The notes under the pieces are model-generated. The model did no database searches and was not told where the DNA came from. It saw only the letters and a program-made list of their open reading frames with translations. Position numbers and translations under genes: made by a program. A DNA stretch of 64,000 nucleotides, taken from Tumebacillus avium (GTDB lineage Bacteria > Bacillota > Bacilli > Tumebacillales > Tumebacillaceae). The stretch spans positions 1,024,501 to 1,088,500 of the forward strand of contig NZ_CP021434.1 of the NCBI RefSeq assembly GCF_002162355.1, read 5' to 3'. Positions within the stretch are counted from its first letter, which is position 1. Each line of letters opens with the position of its first letter. Below, piece by piece: positions 1 through 64,000 of this stretch.

Positions 1-63
1 CAGGGTCTTCGAGTCCATTCCCGAAACCAAACCGCCTAAACCGCCAAGCCCTGAAATACTCAT
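1..63 (-). CDS. fliD: Flagellar filament cap FliD, N-terminal fragment
   Basis: Only the first 21 codons lie in the window; the gene runs off the left edge. The start codon at 63 follows a strong GGAGGTG ribosome site. The visible peptide begins MSISGLGGLGGLVSGMDSKT, and the GLxSGMDS pattern is the conserved N-terminal start of FliD/HAP2, the cap under which flagellin subunits polymerise. Its place directly after the flagellin genes matches the usual hag-fliD order. The identification rests on this short motif plus context. Confidence 0.75.
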   Translation of the reverse strand, partial: MSISGLGGLGGLVSGMDSKTL

Positions 64-96
64 CTCAAACACCTCCACAGCTTATTTCCTATAGAA

Positions 97-125
97 AAGC
101 TGGCTGGCAAATTGCCAGCCAGCTT
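97..125 (-). terminator. Hairpin after flagellin gene 1
   Basis: A 13-14 bp stem (AAGCTGGCTGGCAA and its complement) with almost no loop lies between the first flagellin gene and fliD, followed on the minus strand by CTTTTCTAT. The U-run is weak, so it may lower fliD expression or stabilise flagellin mRNA rather than stop all transcription. Confidence 0.6.
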
Positions 126-143
126 GAGAATTTGCGAAACCGA

Positions 144-989
144 TTAGCGGAGCAGGGACAGAACGCCTTGCGGAGCTTGGTTTGCTTGTGCCAGCATCGA
201 AGTGCCCGCTTGGGTGAGGATCTGATTCTTGGTGAACTTCACCATTTCAGAAGCCATATCCACGTCGCGGATACGAGATTCTGCTGCGGTCAGGTTCTCA
301 GCCGAAGTTTGCAGGTTGTTGATGGTGTGCTCAAGGCGGTTTTGTACAGCACCCAGCTTGGAGCGCTCGTCGTTCACGGTGTTGATCGCGTCGTCAACCG
401 CAGTGATGAAGTCGGAAGCTGCGCTTACTTGGGAAGCTGCGTTACCGGAAGCGATATTACCGATGCCAATGGAAGTGATACCTGCATTAAGTTGTTCCGC
501 TTGCATGGAGTTAACGGTCAGTTGGATCGTTTGGCCTTGGTTTGCACCAATTTGGAAAGTCTTGGTGTTAAACGAGCCGTTCAGCAGTTTTTGACCGTTG
601 AACTGGGTGGTCTCTGCGATGCGGTCAATTTCGGAACGCAGTTGGAGCAGTTCGTCCTTGATCTTCGAGCGATCTGCCTTGGTGTTGGTGTCGTTGACAG
701 CCTGAACGCCAAGTTCACGCATACGCTGCAAGATGGAGTGCGTCTCGTTGAGCGCGCCTTCTGCCGTTTGGATCAGGGAGATACCATCTTGGGAGTTCTT
801 TACAGCCATGTTCAGACCGGAGATCTGACCGCGCATCTTTTCGGAGATCGCGAGGCCCGCTGCATCGTCGCCCGCACGGTTGATGCGGTAGCCGGAAGAC
901 AGCTTCTCGAGGGATTTGGACAGGTTGTTGTTGTTCGCAGACAGTTTGTTTTGTGCAAACAGAGCGGACAGGTTGTTTTGAATACGCAT
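144..989 (-). CDS. hag: Flagellin 1
   Basis: A 281-residue flagellin, the secreted filament subunit. It has the conserved N-terminal coiled region ([30 protein letters not shown], about residues 1-140) and C-terminal region (about 200-281, ending [11 protein letters not shown]), with only a short variable centre. It therefore lacks the outer D2/D3 domains, as in short Bacillus Hag. The start is set by AAGGAGG 9 bases upstream. The leader carries a hairpin matching a CsrA site. It is the fliD-proximal copy of three tandem flagellin genes and differs from the other two mainly between residues 140 and 205. Confidence 0.95.
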   Translation of the reverse strand: MRIQNNLSALFAQNKLSANNNNLSKSLEKLSSGYRINRAGDDAAGLAISEKMRGQISGLNMAVKNSQDGISLIQTAEGALNETHSILQRMRELGVQAVNDTNTKADRSKIKDELLQLRSEIDRIAETTQFNGQKLLNGSFNTKTFQIGANQGQTIQLTVNSMQAEQLNAGITSIGIGNIASGNAASQVSAASDFITAVDDAINTVNDERSKLGAVQNRLEHTINNLQTSAENLTAAESRIRDVDMASEMVKFTKNQILTQAGTSMLAQANQAPQGVLSLLR

Positions 990-997
990 GATTTCAT

Positions 998-1041
998 CCT
1001 CCTTGATGAGTGCAAAAGTTAGGACAGCATCCGTGCCGTCC
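998..1041 (-). promoter_or_regulatory. Flagellin 1 leader with putative CsrA-binding hairpin
   Basis: At 1022-1041 the leader RNA can form a 7-bp stem GGACGGC/GCUGUCC closed by a six-base loop ACGGAU. A GGA in a hairpin hexaloop is the classical CsrA target. A second GGA lies in the Shine-Dalgarno AAGGAGG (998-1004), 17 bases away. Two sites arranged this way are how CsrA represses hag in Bacillus subtilis. The same hairpin precedes the other two flagellin genes. Confidence 0.7.
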
Positions 1042-1052
1042 CTTCCTTATGG

Positions 1053-1060
1053 TTATCGGA
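1053..1060 (-). promoter_or_regulatory. Putative sigma-D -10 element of flagellin 1
   Basis: TCCGATAA on the minus strand resembles the sigma-D (FliA-type) -10 element GCCGATAA. It lies just upstream of the leader hairpin, and CCGATAA recurs at the same place before the other flagellin genes. No clear TAAA -35 is visible, so the call rests on conservation across three leaders. Confidence 0.5.
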
Positions 1061-1170
1061 TAAAGGCACTCAAAACATAATTGGCATATCCGGTCATATT
1101 TCGTCCTTTTCCGCCACCAGCATCTATTATCTAGCTCAATCTACAAAATAGAACTAATTTCGTTTAACAT

Positions 1171-1203
1171 AAAAAAACGACCAGTCATATGACCGGTCGT
1201 TTT
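1171..1203 (-). terminator. Terminator of flagellin gene 2
   Basis: The stem ACGACCGGTCAT/ATGACTGGTCGT is followed by seven U on the minus strand, just after the stop codon of the second flagellin gene. Confidence 0.85.
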
Positions 1204-1210
1204 ACCCGAA

Positions 1211-2056
1211 TTAACGGAGCAGAGACAGAACGCCTTGCGGAGCTTGGTTCGCTTGCGCCAGCATCGAGGTGCCTGCTTGGGTGAGGATCTGGTTCTTGGT
1301 GAACTTCACCATTTCAGAAGCCATATCCACGTCGCGGATACGGGATTCTGCTGCGGTCAGGTTCTCAGCCGAAGTTTGCAGGTTGTTGATGGTGTGCTCA
1401 AGGCGGTTTTGTACAGCACCCAGCTTGGAGCGCTCGTTGTTTACTTTTTCAATCGCGTTGTCAACTGCAGAAATCAAGTTAGAGGAAGCCGTTACTTGGT
1501 TACCTGCAGAACCTGCTGCGATGGAACCGATGGCAGCTGCGGTGATCGAGCCAGACAGGGAAGATGCCTGCATGTCGTTGATCGACAAGGAGATCGTTTG
1601 TCCTTGGTTTGCGCCAATTTGGAAGGTCTTGGCGGAGAAGGAACCGTCGAGCAGCTTTTGACCATTGAATTGAGTGGTCGAAGCAATGCGGTCGAGTTCG
1701 GACTTCAGCTGAGTCAGCTCGTCCTTGATCTTCGAGCGGTCACCAGTGGTGTTGGTGTCGTTGACCGATTGAACGGACAACTCACGCATACGCTGCAAGA
1801 TGGAGTGCGACTCGTTGAGCGCGCCCTCTGCCGTTTGGATCAGGGAGATGCCGTCTTGGGAGTTCTTCACAGCCATGTTCAGACCGGAGATCTGGCCGCG
1901 CATCTTTTCGGAGATCGCGAGACCTGCTGCATCGTCGCCCGCACGGTTGATGCGGTAGCCGGAAGACAGCTTCTCGAGGGATTTGGACAGGTTGTTGTTG
2001 TTCGCTTGCAGTTTGTTTTGTGCAAACAGAGCGGACAGGTTGTTTTGAATACGCAT
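1211..2056 (-). CDS. Flagellin 2
   Basis: A 281-residue flagellin with the same N- and C-terminal polymerisation regions as its two neighbours. The open frame extends 9 codons upstream, but AAGGAGG sits about 9 bases before the ATG at 2056 (MRIQNN), which also matches the other copies. The central segment (about residues 130-205, with [20 protein letters not shown]) is the variable part. The gene has its own leader hairpin, sigma-D-like -10 element and terminator, so each copy looks like an independent transcription unit. Confidence 0.95.
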
Positions 2057-2089
2057 TGATTTCATCCTCCTTGATGAGTGCAAAAGTTA

Positions 2090-2109
2090 GGACAGCATCC
2101 GTGCCGTCC
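2090..2109 (-). promoter_or_regulatory. Flagellin 2 leader hairpin, putative CsrA site
   Basis: The same 20-base element as in the flagellin 1 leader: stem GGACGGC/GCUGUCC, loop ACGGAU. A sigma-D-like ACCGATAA lies at 2122-2129, just upstream. Confidence 0.7.
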
Positions 2110-2237
2110 TCTCCTTATTCGTTATCGGTCACCGCAAGGGAAATGTAAACGGGATTTTAGCTCATATTCCGCCTTCATTAGATATTATTGTCTATTATCT
2201 AGCTCAATCTAGCTGATATAACTATGTTTGCATCTAT

Positions 2238-2269
2238 AAAAAAAAGACCGGCCATATGGCCGGTCTTTT
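2238..2269 (-). terminator. Terminator of flagellin gene 3
   Basis: The nearly perfect stem AAGACCGGCCAT/ATGGCCGGTCTT is followed by eight U on the minus strand, directly after the third flagellin gene. Confidence 0.88.
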
Positions 2270-2276
2270 ACCCAAA

Positions 2277-3125
2277 TTAACGGAGCAGGGACAGAACGCC
2301 TTGCGGAGCTTGGTTCGCTTGCGCCAGCATCGAGGTGCCCGCTTGGGTGAGGATCTGGTTCTTGGTGAACTTCACCATTTCAGAAGCCATATCCACGTCG
2401 CGGATACGGGATTCTGCTGCGGTCAGGTTCTCAGCCGAAGTTTGCAGGTTGTTGATGGTGTGCTCAAGACGGTTTTGTACTGCGCCCAGCTTGGAACGCT
2501 CGTTGTTAACCGTTTCGATCGCATCGTCAACAAACGTGATCAGATTGGAAGAAGCCGCAACCTGAGACGCATTGGTCCCGGCAGTTGCAATCTTGTCGAT
2601 GTTCGCTTGGGTCAGGCTTACGTTGAGCGCAGAAGTGTTCATGGAGTTGACGGTCAACGACATGGTTTGACCAGCGTTCGCACCGATTTGGAAGGTCTTA
2701 GCGGAGAAGGAGCCATCGAGCAGCTTCTGACCGTTAAACTGGGTGGTATCAGCGATGCGGTCCAGTTCGGACTTCAGCTGTTGCAGTTCGTCCTTGATCT
2801 TCGAACGGTCACCAGTGGTGTTGGTGTCGTTGACCGACTGAACAGCCAGCTCGCGCATACGCTGCAGGATGGAGTGCGACTCGTTGAGCGCGCCTTCAGC
2901 CGTTTGGATCAGGGAGACGCCGTCTTGGGAGTTCTTCACACCCATGTTCAGACCGGAGATCTGACCGCGCATTTTTTCGGAGATCGCGAGACCTGCTGCA
3001 TCGTCGCCCGCACGGTTGATGCGGTAGCCGGAAGACAGCTTCTCGAGGGACTTGGACAGGTTGTTGTTGTTCGCTTGCAGTTTGTTTTGTGCAAACAGAG
3101 CGGACAGGTTGTTTTGAATACGCAT
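2277..3125 (-). CDS. Flagellin 3
   Basis: A 282-residue flagellin, the copy nearest csrA. The ATG at 3125 (MRIQNN) is chosen over an upstream in-frame start because AAGGAGG lies about 9 bases before it and the product then aligns with the other two copies. Residues 1-135 and 210-282 are almost identical to the neighbours; the centre ([20 protein letters not shown] and on) differs. Near-identity of the ends at DNA level suggests recent duplication or gene conversion. Confidence 0.95.
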   Translation of the reverse strand: MRIQNNLSALFAQNKLQANNNNLSKSLEKLSSGYRINRAGDDAAGLAISEKMRGQISGLNMGVKNSQDGVSLIQTAEGALNESHSILQRMRELAVQSVNDTNTTGDRSKIKDELQQLKSELDRIADTTQFNGQKLLDGSFSAKTFQIGANAGQTMSLTVNSMNTSALNVSLTQANIDKIATAGTNASQVAASSNLITFVDDAIETVNNERSKLGAVQNRLEHTINNLQTSAENLTAAESRIRDVDMASEMVKFTKNQILTQAGTSMLAQANQAPQGVLSLLR

Positions 3126-3160
3126 TGATTTCATCCTCCTTGATGAGTTGAGAAAGTTTA

Positions 3161-3199
3161 GGACAGCATCCGTGCCGTCCCTTCTCAATCGTTATCGGA
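3161..3199 (-). promoter_or_regulatory. Flagellin 3 leader: CsrA-like hairpin and sigma-D-like -10
   Basis: The hairpin at 3161-3180 is identical to those of the other flagellin leaders (loop ACGGAU). TTCCGATAACG with a sigma-D-like -10 (3192-3199) lies just upstream. The promoter therefore sits in the csrA-flagellin gap, independent of the csrA transcript. Confidence 0.65.
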
Positions 3200-3310
3200 A
3201 GATATGCGCGTTGAATGAACTGCCGAAATCGGCAACTTCGGCTCTTTATGCATACTTATCAGAAGTTACCTCTTATTTTCTTATCTACAAGACTGTTTTT
3301 CTAGCATTCG

Positions 3311-3550
3311 CTACTTTTGTTTAGGCAGCGCTTTTAAAAGCGAGTTCAACTGACTGCGCTCCGTCTTCTGAATCGCAGCTTGACGGTTTAGTTCCTGTAT
3401 CTCGGCGTAGACTTCCTGGCGATGCACTTTGACTTGCTTAGGCGCTTCGATGCCCAATCGAATTTGATCGCCCTTTACTTCAACCACCGTCACGATCACA
3501 TCATCACCGATCCGGATGCTCTCGCCTACCTTGCGTGACAATACCAGCAT
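3311..3550 (-). CDS. csrA: Carbon storage regulator CsrA
   Basis: A 79-residue RNA-binding translational regulator starting [18 protein letters not shown], the invariant CsrA N-terminus, with the RLGIEAP strand and C-terminal helix visible. It binds GGA motifs in leader RNAs and blocks ribosome access; here the flagellin leaders next door are the obvious targets. The open frame extends 25 codons upstream, but AGGAGG immediately precedes the ATG at 3550. It follows fliW with an 11-base gap, as in B. subtilis. The C-terminus (about residues 55-79, [20 protein letters not shown]) is longer than the 61-residue E. coli protein. Confidence 0.95.
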
Positions 3551-3561
3551 GCTCCTGCCTC

Positions 3562-3960
3562 CTATTCGCCTGCAAACAGAGGAACGCGCGACTCGTAGCG
3601 CCCCTTTGCATCGATGATCTGACAAGCCTTGGCGTTCTGCTTGTTCATCACAATGGGCGCTTTCAGGTTGACGCGGATGTCCTGCAGGTGCTCCGCCAGC
3701 GTCGCGACGACAAGCACTTGGGCATCCGCTTCGTCGGTCAGCCCAATTGCGTTCAGGTCTTCCAAGCTTGCTTCCAAGCGGTACTCGTGGAAAAATGCTT
3801 CCGGGTCAAGCAGGACGAGCGACAATTCTCCGCCTTTCTCTTCGAGCACATAAAATGGACCTTCGTCGACACGCTCGATCGTGCAGGTCCGAATCGATTC
3901 AAACCCAGGGATTCCCTCCGGGAACTCAATCGTGGTTTTCATGCTGGCCAAGCTCTCCAT
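3562..3960 (-). CDS. fliW: Flagellar assembly factor FliW
   Basis: A 132-residue protein with FliW signatures ([13 protein letters not shown] near the start, [22 protein letters not shown]). FliW is the protein antagonist of CsrA: it binds either CsrA or free flagellin, so flagellin translation falls when unexported flagellin accumulates. The ATG at 3960 has AGGGGG 9-10 bases upstream; an internal ATG (MKTTIEF, 3942) is a possible alternative. The upstream Shine-Dalgarno directly follows the U-run of a terminator hairpin that overlaps the end of yviE, suggesting attenuated fliW-csrA expression. Confidence 0.93.
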
Positions 3961-3980
3961 AACTTTCTTTCCCCCTGTGA

Positions 3981-4008
3981 AAAAACACCCGAGTCTAGAC
4001 CCGGGTGT
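3981..4008 (-). terminator. Terminator overlapping the yviE stop codon
   Basis: A near-palindrome (ACACCCGGGTC, tetraloop, GACTCGGGTGT) followed by six U. The yviE stop codon TAG lies in its loop, and the fliW ribosome site begins a few bases after the U-run. It probably reduces read-through into fliW-csrA. Confidence 0.75.
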
Positions 4009-4555
4009 CGTATAAGTTGCCTTTCAAAGTAAACTCAAGGTCGGGATACTGCACCATCTGGCCGGTGACCGTCCCCCATTCGTGCTCGGTGTTCACCGAC
4101 CACTGTTTATAGTTTACACGCACATGACCCGGCGTAAACTCCGCCTGTTGCGGGGTGATGTCCACGTTGATCTTGGGCGGCGAGACCGGCTTGATGCCGA
4201 CCGATACTTCACCTTGCTGCAAACGCTGATCGGCTAGATGCCCAACGCGGGTGCCCTTGTCGTAACGGGACAATTGATTGCCTTCGCTGACGATGCGGCT
4301 GACACCTTCCAGCCACGCCTGCTGACCTTTCGCTGCGGCATCCCCCGATAGCTGCAGCACCGGCTTATAGCCGATGTCTGCACGCATCTGCGACGTGTCG
4401 ATATCGATCTTGACCTGCGCCGACCTCAGAATTTCCAACTTCGGATCTTGAATCTCCAGATCGAGCGGAGCCCGTTCGGGCTGCATGTCCATCTTCGGCG
4501 GCTTGATGTTGATCTCATGCCGCGCGGGAATGGAGCGAAACTCTAAACGCACCAT
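3995..4555 (-). CDS. yviE: YviE/DUF6470 family flagellar-locus protein
   Basis: A 186-residue protein of the family encoded between flgL and fliW in Bacilli. No catalytic motif is visible. It is rich in charged beta-like stretches (PPKINVDITPQ, YKQWSVNTEHEWGTV) and has no signal peptide or membrane span, so it should be cytosolic. Its function is not established; the invariant gene neighbourhood suggests a role in flagellar assembly. It follows flgL with a 12-base gap. Its stop codon lies in a terminator hairpin. Confidence 0.75.
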   Translation of the reverse strand: MVRLEFRSIPARHEINIKPPKMDMQPERAPLDLEIQDPKLEILRSAQVKIDIDTSQMRADIGYKPVLQLSGDAAAKGQQAWLEGVSRIVSEGNQLSRYDKGTRVGHLADQRLQQGEVSVGIKPVSPPKINVDITPQQAEFTPGHVRVNYKQWSVNTEHEWGTVTGQMVQYPDLEFTLKGNLYDTRV

Positions 4556-4567
4556 CTGTCGTCACCT

Positions 4568-5458
4568 CTAGCGCAGGAAGTCGATCAGGCTCGGCTGGAT
4601 GATGCTCGCGCCTGTATTTAGCGAAGCGCGGTACACGTCTTCGGCGATCTTGAACTGCGTGATCGTTTCCGCCAAGTCAGTGTCTTCTACTTTTGTCTGC
4701 AGAGTCTGCAAATTGAGGTCGATATCGGTCAAACGGTTCTCCGCCAGTTCCAGACGGTTCATGCGGGCGCCGACTCCGGCGCGGACTTCCAGAATCTCGC
4801 TGATCCGGTCAGTTACCTGCGTGAGCCCATTCTGAACACCAGCCTGATTGTCGGTCAACAGAGCATTGCGCAAATTTTTAAGCGCGGCAAACACGTTGTC
4901 CGGGTCGGTATTGGCGCCAAAAGCGTCCTGCCCCAGCGTGTTCACTTCAAGCATCGTGCCCGGCCCGATCTCATAGCGGATCACGCCGCCGTTGGGCTGC
5001 GCGGTCTCCGCGTTCGCTTCGTTATACGGCTGGACATCGGTCAACATGCCGTTGAAGACATACGCCCCATTGAACTGCGAGTTGCCAATCGAGACCATCT
5101 GCTTGTAGAGCTGATCCACTTCGTCGGCGATCGCTTTCTTCGCCGACACGTCCTGCGTATCGTTCGCCCCGGCCACCGCCAGTTCGCGTGCGCGCTGCAT
5201 GACCTGAGTCGCCTGGTCGAGCATTTTATCGGTGTACTGCACCCAGGAGTTGGCCGAGTCCACATTTTTCATGAACTGGTCGTTTTGCGCCAACTCGCTG
5301 CGGTAGCGCAGCGCGTAGGAAGTGCCAACCGGATCGTCGGACGGGGTGTGGATCTTCTTCGACGTCGCGAGGTCGCGCTGCCACTTTTCCATGCGGGTCA
5401 GGTTGTTTTGAACGTTGCTGATCAGCTTCTGGGTCATCATTTGTCCGGTGATGCGCAT
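4568..5458 (-). CDS. flgL: Flagellar hook-filament junction protein FlgL
   Basis: A 296-residue flagellin-like junction protein (HAP3) that joins FlgK to the filament. The N-terminus MRITGQMMTQKLISNVQNNL and C-terminus (LAETITQFKIAEDVYRASL, ending SLIDFLR) are the conserved coiled-coil ends that stack in the export channel and filament. Length is normal. It lies between flgK and yviE in the usual order and is co-transcribed with them. Confidence 0.93.
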   Translation of the reverse strand: MRITGQMMTQKLISNVQNNLTRMEKWQRDLATSKKIHTPSDDPVGTSYALRYRSELAQNDQFMKNVDSANSWVQYTDKMLDQATQVMQRARELAVAGANDTQDVSAKKAIADEVDQLYKQMVSIGNSQFNGAYVFNGMLTDVQPYNEANAETAQPNGGVIRYEIGPGTMLEVNTLGQDAFGANTDPDNVFAALKNLRNALLTDNQAGVQNGLTQVTDRISEILEVRAGVGARMNRLELAENRLTDIDLNLQTLQTKVEDTDLAETITQFKIAEDVYRASLNTGASIIQPSLIDFLR

Positions 5459-5490
5459 GTTTGAAGTCCTCCTTTCCTATCTGCTGTCTA

Positions 5491-7038
5491 TTAACGGCCT
5501 ACGAGGCCCATGCGGTTGATGACGACGTCGAGCGCTTCGTCCATCGTGGTCAAGGCGCGGGCGGCTGCCGCGTATGCTTTTTGGAACATCATCATGTTCG
5601 CCATCTCTTCGTCGAGCGACACGCCGCTGACCGACATGCGGCGGCCGTCGATCTGACGGGCGATGACATCCGCATTGTTCTGGTTGTTCTGCGCGGTCTG
5701 CGACTTGACGCCAACTTCGGAGACGATCCCGCGGAAGTAGCCTTCGATCGTCGTGTTGATCGTACCGCTTGCGTCGTTAAAGGTGATGATCGCGCTGCCA
5801 AATGAGGACATCATGATCGCCAGCGAGTTGTCGCCTTGCACGACACGGTCGGTCGAGCCGTCGTTGTACATGCTCATCGACGACGCGATGTTCGCCGGGT
5901 TGGTCAGCATGTCCGGGTTGAGCTTGATGTTGCCGGCGTTGATCGTGGTGCCGTCGCCGACGAAGAATTCCTTGCCGGTCTCCAGCGGAGAGTTCATCGT
6001 GTAGCCGAGCTCATGCAGGCCGTTCAAGCCGCCGACGAGAATCTCCGTGCCCTTGGGCAGCACGATGCCCGCGTTATAGACGGTGCCGTCCGCGCCGCGC
6101 ACCGACACGCCGTTCGGGACGGTGTAGTCGTTGGGCAGCTTCATTTTCACATCGCCTGTCGCCAGCGTCTGGGCGAGCAGGTCGAGCTGGTTTTTGTAGT
6201 TCGCAACGTCGGTGTTGCGCGCGTCGATCAGGCCTTTCAGTTCACCGCCTGCGACGACCGGAGCGGTCTCGTTGAGCGGGGTGAGCACGTTGGCTCCGTC
6301 GATCACCACGTTGCCGCCGATGGTCAGTGAATAGGTGTCATTTTGATCGGTGACTTTGACGTCGACGAGCTTGGAGATCTGGTCGACGAGCAGGTCGCGC
6401 TGGTCGAGCAGGTCGTTTGGCACATCGCCGAGCACGCTCAGCTCTTTGATCCGGCCGTTGATCGACTGGATCTCTCCGAGCTTGGCGTTGACCGACTTGA
6501 CCTTGATCTGGATGCTTTCGGTGATGTCCGCATTGAGCTCCGTCAACTGCTGCGACTGGTGGTTGAACGCTTCCGCCACGGCGACGGCGCGCTGGGCCAC
6601 GATCTTGCGGGCTGCGATCGCCGCGTCCGGGGTCGACGTTTTGGACAGGTCTTGGAACGACGTCCACAGTTGGTTGATGACGGTGCGGATGCCGGAGTCG
6701 GACGGCTCGTTGATGATCGCTTCGACCTTGGCGAGGATGTCCGCGCGGGACGTCCATTCGCCGAGCGTCTTGTTCTCGTTGCGGAACTGCGAGTCGAGGA
6801 ACTGCTCGCGGACGCGGTAGATCTGGGTGATCTCAACGCCGGTGCCGATCTGGCCCGGGCCGACCGATTTGTTCATGTTTGGGTATTCGAGCGACGGTGT
6901 CGCCACGCGGTTGACAGCTTGGCGGGAATAGCCGGCCGTGTTGGCGTTGGCGATGTTGTGCCCGGTCGTATTTAATGCGGCCTGCTCGGTGAACAAAGAC
7001 CGCTTGGCAATTTCCAGTCCGAAAAAGGTAGATCGCAT
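5491..7038 (-). CDS. flgK: Flagellar hook-filament junction protein FlgK
   Basis: A 515-residue HAP1 protein that forms the first junction ring between hook and filament. The N-terminal rod-type motif (NTTGHNIANANTAGYSRQ, about residues 24-41) and the C-terminal helix (YAAAARALTTMDEALDVVIN) are typical of FlgK. The middle is variable and includes an insertion around residues 290-380, making it somewhat longer than the roughly 507-residue B. subtilis protein. It follows flgN with a 12-base gap. Confidence 0.93.
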   Translation of the reverse strand: MRSTFFGLEIAKRSLFTEQAALNTTGHNIANANTAGYSRQAVNRVATPSLEYPNMNKSVGPGQIGTGVEITQIYRVREQFLDSQFRNENKTLGEWTSRADILAKVEAIINEPSDSGIRTVINQLWTSFQDLSKTSTPDAAIAARKIVAQRAVAVAEAFNHQSQQLTELNADITESIQIKVKSVNAKLGEIQSINGRIKELSVLGDVPNDLLDQRDLLVDQISKLVDVKVTDQNDTYSLTIGGNVVIDGANVLTPLNETAPVVAGGELKGLIDARNTDVANYKNQLDLLAQTLATGDVKMKLPNDYTVPNGVSVRGADGTVYNAGIVLPKGTEILVGGLNGLHELGYTMNSPLETGKEFFVGDGTTINAGNIKLNPDMLTNPANIASSMSMYNDGSTDRVVQGDNSLAIMMSSFGSAIITFNDASGTINTTIEGYFRGIVSEVGVKSQTAQNNQNNADVIARQIDGRRMSVSGVSLDEEMANMMMFQKAYAAAARALTTMDEALDVVINRMGLVGR

Positions 7039-7050
7039 CGGATTGTCTCC

Positions 7051-7551
7051 TTACGCTTTGGAATCAAACATGCGGCGCGGGCTGCCATCTCCGTAGGGAG
7101 ACGCGTCTTGGCGGCCGTATGTCGGGGTCATCATCGTGTTTTCCCCCGTCATCAGGTCGAGGGTGTTCTGGACGTACTGCAGGGACTGGCTGACCAGCTT
7201 TTTGTTCAGCTCATGCAGGTTCTGCACTTGACGCACCGTCCCTTGGAGCGCTTCGCCTGCTGCACGGATCTGCAGGCGGTGCACAGGTCCGGCGACGCTC
7301 TGGAGCTTGTCCAGCGTCCAGTCCGCACCGCGCGCATCGGCGCCCAATGCCGTTTCGAGGGCGGCGAGACGCTCCGCTTCCAGCTTTTGCGTCACCGCAA
7401 CCGCCTTCAGCTCCTCCTGCACGAGGTCGGGCAATGCTTCGACCTGTCCGGAGATCAGCGCGTCGCGCTTCTGCTCCTGGACTTTCAACAGCTCCTGATA
7501 CGCGGTCACCATCGACTTGATCACAGCCACAACAGGTGTCAGATCGTTCAT
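7051..7551 (-). CDS. flgN: Flagellar export chaperone FlgN
   Basis: A 166-residue helical protein in the position of B. subtilis YvyG/FlgN, the chaperone that delivers FlgK and FlgL to the export apparatus. The sequence is almost wholly alpha-helical heptad-like (YQELLKVQEQKRDALISG, LNKKLVSQSLQYVQNTLDLM). The start at 7551 is chosen because AGGGAG lies 7 bases upstream; an ATG 9 codons earlier has no ribosome site. Immediately downstream is its client gene flgK. Confidence 0.85.
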   Translation of the reverse strand: MNDLTPVVAVIKSMVTAYQELLKVQEQKRDALISGQVEALPDLVQEELKAVAVTQKLEAERLAALETALGADARGADWTLDKLQSVAGPVHRLQIRAAGEALQGTVRQVQNLHELNKKLVSQSLQYVQNTLDLMTGENTMMTPTYGRQDASPYGDGSPRRMFDSKA

Positions 7552-7599
7552 GCTGCACTCCCTTTTATCTAAAATCACGTATTGAATCGCGAAAACCGT

Positions 7600-7866
7600 T
7601 TATCTCATGAAAGACTCGTAGAGCTTCTCCGCTACTTTTTGCAGGTCGACTTGGTAGGTGCCGTTTTGAATCGACTCCTTCACCGCTTCGAGGCGTTCCG
7701 CCCTGACAGCCGGGTCTTCGCCGCGCGACATTTCCAGCGCCAGGGGCGAGATCGTCACGCCGTCGCGCTGGCTGCCTGCCGCTGCTGCGCCTTTCTCTTC
7801 ACGGGCGCGCTCAGCGTTTTGATAAGCCTGCAACCGGTAGATGCGAGCCGTATCGTTGATTTTCAT
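7600..7866 (-). CDS. flgM: Anti-sigma-D factor FlgM
   Basis: An 88-residue protein with the FlgM pattern: a basic, flexible N-terminus (MKINDTARIYRLQAYQNAE) and a C-terminal helical sigma-binding half (VRAERLEAVKESIQNGTYQV, KVAEKLYESFM). It holds sigma-D inactive until the hook is complete and FlgM is exported. The gene lies between yvyF and flgN as in other Bacilli. A terminator hairpin ends 18 bases before its start codon, so expression probably depends on read-through or a sigma-D promoter inside the hairpin region (a GACCGATAC stretch lies there). Confidence 0.9.
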   Translation of the reverse strand: MKINDTARIYRLQAYQNAERAREEKGAAAAGSQRDGVTISPLALEMSRGEDPAVRAERLEAVKESIQNGTYQVDLQKVAEKLYESFMR

Positions 7867-7884
7867 CCTGCTTCACCTCACAAA

Positions 7885-7920
7885 TAAAAAACCGACACAA
7901 TGGATACCCCTTGTATCGGT
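7885..7920 (-). terminator. Terminator between yvyF and flgM
   Basis: Stem ACCGATACAA/TTGTGTCGGT followed by six U on the minus strand, with the flgM ribosome site directly after it. It separates yvyF transcription from the flgM-flgN-flgK-flgL block. Confidence 0.78.
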
Positions 7921-8000
7921 CAAAAATCCGGTTTGGATAAGTATGTTCTCGCGCCATGACACAAGGTCAGATCATCAGACCTCGTGTATGCTCTTGCATG

Positions 8001-8402
8001 CTAGTTATTACGTCTATGGTAATAAGCACTTCTGTTCTGTTCGTTGTTTCGGTGCTCCGTCAGTTCCTGCCTGGTCTGCTCAAACCCTTTGGTCAGGCGG
8101 TCTTTGCACGGTTTGCAATACTTCCCTTCCAGCGTTGGGGCTCCGCAGCTTTCACAAGGGTAGTGCAGTTCCGGATGGTCCGAGGTCGAAATGCGTCCGT
8201 CGCGAATCCATTTGATGATCAGCGAAACGGGCGTCTCCGTGGAATCGCTGAGTTCATAGATCGTGGAACGGCGGTGTTCCCGCAAGTAATCGCGCACGGC
8301 GTAAAACTGGCGCTCCTCTTCCATTCGACACTGTTGACAAACCTCAAAGTGCATCTGTTGATTATACAATCTGCCACAGCTCTTACAGTTGGCAAGTCCC
8401 AT
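8001..8402 (-). CDS. yvyF: YvyF/TIGR03826-type flagellar operon protein
   Basis: A 133-residue protein with an N-terminal CKSCGRLYN...CQQC zinc-ribbon (about residues 6-25), a winged-helix-like middle (STIYELSDSTETPVSLIIKW) and a second CESCG...CKPC zinc pair near residues 83-98. This arrangement is that of YvyF, a putative regulator encoded upstream of flgM. Zinc binding and DNA contact are inferred from the motifs. It heads its transcript: a TATAAT box lies about 35 bases upstream, and a terminator follows the gene. Confidence 0.88.
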   Translation of the reverse strand: MGLANCKSCGRLYNQQMHFEVCQQCRMEEERQFYAVRDYLREHRRSTIYELSDSTETPVSLIIKWIRDGRISTSDHPELHYPCESCGAPTLEGKYCKPCKDRLTKGFEQTRQELTEHRNNEQNRSAYYHRRNN

Positions 8403-8435
8403 TGTTAGCTACCCTCCCTCACCCATTACACATTT

Positions 8436-8464
8436 ATTATAGCAAACACGATTGACAGGTTCCA
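8436..8464 (-). promoter_or_regulatory. Putative sigma-A promoter of yvyF
   Basis: On the minus strand, TATAAT at 8436-8441 is preceded 17 bases upstream by TGGAAC. The -10 is perfect and the -35 is weak. The position, just before the yvyF ribosome site, supports the call. Confidence 0.5.
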
Positions 8465-8469
8465 TAATC

Positions 8470-9717
8470 TTATTTTCCTTGTAAGAGCAGAACCGCATTG
8501 TGTCCGCCAAAACCAAGGGACTGGGTGAGGGCGAGGCTTACGTTTTGGCTGCGCGCATCGTTGGGCACATAGTCGAGGTCGCAGTCCGGGTCTGCTTCGC
8601 TGTAGTTGATCGTCGGCGGCAGGAAGCTGTGTTCCATCGCCAGAAGACAGGCAATCGTCTCAACCGCACCCGCTGCGCCGAGCAGATGGCCGGTCATCGA
8701 CTTGGTGGAGGAGACGGGAATGCGGTATGCTGCGTTGCCCAATGCTTGGTGGAGCGCCCAAGTTTCCCATTTGTCATTCAGCTTCGTTGACGTGCCGTGC
8801 GCGTTGATGTAGTCGAGTTCCTCGGGCGCGAGACGCGCTTCCTGCAAAGCCAGTCGGATCGCCGTCCGCAGCCCTTCGCCCGTCGGCACGGTGATGTGCG
8901 AGGCGTCGTCCGTCTGCGCGTACCCGATGATCTCGGCGAGCGGAGAGGCTCCTCTGGCGCGGGCGTGGTCGTAGCTTTCGAGGATCAGTACCCCCGCCCC
9001 TTCGCCCATCACGTATCCGTCGCGCCTGGCATCAAACGGCCGGCACGCGGCGGCCGGATCGTCCCAGCGCTCGCTCATCGCTTTCGACGAGCAGACCCCG
9101 GCAAAAGAAGTGGGTGTAAAAGGAGCCTCCGCGCCGCCCGCGATCATCACATCGCAGACGCCTTCCGAGATCAGCCGTGCCGCTTCGCCGATCGCAATCG
9201 TGCCGGATGCGCAGGCGGCGGAGATGGTGCCGACATGTCCGGCTGCTCCGGCCAGTTGGGCGATGCTGTGGCTGAGCGCACCGCTGCCCCAGACGGGGAA
9301 GAGCAGTTGCAGCAGCCCCGGATGCTCCGCTTGCAGACGCGCAGCGCCTTTTCTGCGCAGCAGTTCGCAGGCGAGTTCAAGCTCGCGCACGACGCCGCGC
9401 GAAGTGCCGAGCAGGACGCCAAGGCGGCTTTTGTCAAAAGTCTCCCCGGCCAGGCCCGACTCTCGCCACGCCTCCTGAAAAGCCAACGCGGCGAACTGGA
9501 CAAAGCGGGGCGCACGCGGCGCGAGACCTGCGACGGGCGACAGCGGGACGGCCACTTCGCCGCCGCCTTTTGTCGGGAGCCGCGTTGTATCGAGCTGCTG
9601 CAAGAGGCGGATGCCGCTCTGCCCCTTTTGTAACGCCTCCGCAAAGACCGGCACCCCGATGCCAAACGGGGTCACCGCTCCCTTCCCTGTGATCACGACG
9701 CGCCGCTGTTTGTTCAT
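8470..9717 (-). CDS. FabF-like beta-ketoacyl-ACP synthase (ApeR-like module position)
   Basis: A 415-residue condensing enzyme. The KAS II triad is intact: the nucleophilic cysteine in ISAACASGT, histidine in NAHGTSTKLND and histidine in TGHLLGAAGA. It would extend acyl-ACP by two carbons. The start at 9717 (MNKQRRVVITGKG) has GGAG and AAGGAG upstream. It is the last gene of a dehydratase-reductase-ketosynthase operon that interrupts the comFC-yvyF junction, so it is probably a specialised synthase rather than housekeeping FabF. No acyl carrier protein or acyltransferase is encoded alongside. Confidence 0.88.
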   Translation of the reverse strand: MNKQRRVVITGKGAVTPFGIGVPVFAEALQKGQSGIRLLQQLDTTRLPTKGGGEVAVPLSPVAGLAPRAPRFVQFAALAFQEAWRESGLAGETFDKSRLGVLLGTSRGVVRELELACELLRRKGAARLQAEHPGLLQLLFPVWGSGALSHSIAQLAGAAGHVGTISAACASGTIAIGEAARLISEGVCDVMIAGGAEAPFTPTSFAGVCSSKAMSERWDDPAAACRPFDARRDGYVMGEGAGVLILESYDHARARGASPLAEIIGYAQTDDASHITVPTGEGLRTAIRLALQEARLAPEELDYINAHGTSTKLNDKWETWALHQALGNAAYRIPVSSTKSMTGHLLGAAGAVETIACLLAMEHSFLPPTINYSEADPDCDLDYVPNDARSQNVSLALTQSLGFGGHNAVLLLQGK

Positions 9718-9736
9718 GCTGCTCCCGGCTCCTTCC

Positions 9737-10573
9737 TCACCATCCGTACTGTCTGTTGTCCCCGGCAAACACCTGCCCGGAAATCGTGCCTGCCCCCTCC
9801 GAGGTCAGCCAGGTGATCAGCCCGGCCGCTTCCTCCGGGGTCTGCATGCGCCCGAGGGGGATTTTTTGCAAAAGGCGCTCGGTCGCTTCCGCTGTCAGCT
9901 GTGCGGTCATCTTCGACTCGGTGACCGAAGGCGCGACGGCGTTGACGGTGATGCCGTACGGGAGCTCCTCCAGAGCGGCCGCTTTCGTCAAGCCGATCAA
10001 AGCGGCCTTGGTCGCCGCGTACGCCGACTGCTCGATGCGCCCGTGGATGCCTGCGTAGGACGTGATGTGAACGATGCGCCCGTAGCTTTGTTGGCGCATC
10101 GCGGGGAGGATCGCTTGCATCAGGGAAAAAGCCCCTTTGAGATTGACCGCTGACACTTCGTCAAAATCCTCCCCGGTCAGCTTCGACAACATCCGGTCGC
10201 GCGTGATCCCGGCGGCGTTGACCAGCACGTCGAGCCGCCCGTACTTCTCCAGCAGCATCCGCACCGCCGCGTCGAGAGCGGCTCTGTCCCGCACATCGAG
10301 CGCCACCGCATGGGCTGGAACTCCATACTTCGCCTGCAGTTCCTCCGCTTTTGCAAAAGCCGCCTCGGGCGCAGACACATACCCGATCACCGCGATGTCG
10401 CCCCGTGCGGCCAGTTGCTCCGCAACCGCGCTGCCGATCGCGCCCGAGCCGCCGGCGATCAGCGCCACCCGGCGCGTTTGCTGCTCAGACCTCGCTCCGT
10501 GCAGACCGGGCCGCCAGTTCCGCTGCCTCAGCGCGACCCGGCGCGACTCATGCTCAACTCCACGTCCGCGCAT
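9737..10573 (-). CDS. FabG-like 3-oxoacyl-ACP reductase (SDR)
   Basis: A 278-residue short-chain dehydrogenase. The NADP-binding glycine motif (AGGSGAIGSAVA, about residues 40-51), the NAAG motif and the catalytic SAYAATK (Tyr and Lys) are all present. It should reduce 3-oxoacyl-ACP. A roughly 30-residue N-terminal extension precedes the Rossmann fold and contains two similar copies (SRRVALR, TRRVALI); the true start could be internal, but only the first ATG has an AAGGGG site. It overlaps the end of the dehydratase gene by 20 bases and lies 19 bases before the ketosynthase. Confidence 0.88.
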   Translation of the reverse strand: MRGRGVEHESRRVALRQRNWRPGLHGARSEQQTRRVALIAGGSGAIGSAVAEQLAARGDIAVIGYVSAPEAAFAKAEELQAKYGVPAHAVALDVRDRAALDAAVRMLLEKYGRLDVLVNAAGITRDRMLSKLTGEDFDEVSAVNLKGAFSLMQAILPAMRQQSYGRIVHITSYAGIHGRIEQSAYAATKAALIGLTKAAALEELPYGITVNAVAPSVTESKMTAQLTAEATERLLQKIPLGRMQTPEEAAGLITWLTSEGAGTISGQVFAGDNRQYGW

Positions 10574-10946
10574 ACCAGATCACCCCTTCTGCCACCAAGG
10601 TCGCGCCTTGCCAGACCTGGCCGCGCCGTTTGCCCATGCCCCTTTTTTCCCCGAGCACGGTCACTTCGGCCCGCAGCGGGCGATCTGCCGGCACCTCGGT
10701 TAAGAGACGCATCCCTTCGATCCCGGTCATCAGCGTCCGCTCCCCGCCCGGTCTGCCCGCAAGCACCGCCAGCGCCCCAGTCTGCGCCAAAAATTCCGCC
10801 GCGTACCATAGCGGCACCGTGTTGTCCTGTACCGCTTCCGACGGCAGATTGGAGATCGCCTCCGCCCGCTCCATCGGCAGGATCTCCACCACCTCCGCCA
10901 CAAACAGAAAAGGAGCCCGGTGCGGCAGAATGCTTTTTACATCCAC
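10554..10946 (-). CDS. Hotdog-fold 3-hydroxyacyl-ACP dehydratase, ApeP/FabZ-like
   Basis: A 130-residue hotdog-fold protein. The LPHRAPFLFV motif and the LWYAAEFLAQTGALAVL helix match ApeP-type dehydratases of aryl-polyene clusters more closely than housekeeping FabZ, which carries HFPGxPVxPG. The start is taken as GTG at 10946 with GGGAGG 9 bases upstream; the longer open frame has no ribosome site. With the two downstream genes it gives dehydratase-reductase-ketosynthase, the apeP-apeQ-apeR order. Confidence 0.75.
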   Translation of the reverse strand: MDVKSILPHRAPFLFVAEVVEILPMERAEAISNLPSEAVQDNTVPLWYAAEFLAQTGALAVLAGRPGGERTLMTGIEGMRLLTEVPADRPLRAEVTVLGEKRGMGKRRGQVWQGATLVAEGVIWYARTWS

Positions 10947-10994
10947 AATTGTTAACCTCCCGATACAATCAAGTAGACAATACCAGTCTATAGC

Positions 10995-11024
10995 AAAAAA
11001 CCTCCCTGTTTCAAGGGAGGTTTT
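10995..11024 (-). terminator. Terminator of degV-comFC
   Basis: Stem AAAACCTCCC/GGGAGGTTTT with a loop TTGAAACA, then U-rich on the minus strand, directly after comFC. It separates the degV-comFC transcript from the fatty-acid-like module. Confidence 0.85.
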
Positions 11025-11035
11025 CGCGGTCAATG

Positions 11036-11755
11036 CTATCGCGCTGCTGTCAGCACATATACCGCACGCACGCCTGCGCTGTGCAGCTTTTTGGCGCAGG
11101 CGTTGACGGTGGCGCCGGTGGTGTAAACATCGTCGATCAGGCAGACGGTCATGCCGTCGAGATCGCTGCCGGCCGTTTTCGAGAGGGCGACCGAGTTTTC
11201 CATCGAGGCGAGGCGCATCGACCGTCCGCGCGAAACTTGCGAGCGGGACGAGCCTTGCCAGACCAGACCTGGCACGACAGGCAGGCCGATGCGTTCGCTC
11301 AGGCCTTGGGCGAGGCGCTCCGCCTGGTTGAAGCCGCGGGCGCGCTCTTTGTCGGCCGCCATCGGGACGGGCACGAGGCAGTCGATGTGCGTGTCGAAGA
11401 GGTGGGTGGCGTACGCTTCGGTCAGGCAGTCGACGAGCAGGGGGAGCAGTTCGAGTTGGCGCTCTTCCTTCAGCTTGAGGATCGCGTCTTTTAGACGGCC
11501 GTCATATGGCCCGAAGGACAGGGCGCGGTGGAAAAAGCGCTCTTTGCGCCATGAGCAGTCTGAGCAGATGTCCGGCTCTGGCATCTCGCGTCCGCAAATA
11601 CGGCAAAAAGGCGGAATGCCCGCCCGCAATTGGACCGTGCAGGGGGCACATACCGCCTCATTGGCTTCGGCCAAAGGCTGCTCGCAGAGCAGGCACTGGG
11701 GCCGTTTGGGATACACGAGATTCAGGAGTCCGTTCCAGAATCCCTTTCCGCTCAT
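11036..11755 (-). CDS. comFC: ComF family competence protein (phosphoribosyltransferase-like)
   Basis: A 239-residue ComFC-like protein: N-terminal zinc-finger cysteines (CLLCEQP...CAPC, CRICGRE...CSDC, about residues 21-70) and a C-terminal PRPP-loop (VCLIDDVYTTGATVNAC). ComFC is needed for DNA uptake or processing during competence. It overlaps degV by four bases (ATGA). The helicase gene comFA and comFB, which normally lie between degV and comFC, are absent here. Confidence 0.88.
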   Translation of the reverse strand: MSGKGFWNGLLNLVYPKRPQCLLCEQPLAEANEAVCAPCTVQLRAGIPPFCRICGREMPEPDICSDCSWRKERFFHRALSFGPYDGRLKDAILKLKEERQLELLPLLVDCLTEAYATHLFDTHIDCLVPVPMAADKERARGFNQAERLAQGLSERIGLPVVPGLVWQGSSRSQVSRGRSMRLASMENSVALSKTAGSDLDGMTVCLIDDVYTTGATVNACAKKLHSAGVRAVYVLTAAR

Positions 11756-12594
11756 TGCTGGTCGAAGATAAAGCCGAGCAGACCGGGTCCGACGTGCGTC
11801 CCGATGACCGGGCCGATCTGCGCGGTGGAGATGTCAGCTTCCGGGAACTGCTGTCTGAACTGCTCCGCCACTTCCGCCGCGTCGCTCGGGTTGTCGGTGT
11901 AGACGATCGCCATGGTGATGTGCTTGCCGGCGATCTGCTTTTCCTTGACCAGTTCGGCGATGCGGGCGAGCGACTTTTTGCGCGTGCGCACTTTTTCCAG
12001 CAGTTCAAGCTTGCCGTCCTCGACGTGCAGGATCGGTTTGACCTGCAGCAGGGAGCCGATCAACGCAGCCGCGCCGGAGACGCGTCCGCCGCGATGGAGG
12101 TGTTCGAGGGAGTCGACGATGAAGAAAGCTTTGATCGTTTCGACCATCTCGTTCAGTTTCGCGACGATCGTTTCCTTGTCATTGCCCGCTGCAATCATCT
12201 CGCAAGCGGTCAGCACGAGGCGTGCCTGTCCAAACGCGGTGATCTTGGAGTCGATGACGGTGATGTCACCTTCGACCATGCGCGAAGCCGTTTCCGCCGA
12301 GTGCGCGGTGCCGGACAGCTTGGAAGACAGGAAGATGCCGATGACGCTGTCGTGCGATTCCAGCAAGCGTTCATACGCCTGCACCATCTCGCCGACAGAC
12401 GGCTGCGACGTGGTCGGCAGGTTCTTCTCCACCGCCAGACGTGCAAAAAACTGGTCGGACGTGATGTCCACGCCTTCCTTGTGGCTCTCCTGGCCAAAGT
12501 TGACCATCAAAGGCACCACCGTGATGCCGTATTTATGAATCGTGTCGGTCGGTAAATAGGCCGTACTGTCAGTAACGATCGCAATTTTGCTCAT
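11752..12594 (-). CDS. DegV family fatty-acid-binding protein
   Basis: A 280-residue DegV-family protein. The N-terminal IAIVTDSTAYLPTD motif, the SSKLSGTAHSAE segment and the IGPVIGTHVGPG motif near the C-terminus are typical. Family members hold a fatty acid and act as FakB partners of a fatty-acid kinase; the ligand here is not known. A good sigma-A promoter lies upstream and a GGAGG-type site precedes the ATG. First gene of the degV-comFC unit. Confidence 0.9.
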   Translation of the reverse strand: MSKIAIVTDSTAYLPTDTIHKYGITVVPLMVNFGQESHKEGVDITSDQFFARLAVEKNLPTTSQPSVGEMVQAYERLLESHDSVIGIFLSSKLSGTAHSAETASRMVEGDITVIDSKITAFGQARLVLTACEMIAAGNDKETIVAKLNEMVETIKAFFIVDSLEHLHRGGRVSGAAALIGSLLQVKPILHVEDGKLELLEKVRTRKKSLARIAELVKEKQIAGKHITMAIVYTDNPSDAAEVAEQFRQQFPEADISTAQIGPVIGTHVGPGLLGFIFDQQ

Positions 12595-12642
12595 TATGTA
12601 CCTCCTGAAAAAGTAGAGGGTAAATTCAGATATCTAATCTCT

Positions 12643-12671
12643 ATTATATCTTAAATACTTCAACCATCCAA
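12643..12671 (-). promoter_or_regulatory. Sigma-A promoter of degV
   Basis: On the minus strand, TTGGAT, a 17-base spacer, then TATAAT, about 50 bases before the degV start codon. Confidence 0.7.
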
Positions 12672-12690
12672 GTTGGTTTTGTGCTCAGCA

Positions 12691-12718
12691 AAAAAGAGCC
12701 GTCCCGCAGGCGGCTCTT
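12691..12718 (-). terminator. Terminator of the phosphate block
   Basis: Stem AAGAGCCG/CGGCTCTT followed by six U on the minus strand. It ends the long unit that includes phoP-phoR and the split DUF4287/DUF5655 gene. Confidence 0.85.
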
Positions 12719-12788
12719 ATCTCGTTTCATCCCAAATCTCTTCGATTGTCTTCCCGTCGATGCGCCCTTTTAAAAAGAGCTCGGTCAT
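12717..12788 (-). CDS. Possible 23-codon ORF before the terminator
   Basis: MTELFLKGRIDGKTIEEIWD plus three residues, starting 2 bases after the DUF5655 stop codon, with a GAGG-like site inside the end of that gene. The composition is protein-like and the stop codon touches the terminator stem. It is too short to assign a function and may not be translated. Confidence 0.3.
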   Translation of the reverse strand: MTELFLKGRIDGKTIEEIWDETR

Positions 12789-12789
12789 C

Positions 12790-13083
12790 CTAATTCACCT
12801 CATACGCCAGCTGCAGCAGACCGCGCAGCTCGTCATCCAGCTCTTCCCGCTGCTCCAGCGTGAACTTGAACTTCATCCGTTCGTTAAAACCAAGCCCTTT
12901 CGACGACTCCAGACGGTCGGACGTCACGCCGTCGGGCAGGGCCACGCCGACGTGGAGCTTGCCTTTGTGCGGCTTGGCGACGGCGAATTGCTTTTTCTTG
13001 TAAAAGGGGATGTAGGTCTTGCACGGACGCGCCTCCACCCCTGCACCAATTGCTTCGATCTCCGCTTTTACAAAATCATACAC
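12790..13083 (-). CDS. DUF5655 domain protein (C-terminal half of a split gene)
   Basis: A 97-residue DUF5655 domain ([45 protein letters not shown]). It opens with GTG at 13083, overlapping the preceding frame by 8 bases; the GGAGG upstream is too far (about 17 bases). The frame continues open upstream as EAASLRDVYDFVK, the usual linker between DUF4287 and DUF5655 in a single protein. The two halves thus look like one gene broken by a frameshift, or a coupled pair. Function of the family is unknown. Confidence 0.7.
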   Translation of the reverse strand: MYDFVKAEIEAIGAGVEARPCKTYIPFYKKKQFAVAKPHKGKLHVGVALPDGVTSDRLESSKGLGFNERMKFKFTLEQREELDDELRGLLQLAYEVN

Positions 13084-13300
13084 GTCGCGAAGCGAGGCTG
13101 CCTCCGTCGAGGTGGTTGAGGATCAGGTAGGCGGTGCTTTGCCCGAGGCCGTACTCTTCTTTCAGCCACTTCAGGCGGCCTTTGCCTTCCGGAATGCCGT
13201 CGCGCTTTGCCTTCTCCAGCCACTGTTCCAAGGTGCGGCCGGTGCGCTTTTGCATGCTCTGGATCATTTTTTCTTCCATGTTGCGAACGGATGATGACAT
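13076..13300 (-). CDS. DUF4287 domain protein (N-terminal half of a split gene)
   Basis: A 74-residue DUF4287 domain (MEEKMIQSMQKRTGRTLEQW, LKEEYGLGQSTAYLILNHL) that normally forms the first half of a DUF4287-DUF5655 protein. The start is the ATG at 13300, with GGAG 8 bases upstream and 2 bases after phoR. The frame ends in ASRRV at the domain junction, where the other half continues in another frame. Confidence 0.7.
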   Translation of the reverse strand: MSSSVRNMEEKMIQSMQKRTGRTLEQWLEKAKRDGIPEGKGRLKWLKEEYGLGQSTAYLILNHLDGGSLASRRV

Positions 13301-13302
13301 GC

Positions 13303-15090
13303 TCAAATCTCCTTTGTCTTCGGAAGCGTAATCGTAAACTCACTGCCCTCGCCCACAACGCTTGTCACCTCGACCTGCCCGTGATGGCTCTCCAGGATGT
13401 GCTTCACGATCGCCAACCCCAGCCCCGTGCCGCCCGAACGGCGCGCACGCGCTTTGTCGACGCGGTAGAAGCGCTCGAACAGGCGCGGGATGTCCTCCGC
13501 CGGAATCCCAACCCCGGTGTCGCGCACCTTCAGCACCACATCATCCTCTTGCTCCATCACCGACACGTCCACCCGGCCGCCCGACGGCGTGTAGGCGATC
13601 GCGTTGCCGAGCAGGTTGATCAGCACCTGCGCGATGCGGTCGGAGTCGCCCTCCAGCTGCAGATGCGCAGGAGGCAGCTCCGTCTCCAAAGTCAGCCCCA
13701 GACTCTCCGCCTGATGCCGGTACTTCTCCACCGTTCGCTTGACCAGCGCGGTCAGATCGAACGGCTCGAAATGAAACACCGTATGCCCCGACTCGATCTT
13801 CGACAGCTCCAACAGGTCGGTGACCAGCCGTTTCAGCCGTTCCGACTCGTCATAGATGATCTGCAAAAACTGCCGCGTGATCACCGGGTCGTTTAATGCG
13901 CCGTCGAGCAGCGTCTCGGAAAAACCTTTCACCGCCGTGATCGGCGTGCGCAGCTCATGCGACACGTTGGCGACAAACTCGCTGCGCATCCGCTCCAACT
14001 GCCGCCACTCCGACACGTCATGCATCAGCACCACCGCGCCGGCGATCCGCCCGTTGTTCGATGAGACCGGCGTGATGTGCACTTCCACCGTCCGCTCGAC
14101 GGGGCGGTGCAGCGTGATCTCCTTTTTCTGCGCTGTCCCGACGAGGATCGCTTCGTCGATCATCGCCGACAAGCCAAAGTTGTAGCCCGCTTCCCAGTGC
14201 CACTTTTGCAAAAGTTCTTCCGCTTTGTAGCCGATCATCCACTCGATCGCCTGGTTGACCAGCGTGACGCGGCCGGAGCGGTCGACGACGATGACGCCGG
14301 AGACGAGATGTTTCAAGATCCCTTCCAGCTTGCCCTTCTGTTGCGTCAAATCCTCGATCTGATCGGACAATCGCGCGGCCATCGCGTTGATCGAGTCGGC
14401 CATCACGCGCAGCTCATCGCGTCCGCGCTGGTGAATCCGCTCGTCAAACGCCCCTTCGGCGATCTTGCGCGTCGAACTGGTGATCGCTTCGATGGGTGCT
14501 GCGATCCCGTGGGCGAAGCGCAGCCCAAACAAGCTCGCCACCGCCGCCACGATCAACAGGGACATGCCGATGCGTCCCCACAGCGCCTGCAGCGTCTCAT
14601 GCGCGCCTTTCATCGGCACGGCCATCCGCAACACGGCGATCGGGCCGTGGTCGCCGTACACCGGCACCGCCATGTGCATCACATTGTAGGTCGAATACGG
14701 CACTTTGCGCACATGCATGCCGACGCTGCCTTCCACCGCCGAAGCGATCTCCGGGTAGTCGAGCTGATTCTTGCGCGTGTCGGCATCCCCCAAGGTGTCG
14801 AGCATGACATCGCCCTGCAGATCGAGCAACGTCACCCGCGACGACACCGCCATGCCGGTCTGGCGGAGCATTTCGTGCACGTCTTCCTTTTGGCCCTGCG
14901 TGTCATATTCCGCCAGCATCGGGGACACCCACGTCGCCAAGAGAGACGTCTCTTCTTTTAATTGCGTTTGCAGATTGTCCATGTACAGCTTCTCGATAAA
15001 TTGCAGCATGTATACCCCGAAAATCGACAGGGCGAGCACGATCAGCAGCATGTACGTGACGACAATCCGCCAGCGGATGCCCCGAATCAT
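13303..15090 (-). CDS. phoR: Phosphate sensor histidine kinase PhoR
   Basis: A 595-residue membrane sensor kinase: TM helix near 10-30, extracytoplasmic domain to about 165, second TM helix, HAMP linker, PAS domain (GILKHLVSGVIVVDRSGRVT), HisKA with phosphorylated His (FVANVSHELRTPITAVKGF) and HATPase (LINLLGNAIAYTPSGG, VRDTGVGIP, GGTGLGLAIVKH). It phosphorylates PhoP when phosphate is scarce. The gene starts right after the phoP stop codon. Its position behind pst, phoU and phoP supports the PhoR assignment over other WalK-like kinases. Confidence 0.9.
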   Translation of the reverse strand: MIRGIRWRIVVTYMLLIVLALSIFGVYMLQFIEKLYMDNLQTQLKEETSLLATWVSPMLAEYDTQGQKEDVHEMLRQTGMAVSSRVTLLDLQGDVMLDTLGDADTRKNQLDYPEIASAVEGSVGMHVRKVPYSTYNVMHMAVPVYGDHGPIAVLRMAVPMKGAHETLQALWGRIGMSLLIVAAVASLFGLRFAHGIAAPIEAITSSTRKIAEGAFDERIHQRGRDELRVMADSINAMAARLSDQIEDLTQQKGKLEGILKHLVSGVIVVDRSGRVTLVNQAIEWMIGYKAEELLQKWHWEAGYNFGLSAMIDEAILVGTAQKKEITLHRPVERTVEVHITPVSSNNGRIAGAVVLMHDVSEWRQLERMRSEFVANVSHELRTPITAVKGFSETLLDGALNDPVITRQFLQIIYDESERLKRLVTDLLELSKIESGHTVFHFEPFDLTALVKRTVEKYRHQAESLGLTLETELPPAHLQLEGDSDRIAQVLINLLGNAIAYTPSGGRVDVSVMEQEDDVVLKVRDTGVGIPAEDIPRLFERFYRVDKARARRSGGTGLGLAIVKHILESHHGQVEVTSVVGEGSEFTITLPKTKEI

Positions 15091-15783
15091 CTATTCACCC
15101 CGGACGAGCTTGTAGCCGACTCCCCGCACCGTTTTGATAAATTCCGGCTGTTTCGGGTCGCGTTCTAATTTGTCGCGCAGGTGCGAGATGTGCACATCGA
15201 CGATGCGCGTATCGCCGGCAAACTCATAGCCCCAGACTTTGTCGAGCAGATGGTCGCGGCTCATCACGCGGCCCATATGTTTGGCGAGGTAGTGCAGCAG
15301 CTCGAACTCGCGCGGCGTCAGATCGACTTTTTCCCCGCGCACGGAGACTTCGTAGCGGTTGATGTCGACGACCACTTCGCCGCAGCGGAACACGCCTTCT
15401 TCGCCCGAATTGTCTTCGCTCATCCGGCGCAAGACCGCCTTCACCCGCGCCACCAGCTCGCGCGGCGAAAAAGGCTTGGTCACATAATCGTCCGCGCCCA
15501 TCTCCAGGCCGAGAATGCGGTCGACCTCGTCATCTTTGGCGGTCAGCATGATGATCGGCGTGGTGATGCCGTCTTTGCGCAGGCGCTGGCAGAGCTCCAT
15601 CCCGCCGATGCCCGGCAGCATCAGGTCGAGCACCATCAGGTCAGGGCGCGGCGTCGTCGCCATGATCTCCATCGCCCGCGTTCCCGAGTCGGCCGTCAGC
15701 ACCTCAAAGCCTGCCTGCTGCAAGTTGTACTCCACCAGTTTCGAAATCGATTCTTCATCATCTACGACCAGCACTCGCGTCAT
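15091..15783 (-). CDS. phoP: Phosphate response regulator PhoP
   Basis: A 230-residue OmpR/PhoB-type regulator: receiver domain (VVDDEESISKLVEYNLQQAG, phospho-Asp in LMVLDLMLPG, Lys in YVTKPFSPREL) and a winged-helix DNA-binding domain (DLTPREFELLHYLAKHMG, RVMSRDHLLDKVWGYEFAG). It would bind Pho boxes such as those upstream of pstS. Directly followed by phoR. Confidence 0.92.
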   Translation of the reverse strand: MTRVLVVDDEESISKLVEYNLQQAGFEVLTADSGTRAMEIMATTPRPDLMVLDLMLPGIGGMELCQRLRKDGITTPIIMLTAKDDEVDRILGLEMGADDYVTKPFSPRELVARVKAVLRRMSEDNSGEEGVFRCGEVVVDINRYEVSVRGEKVDLTPREFELLHYLAKHMGRVMSRDHLLDKVWGYEFAGDTRIVDVHISHLRDKLERDPKQPEFIKTVRGVGYKLVRGE

Positions 15784-15807
15784 CCCAAGACACCTCCGAC
15801 AAAATAG

Positions 15808-18039
15808 TTACTTTGCTTCCCGTTCCCGTATCCGCTCCGCCAGCCGCGTATACCGCCGCTGTCCGTCCTGGCTGCGCACGGCGGTCTGCAGGGCCGGTTT
15901 CGTCCCGACCAGCACGACCAGCTTTTTCGCCCGCGTCACGCCTGTGTAGATCAGGTTGCGCTGCAGCATCACGCGGTGCTGCATCACGACCGGCAGGATC
16001 ACGCACGGGTATTCGCTCCCCTGGCTCTTGTGCACCGTCACCGCATAGGCCAGCGACAGTTCATCGAGCTCGGTGAGCGCGTAGGTGATGTGGCGCGGCT
16101 CTTTGTCATCCGGATAGACGACGGTCAGCTCGCCCTCTTCCGCATCGAGCGCCGCCACGCGTCCCACGTCGCCGTTAAAGACCTCTTTGGTGTAATTATT
16201 CTTCGTCTGCATCACTTTATCCCCAACGCGCAAAATCCGTCCGCTGTGCGTCAGTTCCGGCTTCTCAGCCCCCGCCGGGTTGAGCGCCGTCTGCAGCGCT
16301 TCATTAAGTGCCTCGACGCCGACCGACCCGCGCCGCATCGGCACCAGCACCTGGATGTCCTCGACCGGGTCGCCTTTGATAAACCCAGGCAAACGCCGGG
16401 CCGCCAGATCGAGCACCAAGCTCAGCAATGCGTCCGGCCGCCCTTCTTCGATAAAAAAGAAATCGCCGTCCTTTGCCACTTCCGGCAGCAGCCCATGGTT
16501 GATGCGGTGGGCGTTTTTGACGATCAGGCTCTCCTGCGCCTGCCGGAAGATCGTCTCCAGCCGCACCACCGTCACTTCGCCCGACTCGATCAGATCCTGC
16601 AAGACACGACCTGCGCCCACGCTGGGCAACTGGTCGATATCGCCGCACAACACCAGCCGCGCGCCCGAAGGCAAGGCACGGAGGAGCTGGAAAAAGAGCA
16701 GTTGGTCGATCATCGAGGCTTCGTCGATGATAAACACCGCCCCTTCCAGCGGATTCTCCTCATCGCGCTGGAAACGCAAACCTTCGCCTTCGACCATCGC
16801 GTATTCCAGCAAGCGGTGCAGCGTCTTCGCTTCCACGCCGGTGCTTTCGGTCATCCGCTTGGCGGCACGCCCCGTCGGCGCGGCCAAAGTTGGCGTCACG
16901 CCTTGACGTTCCAACGCGGCGATCATCGCTTTGACCGTCGTCGTCTTCCCTGTGCCCGGCCCGCCGGTGATGATCACCAGCCGTTCGCGCAGCACCGCCG
17001 CCACCGCCTGCCGCTGCAAAGGGGCGAGCTCCATGCCCTGCTCCGCTTCGATCTCCGTGATCAGCCGTTCCTCATCCTGCACTTCGCCCTCTTCCATCGC
17101 GATCTGCACCGCGCCGTTCATCAGCGTCCGGATCTTCTCCGCCGACTTCAGTTCGGCAAAATAGAACCCGGTCAGATAGACCAGCCGTTGTGCGCCGGCC
17201 GAGTCCGCTTTTTCCACGATCACGCCGCCGGAACGCTCTTCCGCCAACGCCTGCAGCATCGCCGGAAGCGCATCGCGTGTTGCACTGCCCAGCAGCGCTT
17301 CCGCCTTGGCAAACAGTTCGCGCTCCGGCAAAAAGACATGGCCTTCATCCGCCCCTTGGCGCAGCACATGTTTCAGCGCAGCACGCAAACGTCCCGGCGA
17401 CTCGGGCGGCAACCCGAGCTGCAAGGCCAGCTTGTCGGCCGTCTTGAAGCCGATGCCATGCACCTCATCGACGAGGCGATACGGATTGGAGCGCAATACG
17501 TCCAGCGCCTCATTGCCGTAGCGCTTGTAGATCTTCGCCGCGATGCTTGGCGTGATCCCGCGCGAGCTCAGGTAGACCATCACCGACTGCACGCCCATCT
17601 GTTCGCGCAGCCCTTGGGCGATGCCTTCCGCCTTTTTCTGCCCGATGCCTTCGATCTCCAACAGCCGCTCCGGCTCCGTCTCGATCACTTGCAGCGTGGC
17701 CGTGCCAAACTCCTCGACCAGCTTTTTCGCCGTCTTGGGGCCGAGGCCTTTGATCATCCCGGAGCTGAGGAATTTTAAAATCGCATCCGGCGTGACGGGC
17801 AGCACCCGCTCGAACTCGTCGAACAAGAGCTGCAAACCCCACTTTTCATGGCGGCTCCACGTGCCCGTCACCCGAATGTTGTCGCCTTCCTGCGGCCCGA
17901 TCAACGTGCCGACGATGACGGCGCTGTCTTTCTTGCCCGTCTGCAGCGTGGCGACCGTATAGCCGTTGTCATCATTGTGAAACGTGATCTTTTTCAAAAC
18001 GCCTTCCAGCGTCACACGTTCATTCGGGAGCAAGCCCAT
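15808..18039 (-). CDS. recD2: RecD2-type ATP-dependent DNA helicase
   Basis: A 743-residue SF1B 5'-3' helicase of the RecD2 (YrrC) type found in organisms with AddAB instead of RecBCD. It has an N-terminal OB-like region, helix-hairpin-helix repeats (EIEGIGQKKAEGIAQGL), Walker A (ITGGPGTGKTTTVKA), Walker B (FIIDEASMID), and motif VI near the end (YAVTVHKSQGSEY, IYTGVTRAKKLVVLVG). The start at 18039 has AAGGTG 7 bases upstream; the longer frame lacks a site. Placed between phoU and phoP, an unusual neighbour for Pho genes. Confidence 0.92.
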   Translation of the reverse strand: MGLLPNERVTLEGVLKKITFHNDDNGYTVATLQTGKKDSAVIVGTLIGPQEGDNIRVTGTWSRHEKWGLQLLFDEFERVLPVTPDAILKFLSSGMIKGLGPKTAKKLVEEFGTATLQVIETEPERLLEIEGIGQKKAEGIAQGLREQMGVQSVMVYLSSRGITPSIAAKIYKRYGNEALDVLRSNPYRLVDEVHGIGFKTADKLALQLGLPPESPGRLRAALKHVLRQGADEGHVFLPERELFAKAEALLGSATRDALPAMLQALAEERSGGVIVEKADSAGAQRLVYLTGFYFAELKSAEKIRTLMNGAVQIAMEEGEVQDEERLITEIEAEQGMELAPLQRQAVAAVLRERLVIITGGPGTGKTTTVKAMIAALERQGVTPTLAAPTGRAAKRMTESTGVEAKTLHRLLEYAMVEGEGLRFQRDEENPLEGAVFIIDEASMIDQLLFFQLLRALPSGARLVLCGDIDQLPSVGAGRVLQDLIESGEVTVVRLETIFRQAQESLIVKNAHRINHGLLPEVAKDGDFFFIEEGRPDALLSLVLDLAARRLPGFIKGDPVEDIQVLVPMRRGSVGVEALNEALQTALNPAGAEKPELTHSGRILRVGDKVMQTKNNYTKEVFNGDVGRVAALDAEEGELTVVYPDDKEPRHITYALTELDELSLAYAVTVHKSQGSEYPCVILPVVMQHRVMLQRNLIYTGVTRAKKLVVLVGTKPALQTAVRSQDGQRRYTRLAERIREREAK

Positions 18040-18111
18040 TCCCAAACACCTTCTCTCCGTCCCTAGCCTCTCCAAAAGAGATTCGCGACAGAACAGCCCG
18101 TGTCCTGCTCC

Positions 18112-18771
18112 TTAGTGGTTAAGCTCTTGACGAACGCCGGTGATCATATAGATCACCCATTCGCCGATGTTGGTGGCGTGGTCGGCGATACGCTCCAGCA
18201 TGCGGCAGACCATCAGGAGCAGGATCGCCTGGTGCACATTCGCCGGGTCGGCCCCCATCAGCTCTTCCAGTTCGAGGAAGATCTGCTTGAACAGGGCATC
18301 GACCGCGTCGTCTTTTTTCGCCAGTGAGCGGGCGATCTCCAAGTCTTTTTTGACATAGGAGTTCAAAGCGTCGCGCAGCATGTCTTTGGTCATGTCGGCC
18401 ATGCGCGGCGTGTCGACGAGCGGCTTGAGCAGCTTCTCGCCCTGCAGGCGGATCGTCGTTTTCGCGATGTCCACCGCGTGGTCGCCGATGCGCTCAAGGT
18501 CGGTGACGATCTTCATCGCCGTGCCGATCACGCGCAGGTCGGACGCCATCGGCTGCTGCAAGGCCAGCAGGCGCAGGCAGGACGACTCGATCTCCACCAT
18601 CAGCTCATTGACTTTGTCGTCACCCGCGACCACTTGGCGGGCGATCGTTTCGTCGAGCTGGGCCAGCGATTTGACGGCGAGGAAGATCGCCTCTTCGACC
18701 ATCACGCCCATCTTCAACAGGTCGCGCTGCAGTTCTTCAAGCGATTGGTGAAACCCTTTTCTGGTATCCAT
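18112..18771 (-). CDS. phoU: Phosphate signalling protein PhoU
   Basis: A 219-residue all-helical PhoU with two three-helix repeats, each with the metal-binding E/DxxxD pattern (IGDHAVDIAKT near residue 80, IADHATNIGEWVIY near 200). PhoU couples the PstSCAB transporter to PhoR and restrains signalling when phosphate is plentiful. It lies 18 bases after pstB. Confidence 0.93.
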   Translation of the reverse strand: MDTRKGFHQSLEELQRDLLKMGVMVEEAIFLAVKSLAQLDETIARQVVAGDDKVNELMVEIESSCLRLLALQQPMASDLRVIGTAMKIVTDLERIGDHAVDIAKTTIRLQGEKLLKPLVDTPRMADMTKDMLRDALNSYVKKDLEIARSLAKKDDAVDALFKQIFLELEELMGADPANVHQAILLLMVCRMLERIADHATNIGEWVIYMITGVRQELNH

Positions 18772-18789
18772 ATTCCTCCGCCTCCTTCA

Positions 18790-19569
18790 TTAACCGAAAC
18801 GTCCGGTGATGTAGTCTTCCGTGCGCTTGTCGCCCGGATTGGTGAACAGCCCATCGGTCACGCCATGCTCGACCATCACGCCGTTCAGGAAAAATGCGGT
18901 CGTGTCGGAGATGCGTGCCGCCTGCTGCATGTTGTGTGTGACGATGATGATCGTGTATTTGTTTTTCAGCTCTTGGGTCAGCTCTTCGACTTTCAACGTG
19001 GAGATCGGGTCGAGCGCCGAAGTTGGTTCGTCCATCAGCAGCACTTTCGGCTCGACGGCGAGCAGGCGGGCGATGCACAAACGCTGCTGCTGGCCGCCGG
19101 AAAGTCCCAGCGCCGACTTGTGCAGGCGGTCTTTCGCTTCCTCCCACAAGGCGGCTTGCTGCAAAGAGCGCTCGACGATCACGTCGAGGTCTTTTTTGCG
19201 GCGGATGCCATGGATGCGCGGGCCGTAAGCGATGTTGTCGTAGATCGACATCGGGAATGGATTGGGGCGCTGGAAGACCATGCCGACGTTTTTGCGCAGG
19301 TTGACCACATCGGTGTCCCCGCCGTAGATGTTGTCGCCGTCAACGAGGACTTCCCCGGTGATTTTGACGCCCGGAATCAGGTCGTTCATGCGGTTCAAGG
19401 TGCGGAGCAAGGTCGATTTCCCACAGCCGGACGGGCCGATAAACGCGGTGATCGAGCCTTCTGGCACGGACAGGTTGATATCATAGAGCGCTTGGTTGTC
19501 GCCGTAAAACAGGTCGACACCTTGCACGCGGATTTTCTCTTCGGTCGCGACAGCAGTTGCAGTTTTCAC
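18790..19569 (-). CDS. pstB: Phosphate ABC transporter ATPase PstB
   Basis: A 259-residue ABC ATPase. Walker A ([20 protein letters not shown]), signature ([15 protein letters not shown]), Walker B ([13 protein letters not shown]) and H-loop (IVTHNMQQA) are all intact. It powers high-affinity phosphate import with PstA, PstC and PstS. Twenty-seven bases separate it from pstA. Confidence 0.96.
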
Positions 19570-19596
19570 AGAAGTTCCTCCCCCTTTTGGACGATC

Positions 19597-20451
19597 TTAT
19601 TTCCCGGATGCTTTGCGCTGCAGGTAACGGCTGGGCAGCGCGATCAGCAGGTTCATCAAGAGCACGACGATGACGAGCAGAGCGGCGGTGCCTTCCGCGA
19701 TCTCCATCGCATCCGGCACAAGCGCTTCCGAGCGGATGTACCAGAGCTGCACCGACAAGGTGGCGCCCGAAGCCATCAGATCGAAGTCGGGCGCAAACCG
19801 CGACACCGACACGCCCGCCGTAAAGATCAAGATCGCCGATTCGCCCAGCGCCCGGCCGGCGACCAGCGTAATCCCGGTGACCAGACCTGGCAAAGACGTC
19901 GGAATCAGCACTTTGCGGATCATCTGCCATTTGGTTGAGCCCAGCGCCAGACTTGCCTCGCGGTAGGAGTCAGGCACGGCGCGCAGTGTCTCTTCGGTGA
20001 CGCGCACCAGCACCGGCAGATTGAGCAGCGCCAAGGTCAGCGCACCGCCAAGAATCGTAAAGCCGAGGCCAAAATAGGTGACGAACAACAGCGCCCCAAA
20101 CAGACCAAAGACGATCGACGGCACCGAAGCGAGCATTTCAGTGGACAGGCGCACCATGTCGGTGAACCAATTTTTCTTCGCGTACTCCGCGAGCCAGATG
20201 CCCGCCCCGATGCCAAACGGCAGCGAGAACAGCAGGGACAGAATCAGAATGTAAAACGAGTTGAACAGCATCGGGCCAACCCCGCCGCCCGCTTTCACAT
20301 CTTCCGGTTCGCCAAAAATAAAATCGGGCGTCAAATGCGGCACCCCGGCCGACAGGATGTACCAGAGAAACCAAGCGAGCACGCCAAGGATCAAAAACCC
20401 GACGGCCCAGAAAAATCCGGTGGCCAGCTTGTCTGTCAGTTTGGTGTTCAT
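19597..20451 (-). CDS. pstA: Phosphate ABC transporter permease PstA
   Basis: A 284-residue permease with about six membrane segments and the binding-protein-dependent transport EAA-like loop (YREASLALGSTKWQMIRKV). It forms the membrane channel with PstC. The start codon directly follows the pstC stop codon. Confidence 0.95.
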   Translation of the reverse strand: MNTKLTDKLATGFFWAVGFLILGVLAWFLWYILSAGVPHLTPDFIFGEPEDVKAGGGVGPMLFNSFYILILSLLFSLPFGIGAGIWLAEYAKKNWFTDMVRLSTEMLASVPSIVFGLFGALLFVTYFGLGFTILGGALTLALLNLPVLVRVTEETLRAVPDSYREASLALGSTKWQMIRKVLIPTSLPGLVTGITLVAGRALGESAILIFTAGVSVSRFAPDFDLMASGATLSVQLWYIRSEALVPDAMEIAEGTAALLVIVVLLMNLLIALPSRYLQRKASGK

Positions 20452-21354
20452 CTAAGCGTCCCTCCTGCGTGCAACGATGCGAATGACGAGAATCAAAGAC
20501 AGAGAGACGAGCAGCAGAATCAGCGACATCAGGAACAGGGAATTGTTGACCGTCGTGCCAAAGATCGACGCCATCTCTTTGACGATCTGCGTCGTCAGCA
20601 CAGAGGTCGGCTCGCCGAGCCCTTTCGGCAGCACCGGCGCGTTGCCGATCACCATCTGCACCGCCATCGCTTCGCCGATCGCGCGGCCCATCCCGAGGAT
20701 GACCCCGGTCAGGATGCCCGGCAGCGCAGCCGGGAGCAGCACTTTGCGGATCGTCTGCCAGCGCGTCGCGCCCAAGGCATACGATGCTTCTTCCAGCGCG
20801 CGCGGCAAGCTGCGCAGCGCGTCTTCCGATACGGAGAGGATCGTCGGCAGAATCATGATCGCCAAGATCACCGCCGCCGGTCCCACGCCAAAGCCCGGCT
20901 CGCCCGGAAACGTCTTGGCAAACCACGGCACAAAGATCAACAGACCGATCAAGCCGTAGACAACGGACGGAATCCCGACAAACAGATCGGCGGCCGGACG
21001 CATGATCTCGCGCATCCAGTTCGGCGCGATCTTCGCCATAAACACCGCGCCGCCAACGGCGACCGGCACCGCGAGGAGCAGCGCGAGGCCGGTGACGAGA
21101 AACGAGCCGAGAATGAATCCGGCCGCGCCGTACTCGCCTTCCGACGGCGTCCAGTTCGTGCTGAAGAAAAACTCCGCAATCCCCGCCTGCGGATCGGCAA
21201 ACGTCTGCAGCCCCTGCTTGCCGACAAAAAGAATGATGCCAAAGATGATCAGTGACACAAAGACGGCGCTGCCGACAAACAGCCAATGCATCATGCGGTC
21301 GGTTCGGCGGCGCATCGCGTTCAAAGCACCTGCCGTTTCTTTTGCTGCTGTCAT
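20452..21354 (-). CDS. pstC: Phosphate ABC transporter permease PstC
   Basis: A 300-residue permease with about six transmembrane helices and the EAA loop (LEEASYALGATRWQTIRKVL). It partners PstA. A 137-base gap with a GC-rich hairpin separates it from pstS upstream, the usual place for processing that leaves more pstS than transporter mRNA. Confidence 0.95.
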   Translation of the reverse strand: MTAAKETAGALNAMRRRTDRMMHWLFVGSAVFVSLIIFGIILFVGKQGLQTFADPQAGIAEFFFSTNWTPSEGEYGAAGFILGSFLVTGLALLLAVPVAVGGAVFMAKIAPNWMREIMRPAADLFVGIPSVVYGLIGLLIFVPWFAKTFPGEPGFGVGPAAVILAIMILPTILSVSEDALRSLPRALEEASYALGATRWQTIRKVLLPAALPGILTGVILGMGRAIGEAMAVQMVIGNAPVLPKGLGEPTSVLTTQIVKEMASIFGTTVNNSLFLMSLILLLVSLSLILVIRIVARRRDA

Positions 21355-21445
21355 GTTGTTCCCCCCACCTTGCTGTACTTTCTGTAAGTTATAAGTTTAC
21401 TGAATATTTGTTACGATTTTACATTTAGGTCATAACACAGGGGCA

Positions 21446-21468
21446 GGGACGGGCCTGCGCGCCGTCCC
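21446..21468 (-). other. GC-rich hairpin between pstS and pstC
   Basis: GGGACGG/CCGTCCC stem with a GC-rich loop and no U-run. It probably stabilises the 3' end of pstS mRNA or marks a processing point, rather than ending transcription. Confidence 0.5.
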
Positions 21469-21491
21469 TCCCCATTTGCCAATCGGGTGTG

Positions 21492-22385
21492 TTAGTTTTT
21501 CAGTTGAGAGATCGGAATGAACTTCAGCGCTTCAACTTCATTGCTTTGGAACTCATCAGACAGGATGTAGTCGAGGAACGCCTGGCTGACTTTGTCCGGC
21601 GTGCCTTTGGTGTACATGTGCTCGACGGAGAACAGCTTCCAAGTGCCGTTGGCGATGTTTTCCGGCTTGTATTCCACACCGTCCAGCTTCAGGACTTGGA
21701 TTTTGTCGTCCGCGTACGGCGCATCCATGTAGCCGATCGAGCCGGTCGTTTGTTCAACCGAAGTCTTCAGCGCGCCGGTCGAGTCTTGCACCACTGCGTC
21801 TTTTGCGAAGTCTTTGCCTTTCGGGATCAGCGCCGACTTGATGTACTTGCGAGAACCGGACGATTCGGCGCGGCCGATGATCGTGATCTCTTGGTCTTTG
21901 CCGCCCACTTCTTTCCAGTTTTTCACTTCGCCGGTCAGGATCTTCGCCGCTTCTTCGGAGGTGAGGTCATCGACCGCCACGTCTTTGTTGGTGACCAGCA
22001 CGAACGGCGCGATCGCCACTTGGTGGTCGACGAGGCCTTTGTCCGCATATTCGGAGCCAGCTTCCACGTCGGAGTTGCCGATATTGACAGCGCCTTCTGC
22101 GACTTGCTTCAGACCGGTGCCCGACCCGCCTGCCGCAACGTCGATCGTGACGCCGGGATGTTTGTCTTGGAATTGGGATGCCGCGTGCTTCACGAGCGGC
22201 AGCAGTGCCGAAGAGCCGGATGCTGTGATTTTGCCGGTGAGTTCTTCCTGCTTTGGAGCGTTCGAATCGCCGGTGGCATTTTGGTTTTGGTTCGCTTCCT
22301 CTTTCCCGCAGCCGACCATCAAACCAGCAGTCATCGTTGCGATCAAACCGAAAGTCATCGCCTTTTTCGACACAGTTGCAAACAC
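21492..22385 (-). CDS. pstS: Phosphate-binding lipoprotein PstS
   Basis: A 297-residue extracytoplasmic phosphate-binding protein. It starts at GTG (22385), with AAGGGGGA 8 bases upstream, and has a lipoprotein signal ending LMVGC. Phosphate-binding loops are visible (ITASGSSALLPL, GGSGTGLKQV, GRAESSGSRKY). It delivers phosphate to PstC-PstA. The open frame extends 57 codons farther, into the promoter region, without a site. Tandem Pho-box-like repeats lie upstream. Confidence 0.93.
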   Translation of the reverse strand: MFATVSKKAMTFGLIATMTAGLMVGCGKEEANQNQNATGDSNAPKQEELTGKITASGSSALLPLVKHAASQFQDKHPGVTIDVAAGGSGTGLKQVAEGAVNIGNSDVEAGSEYADKGLVDHQVAIAPFVLVTNKDVAVDDLTSEEAAKILTGEVKNWKEVGGKDQEITIIGRAESSGSRKYIKSALIPKGKDFAKDAVVQDSTGALKTSVEQTTGSIGYMDAPYADDKIQVLKLDGVEYKPENIANGTWKLFSVEHMYTKGTPDKVSQAFLDYILSDEFQSNEVEALKFIPISQLKN

Positions 22386-22478
22386 TTGAAAATCCCCCTT
22401 CAGGAGTCCGATGTTTTGGTTGGTGTTGCTTACAGTTCTTATCCTACCAGCGCAAGGTAAATCTAGTTCGGACTCTGC

Positions 22479-22494
22479 GTAAAGGGTTTGTAAA
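22479..22494 (-). promoter_or_regulatory. Pho-box-like direct repeats upstream of pstS
   Basis: Minus strand TTTACA-N5-TTTACG, 11-base periodicity, possibly a third half-site TCCGAA. This matches the TT(A/C/T)ACA repeats bound by Bacillus PhoP, about 90-110 bases before the pstS start. Confidence 0.6.
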
Positions 22495-22500
22495 TTCGAA

Positions 22501-22680
22501 TCAGGGCATCCCGCCGCGCGGGAGCAGGAAATGCAAAAGGACCGGCAAGGCCCCAACGGCCCCGCCGATCACAAAAATTCCGATGCTCGCCTGCCGGTTA
22601 CCGTCCCGCCGCACTTTGCTCCCGTACGAGATGGTGTAGTAGCCGGCGTACAACGCGAGCACGATGAACATCCACGACAT
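22501..22680 (-). CDS. Small two-helix membrane protein of the germinant-receptor operon (GerD-subunit-like)
   Basis: A 59-residue protein (MSWMFIVLALYAGYYTISYG at the start) with two predicted membrane helices separated by a basic loop, SKVRRDGNRQ. GGAGG lies 6 bases upstream. It is the fourth gene after gerA-gerB-gerC homologs, the position of the small D-subunits known for some germinant receptors. The role is inferred from position, size and topology only. Confidence 0.7.
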   Translation of the reverse strand: MSWMFIVLALYAGYYTISYGSKVRRDGNRQASIGIFVIGGAVGALPVLLHFLLPRGGMP

Positions 22681-22703
22681 CTGTATCCTCCCTTTCGCGG
22701 CCG

Positions 22704-23936
22704 TTACGGCTTGAGCGGCGGCCGCAGCTGTTTCCCGAATTCCCGCAGTTTGACTTGAAAGTCCACCGTGACATTCGCTTCCGGAAAGCGTTCCATCCAG
22801 TGGTATTGCTGAAATTCGGCCAGCGTCAGAAAACGCGGCCGGGCCGACAGTTCCCACATGAACGGGTCGCCTTTGTATTTCGTCTGCATCTTCTTCACCA
22901 GTTTCCTCGATTTCGTCTCCAACTGGTGTTCGAGCGATGCCCGCAGCAACTCCTGTTTGCTGAAGTTCTCCGAATAGTTCTCAAAGCTTGGGATCGACAT
23001 GATATCCACATTGACCGGCACGGTGACCTTGACGACCGGCCGCTCGCCTTTTACATCGACTTTGATGTGCGTCCGCCCCGGATGCAGCAGCCTGGCCGCG
23101 ATGCGGTAGTTGGGGTGGAGCGGGTCTTTGTAGGTGACGAGCATTTCGTCCGCCTTTGATTTCGAGCGCATGACCAGCGAGAATCGCGTCTCTTCCCCAT
23201 TCAGCGCGCCGATCATCTTGCCGTTCTTAAAGACGGCCGACCCGATCATCTGCGTGACGTTCCCGCCTTTCTCATCGATCTCCCCCGGCAGATACTCGTC
23301 CTCTTGCCCTTTTTCCGGGTGCCGGTATTCTCTCGTTGTGCAGTAGATGGCCAGAAACAGGCCGTTTTTGCTCTCCGTGCGCTGAAAAAACCGATTGACG
23401 GTGGAGAGCGGCACCAGCCCGGTGTCCTGCCAGCGGTCGACCATAAAGTCAAAAAACTTGTGCGGGCGCGTCTCCAGCTTCGGCGAATTGGAGCGGATGA
23501 ACTCGGCTGCCGGCTCCCGCGAGACGAGGATGTTCATCTCCCGCCGCATCTCCCGCTCCCGCAGCGTGGCGCCGATGATGCTGAAAAATTTTTCGCTTTT
23601 GGCCAACTTTTCGCCGATGATCAGCACTTTCGTGTGCGAGAAGGACAGTTTTCTGGGGATCGACGCGTTCGCCAAGTCCCGTCCGGTCAGAAAGTCGGGC
23701 GCCGTAAACGTGATGATGTCAGAAGCCGGCTCTTGCGACTGATTGGCCTGGTCGGAAGAGCCGACCTGCGGATTGGCGATTTGATAGGTGATGCTCACGT
23801 CGTTGCCTTCCGCCTGGTCGAGGCCCATCACGACAACAAACGCCCGCTCTTCGATCTCCATGCGGCTGCCGCATCCGGACAGCACGCCAGCAAGCACCAG
23901 CAGCAAGGCGAGGTGACGGAAGATGTGCGTGGTCAT
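22704..23936 (-). CDS. Germinant receptor C-subunit (Ger(x)C lipoprotein)
   Basis: A 410-residue GerAC-type lipoprotein with signal peptide and lipobox (VLAGVLSGCGSRMEIEE). The ERAFVVVMGLDQAEGNDVSI start and the IGEKLAKS region are typical. It sits on the outer face of the spore inner membrane as part of the receptor for small-molecule germinants. It overlaps the B-subunit gene by four bases (ATGA). Confidence 0.9.
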   Translation of the reverse strand: MTTHIFRHLALLLVLAGVLSGCGSRMEIEERAFVVVMGLDQAEGNDVSITYQIANPQVGSSDQANQSQEPASDIITFTAPDFLTGRDLANASIPRKLSFSHTKVLIIGEKLAKSEKFFSIIGATLREREMRREMNILVSREPAAEFIRSNSPKLETRPHKFFDFMVDRWQDTGLVPLSTVNRFFQRTESKNGLFLAIYCTTREYRHPEKGQEDEYLPGEIDEKGGNVTQMIGSAVFKNGKMIGALNGEETRFSLVMRSKSKADEMLVTYKDPLHPNYRIAARLLHPGRTHIKVDVKGERPVVKVTVPVNVDIMSIPSFENYSENFSKQELLRASLEHQLETKSRKLVKKMQTKYKGDPFMWELSARPRFLTLAEFQQYHWMERFPEANVTVDFQVKLREFGKQLRPPLKP

Positions 23937-25042
23937 GAGGCTTCACCTTCTCCTTTCTGTCGGACCTTGGTCAAAATCCACAGGATGCAGGGCAGGAGGA
24001 TCAGCAACGGCCAACTCGTGTGCACCACATAGTTGTCCCAATAGATCAGCGCGTTTTCCAGCGAGTTTTTCGGAATCATGCCGATGGTGATCGACAACAC
24101 GGTGATCGGCAGCAGCAGCGGCCGCCAGCCTGCTTCATGGCGCAGCACCTGCGACAAAAAGTGGGCGTTCACATAGAGCAGAAACGCCAACTTCAAAAGG
24201 GTCGCCACAATCCAAAAGGCCAGAAACACCGCCTCCATGTTGGTAAAATACCGGCCGAGCGAGACGTAGCGGGTCAACTGCTGAAAGGGATAGTTCATCA
24301 TCTCGACCGAAGGGATGTCATAAAGCACGATGTAGAGCGAGAAAAAGAGCATCAATTCGACCACAACAAATCCGGTGGCCAAATAGGCGCCTTTGCGAAA
24401 CGCGCGCTCGCTGCCAGCCATCGGCAACAACATAATGAACATCATCAACTCCCCGTACAAAGACGAGTGAAACACCGACTGTTTGACAAGATCCCAACCG
24501 CCCGGTCCGAGGATCGGGAACAGCCGCTGCCACTGCGTATCTTCCAGCGACAGCAGAAACAGCACCAGCACGGCCGCTTTGATATAAGGCAGCGTGATCC
24601 AAGAGGTGCGGCCGATCCGCTCGATGCCGCCGCGGGCGACGAACAGCACGCCGACAAAGATCGCCAGATAGATCACGATCAGCGAGATGCTCGGGAAAAA
24701 CATCGTCTCGATGATGTCCGCATACATCCGTCCAGTAAACGAAAGATTGGCCATCATGAACGCCAAGACGACAAGCGAGATCAAAAAGGCAAGATACTTC
24801 CCGGTCAAGACGCGCAGGATCTCATACAGCCCTTTGCCAGGAAACTTCCCCATCACCGACAACAAGATCAGCATGCACGGCCCAAGGAGCAAAATCGAGA
24901 GGAGCGGCAACATCCAGGTGGAGTTTTGCGCCGCTTTAAAAACGAGCGTAGGCGTGGAATCGCTGATTTTACCGCCGACCACGAGGACGATCATCGCATA
25001 CAGCCCCCGCGCCCCAAGATCGCCTTTCGCCTGCTTGTTCAA
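23933..25042 (-). CDS. Germinant receptor B-subunit (GerAB, amino-acid permease fold)
   Basis: A 369-residue membrane protein with about ten helices, of the GerAB/APC superfamily, thought to bind the germinant. The start is TTG at 25042: it overlaps the gerA-type stop codon (TTGA) and has AGGAGG 9 bases upstream, while the longer frame would overlap gerA by 76 bases. A GxxSDSTPTLVF segment and the FWIVATLLKLAFLLYVN helix near residue 280 are typical. The germinant cannot be predicted. Confidence 0.88.
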   Translation of the reverse strand: MNKQAKGDLGARGLYAMIVLVVGGKISDSTPTLVFKAAQNSTWMLPLLSILLLGPCMLILLSVMGKFPGKGLYEILRVLTGKYLAFLISLVVLAFMMANLSFTGRMYADIIETMFFPSISLIVIYLAIFVGVLFVARGGIERIGRTSWITLPYIKAAVLVLFLLSLEDTQWQRLFPILGPGGWDLVKQSVFHSSLYGELMMFIMLLPMAGSERAFRKGAYLATGFVVVELMLFFSLYIVLYDIPSVEMMNYPFQQLTRYVSLGRYFTNMEAVFLAFWIVATLLKLAFLLYVNAHFLSQVLRHEAGWRPLLLPITVLSITIGMIPKNSLENALIYWDNYVVHTSWPLLILLPCILWILTKVRQKGEGEAS

Positions 25043-26496
25043 CGTTCTGCTCCTCCTTTCGGTTTTGTCGCGCGCTCCGTTTCCTGCGGTTCGTTCATGA
25101 ACGGACGCAGCCACTGCTTCCAGACCGGCGGACGGAAGATTGTATCTTTCGACGAACGGGTGTAAGGGGCCAGCGGACCCAGGAAAGGCACCTCAAACGA
25201 GCGCAGCGTCACCATGTAACTGATGATGATCGTCAGCGCGATCATCATGCCCAGAAACCCCATCAGCGAGGCGGCAAACAAGAAGATGAACCGGCTGAGC
25301 CGCACCATGCCATTGAGCGACTGATCCGGGACGGTAAACGAGGACAGCGCGGTGATCGCGGTGACGATGACCAGAATCGGCGACACGATGTTGGCGTCGA
25401 CGGCAGCCTGTCCGAGGATCAAGGCGCCGACAATCCCGATCGTCGGACCGATCGTCGAGGGAATGCGCACGCCCGCCTCGCGCAGCAATTCGAACGCGAC
25501 CTCCATGATCATCACCTCGATGATCGCCGGAAACGGGACGCGCTCGCGGGTCGCCGCGATCGCCAGCAGCAGGTCGGTCGGCAGCATTTCGACGTGGTAG
25601 TTGGTGATCGCGATATATAGGCCTGGCGTAAGCGTGGCGATGAAGATGCCGATCAGTCGCATCAGCCGCATAAAGACGCCAAGCGGCCACCGCTGGTACA
25701 TGTCTTCCGCCGAATGAAACAGCGCCCAAAATGTCACCGGGGCGATCAATGCGCTTGGCGAACTGTCCATCAGCATGACGACGTGGCCTTCCTGCAGAAA
25801 GGCGGCGGCCCGGTCCGGGCGCTCCGTATATAAGCAAGTCGGCACCAGCGAATAGGATCGCTCCTCGATCATCTGCTCCAGCGTCGCCAGGTTCATCACC
25901 TGGTCGTTCTCAATGTTCGCGAGCCGCCGTTTGACCTCTTTGACCAGTTGCGGGTCGGCGATATCGTTCAGATACATCACGCTTACCTCCGTAAGCGACT
26001 GTTGCCCGATTGAGATCGACTCGGTCACCAGGTGTTCGTTGCGCAGTTGTTTGCGAATCAGCGAGATATTGACCGCTCCCGATTCGATGAAACTTTCGCT
26101 TGGCCCCTTGATGACGTTTTCATTTTGCGCGCGGTCGACCGAACGGTGTTCAAATCCAGTGCTGTCCACCGCGATCCCGCCACGTTCCCCGTGCACGAAC
26201 AAAATCGTATTGCCTCTTACTATCTCATCCCGCATCTCCGGCAGCGCGGTGACCCGCCGCACGCCCGACACCGACTCTAAACGATGGTACAGTTGCTCGG
26301 TCAACTTGCGGCGCGCGGAGAATCCTTGCTTCTCCATCAGCAGCGGGACAAGCGTGCTGTCCACAAACGCCTGATCAGCCATGCCTCTCAGGTACATCAT
26401 GCATACTTCAGAATTCACATCCGGCAGTTGGGCATATCGCACCGCCAAATCTTGGTTTTGCGGGTATGAGAACATGTCCTTCAACTGCTTCTCCAT
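25039..26496 (-). CDS. Germinant receptor A-subunit (GerAA)
   Basis: A 485-residue GerAA-type protein: soluble N-terminal half (to about 240, including YLNDIADPQLVKEVKRRL) and a C-terminal part with about five membrane helices. Motifs include YHVEMLPTDLLLAIAATRER and GPTIGIVGALILGQAAVDAN. First gene of the operon. Confidence 0.92.
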   Translation of the reverse strand: MEKQLKDMFSYPQNQDLAVRYAQLPDVNSEVCMMYLRGMADQAFVDSTLVPLLMEKQGFSARRKLTEQLYHRLESVSGVRRVTALPEMRDEIVRGNTILFVHGERGGIAVDSTGFEHRSVDRAQNENVIKGPSESFIESGAVNISLIRKQLRNEHLVTESISIGQQSLTEVSVMYLNDIADPQLVKEVKRRLANIENDQVMNLATLEQMIEERSYSLVPTCLYTERPDRAAAFLQEGHVVMLMDSSPSALIAPVTFWALFHSAEDMYQRWPLGVFMRLMRLIGIFIATLTPGLYIAITNYHVEMLPTDLLLAIAATRERVPFPAIIEVMIMEVAFELLREAGVRIPSTIGPTIGIVGALILGQAAVDANIVSPILVIVTAITALSSFTVPDQSLNGMVRLSRFIFLFAASLMGFLGMMIALTIIISYMVTLRSFEVPFLGPLAPYTRSSKDTIFRPPVWKQWLRPFMNEPQETERATKPKGGAER

Positions 26497-26573
26497 CGCC
26501 CATCCCCCTTACCAAACCAATGCATTCCAATAAGATACCCAACTTTATGAAAATCAACCAACACCCGCCAACA

Positions 26574-26610
26574 TAAAAAAGCGCCTTGCCCCGCGATGGG
26601 ACAAAGCGCT
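26574..26610 (-). terminator. Terminator of the GGDEF-EAL gene
   Basis: Imperfect stem AGCGCTTTGTCCC/GGGGCAAGGCGCT with six U on the minus strand, just after the GGDEF-EAL stop codon. Confidence 0.8.
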
Positions 26611-26627
26611 TGTGTTTTCTCTGCTTG

Positions 26628-28451
26628 TTAATTGGCCAGCAGCTGTTCGGCCGCGGGCAGGTTGTGCAGCAGTTCTTCAAACTCCGGCGCCGGCAAGGGA
26701 CGCGAGATCAGGTAGCCCTGCATCTCGTCACAGCCGCGCTCGCGCAGCATCTGCTGCTGCATTTCCGTCTCGACGCCTTCTGCGATCACCTTGAGCTTGA
26801 GCGAGTGGGCCATGGCGATGATCGCCGTGGGAATCGCCACATCATGGTGCTCTTCCGTCATGTCGCGGACAAAAGACTGGTCGATCTTGAGCGTCTGGAT
26901 CGGGAACTTCTTCAGATAGTTCAAAGACGAATACCCGGTGCCAAAATCGTCGATCGAGATCCCGATGCCATAATCATTGATCTCGTGCATCGTCGCGATC
27001 GCCCGCTCCACGTTGTTCATCGTGATGCTCTCCGTGATCTCCAGGTTTAGGTACTGCGGCGCAAGGCCGGTCTCCTGCAGGATCTTCTTGATCATCGCGA
27101 CGAGGTTCGGCTGCCCGAACTGGCAGGCGGAGAGGTTGACCGACACGCAGACCGGCGGGAACCCGGCATCCTGCCACGCCTTGTTCTGGCGGCAGGCGGT
27201 GCGCAGCACCCACTCGCCGATCGGGATGATCAGCTTGGTCTCTTCGGCCAGCGGAATGAACTCTGCCGGCGAGACCAGACCGCGCTCCGGATGCTTCCAG
27301 CGGATCAAGGCCTCCATGCCGGTGATGCGCCCGGTCATCAGGCACACCTGCGGCTGGTAGGCGAGGAAGAACTCCTCCCGCTCCAAACCTTTGCGCAGAT
27401 CGCCGGCCAGCACCAAACGCTCTGCCGCACGGGCGTTCATCGCCGCATCGTACAGCTGGTACTGGTTGCGCCCGGCGTTTTTCGCGTGATACATCGCCAT
27501 CTCCGCGTTGCGGTACAAAGTCTGAGCATCATGGCCGTCCTCGGGGAACCGCGAGATGCCAAGCGACAGGTTGATAAACAGCTCCTGATCTTCGACGTGC
27601 AACTTGTCTTTCATCGCCGCAAAAATCCGCTCCGCTGTCAGCGCCGCCTGATCGGAAATCGACGAATCCTGTTCCAGAATCAGCGCAAATTCGTCCCCGC
27701 CCAAACGGTACAGACGCATCCCGGCGGTCAGTTGCTTCGTGATGCGGTTCGTCACCGCCATCAGCACCTTGTCGCCAAACGTATGGCCAAGCGAGTCGTT
27801 AAACATCTTGAAATCATCCAGATCGAAAAACAACACAGCCCCGCGCGCGCCTTTTGCCTGTGCCGTTTCGATCGAAGCGGCCAGATGTTCCATGAACAGC
27901 ACGCGGCCCGGAATCCCGGTCAGATTGTCGGTGGTCAGCTGAAGATAAAACTTATCGGACAACTCCCGCTCATGCTGCAGGCGCTCCTGCACATTGCGGT
28001 AGATCTGCACGAGCAGATAGAACGAGTAGGCGGTCGTCACCACACAGGTCAGACCGATCAACCCAACGGTCGCTTCCAACTCACGGAAGACCGGGCCTTC
28101 AAAATACTTAATGATCAGTGCAAACAGTGAAATCACCAGCATATAGCCATTGGCAACATACATTTTCATACGGAGCCGGTCGGTCACCACATCAAAATCG
28201 GTGAACAGATTGCGGATCATCATCATCGTCAAGAGCAGCGCATTGATCACCAATGCGCGAAGGATCACAACTTCCAGATTCGGCTGCGGTCCCCAAGACC
28301 AGCCGAACAACGCGGCGGCGCGTGCCATTTCCAGCAGCCATAGCCCCGCCATTACACACCCTATTGAGAGCACAGCGCCGATTCCGATGCGAAACACCGA
28401 TCGGCCGACCCTCGTTTGCTTCCCAAACACCCGGCCACCTCCAGCCCCCAT
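26628..28451 (-). CDS. Membrane-anchored GGDEF-EAL cyclic-di-GMP enzyme
   Basis: A 607-residue protein: about four membrane helices (residues 20-150), GGDEF domain (motif GGDEF at 251-255, intact) and EAL domain (EAL at 380-382, plus EITES, DDFGTGYSS, KIDQSFV, EGVET). Both catalytic motif sets are intact, so it may make or degrade c-di-GMP; no RxxD inhibitory site is seen before GGDEF. AGGG lies 8 bases before the ATG. A TATAAT element at 28525-28530 suggests its own promoter. A c-di-GMP riboswitch lies about 600 bases upstream on the same strand. Confidence 0.92.
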   Translation of the reverse strand: MGAGGGRVFGKQTRVGRSVFRIGIGAVLSIGCVMAGLWLLEMARAAALFGWSWGPQPNLEVVILRALVINALLLTMMMIRNLFTDFDVVTDRLRMKMYVANGYMLVISLFALIIKYFEGPVFRELEATVGLIGLTCVVTTAYSFYLLVQIYRNVQERLQHERELSDKFYLQLTTDNLTGIPGRVLFMEHLAASIETAQAKGARGAVLFFDLDDFKMFNDSLGHTFGDKVLMAVTNRITKQLTAGMRLYRLGGDEFALILEQDSSISDQAALTAERIFAAMKDKLHVEDQELFINLSLGISRFPEDGHDAQTLYRNAEMAMYHAKNAGRNQYQLYDAAMNARAAERLVLAGDLRKGLEREEFFLAYQPQVCLMTGRITGMEALIRWKHPERGLVSPAEFIPLAEETKLIIPIGEWVLRTACRQNKAWQDAGFPPVCVSVNLSACQFGQPNLVAMIKKILQETGLAPQYLNLEITESITMNNVERAIATMHEINDYGIGISIDDFGTGYSSLNYLKKFPIQTLKIDQSFVRDMTEEHHDVAIPTAIIAMAHSLKLKVIAEGVETEMQQQMLRERGCDEMQGYLISRPLPAPEFEELLHNLPAAEQLLAN

Positions 28452-28524
28452 TGCCTATTCCCTTGCGCAAGATTAACGCTTCATCTACACAAATTTGATA
28501 GTTTACAGAATCTTTGACACTACC

Positions 28525-28530
28525 ATTATA
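28525..28530 (-). promoter_or_regulatory. Putative -10 element of the GGDEF-EAL gene
   Basis: TACTATAATGG on the minus strand about 75 bases before the start codon; no good -35 box is visible. Confidence 0.4.
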
Positions 28531-28607
28531 GTAAAAAACGCGACGAAATACCAGTAGGGCTTTTACACCTCGTTAATATTAATTATTTTCCTATCAAATC
28601 GATTTCG

Positions 28608-28642
28608 AAAAAAAGCGGGCAGAAGCTTATTTCGCTTCTGCC
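28608..28642 (-). terminator. Terminator downstream of the 14-codon ORF
   Basis: Stem GGCAGAAGC/GCTTCTGCC followed by CGCTTTTTTT on the minus strand. It would end any transcript coming from the riboswitch before the GGDEF-EAL promoter. Confidence 0.85.
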
Positions 28643-28729
28643 TGGCATCGTGCGGGCGTATGGCAAACCGACATGAAGGAACGATGAACCTTTTGTAAAG
28701 CCTGCATCAAACAGAACTTGCTGCATATA

Positions 28730-28774
28730 CTACAGTACGGACGACATCACCAGTGTTGCGAGTGACTTTTTCAT
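28730..28774 (-). CDS. 14-codon ORF with strong ribosome site (leader peptide or degraded secreted peptide)
   Basis: MKKSLATLVMSSVL then TAG, preceded by GGAGG 7 bases before the ATG. The sequence looks like the start of a signal peptide that stops early. Another frame continues TVVYAASSV, so a frameshifted small secreted peptide is one reading. It is the only ORF with a good site between the c-di-GMP riboswitch and the next terminator. Confidence 0.4.
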   Translation of the reverse strand: MKKSLATLVMSSVL

Positions 28775-28801
28775 TACATGACCTCCTTCTTTTTAAATAT
28801 C

Positions 28802-28832
28802 GACTCCTTCCACCCGGAAGGAGTCCTTTTTT
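28802..28832 (+). terminator. Strong hairpin, terminator-like on the plus strand
   Basis: Perfect stem GACTCCTTCC/GGAAGGAGTC with loop ACCC and T7 on the plus strand. No plus-strand gene precedes it. On the minus strand it lies in the leader of the 14-codon ORF. Confidence 0.6.
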
Positions 28833-28881
28833 GGGCACAAAAAAAGCCCACGACCCACAACAAGCCAGAACATGCAAAGAA

Positions 28882-28915
28882 GCCCTCTACGAGTTGGGGA
28901 CTCGTAAAGGGCTCC
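28882..28915 (-). other. Long imperfect hairpin upstream of the 14-codon ORF
   Basis: AGCCCTTTACGAGT/ACTCGTAGAGGGCT stem of 14 bp with a CCCCA loop, followed on the minus strand by TCTTTG. It could be a second weak terminator downstream of the riboswitch. The 28452-29227 stretch otherwise holds no recognisable protein gene. Confidence 0.45.
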
Positions 28916-28984
28916 TTTGTGTGGGGGGTAGGGGGATTACAAAAAGGGTAAATGAGTTATGCTACCCGATGAGTCACTGCTGAT

Positions 28985-29007
28985 AAAAAAATCCACCTTC
29001 GGTGGGT
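28985..29007 (-). terminator. Terminator of the c-di-GMP riboswitch
   Basis: CCCACC-GAA-GGTGGAT followed by seven U on the minus strand, about 50 bases downstream of the aptamer. It is the likely expression platform. Confidence 0.8.
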
Positions 29008-29052
29008 TGCCGAGGCGGATACTTTGCAGACTGTGGGGTAACAGTCCGCGAC

Positions 29053-29160
29053 CGTATCAATCAGCAACCTGGCAATCATGGTCAGCTTAGGGAGAGCTGA
29101 CGTTAGACCCATGGCTTTGCGTCGCCGCTTTTCAGCGGGTTTGCCTTTATTGATTGACTC
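29053..29160 (-). ncRNA. Cyclic-di-GMP-I (GEMM-I) riboswitch aptamer
   Basis: On the minus strand the core GACGCAAAGCCATGGGTCTAA carries the GEMM-I signature. It is preceded by GGCAAACC and a hairpin with a GAAA tetraloop (CGCT-GAAA-AGCG), and followed by a second stem (GTCAGCT/AGCTGAC). Outer pairing TCAATCA/TGATTGA closes the element. It binds c-di-GMP and, with the downstream terminator, should control read-through toward the 14-codon ORF and perhaps the GGDEF-EAL gene. Confidence 0.85.
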
Positions 29161-29227
29161 ATCTTATGGCTTTATTATATGCTCGGGGCTACCCGTGAGT
29201 ACATAGGTCTAAAGTCCCGTTTTGAAA

Positions 29228-29668
29228 TCAAACGGTTTCATCGCTCCAAAAAGCCGCCAAGGTGGGCACCACTTCCAAGGGCGAGACTTTGCCGCGCAAG
29301 TCGAACACGCAATGCACGCTGCGCCCCTTGCTCCCGAACACGGCGGGCAGCGCCTGGGCCGGATCGTCCGACTCCGCGCGGACGAGTCTTACCGTGCCGC
29401 GCTTCTGGGCGATCGACTCCACGATCTTTGCCGTCTCGTCCCGAGACCCGCAGTCGACGACGACCACATCGAGCTCGCGTCCGCAAAACGGTTCGGCTGT
29501 CGTCAGCGTCCGGAGGATGCCTTCGATGTAAGAGGCCCCCTCCCGCACGACCAGGATTGCTGTCACCGGCACTCCCCGCCGGTTTTTCTGCGCCAAAAAT
29601 CGCACAGCGTTCCACAGCGCCACAAAGATGCCATACAATGCAAATCCCCAAATGAAAAGAGCGAGCAC
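29228..29668 (-). CDS. Short glycosyltransferase-2-like membrane protein
   Basis: A 146-residue protein with one N-terminal membrane helix (LFIWGFALYGIFVALWNAV) followed by a GT2-like nucleotide-binding half (VTAILVVREGASYIEGILRT, DVVVVDCGSRDETAKIVESI). The family's later catalytic motifs are missing, so it is a truncated or non-catalytic GT-A fold. The start is GTG at 29668, with GGAGG 8 bases upstream. An inverted repeat at 29671-29701 can hide this site. Encoded next to degSU; function unknown. Confidence 0.7.
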   Translation of the reverse strand: MLALFIWGFALYGIFVALWNAVRFLAQKNRRGVPVTAILVVREGASYIEGILRTLTTAEPFCGRELDVVVVDCGSRDETAKIVESIAQKRGTVRLVRAESDDPAQALPAVFGSKGRSVHCVFDLRGKVSPLEVVPTLAAFWSDETV

Positions 29669-29670
29669 TC

Positions 29671-29701
29671 TTGACACCTCCTTACAGGGTTGTAGTGTCA
29701 A
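29671..29701 (-). promoter_or_regulatory. Inverted repeat enclosing the ribosome site of the GT2-like gene
   Basis: TTGACAC-N17-GTGTCAA. The GGAGG lies inside the loop next to the 3' arm, so folding would reduce translation initiation. It could also be a protein-binding site. Confidence 0.45.
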
Positions 29702-29735
29702 TATATGCCGCTCCATTCGCCCACGTGCTTTTTGC

Positions 29736-30428
29736 CTACAATTTCACCCAGCAGCGTTTTGCCGCGGTGATCACCGCTTGCGTGCGGTCATCGACCGACA
29801 GTTTGCCGAGGATGGAAGAGACGTGATTTTTCACCGTCTTCTCCGAGATGAACAGGGTCTCGCCGATCGTGCGGTTGCTTTTGCCTTCCGCCATCAGCTT
29901 CAAGATCTCCATCTCACGCTGGGTCAGGATGTCCTGCCACTCCGAAGACAGCTCCGGCTCGCCCTGCTCGAAATCGCCGTCATAGACCTGGTTGGACAGG
30001 CGCTTGAACTCGTCGAGCAGCTTGGTGGTCACCTGCGGATGGATAAACGAAGAGCCGCCCGCCACCTGGCGCACAGCATCGACCAAAACATCCGATTCCA
30101 CATCTTTCAGCAGATAGCCGTTCGCGCCGGCACGGATCGTTTCGAAGATATACGCTTCATCATCGTGAATCGACAAGATCAGGATGCGAACGTCCTGATC
30201 GGCCTCCTTGATCAGGCGGGTTGCTTCCACGCCGGTGCGCTTGGGCATGTTGATGTCCATCAGCACGACCTGCGGCTTGATCTCGAGCACGAGCCCGACC
30301 GCCGCTTCTCCGTCGCTGCATTCGCCGACGATCTCCATATCATCCTCTAATTCAAAAATGCGACGCAGCCCTTGGCGAAACAGTGTGTGGTCATCCGCCA
30401 AAAACAGTTTGATCTTCTGTTGCTCCAT
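29736..30428 (-). CDS. degU: Response regulator DegU
   Basis: A 230-residue NarL/FixJ-type regulator: receiver domain (FLADDHTLFRQGLRRIF, phospho-Asp in VVLMDINMPKRTGV, Lys in GYLLKDVESD) and a LuxR-type HTH (LTQREMEILKLMAEGKSNRT, EKTVKNHVSSIL). DegU controls exoenzymes, motility, biofilm and competence in Bacilli. The start at 30428 has GGGAGG 8 bases upstream; an ATG 6 codons earlier overlaps the degS stop codon without a site. Confidence 0.93.
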   Translation of the reverse strand: MEQQKIKLFLADDHTLFRQGLRRIFELEDDMEIVGECSDGEAAVGLVLEIKPQVVLMDINMPKRTGVEATRLIKEADQDVRILILSIHDDEAYIFETIRAGANGYLLKDVESDVLVDAVRQVAGGSSFIHPQVTTKLLDEFKRLSNQVYDGDFEQGEPELSSEWQDILTQREMEILKLMAEGKSNRTIGETLFISEKTVKNHVSSILGKLSVDDRTQAVITAAKRCWVKL

Positions 30429-30442
30429 GACGATCGCCTCCC

Positions 30443-31588
30443 TCATTCCGTGATCGGTAACGTGATGTGTACGCGGGTTCCTTTGTTCGGAACGGATCTG
30501 ATCTCCACCTTGCCGTCGAGCAGCTGGATGCGCTCCTGCATTCCGATCAGGCCAAAATGCCCGTCTTCGCGGCTCTGCATCGCTTCCTCCACAGCAAACC
30601 CTACGCCATCATCATCTATAAGCACTGCGATTTGCTTCTCGGTCAGTTCCAATTTGACATTGGTCACCTTGGCCTTGGCGTGTTTCCAAATGTTGTTCAG
30701 CGCCTCCTGCACGGTGCGGAACACCGCCACTTCCAGCGCGGAATTGAAACGCCGCTCGCGCCCATACACTTTCAGCTCGGTGATCACGCGATGCTTGTCC
30801 TGAAAATCGGCAAGATAGCGGCGCAGCGTCGGCACGAGGCCCAAGTCGTCGAGCGCCATCGGGCGCAGGTCGAAAATGATCTGGCGCACTTCCGACAAAG
30901 ACGCGCGCACCATCTCTTTTAACTCGCGCAGTTCCCCGCGCACCTTTTCCACATCGCGGTCGAGCATCCGCTCGCAGATTTCGGCGCGCAGCACGACGTT
31001 GGCCATCATCTGCGCCGGCCCGTCGTGTATCTCGCGGGCGACGCGCTTGCGCTCCTCTTCCTGCGCCTGGATGACGCGCATGCCGAGATACTGGCGCTGT
31101 TCAGCATTTTTCAGTGCGGTGCCGAGGTTCTGCAGATCTCCGGACAGGTAGGAAAACGCGATCGACAGCTGTGTGACCAGCGCTTCCGCCTTGGCGATGG
31201 TCGCTTCCAAGTTGCGCAGCCGGCGGTCCAGGTCGTCGCGGCGGGCGCGCAGCGCTTCTTCCCGCTCGCGGGTGACGAGCAGTTGCGCCTGCAGGACGTG
31301 CGCCGCATCATATGCTTCCTTAATCGTCGTTTCTGTATATTTTGCAAAGTCCTGGCTGACCTCCACCAGCTTGCGGCGGGCGAGGCGGTATTGCGCCTCG
31401 AGGCGGTCAACCTCCTGTATCGTTTCTTGCACTTGTCTTTGCACGACCGCAGATTCGTCGCGCAGAGCCTGATGTTCCTTGCGCGCGCTCTCGGCGATCT
31501 CAAAGACCTGATGCTTCCCTTCCTCGATGGCCAGCAGGGTGCCCTGGATGGCCTTGTCGAGAATCTTGGTGTCAATTTCATTCGCCAA
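30443..31588 (-). CDS. degS: Sensor histidine kinase DegS
   Basis: A 381-residue cytosolic sensor kinase: long coiled-coil N-terminal sensor region (residues 1-180), HisKA_3 with the phosphorylated His (ERKRVAREIHDGPAQMMANV) and HATPase (ALNNIWKHAKA, IDDDGVGF, GHFGLIGMQERI). It phosphorylates DegU. Start chosen as TTG at 31588, with GAGGGGG 9 bases upstream, because the product then aligns with B. subtilis DegS; the longer frame has no site. Confidence 0.92.
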   Translation of the reverse strand: MANEIDTKILDKAIQGTLLAIEEGKHQVFEIAESARKEHQALRDESAVVQRQVQETIQEVDRLEAQYRLARRKLVEVSQDFAKYTETTIKEAYDAAHVLQAQLLVTREREEALRARRDDLDRRLRNLEATIAKAEALVTQLSIAFSYLSGDLQNLGTALKNAEQRQYLGMRVIQAQEEERKRVAREIHDGPAQMMANVVLRAEICERMLDRDVEKVRGELRELKEMVRASLSEVRQIIFDLRPMALDDLGLVPTLRRYLADFQDKHRVITELKVYGRERRFNSALEVAVFRTVQEALNNIWKHAKAKVTNVKLELTEKQIAVLIDDDGVGFAVEEAMQSREDGHFGLIGMQERIQLLDGKVEIRSVPNKGTRVHITLPITE

Positions 31589-31670
31589 CGCAGGCAACCC
31601 CCTCGAACTTGCTTCAAAGCGGTGATCTATAATAACTTCCATGTGAACTTTTATATTCCTGCTATAACAA

Positions 31671-31706
31671 AGAAAAGGGGGGCGCAGTTGGGTAGGACTG
31701 CGCCCC
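31671..31706 (-). other. GC-rich hairpin in the degS upstream region
   Basis: Stem GGGGGCGCAGT/ACTGCGCCCCC with a CCTACCCA loop, then CCTTTTCTTT on the minus strand, so it may be a terminator for an unidentified minus transcript or a leader structure of degS. The remaining 31589-32038 gap is AT-rich promoter DNA for two divergent genes; a 64-codon ORF there is not supported. Confidence 0.5.
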
Positions 31707-32038
31707 CAGTGCAATGGGGTAAGGGTGATATATCATAGGTTACGATGATGGGGCCGATTTTATGGGGGAGAAAACAAAAAGATTGCAAAAAACATTTTGA
31801 AGTATACTCAATCGACTTCTTCCGTTATTTAGGCTGTAAGTTTCGACAAATTCCAACTTATTTTTCTCTAATAACGTAAAATAACTATCAAAACAGAAGA
31901 AAACAAATGCGAATCCTCGCGCGAGACGCGCCACCGCTCGCCCGATGCCACTCTGTCTTTTGATTATAAATTACCACCTTGATACGATAAATCTAAAGAT
32001 TCCATCCGTGCTAAATATGGATTAAGGAGGCAACCCTC

Positions 32039-33280
32039 ATGAATAACTCCTCATTGGGAGAACGTATAAAAAAAGCCCGCAAAGAATCGGAGATGACGCA
32101 AAACGATCTCGCGCGGGGTATTGTCACCTCGAGCATGATCTGTCAGATTGAAAACGGCAAAGCATATCCTTCTTATAAAGTGCTGGCTGCTCTCGCCGAT
32201 CGCCTGTCCCGCCCGATCGAATATTTCGTTTCCGATACGGAGACCAATGTACGCCAGCGCTCTTCGTTTACCCTCGCCAAAGCGCTGATGGCTTCCGGCT
32301 CCTATGCGAAAGCGTATTCATTGCTGAAGAGCATGCAAGATTTTGGACAAGGCGAAGCGGATGACTTCCACATGACGCTGGCGAAATGCTGCCAGGAGAT
32401 GGGCAAATACGAAGAAGCGATCGACATGCTGGACAAACTGTTGACCGACACGCATGGCGATCTCAACCAGGCGTTTGCGATCTACCTCCGCCTCGGCGAA
32501 GTGGCCGAGCATTCCGGCCAATACCAGCTCGCCCTCTATCATTGGAAAAAAGCGTACGAGATGCTCGACCGCATCACAGCCGATCCGTTCGACCGCGCAC
32601 AGCTGCTGACTTCGATCGGCAATACGTATCACCGCCTCGGCGTTTACGAAGAAGCGGTAGTGTATTTGCAGCAGGCGTTTGAAGAGCGCAAGGAAAATGT
32701 CTCGCTGGAAGATCTCGGGCGGATGTTCCTCACCTTGTCGCTGACCTATCTTGATTCGAACAACTTTGACCAGGCGACGTTGTTCTCCGACCGCGCCTCT
32801 GCGATTTTCAAAAGCTTAAATCACCTCGACCTCGCGACCGAAGTCAAGCGCTCGCTCGCTGTCCTGCTGGCGAAACAGCATGGCAAGATCGACGAAGCGC
32901 TGGCGATTCTCGATGAGTGCACCGAGCGTTATATGAAGCAGGAAGACCGTTACAACATCGGCCTGACCCAGCTCGAGACCGCCTTCGTCCTGCAGATGGC
33001 CGGCGAGACGGGCACGGCGGTCAGCTTGGTCCGCGAATCGCTGGAGCTGATCTCCGGGGACGATCTGGAACTGGCGCGGGCGCACCGTCTGTTGGCCGAC
33101 CTGTACCGGGCGCAGCGGGACTTGAAAGACGCGATCCATCATCTCTCGCAATCGCTCAACCTCTATCAGAAACACGGCCATTCGGTCGGCATGATGGAAG
33201 CGATGAATCTTTCGGTGTCTCTGTACCAGGAATGGGAGCAGTTCCGCCAAACTACGTTTGAAGAATTGATCACAGCTTAA
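32039..33280 (+). CDS. XRE-TPR transcriptional regulator (RRNPP-like, no peptide gene)
   Basis: A 413-residue protein: N-terminal XRE helix-turn-helix (IKKARKESEMTQNDLARGIV, about residues 9-60) and TPR repeats to the end (GKYEEAIDMLDKLL, GVYEEAVVYLQQAFEE). This is the architecture of peptide-sensing RRNPP regulators (NprR, PlcR) and of the regulator at 50761-52047. AAGGAGG lies upstream of the ATG. No pro-peptide ORF follows: a terminator starts 14 bases after the stop codon. It may be a peptide-independent relative or respond to a peptide encoded elsewhere. Confidence 0.85.
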   Translation: MNNSSLGERIKKARKESEMTQNDLARGIVTSSMICQIENGKAYPSYKVLAALADRLSRPIEYFVSDTETNVRQRSSFTLAKALMASGSYAKAYSLLKSMQDFGQGEADDFHMTLAKCCQEMGKYEEAIDMLDKLLTDTHGDLNQAFAIYLRLGEVAEHSGQYQLALYHWKKAYEMLDRITADPFDRAQLLTSIGNTYHRLGVYEEAVVYLQQAFEERKENVSLEDLGRMFLTLSLTYLDSNNFDQATLFSDRASAIFKSLNHLDLATEVKRSLAVLLAKQHGKIDEALAILDECTERYMKQEDRYNIGLTQLETAFVLQMAGETGTAVSLVRESLELISGDDLELARAHRLLADLYRAQRDLKDAIHHLSQSLNLYQKHGHSVGMMEAMNLSVSLYQEWEQFRQTTFEELITA

Positions 33281-33293
33281 AATACGTCTGAAC

Positions 33294-33323
33294 AAAAGCC
33301 GAGAATTTGTCTCGGCTTTTTTT
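33294..33323 (+). terminator. Terminator of the XRE-TPR gene
   Basis: AAAAGCCGAGA/TCTCGGCTTTT stem with T7 on the plus strand. Confidence 0.88.
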
Positions 33324-33343
33324 AATCCGAGTAAAAAAGTGTG

Positions 33344-33360
33344 GTATACTTAGTGTATAC
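33344..33360. promoter_or_regulatory. Inverted repeat in the YitT-gene promoter
   Basis: GTATAC-N5-GTATAC 30 bases before the YitT start codon, overlapping a TATACT -10-like element. It looks like an operator; no regulator can be named. Confidence 0.4.
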
Positions 33361-33389
33361 AAAAAACTGAATAAAGGGAGTGGGGAGAC

Positions 33390-34283
33390 ATGGAGAACAA
33401 TCTGCAAATGAACTTCCAGCCGGTGAGCCATTCGAAACCGTCATTGGCGAAGATCCTAAAGCGTGTGATTTTTATTATCTTAGGGGCTTCGCTGGTGTCG
33501 GTCGGTCTGGAGATCTTCTTGGTTCCTAATAATATCATCGACGGCGGGATCGTCGGGATCTCGATCATCGCGGCCCATCTGTCCGGGTGGAGCATCGGTC
33601 TTTTCTTGCTGCTGTTAAACTTGCCGTTTCTGATCCTCGGGTACAAGCAGATCGGGAAGACGTTCGCCTTATCGACGCTGCTTGGCGTCGTGGTGATGTC
33701 GATCGGCACGACCCTCTTGCATCCGGTGCAGGTACTGACCGAAGATCCGCTGTTGGCGTCTGTGTTTGGCGGGGTCATTCTCGGGATTGGCGTGGGGATG
33801 GTCATCCGTTACGGCGGGTCGCTGGACGGGACGGAGATCGTGGCGATTTTGTTCAATAAGAAAACACCGTTTTCGGTCGGCGAGATCGTGATGTTCTGCA
33901 ACTTCTTCATCCTCGGCAGTGCGGGGTTTGTGTTTGGCTGGGATCATGCGATGTATTCGCTGATCGCGTACTATATTGCCTTTAAGATGATCGATTTGAC
34001 GATTGAAGGGTTCCAGGAGTCCAAGTCGATCTGGATCATCTCCGAGAAGCACCGTCAGATCGGGGATATGCTGTTGGCGCGTCTGGGCCGCGGCGTTACG
34101 TATTTGAACGGGGAAGGCGGTTACTCGGGGGATGAGAAAAAGGTCATCTTCTGCGTCGTGACACGTCTGGAAGAAGCGAAGTTGAAGCTGATCGTAGAAG
34201 AGATCGACGAGCATGCGTTCCTCGCCATCGGTTCGATTGCCGAAGTGCGCGGCGGACGTTTCAAAAAGCGCGACATCCACTAG
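33390..34283 (+). CDS. YitT family membrane protein (DUF2179)
   Basis: A 297-residue protein with about five N-terminal membrane helices (GASLVSVGLEIFLVPNNIID, IGLFLLLLNLPFLILGYKQI) and a C-terminal cytosolic DUF2179 domain (about residues 215-290, FCVVTRLEEAKLKLIVEEID). Family function is unsettled; some members are suggested transporters. Followed 11 bases later by a small zinc-ribbon gene. Confidence 0.88.
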   Translation: MENNLQMNFQPVSHSKPSLAKILKRVIFIILGASLVSVGLEIFLVPNNIIDGGIVGISIIAAHLSGWSIGLFLLLLNLPFLILGYKQIGKTFALSTLLGVVVMSIGTTLLHPVQVLTEDPLLASVFGGVILGIGVGMVIRYGGSLDGTEIVAILFNKKTPFSVGEIVMFCNFFILGSAGFVFGWDHAMYSLIAYYIAFKMIDLTIEGFQESKSIWIISEKHRQIGDMLLARLGRGVTYLNGEGGYSGDEKKVIFCVVTRLEEAKLKLIVEEIDEHAFLAIGSIAEVRGGRFKKRDIH

Positions 34284-34294
34284 GAGGTCCACCT

Positions 34295-34474
34295 ATGAAA
34301 AAGACCTGCCGAATCTGCAAAGGACGCGGCAAGATCACCACCCATATGCCCCTTCCGATGACGGTCATCTGCAGCCGCTGCGCAGGCACCGGCGCCGTCA
34401 CCCTGCCCGACCACATCGCCCGCAAACTTCAGGCGAGACGGGAGCAGAAGAAGCTCCAAGAAGGCGAGCAGTAA
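34295..34474 (+). CDS. 59-residue DnaJ-like zinc-ribbon protein
   Basis: MKKTCRICKGRGKITTH, then VICSRCAGTGAVTLP: two CxxCxGxG motifs like the zinc centre of DnaJ, followed by a basic helix (RKLQARREQKKLQ). GGAGG lies 7 bases before the ATG and 11 bases after the YitT-type gene, so they are co-transcribed. Small zinc-ribbon proteins of this kind occur in Bacilli without known function. Confidence 0.8.
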   Translation: MKKTCRICKGRGKITTHMPLPMTVICSRCAGTGAVTLPDHIARKLQARREQKKLQEGEQ

Positions 34475-34502
34475 GAAGGTTGGCAGTATGCGTTTCAATC
34501 TC

Positions 34503-34541
34503 AAAGCCGTGTGTACACATATTGTGTACACACGGCTTTTT
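34503..34541 (+). terminator. Terminator after the zinc-ribbon gene
   Basis: AAAGCCGTGTGTACACA/TGTGTACACACGGCTTT, a 17-bp perfect stem with T5 on the plus strand. Confidence 0.9.
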
Positions 34542-34549
34542 CAATAAAC

Positions 34550-34593
34550 AAAAAAGGCACGCTGTCACACCCCGTGGGGTGTGCAGTGTGCCT
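34550..34593 (-). terminator. Terminator of metK
   Basis: GGCACACTGCACACCCC/GGGGTGTGACAGCGTGCC imperfect stem followed by T6 on the minus strand, just after metK. Confidence 0.88.
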
Positions 34594-34603
34594 TCTACTT
34601 ATA

Positions 34604-35797
34604 CTACAGACCAGCACCTTGGCGGAGGGTATCTGCCTTATCGGTACGCTCCCACGGGAGGTCGATGTCGGTGCGGCCGAAGTGGCCGTATGCTGCGGTT
34701 TGACGGTAGATCGGACGGCGCAGGTCGAGCTCACGGATGATGCCTGCCGGACGCAGGTCAAAGTTCGCTTCGACCAGCTCGACGATCTTCTCGTCTGCTA
34801 CTTTGCCGGTGCCGAAGGTGTCAACCATAACCGATACCGGACGGGCAACGCCGATCGCGTACGCCAGCTGCACTTCTGCTTTGTCTGCCAGACCCGCTGC
34901 AACGATGTTCTTCGCCACATAACGAGCTGCATACGCCGCGGAACGGTCAACTTTCGTCGGATCCTTGCCGGAGAACGCGCCGCCGCCGTGGCGAGCGTAA
35001 CCGCCGTAGGTGTCGACGATGATCTTGCGGCCGGTCAGACCCGCATCGCCTTGCGGACCGCCGATAACGAAACGGCCGGTCGGGTTGATGAAGTACTTGG
35101 TTGCATCGTTTACGTACTCGGTCGGCATGACCGGCACGATCACGTGCTCATGCAGGTCTTTCTTGATCTGCTCCAAAGTTACCTCTTCCGCATGCTGCGT
35201 GGAGATGACGATGGTGTCGATACGAACCGGCTTGTCGCCTTCATACTCGACCGTTACTTGCGTCTTGCCGTCCGGACGCAGGTACGGCAGGGTGCCGTTC
35301 TTGCGGACTTCAGACAGGCGGCGCGCCAGCTTGTGCGCCAAGGAGATCGGCAGCGGCATCAGCTCTTCCGTCTCGTTGACCGCAAAGCCAAACATCAGGC
35401 CCTGGTCGCCTGCGCCGATCGCTTCGATCTCAGCGTCAGACATTTGGCCTTCACGCGCTTCCAGCGCCTGGTCAACGCCCAGCGCAATGTCAGCAGACTG
35501 CTCGTCGATGGAGGTCAGGACTGCGCAAGTCTCGGCGTCAAAACCATACTTCGCACGGGTATAGCCGATATCGCGGATCGTCTCGCGGACGATCTTCGGG
35601 ATGTCTACGTAGGTAGAAGTGGTGATCTCGCCTGCTACCAGCACAAGACCGGTGGTGACAGACGTTTCGCATGCCACGCGCGCGTTCGGGTCTTTTGCAA
35701 AGATCGCGTCGAGCACGGAGTCGGAGATTTGGTCGCAAATCTTATCCGGATGGCCCTCGGTAACAGACTCCGAGGTAAACAGGTAACGCTTAGCCAT
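34604..35797 (-). CDS. metK: S-adenosylmethionine synthase
   Basis: A 397-residue MetK making SAM from methionine and ATP in the cytosol. [32 protein letters not shown] and the P-loop-like [19 protein letters not shown] are intact. The start at 35797 has GGAGG about 8 bases upstream, and the open frame extends 30 codons farther without support. No SAM riboswitch core could be found upstream, unlike many Bacillus metK genes. Confidence 0.97.
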
Positions 35798-35941
35798 AAT
35801 ACTGTACCTCCCCATTATGTATTGGACTCCCAAGCCAAAGCTGTTATGGAATCTCCTAGGATGTTCACTTTTCAAAGAAACAAGCACATATTACTGCATT
35901 TCATAGTGTGTGTCAATGATTTCTGCTTGATACATCCTAAG

Positions 35942-35966
35942 AAAAAAGCTCCGGTGCCACCGGAGC
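35942..35966 (-). terminator. Terminator of the SASP gene
   Basis: GCTCCGGTG-G-CACCGGAGC stem followed by T6 on the minus strand. Confidence 0.9.
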
Positions 35967-35998
35967 CCTTAATAAGTTATGAAGTTTTTGTTGAAATA

Positions 35999-36250
35999 TT
36001 AACCAAGGTTGTTGTTCGAACCCGGTTCTTGACCGGACATCATCGCTTGCGAGTACGCGACCATCTTGCGCACCATGTGACCGCCGACTGCGCCTGCGTC
36101 ACGGGTGGTGATGTTGCCCCAATAGTCCTCACTGCCTTGGAAAACCGGAAGACCCATCTCCGTTGCAATCTCGTACTTCATGTCATCGAGCGCTTTGTGA
36201 GCTTGTGGGATCAGTTGGCCTTTGTTTTTGCGTCCGCTGCCAAGTGCCAT
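35999..36250 (-). CDS. Alpha/beta-type small acid-soluble spore protein
   Basis: An 83-residue SASP that saturates spore DNA and protects it. MKYEIATEMGLPVF contains the germination-protease cut region, and TTRDAGAVGGHMVRKMV is the second conserved DNA-binding segment. Monocistronic, with GGAGG 11 bases before the ATG at 36250 and a terminator after it. A forespore sigma-G promoter is expected but was not identified. Confidence 0.92.
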   Translation of the reverse strand: MALGSGRKNKGQLIPQAHKALDDMKYEIATEMGLPVFQGSEDYWGNITTRDAGAVGGHMVRKMVAYSQAMMSGQEPGSNNNLG

Positions 36251-36359
36251 CGGAACATGCACCTCCAAGGAAGATTTGAGCGACTCTAGCGTTTCGCCCG
36301 GTAAGTCTATTGTGTGCCCTTCCTTGGCTCTGTACCCTGCACAAAGGTTGTCAACGCTT

Positions 36360-37292
36360 CTAGTTTTTCATTTGAGAGACAATCTCTTGCAGACCTGCCG
36401 GATCTGCCTTCCAATAGGAGATCCCATACACTTCGAGGAACGTCCCCGGCACGGTGTGCGTGGTATATTGCGCCTCGTCGCCCTGCAGCGCCGTCGCCAG
36501 CTTGCCCATCTCGGAGATCGACATGTCGGTGCGCAGGGACTCGCTCATCTTGCGCAGCGAGTTCATCCAGTCCACCACGTTGGTCTCTTGTATTTTGCTC
36601 AAATACGCTTCCACAAACCGCTGCTGACGCTCCACCCGCGCAATGTCGCCCATCTCCTCGTGGCGGAACCTGACCGCTGTCAGCGCCTGCAGGCCGTTCA
36701 GGTGCTGTTTGCCCGGCTGCAGATGCACGTTGCCTTCCGGGTCATACAGCTCCTTGTCCACGTCAAACTCCACGCCGCCGATCGCGTCGATCGCCCGCTC
36801 GAAGCCTTGGAAATCGATCATCACATAGCGGTCGATCTCAAGGCTCGTCAGTTCCTCGACCGTCTGCTGAAGCCGGTCCATCCCGCCGATCGAATAGGCG
36901 GCGTTGATCTTCTCCACCCCGGTCGGCAGTTGCACCCGCGTATCGCGCGGAATGGACAGCAAAGTCGCCTGTTTCGCGCCCGGTTCCAGATGCGCCACGA
37001 TCAAAGTGTCGGTGTTCATGCCCAGCCTGCGCTGTTCATCGGCCGACTCCGGGTCGCGGTCCATCCCGATCAATAACACGTTGACCGGCTCACCCTCGAC
37101 CAGCGGCACGGTCGCCGCCGGGCGCGAGACCACTTTGCGCTCCAGAAAGAAGCCGTATCCGGCTAAGCCGGTCAAGCCCATCACGATCAGAAAAATTGCA
37201 AAGACCAGCAAAAAGCGCCCGATGCGCAGCTTCTTTTTTGGCTTGGGCTGCGGCTTGACCTGTTTGCTGTAGGATTTGCCCTGGTATGCCAT
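36360..37292 (-). CDS. LytR-CpsA-Psr (LCP) family wall-polymer transferase
   Basis: A 310-residue membrane protein: basic cytosolic N-terminus, one TM helix (residues 27-50), extracytoplasmic LCP domain with VNVLLIGMDRDPES, LLSIPRDTRVQLP, KINAAYSIGG and DYARF-like AVRFRHEEMGDIAR. LCP enzymes attach anionic wall polymers to peptidoglycan. With the second LCP gene, the TagA-type enzyme and csaB it forms an envelope-polymer group. Confidence 0.92.
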   Translation of the reverse strand: MAYQGKSYSKQVKPQPKPKKKLRIGRFLLVFAIFLIVMGLTGLAGYGFFLERKVVSRPAATVPLVEGEPVNVLLIGMDRDPESADEQRRLGMNTDTLIVAHLEPGAKQATLLSIPRDTRVQLPTGVEKINAAYSIGGMDRLQQTVEELTSLEIDRYVMIDFQGFERAIDAIGGVEFDVDKELYDPEGNVHLQPGKQHLNGLQALTAVRFRHEEMGDIARVERQQRFVEAYLSKIQETNVVDWMNSLRKMSESLRTDMSISEMGKLATALQGDEAQYTTHTVPGTFLEVYGISYWKADPAGLQEIVSQMKN

Positions 37293-37336
37293 GCTTCCAT
37301 CCCCTTATTGCCCATTGCCTTGCCTAAAATCAAAAC

Positions 37337-37362
37337 AGGCACTGCGAAGTGTTCACAGTGCC
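37337..37362 (-). terminator. Hairpin after the small secreted protein gene
   Basis: GGCACTG/CAGTGCC stem, then TGTTTTGATTTT on the minus strand; moderate terminator. Confidence 0.65.
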
Positions 37363-37370
37363 TCCTGTTT

Positions 37371-37868
37371 TTATTGAATGGTGTACGTGCCGCGCACCAT
37401 GACATACGGATCGTTGGCCACCGCTTTGATCCCGCGCCCGTCATTGCGCGGTACGAGGATCAGGTGGTTGCTCGGCACGGCTGCGCCGTCCGCCAAGTCG
37501 GTGCTGGTCGACACGTCAGACAAGCCGCCGGAAGAAGAAGCGATCGCCGCAGCAGTGCCGGAGCGAACGATGATCTCCGTGCCTTCGCCGCCTTTCAGCG
37601 TCTGTCCGGTCCGCAGCTGAATGACCTTAAAGGTATCGACCCCGGAGACGGGAGTGGTGCTGCCGCCGGTAGTGCCGCCCGTGTTACCGCCGGTGTTGCC
37701 GCCAGTGCCGAGGCTTGCGATCTTCGAATCGACATAGCTCTTCGTGACGATCGGGTCGTCAGCAGAACCCGGCGTGGAACCGGTGTCAGCCTGACCGATC
37801 TGTCCGATCATCACCCCGACTGCGAGCGTCAATACCATGGTGCCTGTAAAGGCGATGCGTCTCTTCAT
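37371..37868 (-). CDS. Secreted protein with glycine-threonine linker
   Basis: A 165-residue protein: signal-anchor (FTGTMVLTLAVGVMIGQIGQ), a low-complexity GGNTGGNTGGTTGG linker near residue 60, and a C-terminal domain of about 85 residues (VIQLRTGQTLKGGEGTEIIV). No family is recognised. The start at 37868 has GGAGG 10 bases upstream. It stands between the LCP and TagA-type genes and may be a wall-associated protein. Confidence 0.75.
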   Translation of the reverse strand: MKRRIAFTGTMVLTLAVGVMIGQIGQADTGSTPGSADDPIVTKSYVDSKIASLGTGGNTGGNTGGTTGGSTTPVSGVDTFKVIQLRTGQTLKGGEGTEIIVRSGTAAAIASSSGGLSDVSTSTDLADGAAVPSNHLILVPRNDGRGIKAVANDPYVMVRGTYTIQ

Positions 37869-37950
37869 CTCTGTGAGTCCTCCATCCACTACTGTATCTA
37901 TGGCGACTCACTTCGACAAAAAAGTACCCTTTTCCTGCCAGACCCGAGAC

Positions 37951-38685
37951 CTATTTCGACCCTTTGACGCGGTTTTTGTCGGACAAAACGGTGATCACAA
38001 ACTGCGGCAAAACGAGCTGCCGTTTCCAGCGGCTGGGCTGGGCGAGCAGGCGGTAGAACCATTCCAGACGCATGTTCTGCCAGATTTTCGGCGCGCGCTT
38101 GACGGTCCCGGCAAAGATGTCGATCACGCCGCCGATGCCGATCATCACCGAAGCGCCAAGCTCCGCCTTGTGTGCGGAGATGAACAGCTCCTGGCGCGGC
38201 ATGCCGAGGCCGACGAGCAGCAGCGACGGGCCAAACGCTTTGATCTCGCGAAGGATAAACGCGGTGTCTTCGTCTTTGAAATAGCCGTCATGCCCGGCCA
38301 CGCGCAGGCCGGGGTGCTTTTGTTGCAGGTTGGCGACGGCCAGGCGGTTGGAATACTGGGACGCGCCCAGCAAAAAGACGCCGAGGCCATTTGCAGCGGC
38401 GTGTTCGATCAAGGCGGACGACAGCTCAGCGCCGGTGACGCGGTCGTGGAGCTTGGTGCCATAATACTGCGACGCCCAGACGGCGCCGATGCCGTCCGGG
38501 GTCACAAGGTCTGCCTCGTGGAGCAGTCGCATCACGGTCTCATTTTGCTGCGCGATCATGACGATCTCCGGGTTGGCTGTGATGATATGTTGGGGAGCAT
38601 CCCCGTTTGTCATCGCCGTCTGCAGACGGGCGACGGTCTCGTCAAATGTCAGGGTGGAAAAAGGCACACCTAAAATGTTTACCAT
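37951..38685 (-). CDS. WecG/TagA/CpsF family glycosyltransferase
   Basis: A 244-residue GT26 enzyme. ITANPEIVMIAQ, TPDGIGAVWASQYYG, GLGMPRQE and the C-terminal RAPKIWQNMRLEWFYRLLAQ are diagnostic. TagA transfers N-acetylmannosamine to lipid-linked GlcNAc in wall teichoic acid or related polymers. It begins immediately after the LCP gene. Confidence 0.92.
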   Translation of the reverse strand: MVNILGVPFSTLTFDETVARLQTAMTNGDAPQHIITANPEIVMIAQQNETVMRLLHEADLVTPDGIGAVWASQYYGTKLHDRVTGAELSSALIEHAAANGLGVFLLGASQYSNRLAVANLQQKHPGLRVAGHDGYFKDEDTAFILREIKAFGPSLLLVGLGMPRQELFISAHKAELGASVMIGIGGVIDIFAGTVKRAPKIWQNMRLEWFYRLLAQPSRWKRQLVLPQFVITVLSDKNRVKGSK

Positions 38686-39843
38686 CTATGCATTCCCTCG
38701 CCTCAGTTGATCCAAAACGCCGTGGATGCGCTGGCGCTCTCCGTCACCTACGAAAAAGTACCAGAGCTGGTCCTGGTCGGAGATGCGGTTGACGCCGTCG
38801 ATCTTCAGCGTTTTGATCTGTTCCGGTTTGTTATAGGCGTAGGACATCACCAGACGCACCCACTCGCGGGGCGGAACGTCTGTCTTCACATGTTCGCCAA
38901 CGATGTCGGCCAGCTTGAACATGCGACCCCAGTTGTCCGGTTTGCCTCCTTGTTGAATCATAGCACGAATCACCTGCTGCTGTCTGCGCATGCGTCCCGT
39001 GTCCGCTTCGGCGTCATTGCGGAAGCGGGCGTAGTCGAGCGCCAGTTTGCCGCTGGAGAGCTTTTGGCCTTGGGCGATGTGGATCGCGGTGCCGTCGGTC
39101 GGATCGTCGTAGTGCATGGTCTTTTCGGCTTTCAGGTCGAGTCCGCCGATCTTGTCAACCACTTTGCGGAAGCCTTCAAAGTCGACCAGCACGGTGTGAT
39201 CGACCGGCACGCCGATAAAATCCTGCACGGTGCGCTTGAGCAGAGCCAGCCCGCCCCAGCTCATCGCGTGGTTGATCTTCGTGTACCCGTGCCCGGCCAC
39301 ATTCACATACGTGTCGCGCGGGATCGACAGCAGATGCACATTGCCCCCCGCTTCCGGCACCGTCGCCAGCAAAATCGTGTCTGCCCGCGCCTGCTCCCCC
39401 CTCTGCCGCGAGTCGACGCCGAGCAGCAGGAAAGTCTCCACCTTCTTCGACTTCTTCTCCGCGAGCGCCTGACGGCGGACAGAGGAGGCCTTCGGCCGAT
39501 CGGGCTGCATGCCGGGTTGACCGGACTGAGCACCCGTTTGATCGCTTGTCTGATTGCCGTTCTGACTGCTTGACAGGTTGTCTGTTACAGCGTTCGTATT
39601 CCCTTGTTGTATTGAATCAGGAGGCGGATTGCCTCCTTGGAGATAATGCAGATACTGAGTTGAATTGTCGCTGAGCGAGAACTGTTGGGCCTCGCCCGCT
39701 AAATGGGATGGATCGGGCTCGTATATTTGCGTTGCCACGCGGTAAAACTGGTAGAGTCCGCCTATTGTGAAGGCAACTGCAATACAGAGAACGACCCAAC
39801 TGGCCATCCAGAAACGTCTCCGGTTTGGACTCCTTTTGTTCAT
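38686..39843 (-). CDS. LytR-CpsA-Psr family protein with long linker
   Basis: A 385-residue LCP protein: TM helix near residues 13-35, an Asn/Gln/Ser-rich extracytoplasmic linker (SSSQNGNQTSDQTGAQSGQ, about 90-115), then the LCP domain (FLLLGVDSRQRGEQARADTI, LLSIPRDTYVNV, YTKINHAMSWGG). It should couple wall polymers to peptidoglycan. The start at 39843 has GGGG 11 bases upstream; a GTG 3 codons earlier is too close to the site. Confidence 0.88.
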   Translation of the reverse strand: MNKRSPNRRRFWMASWVVLCIAVAFTIGGLYQFYRVATQIYEPDPSHLAGEAQQFSLSDNSTQYLHYLQGGNPPPDSIQQGNTNAVTDNLSSSQNGNQTSDQTGAQSGQPGMQPDRPKASSVRRQALAEKKSKKVETFLLLGVDSRQRGEQARADTILLATVPEAGGNVHLLSIPRDTYVNVAGHGYTKINHAMSWGGLALLKRTVQDFIGVPVDHTVLVDFEGFRKVVDKIGGLDLKAEKTMHYDDPTDGTAIHIAQGQKLSSGKLALDYARFRNDAEADTGRMRRQQQVIRAMIQQGGKPDNWGRMFKLADIVGEHVKTDVPPREWVRLVMSYAYNKPEQIKTLKIDGVNRISDQDQLWYFFVGDGERQRIHGVLDQLRRGNA

Positions 39844-40051
39844 CTCTGTCACTGCCCCTTTTTTCTGGTCTCCTCAATTAATATGGAGCAGGAACAGGCA
39901 TTTTACCCGCAACATGTTTTGCCAGCGGAAGGGGCTGTCGGATGCTAGGTTTTGCTTTCCAACGGGGTAGCAAGCTGTTATACTAGTTCTGTATTTTCAG
40001 GCGTGAAATGGCAGATTTTGCCGCGCCCGACAAGTTAGGAAGTGACATGCT

Positions 40052-41188
40052 ATGCCTCGCATTCTGGTATCCGGCTATTACGGATTTGACAATTTAGGGG
40101 ACGACACCGTCTTGTACGGGATCATGTCCAGCATCCGCAAACGGCAGCCTGACGCGGAGATCATCGTGCTCTCCAACCAGCCTGACCGCACCGAAGCGCT
40201 TTTTGGCATCAAAGCGGTGAATCGTTGGAACTTCGGCGTCATCATCCGCGAGCTGATGAAGTGCGACATGCTCGTCATGGGCGGAGGAAGCCTGCTGCAG
40301 GACGTCACCGGCGGCCGCAGCATTCTCTATTATCTTGGGATCTGCAAACTGGCTCAGTTCATCGGCAAGCCGATCGTCTTTTATGGACAAGGCATCGGGC
40401 CGATCACCAAGCCGTTCTCTGAAAATTTGATTCGCCGCGTCGTCAACAACGTCAACCTGATCACCGTCCGCGATGAGAAGTCCCGCCAGGACCTGCTCCA
40501 ATACGGCGTGACCAAACCGGAGATCTACGTGACGGCCGACCCGGCATTTGCCATCGACCCGGAACTTTTTTCAAAAGACGCCGGAGCGAAGATGTTAAAG
40601 GAATTCGGAGTAAAGACGAGCTATTTGGGCGGCATCAAGAAAGTCGCCGGGATCGCCATCCGCAACTGGCCGTCGAATAATACGTACTATAAAGTGCTGG
40701 CAGAAAATGCGGACGCACTCGTTCGCGACGGCTGGCAGGTCGTGTTTATCCCGATGCAGTACCCCGGCGACGTCGGCGCTTCGCAGCGCGTGCTGTCTTA
40801 TATGAAAGAACGGGCTGTGCTGCTCAACCGCCAGTTCTCGTTCCGCGACATCGCCAACATCATCGCCAACAGCGACCTGATCATCGGGATGCGCCTGCAC
40901 TCGCTGATTCTCGCCGCACACTGCGGCGTGCCGTTTGTGTCCTTGTCGTACGATCCAAAGATCGACCGCTTCGTGCAGCGCGTCGGCTACGACTATGAGA
41001 TCGATTCGGTCAGCACCGTCACCTATGACTCCCTGCGCGCCCGCATTCTCGACTGCATCGAGAACATGGAGCATTACGAAGTGATGATGCAGCCACACGT
41101 CGAAGCCTTGCGCCAGGAAGCGGAAACGAGCGGGGAACTCGCCGTCGGCCTGCTTGGCAAACGCAAGAGCCAGCCGCAGCGCGCCTGA
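40052..41188 (+). CDS. csaB: Polysaccharide pyruvyl transferase CsaB
   Basis: A 378-residue CsaB-type enzyme (RILVSGYYGFDNLGDDTVLY, VMGGGSLLQDVTGGRS, GQGIGPITKP, GMRLHSLILAAHCGVPFVSL). It adds ketal pyruvate from PEP to secondary wall polysaccharide, creating the ligand for SLH domains. This agrees with the large SLH protein at 57101-60757. Divergent from the LCP-TagA genes, with its own promoter region (TATACT at about 39978). Confidence 0.94.
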   Translation: MPRILVSGYYGFDNLGDDTVLYGIMSSIRKRQPDAEIIVLSNQPDRTEALFGIKAVNRWNFGVIIRELMKCDMLVMGGGSLLQDVTGGRSILYYLGICKLAQFIGKPIVFYGQGIGPITKPFSENLIRRVVNNVNLITVRDEKSRQDLLQYGVTKPEIYVTADPAFAIDPELFSKDAGAKMLKEFGVKTSYLGGIKKVAGIAIRNWPSNNTYYKVLAENADALVRDGWQVVFIPMQYPGDVGASQRVLSYMKERAVLLNRQFSFRDIANIIANSDLIIGMRLHSLILAAHCGVPFVSLSYDPKIDRFVQRVGYDYEIDSVSTVTYDSLRARILDCIENMEHYEVMMQPHVEALRQEAETSGELAVGLLGKRKSQPQRA

Positions 41189-41288
41189 TCCCAATTTTTA
41201 TTCCAGTTGAAAATTTACAGTTGTTAAATCAGCTGGAATCTTCTAAAATAAGGGTATGGCAGATTAATTGAAAGGACGATTAAGGCCC

Positions 41289-41483
41289 ATGCAAATTCAC
41301 TTAGAGGAAATTGAGCGTTGTCGGCAGCAATTGGAAGAGGTTGTGTCGAGACACCAAGGGAATCTACTTCATCCGATCGTCCTCCAAGCCAGCCAACAGC
41401 TCGACACGTACATTGTGAAGTACCAACACTTCAAACATAATGGCATGACCAGCCAAAGACAGCATACGTTCAGTCATCAATAG
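41289..41483 (+). CDS. Spo0E-like aspartyl-phosphate phosphatase
   Basis: A 64-residue protein: MQIHLEEIERCRQQLEEVVS, then the Spo0E signature SQQLDTYIVKYQ (SxxLDxxIxxY). Such proteins dephosphorylate Spo0A-P and delay sporulation. The ATG at 41289 has AAGG 5 bases upstream; a TTG seven codons earlier is possible. A terminator follows directly. Confidence 0.88.
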   Translation: MQIHLEEIERCRQQLEEVVSRHQGNLLHPIVLQASQQLDTYIVKYQHFKHNGMTSQRQHTFSHQ

Positions 41484-41484
41484 C

Positions 41485-41516
41485 AAACCTCCGCCTGCGC
41501 AAGCCGGAGGTTTTTT
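41485..41516 (+). terminator. Terminator of the Spo0E-like gene
   Basis: AACCTCCG/CGGAGGTT stem with T6 on the plus strand. Confidence 0.88.
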
Positions 41517-41543
41517 CTTTATCAGGGGAGGAACCGGGAAAAC

Positions 41544-41861
41544 ATGAAAAAGATCCTGTTCATCGCAGCCGCTATCATTGTATTGAATTTCTTTTTAATC
41601 GCCGGGGAAGACGAAATGACGGCCAGCACGTACGCACAAGTCATCGTGACCTACAAAACGCCGTGCGGTGAAGAAAACCCGTGCCAAATCACCGTGCAAA
41701 ACCAAATGGGGCAGCAAACAGAAATCACGGTGGAACAAAACGTCTGGAATCTGATCGAGCCGGAAACGGCGTACATCGTCAACTACACGCAGGAAGGCAA
41801 TGAGCCTGCCGTGCTGACTTCGATCGAAAGAGCAGTGGTGACGCAAACAACGTCGTTATAA
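41544..41861 (+). CDS. Small secreted or membrane-anchored protein
   Basis: A 105-residue protein with an N-terminal membrane or signal helix (KKILFIAAAIIVLNFFLIAG) and an acidic beta-rich outer domain with two close cysteines (TPCGEENPCQITV) that could form a disulfide. Not recognised. A GAGG site lies upstream and a shared bidirectional terminator follows. Confidence 0.7.
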   Translation: MKKILFIAAAIIVLNFFLIAGEDEMTASTYAQVIVTYKTPCGEENPCQITVQNQMGQQTEITVEQNVWNLIEPETAYIVNYTQEGNEPAVLTSIERAVVTQTTSL

Positions 41862-41871
41862 GCGCACAGCA

Positions 41872-41904
41872 AAAAAGAGAGGGGATCTGCTCCCCTCTCT
41901 TTTT
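41872..41904. terminator. Bidirectional terminator
   Basis: AAAAAGAGAGGGGA-TCTGC-TCCCCTCTCTTTTT between convergent genes; both strands end in a U-run. Confidence 0.9.
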
Positions 41905-41916
41905 GTGTGCCGTGAT

Positions 41917-43149
41917 TTACTTCAGCGTTGCCATCTCGGAGGATTGATCCCAGCCGACAGTGAGGCCAAAGAAGTCGCCGAGGGCGCGGAGCGGCACCAT
42001 GGTGCGGTCGCCGATCGTTTGCGCCGGGACGTCGAGCTTGACTTGCTTCCCGTCGACGGTCGCCACGTTGTTGCCGAGCTTCAAGGTAACTTTCTTGCCG
42101 TCTTTGTTGATCAGGGTGACCGTTTTGGTCTTCTCCTCCCAGAGCACTTGCGCGTCAAGCGATTCGCCGATCGCGCGCACCGGTACGAGGGTGCGGCCGT
42201 TTTTGACGACCGGTTTGACGTCAAACGCCGGCTTTTCGCCTTTGACGTAGACTTTTACGCCTTTGTCGCCTTTTTTGACGAGCTTCTTGGAGAGCTCGGT
42301 GTAGACTTCTTCGTTGTTGTAGTCGAGCTGCAGCGCGCGCTCCAGGGTGGAAACGGCCGCTGCGGTGTCGCTGAGCTGGTCTTGGGTCTCAGCGAGGACA
42401 ATCAGGTCTTCCGGAGCTGCTTCGCCAACTTCTTCTTTTGCTTTCAGAGCTTCTTCGATCGCCAGCAGTGCATCGCGGTCAGACTGGGAGCCGTTTTCAG
42501 TCTTCGCCCAGAGGGTCAGCTGTGCCAGCTTCTCCTGCAGGTTGCCGACTTTCTTGCCGGACTCGAGGTGTTTCAAGATGTTCTTGATCTTGTTCGACCA
42601 GCCTTTTTTCTTGCCTTCGATCTCACCGCAGGAGAGCGTGTTATCATCATCGTCAGAATCGCCGGTGGTCACGCCGCCCTTGGAGTCTTTGCCGGAGTTG
42701 CCTTTGCCGTTCGAGCCTTTGGAGCTGTTGCCTTTGCCGTTCGAGCCTTTGCTTACTTGCGAAACGGTGGTGCCGTCGTCGGTAGTGCCGCCATCATCGG
42801 TAGTGCCACCGTCGTCAGTCGTGCCGCCGTCGTCGGTGGTGCCGCCATCATCAGTGGTGCCACCATCATCGGTGGTGCCGCCATCGTCTGTGGTACCGCC
42901 GTCATCTTCACCTGTATCGGTATCATCATCAGAACCGTCATCGTCCTGATCGTCATCATCTTGCGGTTCGCACGCACTGGTCGGCGGGGTGGTTGCATCG
43001 TCCTCGCCCGGCGTGGTCGGTTCGGTGGTAGTGGTGCCGCCGTCATCGGTGGTCGGCGGGGTGGTGGTGCCATCTTCAGCCAGTGCAGCCACCGGTGCGG
43101 TGGTCAGGGCTACTGCGGTCAGCAGTGCGATAAAGGTAGACTTTTTCAT
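41917..43149 (-). CDS. Secreted stalk-domain protein with DDGGTT repeats, under c-di-GMP riboswitch
   Basis: A 410-residue surface protein: signal peptide (IALLTAVALTTAPVAALA), acidic Asp-Thr-Gly region, seven full DDGGTT repeats plus one partial, a Gly-Ser-Lys segment, a helical TPR-like region (about 200-290) and a C-terminal copper-amine-oxidase-N-like stalk domain (NGRTLVPVRAIGESLDAQVL, GDRTMVPLRALGDFFGLTVG). The start at 43149 has AGGAGG 11 bases upstream. The acidic repeats might bind Ca2+. A c-di-GMP-I riboswitch in the leader suggests a role in adhesion or matrix. Confidence 0.85.
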   Translation of the reverse strand: MKKSTFIALLTAVALTTAPVAALAEDGTTTPPTTDDGGTTTTEPTTPGEDDATTPPTSACEPQDDDDQDDDGSDDDTDTGEDDGGTTDDGGTTDDGGTTDDGGTTDDGGTTDDGGTTDDGGTTDDGTTVSQVSKGSNGKGNSSKGSNGKGNSGKDSKGGVTTGDSDDDDNTLSCGEIEGKKKGWSNKIKNILKHLESGKKVGNLQEKLAQLTLWAKTENGSQSDRDALLAIEEALKAKEEVGEAAPEDLIVLAETQDQLSDTAAAVSTLERALQLDYNNEEVYTELSKKLVKKGDKGVKVYVKGEKPAFDVKPVVKNGRTLVPVRAIGESLDAQVLWEEKTKTVTLINKDGKKVTLKLGNNVATVDGKQVKLDVPAQTIGDRTMVPLRALGDFFGLTVGWDQSSEMATLK

Positions 43150-43195
43150 ACGAATTACTTCCTCCTTTTGTCGTGTACGGATCAATAAGTGCGTT

Positions 43196-43211
43196 TGCCG
43201 AACATTCGGCA
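43196..43211 (-). other. Possible switching hairpin of the second riboswitch
   Basis: Perfect inverted repeat TGCCGAA/TTCGGCA that shares GCTGCCG with the 3' stem of the aptamer, so the two cannot form together. No U-run follows, which points to translational or other control. Confidence 0.45.
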
Positions 43212-43290
43212 GCCCGGCTGCCATCGCATGAATTCATGCTTTAGGCCCGTGGCTTTGCGCCCTTGCCTTTCGGACAAGTTTGCCAGTAGG
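43200..43290 (-). ncRNA. Cyclic-di-GMP-I (GEMM-I) riboswitch
   Basis: Minus strand GGCAAAC, a P2 hairpin with a GAAA-type loop (TTGTC-CGAAAG-GCAA), core GCGCAAAGCCACGGGCCTAA, and a GGCAGCC/GGCTGCC stem. These are the GEMM-I elements in order. It precedes the DDGGTT-repeat surface protein gene by about 50 bases and should couple its expression to c-di-GMP. Confidence 0.85.
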
Positions 43291-43325
43291 GGAATATAGT
43301 ACTACTAATGGATCTAGTATAATAA

Positions 43326-43352
43326 GAAAAGGACCTCTTTGACAGAGGTCCT
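43326..43352 (-). terminator. Terminator of the metalloprotease gene
   Basis: AGGACCTCT/AGAGGTCCT stem then TTTCTTATT on the minus strand. Confidence 0.8.
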
Positions 43353-43361
43353 AAGAACTAT

Positions 43362-44957
43362 TTAACGAATTGCTTTAACGTTTATGATCTCCACGCCCAA
43401 AATTTTGTTTGTCTCCGGGAATTGGTCTTTGCCGTTCGTATCGGTCTTCCACACGTTCAGGAACGCAAACTCCCCGAACGAATCATACAGCGCCACGCCG
43501 GCGTATTCGATGCGCTTGCCCGCTTCGGTCACCGGAACGTCCGGCTCCATCGCGAGGAACACGATATCTTCCGACGGGTCGCCTTCGCCGACCGCATCTT
43601 GCACAATCGCGCCTTCCAGACGGCCGTCCTTGTAAATGCGCAGCGTATGCGCGCCCGGCGTCAGGCTGAACATCTTCCACTGCGAGCTGTTTTGCCCCAG
43701 CACCGAGAACGTGCCTTTAAACTGGCTCGTCACGTTCAGCGTCACTTCCACGCCTTGGCTCGACTCCTTCAGCTCCTCGGCCAGCGTATCGCGAAACGCA
43801 GTGCCAAACTCGCTCATGCTCATCCCAAATTCACCGCGGAAGTTCGCATCGGGCGACCCCGTCCCCGCAAAGCGCTTCAGGTAGGCCTTCAGTTTCTCTT
43901 TCCCAAACTTCTCCGTCAGCTCCTGCACCGCCATGTAGTCCTGCAGCTCCAAGTTGTACGTCGCCTCACCCAGCGCGACCAGCTTCGAGTAGCTGCCGTT
44001 GATCAGCGGACGGTACGAACCGTCATTCAACGCGCCGAGCACCTCATCGCGGGACAGCATGTCCTGACGGTCGCGCAGCACCTGCGGCCCGTTTTCAAAC
44101 GCGATGTCCAGCGAGGCCTGCCAAGCAAAGCCTTCATTCACCCAGCTCGGCAGATCCGCATCATTTTGGTTGAACAGCACATGCGCCAATTCATGCGCGA
44201 TCGTCCGCACGCGCCCGTAATCGGACTCCTGCTTGTGCAACGGAATCACGATCGTATCGCCGTATGCCACACCGTTCGCCCATTCCACCAACTGCGCCGC
44301 TTCGGTCGACGAGGCGTCCGTCTCACGCATCAGCGCGGTCTTGTAACCCCCATCGCTGTTCGACAGGTAGATCCAGACCGGCCCGTCAAACGTGTACCCG
44401 GCCTGATTTTGCACCTTTTCCACGATCTGCTTCTGGATGATCTCCTTCTGCACATTGTAGACTTGGCCTTCGACCAGCTTCACGTCGCCGCCGATCACGC
44501 GGACTTGCGGCGCGTTGACCGACGTGATGTCGACCACTCCCGCCGGGTCCCACTCGACCCCGTTGCCAAACGACTCGTTGATAAAGCGCACCGGCACCAT
44601 CGTGCGGTCATTGACCAGTTTCGCCGGCACGTCGAGCGTCACCGTCTTGCCGCCCACGGTCGCCGTCTTCTTGCCGATCGGCAGGCGGATCGTCACGCCG
44701 TCCTTCTTGCCGACCACCGTCGATGTTTTCGCTTCCCACGTCACTTCCGCCCCGATGCTTTCAAAAATCATCCGGAGCGGCACCAGCACGCGTCCACGGT
44801 CATTGATCGGTTTTACATCAAACGGCAATTTCTCGCCGTCCACATATACATCCGGCTGCGAGATCGTGCCCGCATGCGCCGGTTGGTTGCTGCCAATCGT
44901 CAGTACAGCCAGGCCCAGCACGGTACCGGCCAGCAATTTCGTCCACAAGTTACGCAT
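43362..44957 (-). CDS. Secreted stalk-domain zinc metalloprotease (peptidase MA-like)
   Basis: A 531-residue secreted protein: signal peptide (LAGTVLGLAVLTIGSNQPAHA), N-terminal copper-amine-oxidase-N-like stalk domain (about 30-145: RVLVPLRMIFESIGAEVTWE, NDRTMVPVRFINESFGN) and a metallopeptidase region with HELAHVLFNQ followed by WVNEGFAWQ, giving the HExxH-x-E zinc ligands of MA-clan enzymes. Substrate unknown. It has its own terminator and sits upstream of the riboswitch-controlled stalk protein. Confidence 0.88.
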   Translation of the reverse strand: MRNLWTKLLAGTVLGLAVLTIGSNQPAHAGTISQPDVYVDGEKLPFDVKPINDRGRVLVPLRMIFESIGAEVTWEAKTSTVVGKKDGVTIRLPIGKKTATVGGKTVTLDVPAKLVNDRTMVPVRFINESFGNGVEWDPAGVVDITSVNAPQVRVIGGDVKLVEGQVYNVQKEIIQKQIVEKVQNQAGYTFDGPVWIYLSNSDGGYKTALMRETDASSTEAAQLVEWANGVAYGDTIVIPLHKQESDYGRVRTIAHELAHVLFNQNDADLPSWVNEGFAWQASLDIAFENGPQVLRDRQDMLSRDEVLGALNDGSYRPLINGSYSKLVALGEATYNLELQDYMAVQELTEKFGKEKLKAYLKRFAGTGSPDANFRGEFGMSMSEFGTAFRDTLAEELKESSQGVEVTLNVTSQFKGTFSVLGQNSSQWKMFSLTPGAHTLRIYKDGRLEGAIVQDAVGEGDPSEDIVFLAMEPDVPVTEAGKRIEYAGVALYDSFGEFAFLNVWKTDTNGKDQFPETNKILGVEIINVKAIR

Positions 44958-45040
44958 AAGTCACGACTCCTCTCTCCACTCTATCATCCTACCTGTTCAG
45001 AAAGGAGAAAGGCAATTCACAAAGATTGGAAAAAGGATGA

Positions 45041-45064
45041 AAAAAAGAGCCTCTGCACGAGACT
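45041..45064 (-). terminator. Terminator of the DprE-type cluster
   Basis: GAGTCTC-GTGCA-GAGGCTC stem followed by T6 on the minus strand, after the flippase gene. Confidence 0.75.
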
Positions 45065-45072
45065 CCTTCCGT

Positions 45073-46041
45073 TTACCTCATATATACTTTTCGTTTCAAA
45101 AAGAAGATGACGATCCCGATCAGCACCCCGAGCCACAGCGTCACGAGGCGGATCAACAGCGTGATCGACACGGCGGTGCCTTTGGCGAGGCCGAAGTACA
45201 TAAACATCCCGGTCATGCTGCCTTCCGCGATGCCCAAGCCCCCCGGCAGCATCGACAGTGCGCCTGCCACCGTGCCCAGCGAGAAGATAAACACGACATG
45301 CGTAAGTGTCAGCCCGAGGTCGAGGTTCACGATCAGCACATACAACGAGATGCACTCCATAAACCACGCGATCACCGACAACACCGTCGCGAACAACAGC
45401 GGCTTCCAGCGCAACAGCTCAAACGTGCTCTCATAGAGCGTCAGCATGCTGCCTTTATGCTTCGTCAAAAACGGCAGCCGTGCCAGCCAGTCGATCACTC
45501 GCAGCGAGATCCCTTTCGACTGCAAAACCAGCGTGATCAACAACAGCCCGCCCAGCACGATGAAAAAGGCCAGCTTGCCAAACGCAAACAAAGAGATCCC
45601 CACCCCGACCAGGCAGAGCATCGCAAACAGGTCGGTCAGCCGGTCGGTAAACACGGCCGGCGCCGAGCGCGCCATCTCCACCCCGGCCGTATTTTTCAGC
45701 AGGTACGACTTGAGCAGTTCACCGAGCTTGCCCGGCGTGATCGACATCGACAAGCCGATGAAATGAATGTTCAGCGATTCCTTCCACGGCACCTTGATCC
45801 CCAGCACCTGCAAAAAGAACTGCCATTTGAAAAATCGGACAAAATACGAGGCCAGCGTGGTCACCACCGCCAGCACGTAGGTGTACCACGAGATCGAGAA
45901 AATGACATCTTTCACTTCGCGCACATCGCCCCAGAGGAAAAACAGCACCGAGACGACCACCCCGACCATGACGCCGGTGATGATGCGCGAAGTGAGCTTC
46001 TGCCCTTTCCCCGCCATCAAATCCTGCGATTTTGCTTTCAT
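45073..46041 (-). CDS. Flippase-like membrane protein (UPF0104/YbhN, LPG-synthase TM region)
   Basis: A 322-residue integral membrane protein with about eight helices of the lysylphosphatidylglycerol-synthetase TM family, often annotated as a flippase (FLQVLGIKVPWKESLNIHFI, ITPGKLGELLKSYLL, LPGGLGIAEGSMTGMFM). It is the last gene of the DprE1-DprE2-UbiA cluster, 13 bases after dprE2. This suggests it moves the polyprenyl-phosphate sugar across the membrane; mycobacteria use a GtrA-type protein (Rv3789) instead. Confidence 0.82.
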   Translation of the reverse strand: MKAKSQDLMAGKGQKLTSRIITGVMVGVVVSVLFFLWGDVREVKDVIFSISWYTYVLAVVTTLASYFVRFFKWQFFLQVLGIKVPWKESLNIHFIGLSMSITPGKLGELLKSYLLKNTAGVEMARSAPAVFTDRLTDLFAMLCLVGVGISLFAFGKLAFFIVLGGLLLITLVLQSKGISLRVIDWLARLPFLTKHKGSMLTLYESTFELLRWKPLLFATVLSVIAWFMECISLYVLIVNLDLGLTLTHVVFIFSLGTVAGALSMLPGGLGIAEGSMTGMFMYFGLAKGTAVSITLLIRLVTLWLGVLIGIVIFFLKRKVYMR

Positions 46042-46054
46042 CCGCCAACTCCGC

Positions 46055-46792
46055 TTACAGGCTCAAGCGCTTGAAAATGCGCTCCGGCACCGATTTGATG
46101 ATCAGCATGATATAGCGCCAGAAAAACGGCGTGTACGCCACGTCGACTTTTTTCTGGATCATCTTGTAGATCGCTTTCGCCACATCTTCCGGCTTGGCAA
46201 CCAAAAACATGCCCGGCTGCCCAAACGTCATTTTCGTATCAACAAAGCCCGGCTTCACCGTCGTCACGCTGACGTTCGACTTGCTCAAGCGGTTGCGTAA
46301 GCCTTGCAGGTACAAGGACAGGCCTCCTTTGGCCGACCCGTACATGAAGTTGCTCTGGCGTCCTCTGTCGCCTGCCACCGAAGACAGCACGCAGAGGAAA
46401 CCTTCCTTTTTCGATTCAAAGTAGTTCGCCGCGATGTTCAGCATCGACACGGCGGAGAGATAGTTGGTCTCGATCACGCGCCGCGCTTCGGCAAACTCAT
46501 TCTCGGCGCGCTTCTGGTCGCCGAGGTAGCCGTACGCCAGCACGATCCCGTCGATCTCCCCCGCCGCTTCCAGGCAGTTCGTGAAAAAGTCGGCGTGGCC
46601 GTCATAATCCAGCGCATCAAAACGGTGTACCGTCACTTCCACTCCGTGGCGGATGTTGATGTCCTGCGCGATCCTCTTCAGTTCTTCCACATCGCGCCCG
46701 GCGAGCAGCAGATTGTGCTCCTTTTCCGCAAAATGATAAGCGAGCGCCTTGGCGATGCCCGATGTTGCGCCCAAGATCAGTACGTTTTTCAT
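46055..46792 (-). CDS. dprE2: DprE2-like polyprenylphospho-2-keto-ribose reductase (SDR)
   Basis: A 245-residue SDR (LILGATSGIAKALA, FDALDYDGH, SSVAGDRGRQSNFMYGSAKG). It shares the DprE2-specific C-terminus, FFWRYIMLIIKSVPERIFKR, which I recall as close to the mycobacterial protein. Catalytic Ser, Tyr and Lys are present. It should reduce the DprE1 product to polyprenyl-phospho-arabinose using NADH. It overlaps dprE1 by four bases (ATGA). Confidence 0.88.
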   Translation of the reverse strand: MKNVLILGATSGIAKALAYHFAEKEHNLLLAGRDVEELKRIAQDINIRHGVEVTVHRFDALDYDGHADFFTNCLEAAGEIDGIVLAYGYLGDQKRAENEFAEARRVIETNYLSAVSMLNIAANYFESKKEGFLCVLSSVAGDRGRQSNFMYGSAKGGLSLYLQGLRNRLSKSNVSVTTVKPGFVDTKMTFGQPGMFLVAKPEDVAKAIYKMIQKKVDVAYTPFFWRYIMLIIKSVPERIFKRLSL

Positions 46793-48156
46793 CGCGATTC
46801 CTCCACAATCCCGAGTCTCCGCGCCTGTGAGGAGGAGAACACGTTCTTCGGATCGACACTCCCTTTGATCTCCTGAAACTTGCCAAGCGTCGGATACATC
46901 TGCGCAAATGTCGCCGGGTCAGCCTCCGAATCTTTGGCGAGGTAGATGCGGCCGCCGTGGGCGATCACCATCTCGTCGAGTTCGCGCAGGAACGGGAACA
47001 GCCCCTCGTCATGCACCGGGATGTCCAGCGCCAGCGTGTAGCCTTTGAACGGGAACGACAACAGCCCGCCGTTCTGCTCCCCGGAGCTCTTCAGCACGGC
47101 GAGGAACGACGAACGGCCCGACTCGCTCAAGCGCTTCAGCATCTCGGTCAGGCCGGCACGGCTCGTCTCCGGCGGGAACACCGCCTGATATTGCACGAAA
47201 CCTTTCTTGCCATACGCCCGGTTCCAGTTGTGAATGCTGTCCAGCGGGTAGAAAAACGTGTCATAGTCGACGATTTTCCCAACTGCATCTTTATTCAAAA
47301 TGTTGTAATAGCCAAAATTAAACGCCCGGATCGACAGCTGGTTCAGCACAAACGGCGGGAAGTTGAACGGCACGTTCAGCTTGGGCTTCTTCTTGATCCG
47401 CAGCGGATCGGCCTGCTTCACTTTCGCAGCGGGCGCGTGGTTGCCAAGCATCAGCACGGAGCGGCCGAGTTGGTCGCCTTTGGACAGGCAGTCGATCCAC
47501 GCCACCGAGTACTGGTACTTGTCGTTCGTCTCGGCAAACAGTTCAAACGCATGATCGAGGTTCTTGGCTTTGATATAGTCGACTTCGATGTACGCCGACT
47601 CCACCGGGATCAGTTTAAAGCGGGCCGACAAAATCACCCCGGTCAGGCCAACGCCGCCGATGGTCGCGTGGAACAGGTCGGCATTGTCCTCCGGCGAGCA
47701 GTTGACGATCTTGCCCGACGCGAGCAGCAGTTTCAGATCGAGCACATGCTCGGAGAACGTGCCGTCGACATGGTGGTTCTTGCCATGCACGTCATTGGCG
47801 ATCGCGCCGCCGACGGTGACGTATTTTGTGCCCGGCGTGACCGGCAGGAACCAGCCGCGATGCAGGAAATGGTCGATGATCTCTGCAAACGACACCCCGG
47901 CCTCGCACTCCAAAATGCCCTGCTCCTCGTCAAAATGCAAAAAGCGGGCAAACTGCGTGTGCAGCAAAACGCCCGATCCATCGTTGAGCGCGGTGTCGCC
48001 GTAGGAACGGCCTAAGCCCCGCGAAATATAGTTCCGTTCTGCTCCCGCCGCGATCAGGTCGGTGATGTCCCGCACCCGGTCCGGCCGATACACGTGGCAG
48101 ACTTCCGCCGGATGGTTGCCCCAGCCGGCGATCAGACTTTCTTTATGCTTCAGCAT
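46789..48156 (-). CDS. dprE1: DprE1-like decaprenylphosphoryl-ribose 2'-oxidase
   Basis: A 455-residue FAD enzyme of the VAO/ALO fold: SRGLGRSYGDTALN, TVGGAIANDVHGKNHH, TIGGVGLTGVIL and a catalytic-type Lys at 408 (GGRIYLAKDS), all shared with mycobacterial DprE1. It oxidises the 2'-OH of polyprenyl-phospho-ribose, the first step of epimerisation to arabinose. The Cys targeted by benzothiazinones (Cys387 in M. tuberculosis) aligns by eye with Ala376 here. GGGGGA lies 9 bases upstream of the ATG. Confidence 0.9.
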   Translation of the reverse strand: MLKHKESLIAGWGNHPAEVCHVYRPDRVRDITDLIAAGAERNYISRGLGRSYGDTALNDGSGVLLHTQFARFLHFDEEQGILECEAGVSFAEIIDHFLHRGWFLPVTPGTKYVTVGGAIANDVHGKNHHVDGTFSEHVLDLKLLLASGKIVNCSPEDNADLFHATIGGVGLTGVILSARFKLIPVESAYIEVDYIKAKNLDHAFELFAETNDKYQYSVAWIDCLSKGDQLGRSVLMLGNHAPAAKVKQADPLRIKKKPKLNVPFNFPPFVLNQLSIRAFNFGYYNILNKDAVGKIVDYDTFFYPLDSIHNWNRAYGKKGFVQYQAVFPPETSRAGLTEMLKRLSESGRSSFLAVLKSSGEQNGGLLSFPFKGYTLALDIPVHDEGLFPFLRELDEMVIAHGGRIYLAKDSEADPATFAQMYPTLGKFQEIKGSVDPKNVFSSSQARRLGIVEESR

Positions 48157-48176
48157 CGATTGTTGTCCCCCAAGGA

Positions 48177-49070
48177 TTACTCAAAATACTTCAAAATCAC
48201 CACGACCGCCAGCCCGTACAGGAGCACTGTGACCAGAATGTGCTTGTCCTGAAACAGGTCGCGCTCCGGTTTCCCGCCCTTTTCCTCCATAAAGATCAGG
48301 TACAGGTAGCGGAAGATGCCGTAGATGACCAGCGGAATCGTCCACATCAGATGAATCGTGCGCCCCGAGGTAAACGTGAACAAGGCATAACTCATGATCG
48401 TCGCCGTGATCACGATCGAGTTGAGCTGGTTGAGCAGCTCCGGCGAATAGCTCTCCAGCACTTTGCGGTGCGAGCCTTTGTTGTTTTGCAGGAGCAGCAG
48501 TTCATGGCGGCGTTTCGAGATCGCCAGGAACAAGGCGAGCAGCATCGTGCAGAGCAGGAACCACGGGGTAAACGGCACCCCGATCACCAGCGCCCCGCCG
48601 ATCGCCCGAAACACAAATCCAGAAGCGATGATCATCACGTCGATGATCACAACGTGTTTCAAACGGAACGAATAGGCCACATTGACCACAAAATAAAAGA
48701 ACAGCAACGCGCCAAACAACGGCTCCAGATAGAGCGCCAGCGCGATCGACGCCACCAGCAGCACCAAGCCAAAGGTCAGCGCCAGATAGGGATTGAGCGC
48801 GCCTGACGCCATCGGGCGATACCGCTTCTCCGGATGCTGGCGATCCGCTTCGCGGTCGACAAAGTCATTTAAGATATACACACATCCCGACACAAAGCAG
48901 AACAGGAAGAACCCGACCACCGAGCGGAGCAGCAGATCGACATTGGCGACCTGAAAGGAAAAGATCAGCGCCGCAAAAACCAGCAGATTTTTCGTCCATT
49001 GCTTCGGACGGAGCTGCTGGAACAGCAGCATCATCACGTTCGCATCGGCGCGAACCGCTTCTTGTTTCAA
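48177..49070 (-). CDS. UbiA-family polyprenyl-phosphate phosphoribosyltransferase (DPPR synthase-like)
   Basis: A 297-residue membrane prenyltransferase-fold protein with about eight helices and the NDFVDREAD (NDxxDxxxD) motif near residues 68-76, plus YSFRLKHVVIIDV and the RPKQWTKNLLVFA start typical of Rv3806c-like enzymes. It would attach phosphoribose from PRPP to polyprenyl phosphate, feeding DprE1/DprE2. The start is TTG at 49070, overlapping the upstream stop codon (TTGA) with GGAGG 8 bases before it. Confidence 0.88.
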   Translation of the reverse strand: MKQEAVRADANVMMLLFQQLRPKQWTKNLLVFAALIFSFQVANVDLLLRSVVGFFLFCFVSGCVYILNDFVDREADRQHPEKRYRPMASGALNPYLALTFGLVLLVASIALALYLEPLFGALLFFYFVVNVAYSFRLKHVVIIDVMIIASGFVFRAIGGALVIGVPFTPWFLLCTMLLALFLAISKRRHELLLLQNNKGSHRKVLESYSPELLNQLNSIVITATIMSYALFTFTSGRTIHLMWTIPLVIYGIFRYLYLIFMEEKGGKPERDLFQDKHILVTVLLYGLAVVVILKYFE

Positions 49071-50440
49071 TTCTGACACCTCCAAGATGACACGCCGCGC
49101 CAGATGAAGCTCACCGCCAGCACGGCACAGACAGCCAGTAAAAAGAGCACCGGGAAATTATAGCGCGCCTGGCCTTCGAAGACAAAATAGATCAGGATAA
49201 AATAGCTCACATTCACCGTCGGCAAGATCATCCCCACCGGCAGTTTCTCCTCGCGCCGGAACAACGACCGCACGACCGGGATCGCCGCCAGCACCACAAA
49301 GGCAAACGCCAGCCCGTTCATGCTGTTCAGCAGCGCGTCCGACACCGCCCGAAACGCTTTCAGATCGCGCTCCAGTTGAATCGTCCACTGCGGTACGCCC
49401 GGATAGAGCCCGTTCATCGCCCAAGAGCCGATGTCCCACGCCCCGTTAAAGAACGTCGTCTGCACGCGCAAGATGCCGAGTTTCGCAAATTCCAGCGGAT
49501 GCGCCAAGATCCAGCCTTTGCCTTCCGCCTTCAGCAGCGGGTCGAGCTCATAGGCCAATTTTTCGCTGCGCTTGCCGTGTTGCAGAATCTCGTCGATCTG
49601 CGCGCGCAGCTCCGGCGACGCCGCCGCGTCTTTCAGCGGCATCCAGCCTCCATTCACATTATTGGCATTGTTATTCAGGTATAATACATAGCCCGAGTTA
49701 TACGAGACCGGGATGAACGCGTCATATTTCTGATAGTTGCGGTACGTCCACGGCGCAACCGTCACCGCCATCAACAAAGCGGTGGTCAGGACAAAGGCCA
49801 AGGTTTCCTTGAGATTCTTTTCACGAAGATAATGCACCGCAGCCGCCACGACCGGGTAGACGAGAAACACCGGCTTGGTCAATGCGGCCAGTCCGATGAA
49901 AATGCCGAGCAACGGCCAGCGCACCCATTTGTTGAACGTGGCCAGCTGCAAGTAGATCACAGCGGCAAACAAAAACGCCATAAACACTTCCGCCCCGATC
50001 ACGCTGACATACGCGATATAGTTCGGTAAAAAAGCGGTCAATGCGTAGGCCGCGATGGAAAGTTTCCAGCTTTTCGTCAACTTTCGAAAAATCGGATAAG
50101 CCAAAAACAAGGTCAAGGTCGACAAAATCACATTAAAAGCCTTGCCCCACAGTACCGACGTCTCCCCGATCAACTTATAAAACAGGCCCAGCGCCGTCGG
50201 ATAGCCCATGCCTTGGAACGCAATCGCTTCGCCTTGGAAGGAATGGCCGTAGCCGGTGGCAATGTTGACGGCGATCTCATGATAGGTTTGAAAATCATAG
50301 ACCGGCGTATTGGGAATCTTCAAGACCCAGAGGATGCGCAAGGCAACCGCCGCGATCATAATGACCACAAACAAGATCAGTTCTGTTCTGCCCAACTTGA
50401 AAGTCGGCTTTGATGCTTTGTTTGGCTCGATAGTCTTCAT
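49067..50440 (-). CDS. GT39-like membrane glycosyltransferase
   Basis: A 457-residue GT-C protein with about ten membrane helices and a first outer loop containing acidic residues (TPVYDFQTYHEIAVNIATGY), as in dolichyl-phosphate mannosyltransferase-like enzymes that use lipid-linked sugars. Outer domain near 270-340 (YLNNNANNVNGGWMPL). First gene of the cluster, so it may transfer the sugar made by UbiA-DprE1-DprE2. Acceptor unknown; wall polymer or S-layer glycoprotein are candidates. Confidence 0.85.
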   Translation of the reverse strand: MKTIEPNKASKPTFKLGRTELILFVVIMIAAVALRILWVLKIPNTPVYDFQTYHEIAVNIATGYGHSFQGEAIAFQGMGYPTALGLFYKLIGETSVLWGKAFNVILSTLTLFLAYPIFRKLTKSWKLSIAAYALTAFLPNYIAYVSVIGAEVFMAFLFAAVIYLQLATFNKWVRWPLLGIFIGLAALTKPVFLVYPVVAAAVHYLREKNLKETLAFVLTTALLMAVTVAPWTYRNYQKYDAFIPVSYNSGYVLYLNNNANNVNGGWMPLKDAAASPELRAQIDEILQHGKRSEKLAYELDPLLKAEGKGWILAHPLEFAKLGILRVQTTFFNGAWDIGSWAMNGLYPGVPQWTIQLERDLKAFRAVSDALLNSMNGLAFAFVVLAAIPVVRSLFRREEKLPVGMILPTVNVSYFILIYFVFEGQARYNFPVLFLLAVCAVLAVSFIWRGVSSWRCQN

Positions 50441-50488
50441 ATGTAGAGTCCTTTTCTTCCTATTCTACCCAATTTTCTGAAAGTCCGC

Positions 50489-50521
50489 AAAAAAAACCGC
50501 CGAGAAACAGGTTCCCCGGCG
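50489..50521 (-). terminator. Terminator of the pro-peptide gene
   Basis: CGCCG/CGGCG stem with a long loop, then GGTTTTTTTT on the minus strand, about 100 bases after the pro-peptide stop codon. Confidence 0.7.
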
Positions 50522-50620
50522 ATGTAACAGTCAGCGATTATTCATAAATGAAATGAGAGCAGCAATCTTCCTCGTCACTCGACACCGTGACATTCGGAAA
50601 CATACACCTGTACACCGAAA

Positions 50621-50764
50621 TTAGTCAGCGATCGGAGTGGTGATCGAAGATTGAACAACTGTGTCCAAGACAGGTGTGGTAATGGATGCTTCGTGAGAAG
50701 TTTGGTTCACGAAAGCTACGCCAAGTGCCAATACCGCCAGAACGGAAAAGATCACTTTTTTCAC
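50621..50764 (-). CDS. Candidate secreted signalling pro-peptide (Phr/NprX-like)
   Basis: A 47-residue peptide: basic start and hydrophobic signal helix (VKKVIFSVLAVLALGVAFVN), then a polar tail with two copies of a motif, SITTPVLD and SITTPIAD (the last eight residues). It starts at GTG (50764), overlapping the regulator stop codon by four bases (GTGA), with GAGGGGG 8 bases upstream. Exported pro-peptides directly after XRE-TPR genes are the hallmark of NprR/PlcR-type (RRNPP) systems. The mature signal is probably cut from the tail and re-imported; this is inferred. Confidence 0.75.
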   Translation of the reverse strand: MKKVIFSVLAVLALGVAFVNQTSHEASITTPVLDTVVQSSITTPIAD

Positions 50765-52047
50765 AGGTAAAGCCCCCTCACCCTTAGTCCTTCCCTCATA
50801 GTGGAAGTCATTTTTTGCATATACTCGCTCGCTTTGTCTAACTCGCCCCGCGACTCGTAGATGCTTACAATATGAGAATAACACTTGGAGGCCTCGACGT
50901 GCAAGCCGTATTTTTCAAAAAGCGCGACAGAACTTAACATATACTCCAATGCTCTTTCAAAGTTTTGAAGTTCTTGGTACATCACGCCCATCGTGCGGTA
51001 GACGAATGCACGCTCACGATGTTCTTTGCCCAGAAGTTCCAAGGCACGGAAGCACCATTTTTCGGCTTCTTGATAGTTCTTTTTGCGGAAGTAGACTGTC
51101 CCGATCTCCCCGTATACGTTGGCAACGAGGTCGGTTTCGTCCATCGCTTTGAACTCTTCGGCGCACTCTTCGAACTGTGTGATCGCTTCGTCATACTGAC
51201 CGAGTTCGTATTGCAGAATGCCGTAGTTTTTCTTCGCGACAACTTCATCGTAGCGGTTGTTGACGCTGCGGAACATGGTGATCGCGGTGCGGGTGGTATC
51301 CGCAGCTTGGGAATATTCGTTCATATGGTAGTAAGCGGTTGCAAGCGCCGTATAGGTTCGCCCCATCTGGAGCAGGTTCGGCGTGCCTTGCAGCGCGGTG
51401 ATCGCTTTTTTGTAATACTCGATCGCTTCCTGTACCTCCCCCAGGTACGCAAGCGTTGCCGCAAAGTTGTGGTAGAGCGAACCACGCGAAGAGTTGTCGA
51501 ACGATTCGCTTTTCGCAAGTTCTTTCATCGCTTGTTGGAAATAGTGTTTCGCCATGACATAGTCATGCTGTTCCATCTTGGCGCGGCCCAACCAGCGCAG
51601 CAGTTCAACCGCATGCGAACGGTCTTTGTCGAGCGCCACTTCTTCCAGCATCGATTCGAGCAGACGGGTAGCGTTGTCGAATTGCTTGGCATAAATATAC
51701 GCCGAAGCGAGCTCTTTGCGCACTTCGTTGCGGTCAACAGCCGGCTCGTCAGCCAAACCTTCCAAAACCTGAATCGCTTTGTCATATTGTTTAGCGGAAA
51801 TCAAAGACTTCGCCAGCTTGTGGCGAGTGTCATGTTCCAGTTTATCCTGCATATCCATCAAAAACTGGTCGATTGGCACGTCCAGTTTGCGCGAAATGCC
51901 TTCCAACAGTTTGAAGGAAGGATTCGCCTTGTCGCTCTCGATCTGTGAAATCATGCTCGGAGTAACAAGACCCTCTGCCAACTCGGTTTGCGTGATCCCC
52001 TTGCGCATGCGCCATTCCCGTATCTTTTGCCCCAGTGTCTTATTCAT
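50761..52047 (-). CDS. XRE-TPR regulator, candidate peptide receptor (RRNPP family)
   Basis: A 428-residue protein: XRE helix-turn-helix (IREWRMRKGITQTELAEGLV, SMISQIESDKANPSFKLLE, residues 8-55) then roughly nine TPR helical pairs to the end (KQYDKAIQVLEGLA, GQYDEAITQFEECAEE, NFERALEYMLSSVALFE). Length and order match NprR. The start at 52047 has GGAGG 7 bases upstream. The last codons overlap the pro-peptide gene. A palindrome TTAACGTTAA lies just upstream, possibly its own operator. Confidence 0.88.
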   Translation of the reverse strand: MNKTLGQKIREWRMRKGITQTELAEGLVTPSMISQIESDKANPSFKLLEGISRKLDVPIDQFLMDMQDKLEHDTRHKLAKSLISAKQYDKAIQVLEGLADEPAVDRNEVRKELASAYIYAKQFDNATRLLESMLEEVALDKDRSHAVELLRWLGRAKMEQHDYVMAKHYFQQAMKELAKSESFDNSSRGSLYHNFAATLAYLGEVQEAIEYYKKAITALQGTPNLLQMGRTYTALATAYYHMNEYSQAADTTRTAITMFRSVNNRYDEVVAKKNYGILQYELGQYDEAITQFEECAEEFKAMDETDLVANVYGEIGTVYFRKKNYQEAEKWCFRALELLGKEHRERAFVYRTMGVMYQELQNFERALEYMLSSVALFEKYGLHVEASKCYSHIVSIYESRGELDKASEYMQKMTSTMREGLRVRGLYL

Positions 52048-52092
52048 ATCCGTTCCTCCCCCAGGCGGTCTATCATTCACGAAGTAGTTTAC

Positions 52093-52102
52093 TTAACGTT
52101 AA
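52093..52102. promoter_or_regulatory. Palindrome near the regulator's promoter
   Basis: TTAACGTTAA, immediately downstream of a TATAAG -10-like element on the minus strand and 45 bases before the regulator start codon. Suitable as an auto-regulatory operator; not found before the paralog at 32039. Confidence 0.4.
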
Positions 52103-52176
52103 TCTTATACGATGCTTACGATAAATAAAAGTATATAATGCACATTCTGCCCACATTTTCGAAAGGCAAACCAACT

Positions 52177-53829
52177 TTACGCAAAATCGGGCTGTTCCCT
52201 TCGTGGTTTCAGTAATGAAATTCCGTATCCCACGACCAATGGCAGAACGAAGAAAATGGTGGCCGAAACGGCTTGAACAGCCTCTCCGGACAGGAACAAA
52301 GGAATGCACATCAGCACCGTATCGAACGTCACATGCGCAAAGATCACCGTCTCCAGTCCATAATGCAAGTAGCAATAGCCGATGATTACCCCAAAGATCG
52401 TCAGCTCGATGAACCGGGTGTAGATTGGGTAGATCGGATAAAGCGAATGTCCCAGCGCCCAGACCATCGCCGGGAGCAGCGCGGCGACGAAAGAGTATTT
52501 GAGGTAGCGTTTCAGGAACGTCACTCCGAACAGACGGTAGGTGATTTCCTCGGAAATACCGGCGAACCACGCCAAGAGCGGAAACAGGGCGGGCACCCAC
52601 ATGTTGGCGGGCGACATCGAGAGGTCATTTTCATACCAGACCCCAAAATAGTTCTCTCCTATAAAGTAGAACAATCCTTGGAAGCCCATCCAGGCAAACG
52701 CCAGCGCATACCCGCGTTTGGCGGCGGAGCGCATGCGGTCACTCCATTCCGGGTCACGCCGGTTCAGCCAGAGCGACGGTTTGACTTCGCGCACCAGCAT
52801 GCCGCCGGTCATCGTCAGCGGATAGTTGCTCGCCCCGATCCAGACCGAGGTGACGACCGCGAGTCCAATCGCCAGTGCGCCGGTCAGGAGCAGGCTCATC
52901 ATGCCGCCTTCGTCGAGGGCCTGGGCGCGGAGCAGAGGCCATTGGTTGACGTTGCTCACCGCGTAGAGGACGAAGACGAGCAGGGACAGTCCTAGGCTCG
53001 ACCAGTAGGGGCGCTTCTGCTGGAGCAGGAACAGGAAGACAAACGCGAACACCAGCAGCAGGAACGACCCGAGCAGGCTGACTCCGGTCAGGAGCGCAGC
53101 GTACAGCGTCTGCCGGTCATGCCATTCGGTAAACGCGTCGGGGACGTAATAGGCGGTGGTCACTTCGGTGACTTGTGCGCCGTTCAGGTACACATCGTAG
53201 TAGAGCTCCGATTCGCCGACTTTGTACTTCGTGTCCTGCCAGGAGAAGCTCAAGGAGTTGGAGCGGTATCCCTCGTCGCTTTCCAGCACTTCCGCTTCGT
53301 CGAGCATCTCCTCTTCTGTGGTGAGCAGTTCCAGGCGCGACAAGTCGACGCCAAGCTCTCGGAGGGCTTGTAGAGCTTTCTGCAAGCCGGCTTTTCCGGT
53401 GATTTCCGTATTCGTATCAAGAGCCGGACGGTAATAGCCCAGCACCTTGCCGCTTTTCAGGTCATGGTAGGTCTCATAAGTAAAAGCTTCTGTACCGCGC
53501 TGCGCTTGCTCGTTGTAGAAAATCACGTGCCAATAGGTGACGGGCGCGTTGTCGGGCGCTTGCTTCTCAAACGCTGTATGCAAGTCCTCTTTGCTGAGGT
53601 AGCCGTCCATGCTTTCCGCGCTTTCCATCACCGCGCTGACTTTGTATTTGGACAGGTCGATGTTTTCTTGCTTCCAGGTAGCTTGAGCCTTGAGGATCAC
53701 GTCGTCGCGGGAGAGCATTTTCCACTCCTGCGCCGCGAACAGATCTTGCCAGGAGAAGACGAAATACATGATCAGGCCCAAGATGCCAAGTATCCATAAA
53801 AGGCGGTCGCCCCGCTTTTTCATCCCCAT
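52177..53829 (-). CDS. CPBP-family intramembrane metalloprotease with extracytoplasmic domain
   Basis: A 550-residue protein: TM helix near residues 10-30, a roughly 200-residue outer region (40-235), then about seven helices with the CPBP/Abi motifs EEITYRLFG, WALGHSLYP and HVTFD (Glu-Glu, His, His ligands). CPBP enzymes cut membrane proteins or prenylated peptides, and some process or protect against peptides. It lies divergently ordered next to the regulator/pro-peptide pair, on the same strand upstream, so a part in signal maturation is possible but unproven. GGAGG lies 6 bases before the ATG. Confidence 0.82.
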   Translation of the reverse strand: MGMKKRGDRLLWILGILGLIMYFVFSWQDLFAAQEWKMLSRDDVILKAQATWKQENIDLSKYKVSAVMESAESMDGYLSKEDLHTAFEKQAPDNAPVTYWHVIFYNEQAQRGTEAFTYETYHDLKSGKVLGYYRPALDTNTEITGKAGLQKALQALRELGVDLSRLELLTTEEEMLDEAEVLESDEGYRSNSLSFSWQDTKYKVGESELYYDVYLNGAQVTEVTTAYYVPDAFTEWHDRQTLYAALLTGVSLLGSFLLLVFAFVFLFLLQQKRPYWSSLGLSLLVFVLYAVSNVNQWPLLRAQALDEGGMMSLLLTGALAIGLAVVTSVWIGASNYPLTMTGGMLVREVKPSLWLNRRDPEWSDRMRSAAKRGYALAFAWMGFQGLFYFIGENYFGVWYENDLSMSPANMWVPALFPLLAWFAGISEEITYRLFGVTFLKRYLKYSFVAALLPAMVWALGHSLYPIYPIYTRFIELTIFGVIIGYCYLHYGLETVIFAHVTFDTVLMCIPLFLSGEAVQAVSATIFFVLPLVVGYGISLLKPRREQPDFA

Positions 53830-53899
53830 GCTGTTCCTCCTCGATCTTGTTTCTTATCTGCCAGTGTATACCATCGGCTGGCTCCGCATTCTTGCTGTT

Positions 53900-55249
53900 T
53901 CACATCACGTGGTACTGTGCTGCGAGACCTTCCAGCCACCAGCTCAGTCCAATCACCGCTGCAACGATCGGCACCAACGCCCGCGGGGATGTCCACAGAT
54001 AGCGCAGCACGTACGCCGCCAATAGAATGATGAACGGCATCGCGGGCAGTTGGTAGCGGGTCTGCACGAAGAAGATGGAGATCGTGCCGAGGAAATACCC
54101 GGCGATCAGGACGGGCAGCAGCGCTTGGCGATCCCGCCAGCAGGCGAGGACTGCGCCGACCAGTCCCAGCGACATCAAGGTCCATTGATAGCGGGCTAGA
54201 AATGGCTTGGAGTACAACGGGATGCGGTACCATTCGTAAGGGTCGGCGATCCAGTCTTTGTGTGCAGACAGGTACATCTGGAACCGCTGCCAAGTCAAGC
54301 CGGCAAATTGGCCAGGGTTGTTGAGTATCCATGCTTGGCCTGCGTCTTTCATGATCGCGTCCCGTTCAGTGTCCGACTTATCGCCGGCCATCGCGTTATG
54401 AAAAGCAGGGAGGTCGTAGATCTTCTCGGTAAAAATGCCGTCCGCATAGTCGTTGTTGCCGATCAGCAGGTTGAGCCCGGCGGTGGTGTCGATGAGGACG
54501 AACTGTTGTTGTTCGATCGCATTGCGGATCGTCCACGGTGCGATCACCGCCGCCATGACCAGCGCCATCAGCCCAAGCCGCCCCCAAGTCGGGCGGGGCA
54601 GGCGGACCGTCTTGGCGGCCAGCATCAGCCAGATGACGGCGATAACCGGCAGCAGCAAGGCCACCGAGCGGGTCAGCGCGGCGAGGCCAAACAGGGCGCC
54701 TGCGAGGAGGTACCAAGAGAGCTTGCCGTCCTGTGCGCCGCAGAGAAAGGCGTACAGCGCGTATGTAAACAAGGCCAGAAAAAGCGACTCGGTCAGCAGC
54801 ACACCCGAGTACCCGATAAACGGCACATACAGTGCGCCGATCAGCAGGGCGAGCAAAGCGACTTGGCTGTCAAACAAGCGCCGTCCAATCAAATAAATGG
54901 CAAACAGCGTCGCCACCGACAAAAGCGATTGCACGCCGTATACCATGCGGTATTTGTGTCCAAAGAGATCATACAAGCCGCCGAGAAACAGCACATACCC
55001 GGGAGCGCGATAAGTGGCGCCGTGTTCTTGGCCGGTCACAAACGTGCCTTCCTCCGCCAGCTTCACCGCCCGTTGGTCATAATCCCCCATATCCGAGATC
55101 GGTTTCACGTCCAGCCCGGAGATATATTCAAGCCGCATCCATAAGGAAACCAGCAAAACAAGTACGATCATAACCATACTCCAAGATGGTCTGCGCAACA
55201 CCAAAGCCCACTCCCCTTCCACAGCAGATGTGGTACTTTTTGTAAGCAT
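53900..55249 (-). CDS. GT39-like membrane glycosyltransferase, second copy
   Basis: A 449-residue GT-C protein with about ten membrane helices and an acidic first loop (PISDMGDYDQRAVKLAEEGT, then GATYRAPGYVLFLGGLYDLF). It shares architecture, though not close sequence, with the protein at 49067-50440. Likely donor is a polyprenyl-phosphate sugar; acceptor unknown. Confidence 0.82.
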   Translation of the reverse strand: MLTKSTTSAVEGEWALVLRRPSWSMVMIVLVLLVSLWMRLEYISGLDVKPISDMGDYDQRAVKLAEEGTFVTGQEHGATYRAPGYVLFLGGLYDLFGHKYRMVYGVQSLLSVATLFAIYLIGRRLFDSQVALLALLIGALYVPFIGYSGVLLTESLFLALFTYALYAFLCGAQDGKLSWYLLAGALFGLAALTRSVALLLPVIAVIWLMLAAKTVRLPRPTWGRLGLMALVMAAVIAPWTIRNAIEQQQFVLIDTTAGLNLLIGNNDYADGIFTEKIYDLPAFHNAMAGDKSDTERDAIMKDAGQAWILNNPGQFAGLTWQRFQMYLSAHKDWIADPYEWYRIPLYSKPFLARYQWTLMSLGLVGAVLACWRDRQALLPVLIAGYFLGTISIFFVQTRYQLPAMPFIILLAAYVLRYLWTSPRALVPIVAAVIGLSWWLEGLAAQYHVM

Positions 55250-55280
55250 ACCCTATTCCACACTTATTTCCAAGGAAATA

Positions 55281-55306
55281 AAAAACGCACCTGACGACAG
55301 GTGCGT
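55281..55306 (-). terminator. Terminator beyond the minisatellite
   Basis: ACGCACCTG-TCGT-CAGGTGCGT stem followed by T6 on the minus strand. It would end S41-protease mRNA that reads through the repeat array. Confidence 0.88.
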
Positions 55307-55321
55307 GTCGAAAAAATGATT

Positions 55322-55504
55322 GATGCTCTTGATGCTCTTGATGCTCTTGATGCTCTTGATGCTCTTGATGCTCTTGATGCTCTTGATGCTCTTGATGCTC
55401 TTGATGCTCTTGATGCTCTTGATGCTCTTGATGCTCTTGATGCTCTTGATGCTCTTGATGCTCTTGATGCTCTTGATGCTCTTGATGCTCTTGATGCTCT
55501 TGAT
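55322..55504. repeat. 9-bp minisatellite, 20 perfect copies
   Basis: Twenty uninterrupted copies of GATGCTCTT (55322-55501) plus a partial GAT. It lies between the S41 protease stop codon and a terminator, so the mRNA would carry (AAGAGCATC)20. The array is open in several frames (KSI or LDA repeats), but no ribosome site supports translation. Perfect copies imply recent expansion and likely length variation between strains. Confidence 0.95.
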
Positions 55505-55565
55505 ATTCGTAAAAAACTCTTTTATAAAAAATCTCTCCCCCGACAGGGGTCGTGTAAAAGGTCTC

Positions 55566-57041
55566 TTAATCCGCCTGAATAACAACAGCACCACTAACAG
55601 ATTCAACTCCACCATCCAGTACAGTCTTCAACGCATCCACCGACAGATAGCTCACCCCGTTCCGCAAACGCACCTGCCCTTTCAAACCAGTATCGCGGCC
55701 CTCGACGAACACCTTGCCACTGCCCAGCTCAATTCGCACCGCATGACCCTCCAGCGTAAACTCGACGGAGTTGGTCTTCGCCACCCAGTTCACTTCCGAG
55801 CCAAACGCCTCCACCACATACCGCAGCGGCAGGAAATCCCGTCCTCCCTCAACCAAAAGCTTCGGCACATCTAGCAACTGGTTGCCATTCAGATTCCCCA
55901 CACCGCCTTGCTTCTGCAGCGTCAAAGTCTGCACCCGACCCGGCAGCAAGTTCTGTACCCCGGCATTGACCATGACGCTTTGCGAAGTGAGACGAAGATC
56001 CGGCGACAAACCAACTTTTTGGATCGAAGTCCCATCCCCCAGCTCCCACGCATCGACCGACAGCTTCAGCACCCCGCCATTCGGCAGCGGAAACGGCTCC
56101 TGCATCGTCCCTTTGCCGTATGTCTGCGTCCCGATCAACGCCGCCCGTTCATTCACCTGCAACGCACCAGCCAGCATCTCCGACGCGCTGGCGGTGTGCT
56201 CATCGACCAGCACCGCCAGCGGCATCTCCTCCGTGCCCAGCTCATCCGCGCCAATCGCCTGCAAGCCGCCTTCCTCGTCATGCACCACCAGCAGATTGCC
56301 TTCCGTCAAGAAATGATCGGCAATCTCCAACGCCGGCAGCACCGACCCGCCGCCATTGCCGCGCAAGTCGAGCACGATGCCATTCGTCGACGTCGCCTCC
56401 AGCTCCGCATACGCCTCAAAAAACTCCTGCGACGTATTCCCGCCAAAGGTCAAGATGCGCAGATACCCCACACCATCGCCCAAGTCCTTCGCCGTCACGG
56501 TCGGCAGCGAGATCGCCTCCCGCACCACCATGACCTCACGCGGCGCTGCACTGCCCCGTGCGATGGTAACGACCGTCTCCGTCCCGGCCTTCCCGCGCAG
56601 CACCGCTGCCACGCTGTCCGCCGTTTTCCCGTTCATCGCCTGACCATCCACCGCGAGGATCACATCGCCCGCCTGCAGACCCGCCTTTTTCGCAGGCGAC
56701 CCTTCATAGACCTCCGTGATCAACACCTCGCCGCTCTTGGCCGCATTCAGCGACGCCCCGATCCCCGCGTACTGGTTGTCGAGCGCCTGCATGAACTCCT
56801 CGTATTCCTCCGGTGTCATGTACGACGTAAACGGGTCCTGGAGCACGTCCAGCATCCCTTTGATCGCACCTTGCAGCACCTTGTCTTCATCCGGATGTGT
56901 ATAATGACTGCCGACGAGCAACTGATACAGCTCCAGCAGCGTTTCAGCTCGTTCATCTGTCTCCGCCGACACCGCGCCCGCCTGTCCAAACAACAGCGAC
57001 ACGCTCAGCGCCGAAGAGATCAGCAATGGTTTCCAACGCAT
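55566..57041 (-). CDS. S41 carboxy-terminal processing protease with stalk-like C-terminal domain
   Basis: A 491-residue secreted CtpA-type protease: signal peptide (to about residue 27), PDZ domain (GVLITEVYEGSPAKKAGLQA region, about 95-175), S41 core with catalytic Ser in HTASASEMLAGAL and Lys in GTQTYGKGTMQ, and a C-terminal copper-amine-oxidase-N-like domain (GRDFLPLRYVVEAFGSEVNW). The start at 57041 has AAGGGGG 7 bases upstream, and this site lies in the 3' arm of the terminator of the upstream SLH gene. Confidence 0.9.
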   Translation of the reverse strand: MRWKPLLISSALSVSLLFGQAGAVSAETDERAETLLELYQLLVGSHYTHPDEDKVLQGAIKGMLDVLQDPFTSYMTPEEYEEFMQALDNQYAGIGASLNAAKSGEVLITEVYEGSPAKKAGLQAGDVILAVDGQAMNGKTADSVAAVLRGKAGTETVVTIARGSAAPREVMVVREAISLPTVTAKDLGDGVGYLRILTFGGNTSQEFFEAYAELEATSTNGIVLDLRGNGGGSVLPALEIADHFLTEGNLLVVHDEEGGLQAIGADELGTEEMPLAVLVDEHTASASEMLAGALQVNERAALIGTQTYGKGTMQEPFPLPNGGVLKLSVDAWELGDGTSIQKVGLSPDLRLTSQSVMVNAGVQNLLPGRVQTLTLQKQGGVGNLNGNQLLDVPKLLVEGGRDFLPLRYVVEAFGSEVNWVAKTNSVEFTLEGHAVRIELGSGKVFVEGRDTGLKGQVRLRNGVSYLSVDALKTVLDGGVESVSGAVVIQAD

Positions 57042-57042
57042 G

Positions 57043-57086
57043 AAAAAACCCCCTTTCCGACTCTATTCGAGCCAGACAGGGGGTTT
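57043..57086 (-). terminator. Terminator of the SLH gene, containing the S41 ribosome site
   Basis: AAACCCCCT...AGGGGGTTTTTT with a 20-base loop. The 3' arm AAGGGGG is also the Shine-Dalgarno of the S41 protease gene, whose ATG follows the U-run after one base. Folding would both end transcription and hide the site. Confidence 0.75.
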
Positions 57087-57100
57087 CCTGCTCTGCGTCC

Positions 57101-60100
57101 TTACAGACGCTTCATTTTGCGCATTACTTTTTCGGTGATGATCGCTGCATCCGCACGGTTCAGGAACGCATGCGGGTCGAAGCGATAGGTCTTCTTCTTC
57201 TGCGAGCCGGTCAGCTTGTTTTCGATGCCGACGATGATGCCTTCCTTCGCCACGGCGGTGATCGACGATACTGCATAGTAGTCGACGGTGCCTGCGTCGG
57301 TAAACAGCTTCTGCAGGTTTGGAATCTCCTTGTTCGTATCCGGGTTGACCTTGAGGTTCATCGCCCGAGCGATCATGACTGCCGCTTGTTCACGGGTCAA
57401 GCTCTGGTTCGGAGCGAAGAGACGCGGGCCAACGCCGCGGATCATCCCGCGTTTCACCGCGGTCTCGATGTAGCGGTAGTCGTACAGCGAGCCTGCGATG
57501 TATTCCTTTGGAACGTCGTTAAACGTCGGGTTCAACGGGTCGTAGGACAACGGCAGATCCAGCATTTTGACCATCATCGTCGCGAACTCGCCGCGCGTGA
57601 TGTTGTCATATACGCCAAATTCATTGTTGTTCTTCGGCAGCATGACGCCTTTTGCAAACATCGTTTCCAGATGGTTACGCGCATAGGAGTGGCCGATCAC
57701 ATCATTGAACGAATACGCATCATAGAACACCGCATAGTAGCCAAATCCGTCAAAGGAAGCGGTGACCGTCTTCTTGCCGGTGTCCACGACGCCGCCGAGG
57801 TTCTTCCACGTGTTGTTGTAGAAGCGCCAGATCGACAGCTTCGGCGCGGTGACGTTACGAATGTCTTCATTGTACTTTAACGTGATGTTGCCGCGCTGCG
57901 ACGGTTCCATCCACTTGTTTGCGGTACGGGTGTAGAACTCATAGCCAACGTTGTACGGATGCTGGCCGTGTACGGTCGACCACTGGCTCGGGGTCACCGC
58001 ATCGAAGTAACCTGCATCCACCCAGAACAGCTTGGATGCGTAGCCAAAGTGTGACGGAACGGACAGCAGGTCGGCTGCGATATCCATCGGCGAGATGTCG
58101 CGGATATCGCCGTCATCGTTGTACTTCTTCAAGGTGCGGCCGTCTGTGCGGTCCGCGATGCCAAACAGGATGTTCTGCGAGTCGAACAGGTCCACCGTGC
58201 GCGCATCTTGGCCCGGCGTGTTGTTGACTTGGCGCAGGAACGTATTTTTCGGCAAGGACAGGATCAGGTCGCTGTTGAACACTTTGACCGAACCGGCCTT
58301 CGGAATGGTGGTCTTAAACTGGCCGCCAATCGTGTTCGAAGCTGCATAGTTCACTTCAAACTCGCCGTCCAACTTCTGTGTGCCGCGCATGACGGTGAAC
58401 TTGACCTTGTTGATGCCTGCCTTCATGTTGCGCAGTTCGTAGCGGAAGATATCGTCCGCTTCCTTCTGCATCGCTACTTTGCCGATCAGCACGCTGTCCG
58501 CGCCTTCTGCCTGGATCGCGATGTTCAAGAAGTTCTGGTTGACCACGCGCTCATTCGGCAGTTTCGGAGACAAGATGATGAACGGAGACAGCTCGCGGGT
58601 GATCGCCAGCGTCGAAGCGACGCTTGCGCTTTCCAAGTTCGCCTGAATCGTGATCGAGCGCAGGCCGCTGGACGGCAACAGGTGCTTGATCAGGCGCAGC
58701 GTGTAGCGGCGCTCCAGCGGATCGTACGAGTCGATGTGCAGCACGCGGTCGTCATCGGAGATGAGGGTGCCGGAGCTGTCATTCTCAGCGGTGATCAGCT
58801 GCGAACCGTCGACGGTGACAACCACTTCGTCAACGTTGGTCACGGTAAACAGGATGTCCGCTTCTTTCTCGTTGGTCACGTATTGCAGCGCGCCCGTGTT
58901 CTGGAACTTCAGATTCGGGTCATTGACCAGCGGAGACAGCGGATCATGCGGCACCGGCTTGATGTCGGTGATCACCGGCACCTGCTCGGAGAACAGGTAG
59001 ACGGTGTAGGTCGTGGTGACCGGAACGCCGTTCGCGACACCCGACACGGTGATCAGGTTCGGGCCGTTGACGAGCAGCATGTCACTCGGCACGACAAACG
59101 TAAAGTTGCCTTGCGCGTCGATCGTCGTCGCCGGAGCCAGGTGGTCGATCAGGCGCACGGAGCGGCCGTTGATCTTCACCTGAACGGACGATTGGTCCGG
59201 GTCGCTGCCCGTGTTGTTGAAGTTGACCAGACGGCCTTTTAAAGTCGTGAATTTGCGCGGATCGTTCTCATCCGCCGGGTAGGTGCCGTTGGTGTTAAAC
59301 ACCTTGCCGTTGTACAGGTTGTTCAATTGAATGAACGGAGCCGGCACGTAGTTTACGCGCACCGTTTGCGTCTCTGTGCCGCCCGCCGAAGTGACGGTGA
59401 CGGTCAAGACTTGCTCACCCGCCGGCAAATTGTTGATCTTGAAGGCAACATCGCCGTCATCGGTGAGCTTCTTGCTGTAGTTAAAGACAGCAGCCGGAAC
59501 GGTCACGCCGTTTTGAGTGGACGACAGAGTGACGTCGGCGATGTCAAACGTATTCTCGATCTGCGCTTCCAGCCAGATCGGCAGCTCGAAGATCGTCGTG
59601 TTGTCTGCAAAGACGGTGCTGGAATCATACGTTACTTCGGTCGGTGTTTCCACCACGTTGTAGATCTGGTTCAGCGCCGAGATATAAGCGGTGTTCGCAT
59701 TGCGATAGTTGAACGCGACCGGATAGCTCGCGTTCTGCGTGCCGTACGTGCCGCGCACGAGCAGTCGCCACGGACCGTTCATCGTAATGTTCGCATCGGT
59801 CGTGGAGGTGTACGAGAAGACCGTGTGGCCCGCCGTCGTCGTCTCACGCGTGACCGTGGTCGCAAACGTGATCGGAATCGGGTTGGAGCCATCGTACAGT
59901 TCCAAAGTGATCGCCGGGTCCGGCGGGGTGGTGTTGTCGGTAGCAAAGATGAGCTGGCCGGAGATGCGGCCGTTCAGCGTACCGCCGCTGTTCGGACCAA
60001 CCGTCGGAGAGTTGTCCAGCACGACCGGGTTCGGCGTGCCGCCGGAGTTCTCAATACGGTTGTTGTAAGCGGTCGGGAAGCCGTTGAAGTAGACGAGCTG

Positions 60101-60757
60101 ACGATTGAGCGAATAGGTCATCGTCTCATTGCTCGCCACGATCGCCAGCGGGTTGAGACCCGGCTTCAGCGCGAGGTCTGAAACGATATACGCATCCTCG
60201 CCCGCCGAGTACGCGATGACGCCGTTGACGGTCACGCGGTCGGAGTTCGGAGCTTTCAGCAGAAGAACTGCATCAGGAGACGTGACGATCTGCGGCTGTC
60301 CCGCTTCGAGCACGCGTCCGTCGACAAGCTTGATGTCATAGAGTACAGGTACATTCGAGAAGTAGACATAGCAGACGCCGGGAACTTGGTTGCCGCTCGG
60401 GTTGGTCCCGTAGACGGTGATCTTGTTCAACCCTTGGAACAGCTGGACGTTCATAAACTTGAACGTGTTGCCGTTCTCGATGATCGGGTTGACGCCCGTT
60501 CCCCGTGAAATTTGCACAGATTGCCCATTGACGATCTGTTCGACCTGATAAGAGATCGAATTGGACGATACGCCGTTGAACGAGCCGACCAGTTGCACCA
60601 CATCGGTGTTGACCTGCGTCGGATCTGCCATGTTCGACGAGAAGTTGGTGAAGCGGAAGTATTGCGCATCCGCGTTCGCCACGCCAAACGGCAACAGCGT
60701 GATGACCATTGCCAGAATCATAAACAAACTGAGCAACTTGTGTTGCAATGGTTTCAC
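57101..60757 (-). CDS. Large S-layer-homology (SLH) surface protein
   Basis: A 1218-residue secreted protein: signal peptide (LFMILAMVITLLPFGVANAD), a long beta-rich region of Ig-like repeats (about 30-800), and three C-terminal SLH motifs (DNITRGEFATMMVKMLDL, NQSLTREQAAVMIARAMNL, FLNRADAAIITEKVMRKM). SLH domains bind pyruvylated wall polysaccharide, made with CsaB encoded at 40052. The start is GTG at 60757, with GGGAGG 8 bases upstream. It may be the S-layer protein itself or a large surface enzyme; no catalytic motif is visible. Confidence 0.9.
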   Translation of the reverse strand: MKPLQHKLLSLFMILAMVITLLPFGVANADAQYFRFTNFSSNMADPTQVNTDVVQLVGSFNGVSSNSISYQVEQIVNGQSVQISRGTGVNPIIENGNTFKFMNVQLFQGLNKITVYGTNPSGNQVPGVCYVYFSNVPVLYDIKLVDGRVLEAGQPQIVTSPDAVLLLKAPNSDRVTVNGVIAYSAGEDAYIVSDLALKPGLNPLAIVASNETMTYSLNRQLVYFNGFPTAYNNRIENSGGTPNPVVLDNSPTVGPNSGGTLNGRISGQLIFATDNTTPPDPAITLELYDGSNPIPITFATTVTRETTTAGHTVFSYTSTTDANITMNGPWRLLVRGTYGTQNASYPVAFNYRNANTAYISALNQIYNVVETPTEVTYDSSTVFADNTTIFELPIWLEAQIENTFDIADVTLSSTQNGVTVPAAVFNYSKKLTDDGDVAFKINNLPAGEQVLTVTVTSAGGTETQTVRVNYVPAPFIQLNNLYNGKVFNTNGTYPADENDPRKFTTLKGRLVNFNNTGSDPDQSSVQVKINGRSVRLIDHLAPATTIDAQGNFTFVVPSDMLLVNGPNLITVSGVANGVPVTTTYTVYLFSEQVPVITDIKPVPHDPLSPLVNDPNLKFQNTGALQYVTNEKEADILFTVTNVDEVVVTVDGSQLITAENDSSGTLISDDDRVLHIDSYDPLERRYTLRLIKHLLPSSGLRSITIQANLESASVASTLAITRELSPFIILSPKLPNERVVNQNFLNIAIQAEGADSVLIGKVAMQKEADDIFRYELRNMKAGINKVKFTVMRGTQKLDGEFEVNYAASNTIGGQFKTTIPKAGSVKVFNSDLILSLPKNTFLRQVNNTPGQDARTVDLFDSQNILFGIADRTDGRTLKKYNDDGDIRDISPMDIAADLLSVPSHFGYASKLFWVDAGYFDAVTPSQWSTVHGQHPYNVGYEFYTRTANKWMEPSQRGNITLKYNEDIRNVTAPKLSIWRFYNNTWKNLGGVVDTGKKTVTASFDGFGYYAVFYDAYSFNDVIGHSYARNHLETMFAKGVMLPKNNNEFGVYDNITRGEFATMMVKMLDLPLSYDPLNPTFNDVPKEYIAGSLYDYRYIETAVKRGMIRGVGPRLFAPNQSLTREQAAVMIARAMNLKVNPDTNKEIPNLQKLFTDAGTVDYYAVSSITAVAKEGIIVGIENKLTGSQKKKTYRFDPHAFLNRADAAIITEKVMRKMKRL

Positions 60758-60931
60758 CCTTATTTCCTCCCTTGCACGATTTTTCATGTGATAACAGATT
60801 TCGACAAGATCAGGGAGACTCCTGCCTAAAAGGCCTAGTTCCTTCTTACCAAATCTAGGTGCTTTCTCTCTTTATGTCGGTCAAAACTCAAATTACTTTA
60901 TAGTAGATTACTGGAAAAACAGGAAGGGTAT

Positions 60932-60959
60932 AAAAAAAGACCACCGTTTCCGATGGCCT
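60932..60959 (-). terminator. Terminator of the 144-residue membrane protein gene
   Basis: GGCCATC-GGAAAC-GGTGGTC stem with T7 on the minus strand. Confidence 0.85.
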
Positions 60960-61393
60960 TAGGCAAATCTCCTCTGAACGAACTCCGAGAAGTCGTTGTA
61001 GAATTCGTCATGCAGATTCTCTGTCTCTTCTATATCAAATGACTTGCTCGTCTGCGCTTCCATCACTCTTACGATAACTTCCCCGTGCAGGCTGGGTATC
61101 GATTTAAGCGACCACCAAGCTCCTACAAAAGGGGCCGCGATCAATACGATCAAGTAGGCGAAAAAGTTTAGCTCATTGCGAATTTCCTTTCGAAACAGAA
61201 CAATCGTGATCGCTGTAAGCGGGGCCACTACTAAATAGAGAAGGTGCAAGGTGAAGTCGCAGAAGGCAAAAGCGTAGAGAATCGGATTCCGAATGCGCAT
61301 CGTGACCAGCCCAATGATCAATCCAAGGTACATCACGACAATCAGCATGATCAACACAATCCGTAATCCCATTACATACTCCATCCTTACCAC
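60959..61393 (-). CDS. Small membrane protein, unknown
   Basis: A 144-residue protein with about three membrane helices (VLIMLIVVMYLGLIIGLV, LYLVVAPLTAITIVLF, FFAYLIVLIAAPFVGAWW) and an acidic C-terminal tail (SFDIEETENLHDEFYNDFSE). Not recognised. It starts 5 bases after the end of a frameshifted membrane-protein gene; the two are probably one operon. Start may be internal (MGLRIVL). Confidence 0.65.
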   Translation of the reverse strand: MVRMEYVMGLRIVLIMLIVVMYLGLIIGLVTMRIRNPILYAFAFCDFTLHLLYLVVAPLTAITIVLFRKEIRNELNFFAYLIVLIAAPFVGAWWSLKSIPSLHGEVIVRVMEAQTSKSFDIEETENLHDEFYNDFSEFVQRRFA

Positions 61394-61398
61394 CTCCG

Positions 61399-61909
61399 TT
61401 ATCCTGTTACCCCGTTTTGCTTATTCTCATAATAATCGCCCACGAAAGTCTTAATCCAAGAGCCAATGCGCTCGAGAATACACAGCGCGGGATACCCAAT
61501 CATACAGATGACGAAACACAACCGGCCAATTTGAAATTGCAAAGGAGTTTCCGGAAAAAAACTGAATGACCGATGCATCCGCGTAAAGCAAATCTGCGAA
61601 GTGGACCATGCCAACAAGATTTAGCACAAGGAAGATAAAGCTGTAGAGGACCATTAGAGCGTAGTACCCAGAGATAACAACTTTTCCTTCTTTTTTGGCA
61701 TTATGAAAGAAAGAGACATAGTCATAGGTCATACAAAGTGTGTAGATGGCTGTTGCTCGAAAGAAATCTACCGAAGTGCCCGGTTTGGGCATCAGAAATA
61801 GCCACCCAAACAAAACAATCAAGATCCTTACCAGACCCAAAACACTCTTCCTTCCGTTGGCTAGCATTCGATTGCCATATATTGTTGTCTTTATAGTATC
61901 ATACTTCAT
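61399..61909 (-). pseudogene. Membrane protein gene broken by a frameshift in a T7 run
   Basis: The first frame (61909 leftward) codes several membrane helices (LGLVRILIVLFGWLFL, YYALMVLYSFIFLVLNLVGM) and reaches ASVIQFFSGN. The last helix (FVICMIGYPALCILERIGSW) and tail lie in another frame. One T fewer in the T7 run at about 61554-61560 would join them as VIQFFPETPLQFQIG. This is either a real inactivation or a homopolymer sequencing error. Family not recognised. Confidence 0.65.
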
Positions 61910-61990
61910 TTTCTTTGTAACCCGCTACGCGGAAACCAACTCCATCTGTGCAATCCCCCTTACTTGTAGCACCGCTAAAAGATAACCGAG

Positions 61991-62168
61991 ATGAGGAGGA
62001 TTAACAGAAACATCAGTAAAACTCACGTCACCATCTACAAGAGCATCACCTTGACTTGGGCACCGGTGCAAGAACACCCCGACCCTCACGGCGGGCAAGA
62101 CCTACTACATCAAAGTCGTTGGCTACAACAACGGCAGCGTCCATACCCGTCTGGCAGTGACCCTGTAA
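61991..62168 (+). pseudogene. Fibronectin-type-III-like fragment
   Basis: One frame gives VTIYKSITLTWAPV, and a shifted frame continues TPTLTAGKTYYIKVVGYNNG and SVHTRLAVTL then TAA. Together these look like the end of an FnIII domain of a secreted protein, with one frameshift near 62072. No upstream part is present. Probably a remnant of a larger gene. Confidence 0.55.
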
Positions 62169-62181
62169 AAAAGTGAACATG

Positions 62182-62221
62182 AAAATGCCCCGCCAAGACT
62201 TCCTCTTGACGGGGCATTTTT
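62182..62221. terminator. Bidirectional terminator
   Basis: AAAATGCCCCG/CGGGGCATTTT stem, with U-runs possible on both strands, between the FnIII remnant and the Panacea operon. Confidence 0.88.
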
Positions 62222-62413
62222 ATGATTCGGGTGTCACTTGATGGAGCGGGTCAAGCCAGACGAGTTCAAACACGTCTGCCTGACGATACCCCCACAAGCG
62301 CCCGGCTATGCTAACTTTGATGTGATACAGGTGATCTTTGCTTAGTCTCTCAGGAATCCGATACTCCATTGATCCCTGTGGTACCCGATCCCGTCCCAAA
62401 CCTTTTTGCCCAT
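62220..62413 (-). pseudogene. Candidate small partner (toxin?) of the Panacea protein, frame interrupted
   Basis: An intact 49-codon ORF (ATG at 62369) reads MEYRIPERLSKDHLYHIKVS then GRLWGYRQADVFELVWLDP. The WGYRQ...ELVWLDPLHQV end recalls small RelE-like or Panacea-partner proteins, but I cannot name a family. A better start, ATG at 62413 with GAGG, lies directly after the Panacea stop codon, in another frame. One extra A in the A5 run (62403-62407) would fuse them into a 64-residue protein, MGKKGLGRDRVPQGSMEYRI and on. Inactivation or a homopolymer error are both possible. Confidence 0.5.
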
Positions 62414-62860
62414 TTATTCCTCGGCGAGTTGGGAGTAGTACTGCACCATCGCTTCTACCGAGATGACCTCATTTGATCCCGTTTGAAGCCATGGGTCCTC
62501 CTGATGCGTCAGGTTTTCCAAGCGTTTAGCCGTAAAGTCCCCATAAGCTTCCCATACTTCCCCCAAAGTCTCCAACTGCTGCATCGTAAACAATTCGGCT
62601 GGGTTAAAATCTTCTAAATCAGAAGGGTCGATCGGCTGCCATTTATAATCACGGTACTTGTCAAACAGCGCGTAATTCGCCGGACCATGATCCCAATGCT
62701 CAAACTCTTCTTCGAATAAACGCTCACTTTGATTCCAAGTTGCATACCAGGCCTGTGCGTAATAACAGAGCTTTTGAAGTTTTAACGGGGTGATGTTGTC
62801 ACCAGCTTCATAATCCACACGTGATCGAAAATAATCTGCCACATCAAAGATCGTTGCCAT
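62414..62860 (-). CDS. Panacea/SocA-type antitoxin (DUF4065)
   Basis: A 148-residue Panacea domain (TIFDVADYFRSR, ITPLKLQKLCYYAQAWY, FEHWDHGPANYALFDKY). Panacea proteins neutralise many unrelated toxins and can act as proteolytic adaptors. The start at 62860 has GGGGG 7 bases upstream. The next reading frame begins immediately after its stop codon, as expected for a toxin-antitoxin pair. Confidence 0.85.
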   Translation of the reverse strand: MATIFDVADYFRSRVDYEAGDNITPLKLQKLCYYAQAWYATWNQSERLFEEEFEHWDHGPANYALFDKYRDYKWQPIDPSDLEDFNPAELFTMQQLETLGEVWEAYGDFTAKRLENLTHQEDPWLQTGSNEVISVEAMVQYYSQLAEE

Positions 62861-63004
62861 GCATCTGCCCCCTTTTGACCATATTATAGCATAGCCAAAA
62901 CAGGAACGCACGTTCCCACATGGCGAGCCATATCAAATTTATTAGACGTGGCTTCACTTTCTACCTTCTCCAACGGCTCTATAGAAAAGGAGGAGATTAG
63001 ACAG

Positions 63005-64000
63005 ATGTCCTATACGCCCAAGACCAACTGGCAGTACGACGAAGTGCTGTCCGAAAAAGACATGAACCGCATCGAAGGCGGCATTGGTGCCAGCCAAGAG
63101 CAGCTCGACGCCCATCTCGCTGATCGCAACAACCCGCACGGCGTCACAGCCGACCAGATCGGAGCCGAGACGCCTTCCGGTGCCCAAGCCAAAGTGGACG
63201 CGCATGCCAATGCCACAACAACTGCACACATGGCAAGCGCCATTGCCTTGGATGACGCCGGAAACAACTTCACCGCCACCGATTTGGAAGGGGCGATGGT
63301 TGAGCTTTTCGGCTCTGTAAGTAATGGGAAAAGCCTCGTCGCGACCGCCATTACTGGTAAAGGGGGCACGGTAGCAGGGACTGCCCCATACAGCTTTCAA
63401 CAGCTGACCGACGGAGTGAACAGCATCAAAACCGGGTACGCGCCGGGCGAAAACATCCCACTGACCGCCCTCGGGTCGAAGGTGCTGATGGACAAGCGTT
63501 TCGACATCCCCGGTCTGCACCATGTCCGCATGATGAACGAAGACCGCATCCATACCATCAACGGAACAAACCTTTACTCGGTCGATCAAAACGGCAATTT
63601 GCTTTGGTCCAATGCGTATGTGTCAAGTGATGTCGTTGATTTCGACGTTGACGCTGTCACGGGCGACACGTGGGTCGCTAACAGCCCAAACAGCATTAAG
63701 CACTTCACAAACACCGGCGTCCTTCAAACCGGTTATTACATGTCAAGCGTGACCGCTATCCGGGCACATAACAGTATTCAATACTGGGGCGGAACAGACG
63801 GCTTCATTCGAAAAACGGGACCTACTCCCTCGAACGCCATCTGGAGTTTCAACGATGCCAGCCAACCGATCCGTTCCGTCGATATCGACGCCCAGGAATC
63901 GGTCTATTACAGCTTCAACAACACTGCCGCAGGCAATGTGAAAAAACGAGATAAAAACGGGGCCTTGATCTGGAGCAGCGAAGCGATCAGCAGCCCCCTC
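63005..64000 (+). CDS. Phage-tail-like protein with beta-propeller-type repeats, 3' truncated by window
   Basis: At least 332 codons from ATG 63005 (GGAGGAG upstream) with no stop before the edge. The N-terminus (MSYTPKTNWQYDEVLSEKDM, RIEGG) and HLADRNNPHGVTADQIGAE resemble tail-fibre or collar proteins. From about residue 165, repeats such as LYSVDQNGNLLWS and KRDKNGALIWSSE suggest a PQQ/WD-like propeller. It may mark a prophage or tailocin edge, or a domesticated fibre protein. Confidence 0.75.
   Translation, partial: MSYTPKTNWQYDEVLSEKDMNRIEGGIGASQEQLDAHLADRNNPHGVTADQIGAETPSGAQAKVDAHANATTTAHMASAIALDDAGNNFTATDLEGAMVELFGSVSNGKSLVATAITGKGGTVAGTAPYSFQQLTDGVNSIKTGYAPGENIPLTALGSKVLMDKRFDIPGLHHVRMMNEDRIHTINGTNLYSVDQNGNLLWSNAYVSSDVVDFDVDAVTGDTWVANSPNSIKHFTNTGVLQTGYYMSSVTAIRAHNSIQYWGGTDGFIRKTGPTPSNAIWSFNDASQPIRSVDIDAQESVYYSFNNTAAGNVKKRDKNGALIWSSEAISSPL

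Follow-up and report, generated by a model that had tools for sequence, protein, structure and literature searches.

A c-di-GMP-I (GEMM-I) riboswitch of Tumebacillus avium raises the question of what it controls. The normal place of a c-di-GMP-I riboswitch is in front of a protein gene, and here no such gene follows. We suggest that the riboswitch forms the 5′ end of a stand-alone noncoding RNA gene, a reading to which we give a probability of roughly 0.55. The window analysed, i.e., the whole stretch of 64,000 nucleotides of T. avium DNA, was compared with related genomes, as follows. The T. avium genome is G000; together with G001 and G002 it makes up genus g1. These three and four genomes of the sister genus g2, G012 among them, form a family set of seven. 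The order set comprises 14 genomes, including G004-G007 of genus g4 and G008, a further genome outside the seven-genome family. For comparison, 385 genomes from the rest of the class were used.

The Aptamer and the Layout of the Locus

The Rfam covariance search matches the aptamer, read on the minus strand from 29155 to 29060, to RF01051 with 75.5 bits against a gathering threshold of 35, covering all 87 model positions. This is the check that the initial annotation had asked for, and it upholds the GEMM-I assignment; c-di-GMP binding is predicted from the match. The rest of the described layout agrees as well. A terminator, CCACCGAAGGTGG-ATTTTTTT (29005-28985), follows the aptamer, and beyond it the order of parts is hairpins, a 14-codon ORF with a ribosome site (28774-28730), a second terminator (28642-28618), and the GGDEF-EAL gene at 28451, upstream of which there is a TATAAT. 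The statement that the aptamer has no clear protein target holds in G000, because no protein gene lies between the aptamer and the GGDEF-EAL gene; that is, none is found directly 3′ of the aptamer. Features are collected in Table 1.

Table 1. Features of the riboswitch locus in window coordinates.
Feature	Position	Strand	Basis
Candidate activator site: palindrome ACGGGACTTTAGACCTATG, of the ATAGGNC-N4-GNCCTATG type	29202-29220	minus	upstream of 12/12 copies
-10 element TATAAT	29174-29179	minus	invariant in 7/7 family genomes
Outer stem 5′ arm GATGAGTCA, around aptamer and T1	29155-29163	minus	complementary to 28968-28976
c-di-GMP-I (GEMM-I) aptamer	29060-29155	minus	RF01051, 75.5 bits
Antiterminator, GGTTGCTGA..GATAC with GTATC..TCGGCAACC; cannot coexist with extended P1 or T1	29005-29069	minus	RNAalifold, energies
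Terminator T1 with 7-U run (28991-28985)	28985-29020	minus	terminator-like hairpin in 7/7 family genomes
Outer stem 3′ arm TGACTCATC	28968-28976	minus	RNAalifold consensus
Conserved C-rich element CTCATTTACCCTTTTTGTAATCCCCCTACCCCCCACA	28920-28956	minus	core match in 11/14 order genomes; cross-genus match
Strong hairpin D, C-rich loop	28875-28919	minus	covariation in RNAalifold; g4 counterpart is a terminator
Possible terminator T2: G-run and 7-U run; G-run pairs with C-rich element	28839-28850	minus	seen in sequence
Candidate convergent RNA: CTTTTTCATTACATGACCTCCTTC (anti-SD stretch) and terminator 28802-28825 with CTTTTTT	28738-28831	plus	conserved island
14-codon ORF MKKSLATLVMSSVL*, AAGGAGG ribosome site	28730-28774	minus	not conserved as protein
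Deletion junction; about 1.8 kb including the MCP gene missing relative to G002 and G001	28645-28657	minus	genome comparison
MCP 3′ end remnant ...QAEAK*	28627-28644	minus	compared with VEAEAS* (G002), VRAEAK* (G001)
Former MCP terminator	28618-28642	minus	still present in G000

The G000 genome has seven copies of the c-di-GMP-I aptamer. The downstream gene was read for five of the six other copies, and an open protein gene stands close downstream in all five. The copy studied here is thus the exception among those read, having no protein target nearby. Among the five is the second aptamer of the window, at 43294-43205 on the minus strand (79.8 bits); the product of the gene directly 3′ of it is secreted and combines a Cu_amine_oxidN1 domain with acidic, threonine-rich repeats. 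Elsewhere in the window, at 32039-33280 on the plus strand, is a gene for an HTH and TPR regulator; such regulators often act with a partner peptide.

A putative promoter, seen as conserved sequence, would give the RNA a transcription start of its own, predicted at about 29167. Outside the family, the -10 element reads TATAAG or is TAAAAT-like. The palindrome is found some 23-33 nt before the -10 element, and its strict form occurs nowhere else in the genomes of the order; when three mismatches were allowed, matches in the window were not above chance. A gene for a DegU-like regulator of the LuxR family lies near the palindrome, which is a candidate binding site.

A Lost Chemotaxis Receptor Gene

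Searching with the leader DNA finds this sequence in G001 and G002 as well, and the match runs without a break to about 28660. Beyond that point, G002 and G001 contain some 1.8 kb of extra sequence before the region upstream of GGDEF-EAL resumes. The extra sequence encodes a HAMP/MCPsignal protein of 586 aa in G002 and 559 aa in G001. In G000 the reading frame CAG GCA GAA GCG AAA TAA survives next to the junction. The comparison indicates that a chemotaxis receptor (MCP) gene once followed the leader and was deleted in G000, leaving its last codons and its terminator behind. No close copy of this MCP is found elsewhere in G000, where the best match is 45% identical, versus 75% for the G001 orthologue.

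With G001 as outgroup for assigning substitutions to branches, none is specific to G000 and five are specific to G002 in the segment of 316 nt that runs from the -10 element to hairpin D. In two neighbouring genes, G000-specific changes at third codon positions number 24/212 and 10/163 (6-11%). The absence of change would mean either that the MCP was lost very recently or that the RNA is still under selection. Continuing selection is favoured, because G010 also has the RNA without the MCP and because the RNA occurs in genera that have no MCP there.

Occurrence across the Order

The aptamer belongs to a subtype, GAGTCAATCA..GGCAAAC, with GAGTCAATCA directly 5′ of the aptamer, that is present in one copy each in 12 of the 14 order genomes and in 0 of the 385 other class genomes. 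Conservation extends beyond the aptamer to the promoter-like palindrome upstream, to a hairpin, and to a C-rich element, GTAATCCCCCTACCCCCCAC, which shows small differences in some genomes and is conserved at least as well as the aptamer. Its core, CCCTTTT-N(2-4)-AATCCCCCTACCCC, has one exact match each in 11 of the 14 order genomes, and G008 has the variant ATCCCCCACCCCCC; a reversed control of the pattern gave no matches. In a wider scan of genome contigs, the core was confined to three species of Tumebacillus and a single Bacillota MAG. Genus g4 shows hardly any variation from the aptamer through to the C-rich element, while the terminator hairpin that comes next has compensatory changes in 6 of its 14 pairs.

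The gene upstream is constant. It is a small glycosyltransferase-like gene (BLAST E 5e-16 against G007 and 1e-07 against G008), preceded in most genomes by the DegU-like regulator. The gene downstream differs between relatives: an MCP in five (G001, G002, G011, G012, and G013), GGDEF-EAL in two (G000 and G010), PAP2 in four (G004-G007, assigned by a Pfam run on two of them), and a GAF protein gene in one (G008). A cis-regulator is expected to move with its downstream gene. This leader instead keeps its upstream neighbour, and thus the RNA does not appear to be tied to the MCP. A cis role in the relatives that have the MCP is still conceivable. To summarize, the stand-alone status of the RNA has good comparative support, and the RNA seems to have been kept almost unchanged across a bacterial order while neighbouring protein genes came and went.

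RNA Structure and the Predicted Switch

RNAalifold on the seven family genomes gives the outer stem, the antiterminator (GGUUGCUGA..GAUAC with GUAUC..UCGGCAACC), and hairpin D. The outer stem arms are invariant in these genomes, with a G-U variant in G008; the seven genomes vary too little for the arms of the outer stem and of the antiterminator to show covariation. In all seven, the terminator T1 is placed between the aptamer and the conserved noncoding C-rich element.

In energies calculated for the ligand-free RNA, the antiterminator is favoured over extended P1 by about 4 kcal/mol in the three genomes of genus g1, and slightly in G012; in the other three of the four g2 genomes, extended P1 is favoured even without ligand. 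The switch would be OFF at high c-di-GMP, and we infer this best for genus g1, because the antiterminator is energetically better in g1 and not in three g2 genomes. T1 is absent from genus g4 (G004-G007), so the switch mechanism there must differ.

The possible terminator T2 is present in g2, weak in G002, and absent in G001. With the MCP 3′ of the RNA in five family genomes, and with no U-run after hairpin D in G001, a leader role there is possible.

The C-Rich Element and the Search for Targets

The C-rich element is predicted to be unpaired in G001, G004, G005, G007, and G008; in G006, and likewise in the six family genomes where hairpin D is followed by a G-run, part of it is predicted to be paired. 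By analogy with known small RNAs, base-pairing of this element with G-rich ribosome sites is probable. When the ribosome sites of window genes were ranked by pairing with the element, those pairing at least as strongly as the MCP site numbered 2/48 in G002, 5/48 in G001, and 1/48 in G012. As a general mechanism in cis, pairing with the MCP ribosome site fails in G011 and G013, where the pairing is ordinary. The downstream genes of G004, G007, and G008, the PAP2 sites included, show no pairing with the element.

A search of seven genomes for near-perfect complements of the element found, besides the locus itself, only matches with three mismatches and no convincing common target. One such site, GGGGGGAAGGGCGATGAC, directly at the start codon (before ATG), is common to G000 (G000:C1:4146221-4146238, L128) and G002 (G002:C1:683733-683750, L126). 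It is a possible pairing site for the element but is not taken as a target, because the reversed-pattern control gave similar numbers. An Rfam search at a permissive threshold of the part 3′ of the aptamer returned only sub-threshold, chance-level matches.

The Small ORF and a Candidate Convergent RNA

Read on the plus strand, the hairpin at 28802-28825 is followed by a U-run. Every one of the seven family genomes keeps this plus-strand terminator, with changes in its stem sequence; a terminator scanner also found it in G000, G002, and G001. A conserved TATACT-like -10 is present on the plus strand at 28726-28731. Together, these elements suggest that a convergent RNA of some 94 nt is encoded on the plus strand, within 28722-28842. 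Its stretch CTTTTTCATTACATGACCTCCTTC is the antisense of a ribosome site plus AUGAAAAAG, and the 14-codon ORF probably reflects this plus-strand element, read in antisense. In G000 the element carries three specific changes in 66 nt, i.e., it is less constrained than the riboswitch RNA. The ORF was also considered as a truncated signal peptide, having a similar start and, after a frame shift, the ending ...VYAA; the plus-strand terminator explains the island better. A wider search of genome contigs for the exact pattern of the 14-codon region gave no matches.

Alternative Explanations

The initial annotation had offered three interpretations: a small RNA, a micro-peptide, or feedback on the c-di-GMP enzyme by read-through. 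The comparative evidence, namely the order-wide occurrence, the changing downstream gene, and the 0/316 nt substitutions, backs the small RNA; the other two do not fare as well. Control of the 14-codon peptide is very improbable. The ORF does have a perfect ribosome site, and its sequence is kept in the three genus g1 genomes with one synonymous change, but three g2 genomes read Met-Lys-Lys-stop (MKK-stop), i.e., a stop at codon 4, and G012 has a different ORF of 11 codons, MKRRRSCSYYM-stop; the hairpin preceding the ORF, moreover, is the plus-strand terminator. Feedback by read-through into the GGDEF-EAL gene, the next gene in G000 and G010, is equally hard to credit: the MCP lies in between in most family relatives, the MCP terminator at 28642-28618 still stands, and the GGDEF-EAL gene has the TATAAT upstream of it.

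The main rival is that the RNA is an ordinary riboswitch leader of the MCP, orphaned by a recent deletion and now a relic in G000. We regard this as possible, though doubtful. The MCP is directly downstream in five relatives, the C-rich element pairs well with its ribosome sites in three of them (G002, G001, and G012), though not in G011 or G013, and in G001 hairpin D lacks the U-run. However, the RNA is present in genera without an MCP at this place (G004-G008) and in G010, and synteny is kept upstream rather than downstream. The lack of substitutions on the G000 branch, furthermore, would demand a very recent deletion, yet the region between the conserved island and the deletion junction does carry changes. 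It is rather unlikely that the RNA is a c-di-GMP reservoir or sponge, like merRNA of Bdellovibrio, with the C-rich part serving for stability or Rho loading. Bdellovibrio does provide a precedent for a c-di-GMP riboswitch RNA that stands alone and has no ORF (PMC3627812), and the stretch is C-rich and G-poor; for a sponge, however, the aptamer alone would suffice, yet the C-rich element is conserved no less well.

Comparison with Known Systems

In its aptamer score and its terminator/antiterminator platform, kept in this seven-genome family, the RNA resembles the RF01051 riboswitches. It differs from their usual members, which precede a protein gene, in that its conserved partner is a downstream noncoding element. 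The merRNA of Bdellovibrio is a stand-alone noncoding c-di-GMP riboswitch RNA without a downstream ORF, proposed to store c-di-GMP and not found outside Bdellovibrio (PMC3627812). The RNA described here likewise appears to stand alone with a c-di-GMP aptamer; it differs in having a conserved C-rich element and in being kept across an order of Bacilli.

Closest in working are Rli55 and AspocR of Listeria, in which a B12 riboswitch, once its ligand is present, terminates transcription of a regulatory noncoding RNA; Rli55 uses ANTAR hairpins to titrate a protein, and AspocR is an antisense RNA to pocR (PMC8079631). The likeness, predicted here from sequence, lies in a riboswitch-controlled noncoding RNA; the ligand there is B12, and here the C-rich strand is the likely active part. 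The RsaE/RoxS sRNAs have C-rich regions able to pair with Shine-Dalgarno sequences (PMC4409812). They share the C-rich character and contain no riboswitch; the part of the present RNA 3′ of the aptamer has no Rfam match.

The Bc1 riboswitch of the Bacillus cereus group also joins a c-di-GMP-I aptamer to a long platform with two terminators, but it precedes protein genes, and its abstract describes no C-rich element (PMC11218506). Bc1 also shows that a riboswitch of this kind can fail to respond in vivo (PMC11218506), a caution for the OFF-switch prediction. The literature search found no paper on both Tumebacillus and a riboswitch.

Proposed Mechanism and Significance

For the noncoding RNA gene proposed here, both the targets and the sign of the switch are inferred, as follows. 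The first decision would be taken at T1. In the ligand-free RNA, GGUUGCUGAUUGAUAC would pair with GUAUC...UCGGCAACC, forming the antiterminator, and polymerase would read on. With c-di-GMP bound, structure and energies predict that extended P1 takes GGUUGCUGAUUGAUAC, that T1 forms, and that an RNA of roughly 180 nt ends there. The read-through product would be an RNA of roughly 330 nt with the invariant C-rich strand AUCCCCCUACCCCCC and the strong hairpin. Most likely the C-rich segment works as the C-rich regions of RsaE/RoxS do, i.e., it would pair with G-rich Shine-Dalgarno sequences and repress translation. The regulator would thus be on at low c-di-GMP and off at high c-di-GMP. The MCP, often the next gene in relatives, may be one target, deleted in G000 while the RNA stayed unchanged.

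The full proposal, more tentative than the stand-alone RNA itself, is a c-di-GMP-gated, trans-acting C-rich anti-SD sRNA, on at low c-di-GMP and paired in the family with the convergent, antisense-like plus-strand RNA (28738-28831), which read-through transcripts would cover. One messenger could then set two small RNAs oppositely.

Few riboswitches control a noncoding RNA rather than a protein gene, and the only c-di-GMP case found in the literature consulted, merRNA, is limited to Bdellovibrio. The locus also carries a caution: the gene beside a riboswitch need not be its target, as here the neighbour was lost and the RNA stayed. The locus is a compact, testable system. If the proposal is true, it would provide an order-wide case with a candidate seed sequence and would tie c-di-GMP signalling in Bacilli directly to regulation by sRNAs.
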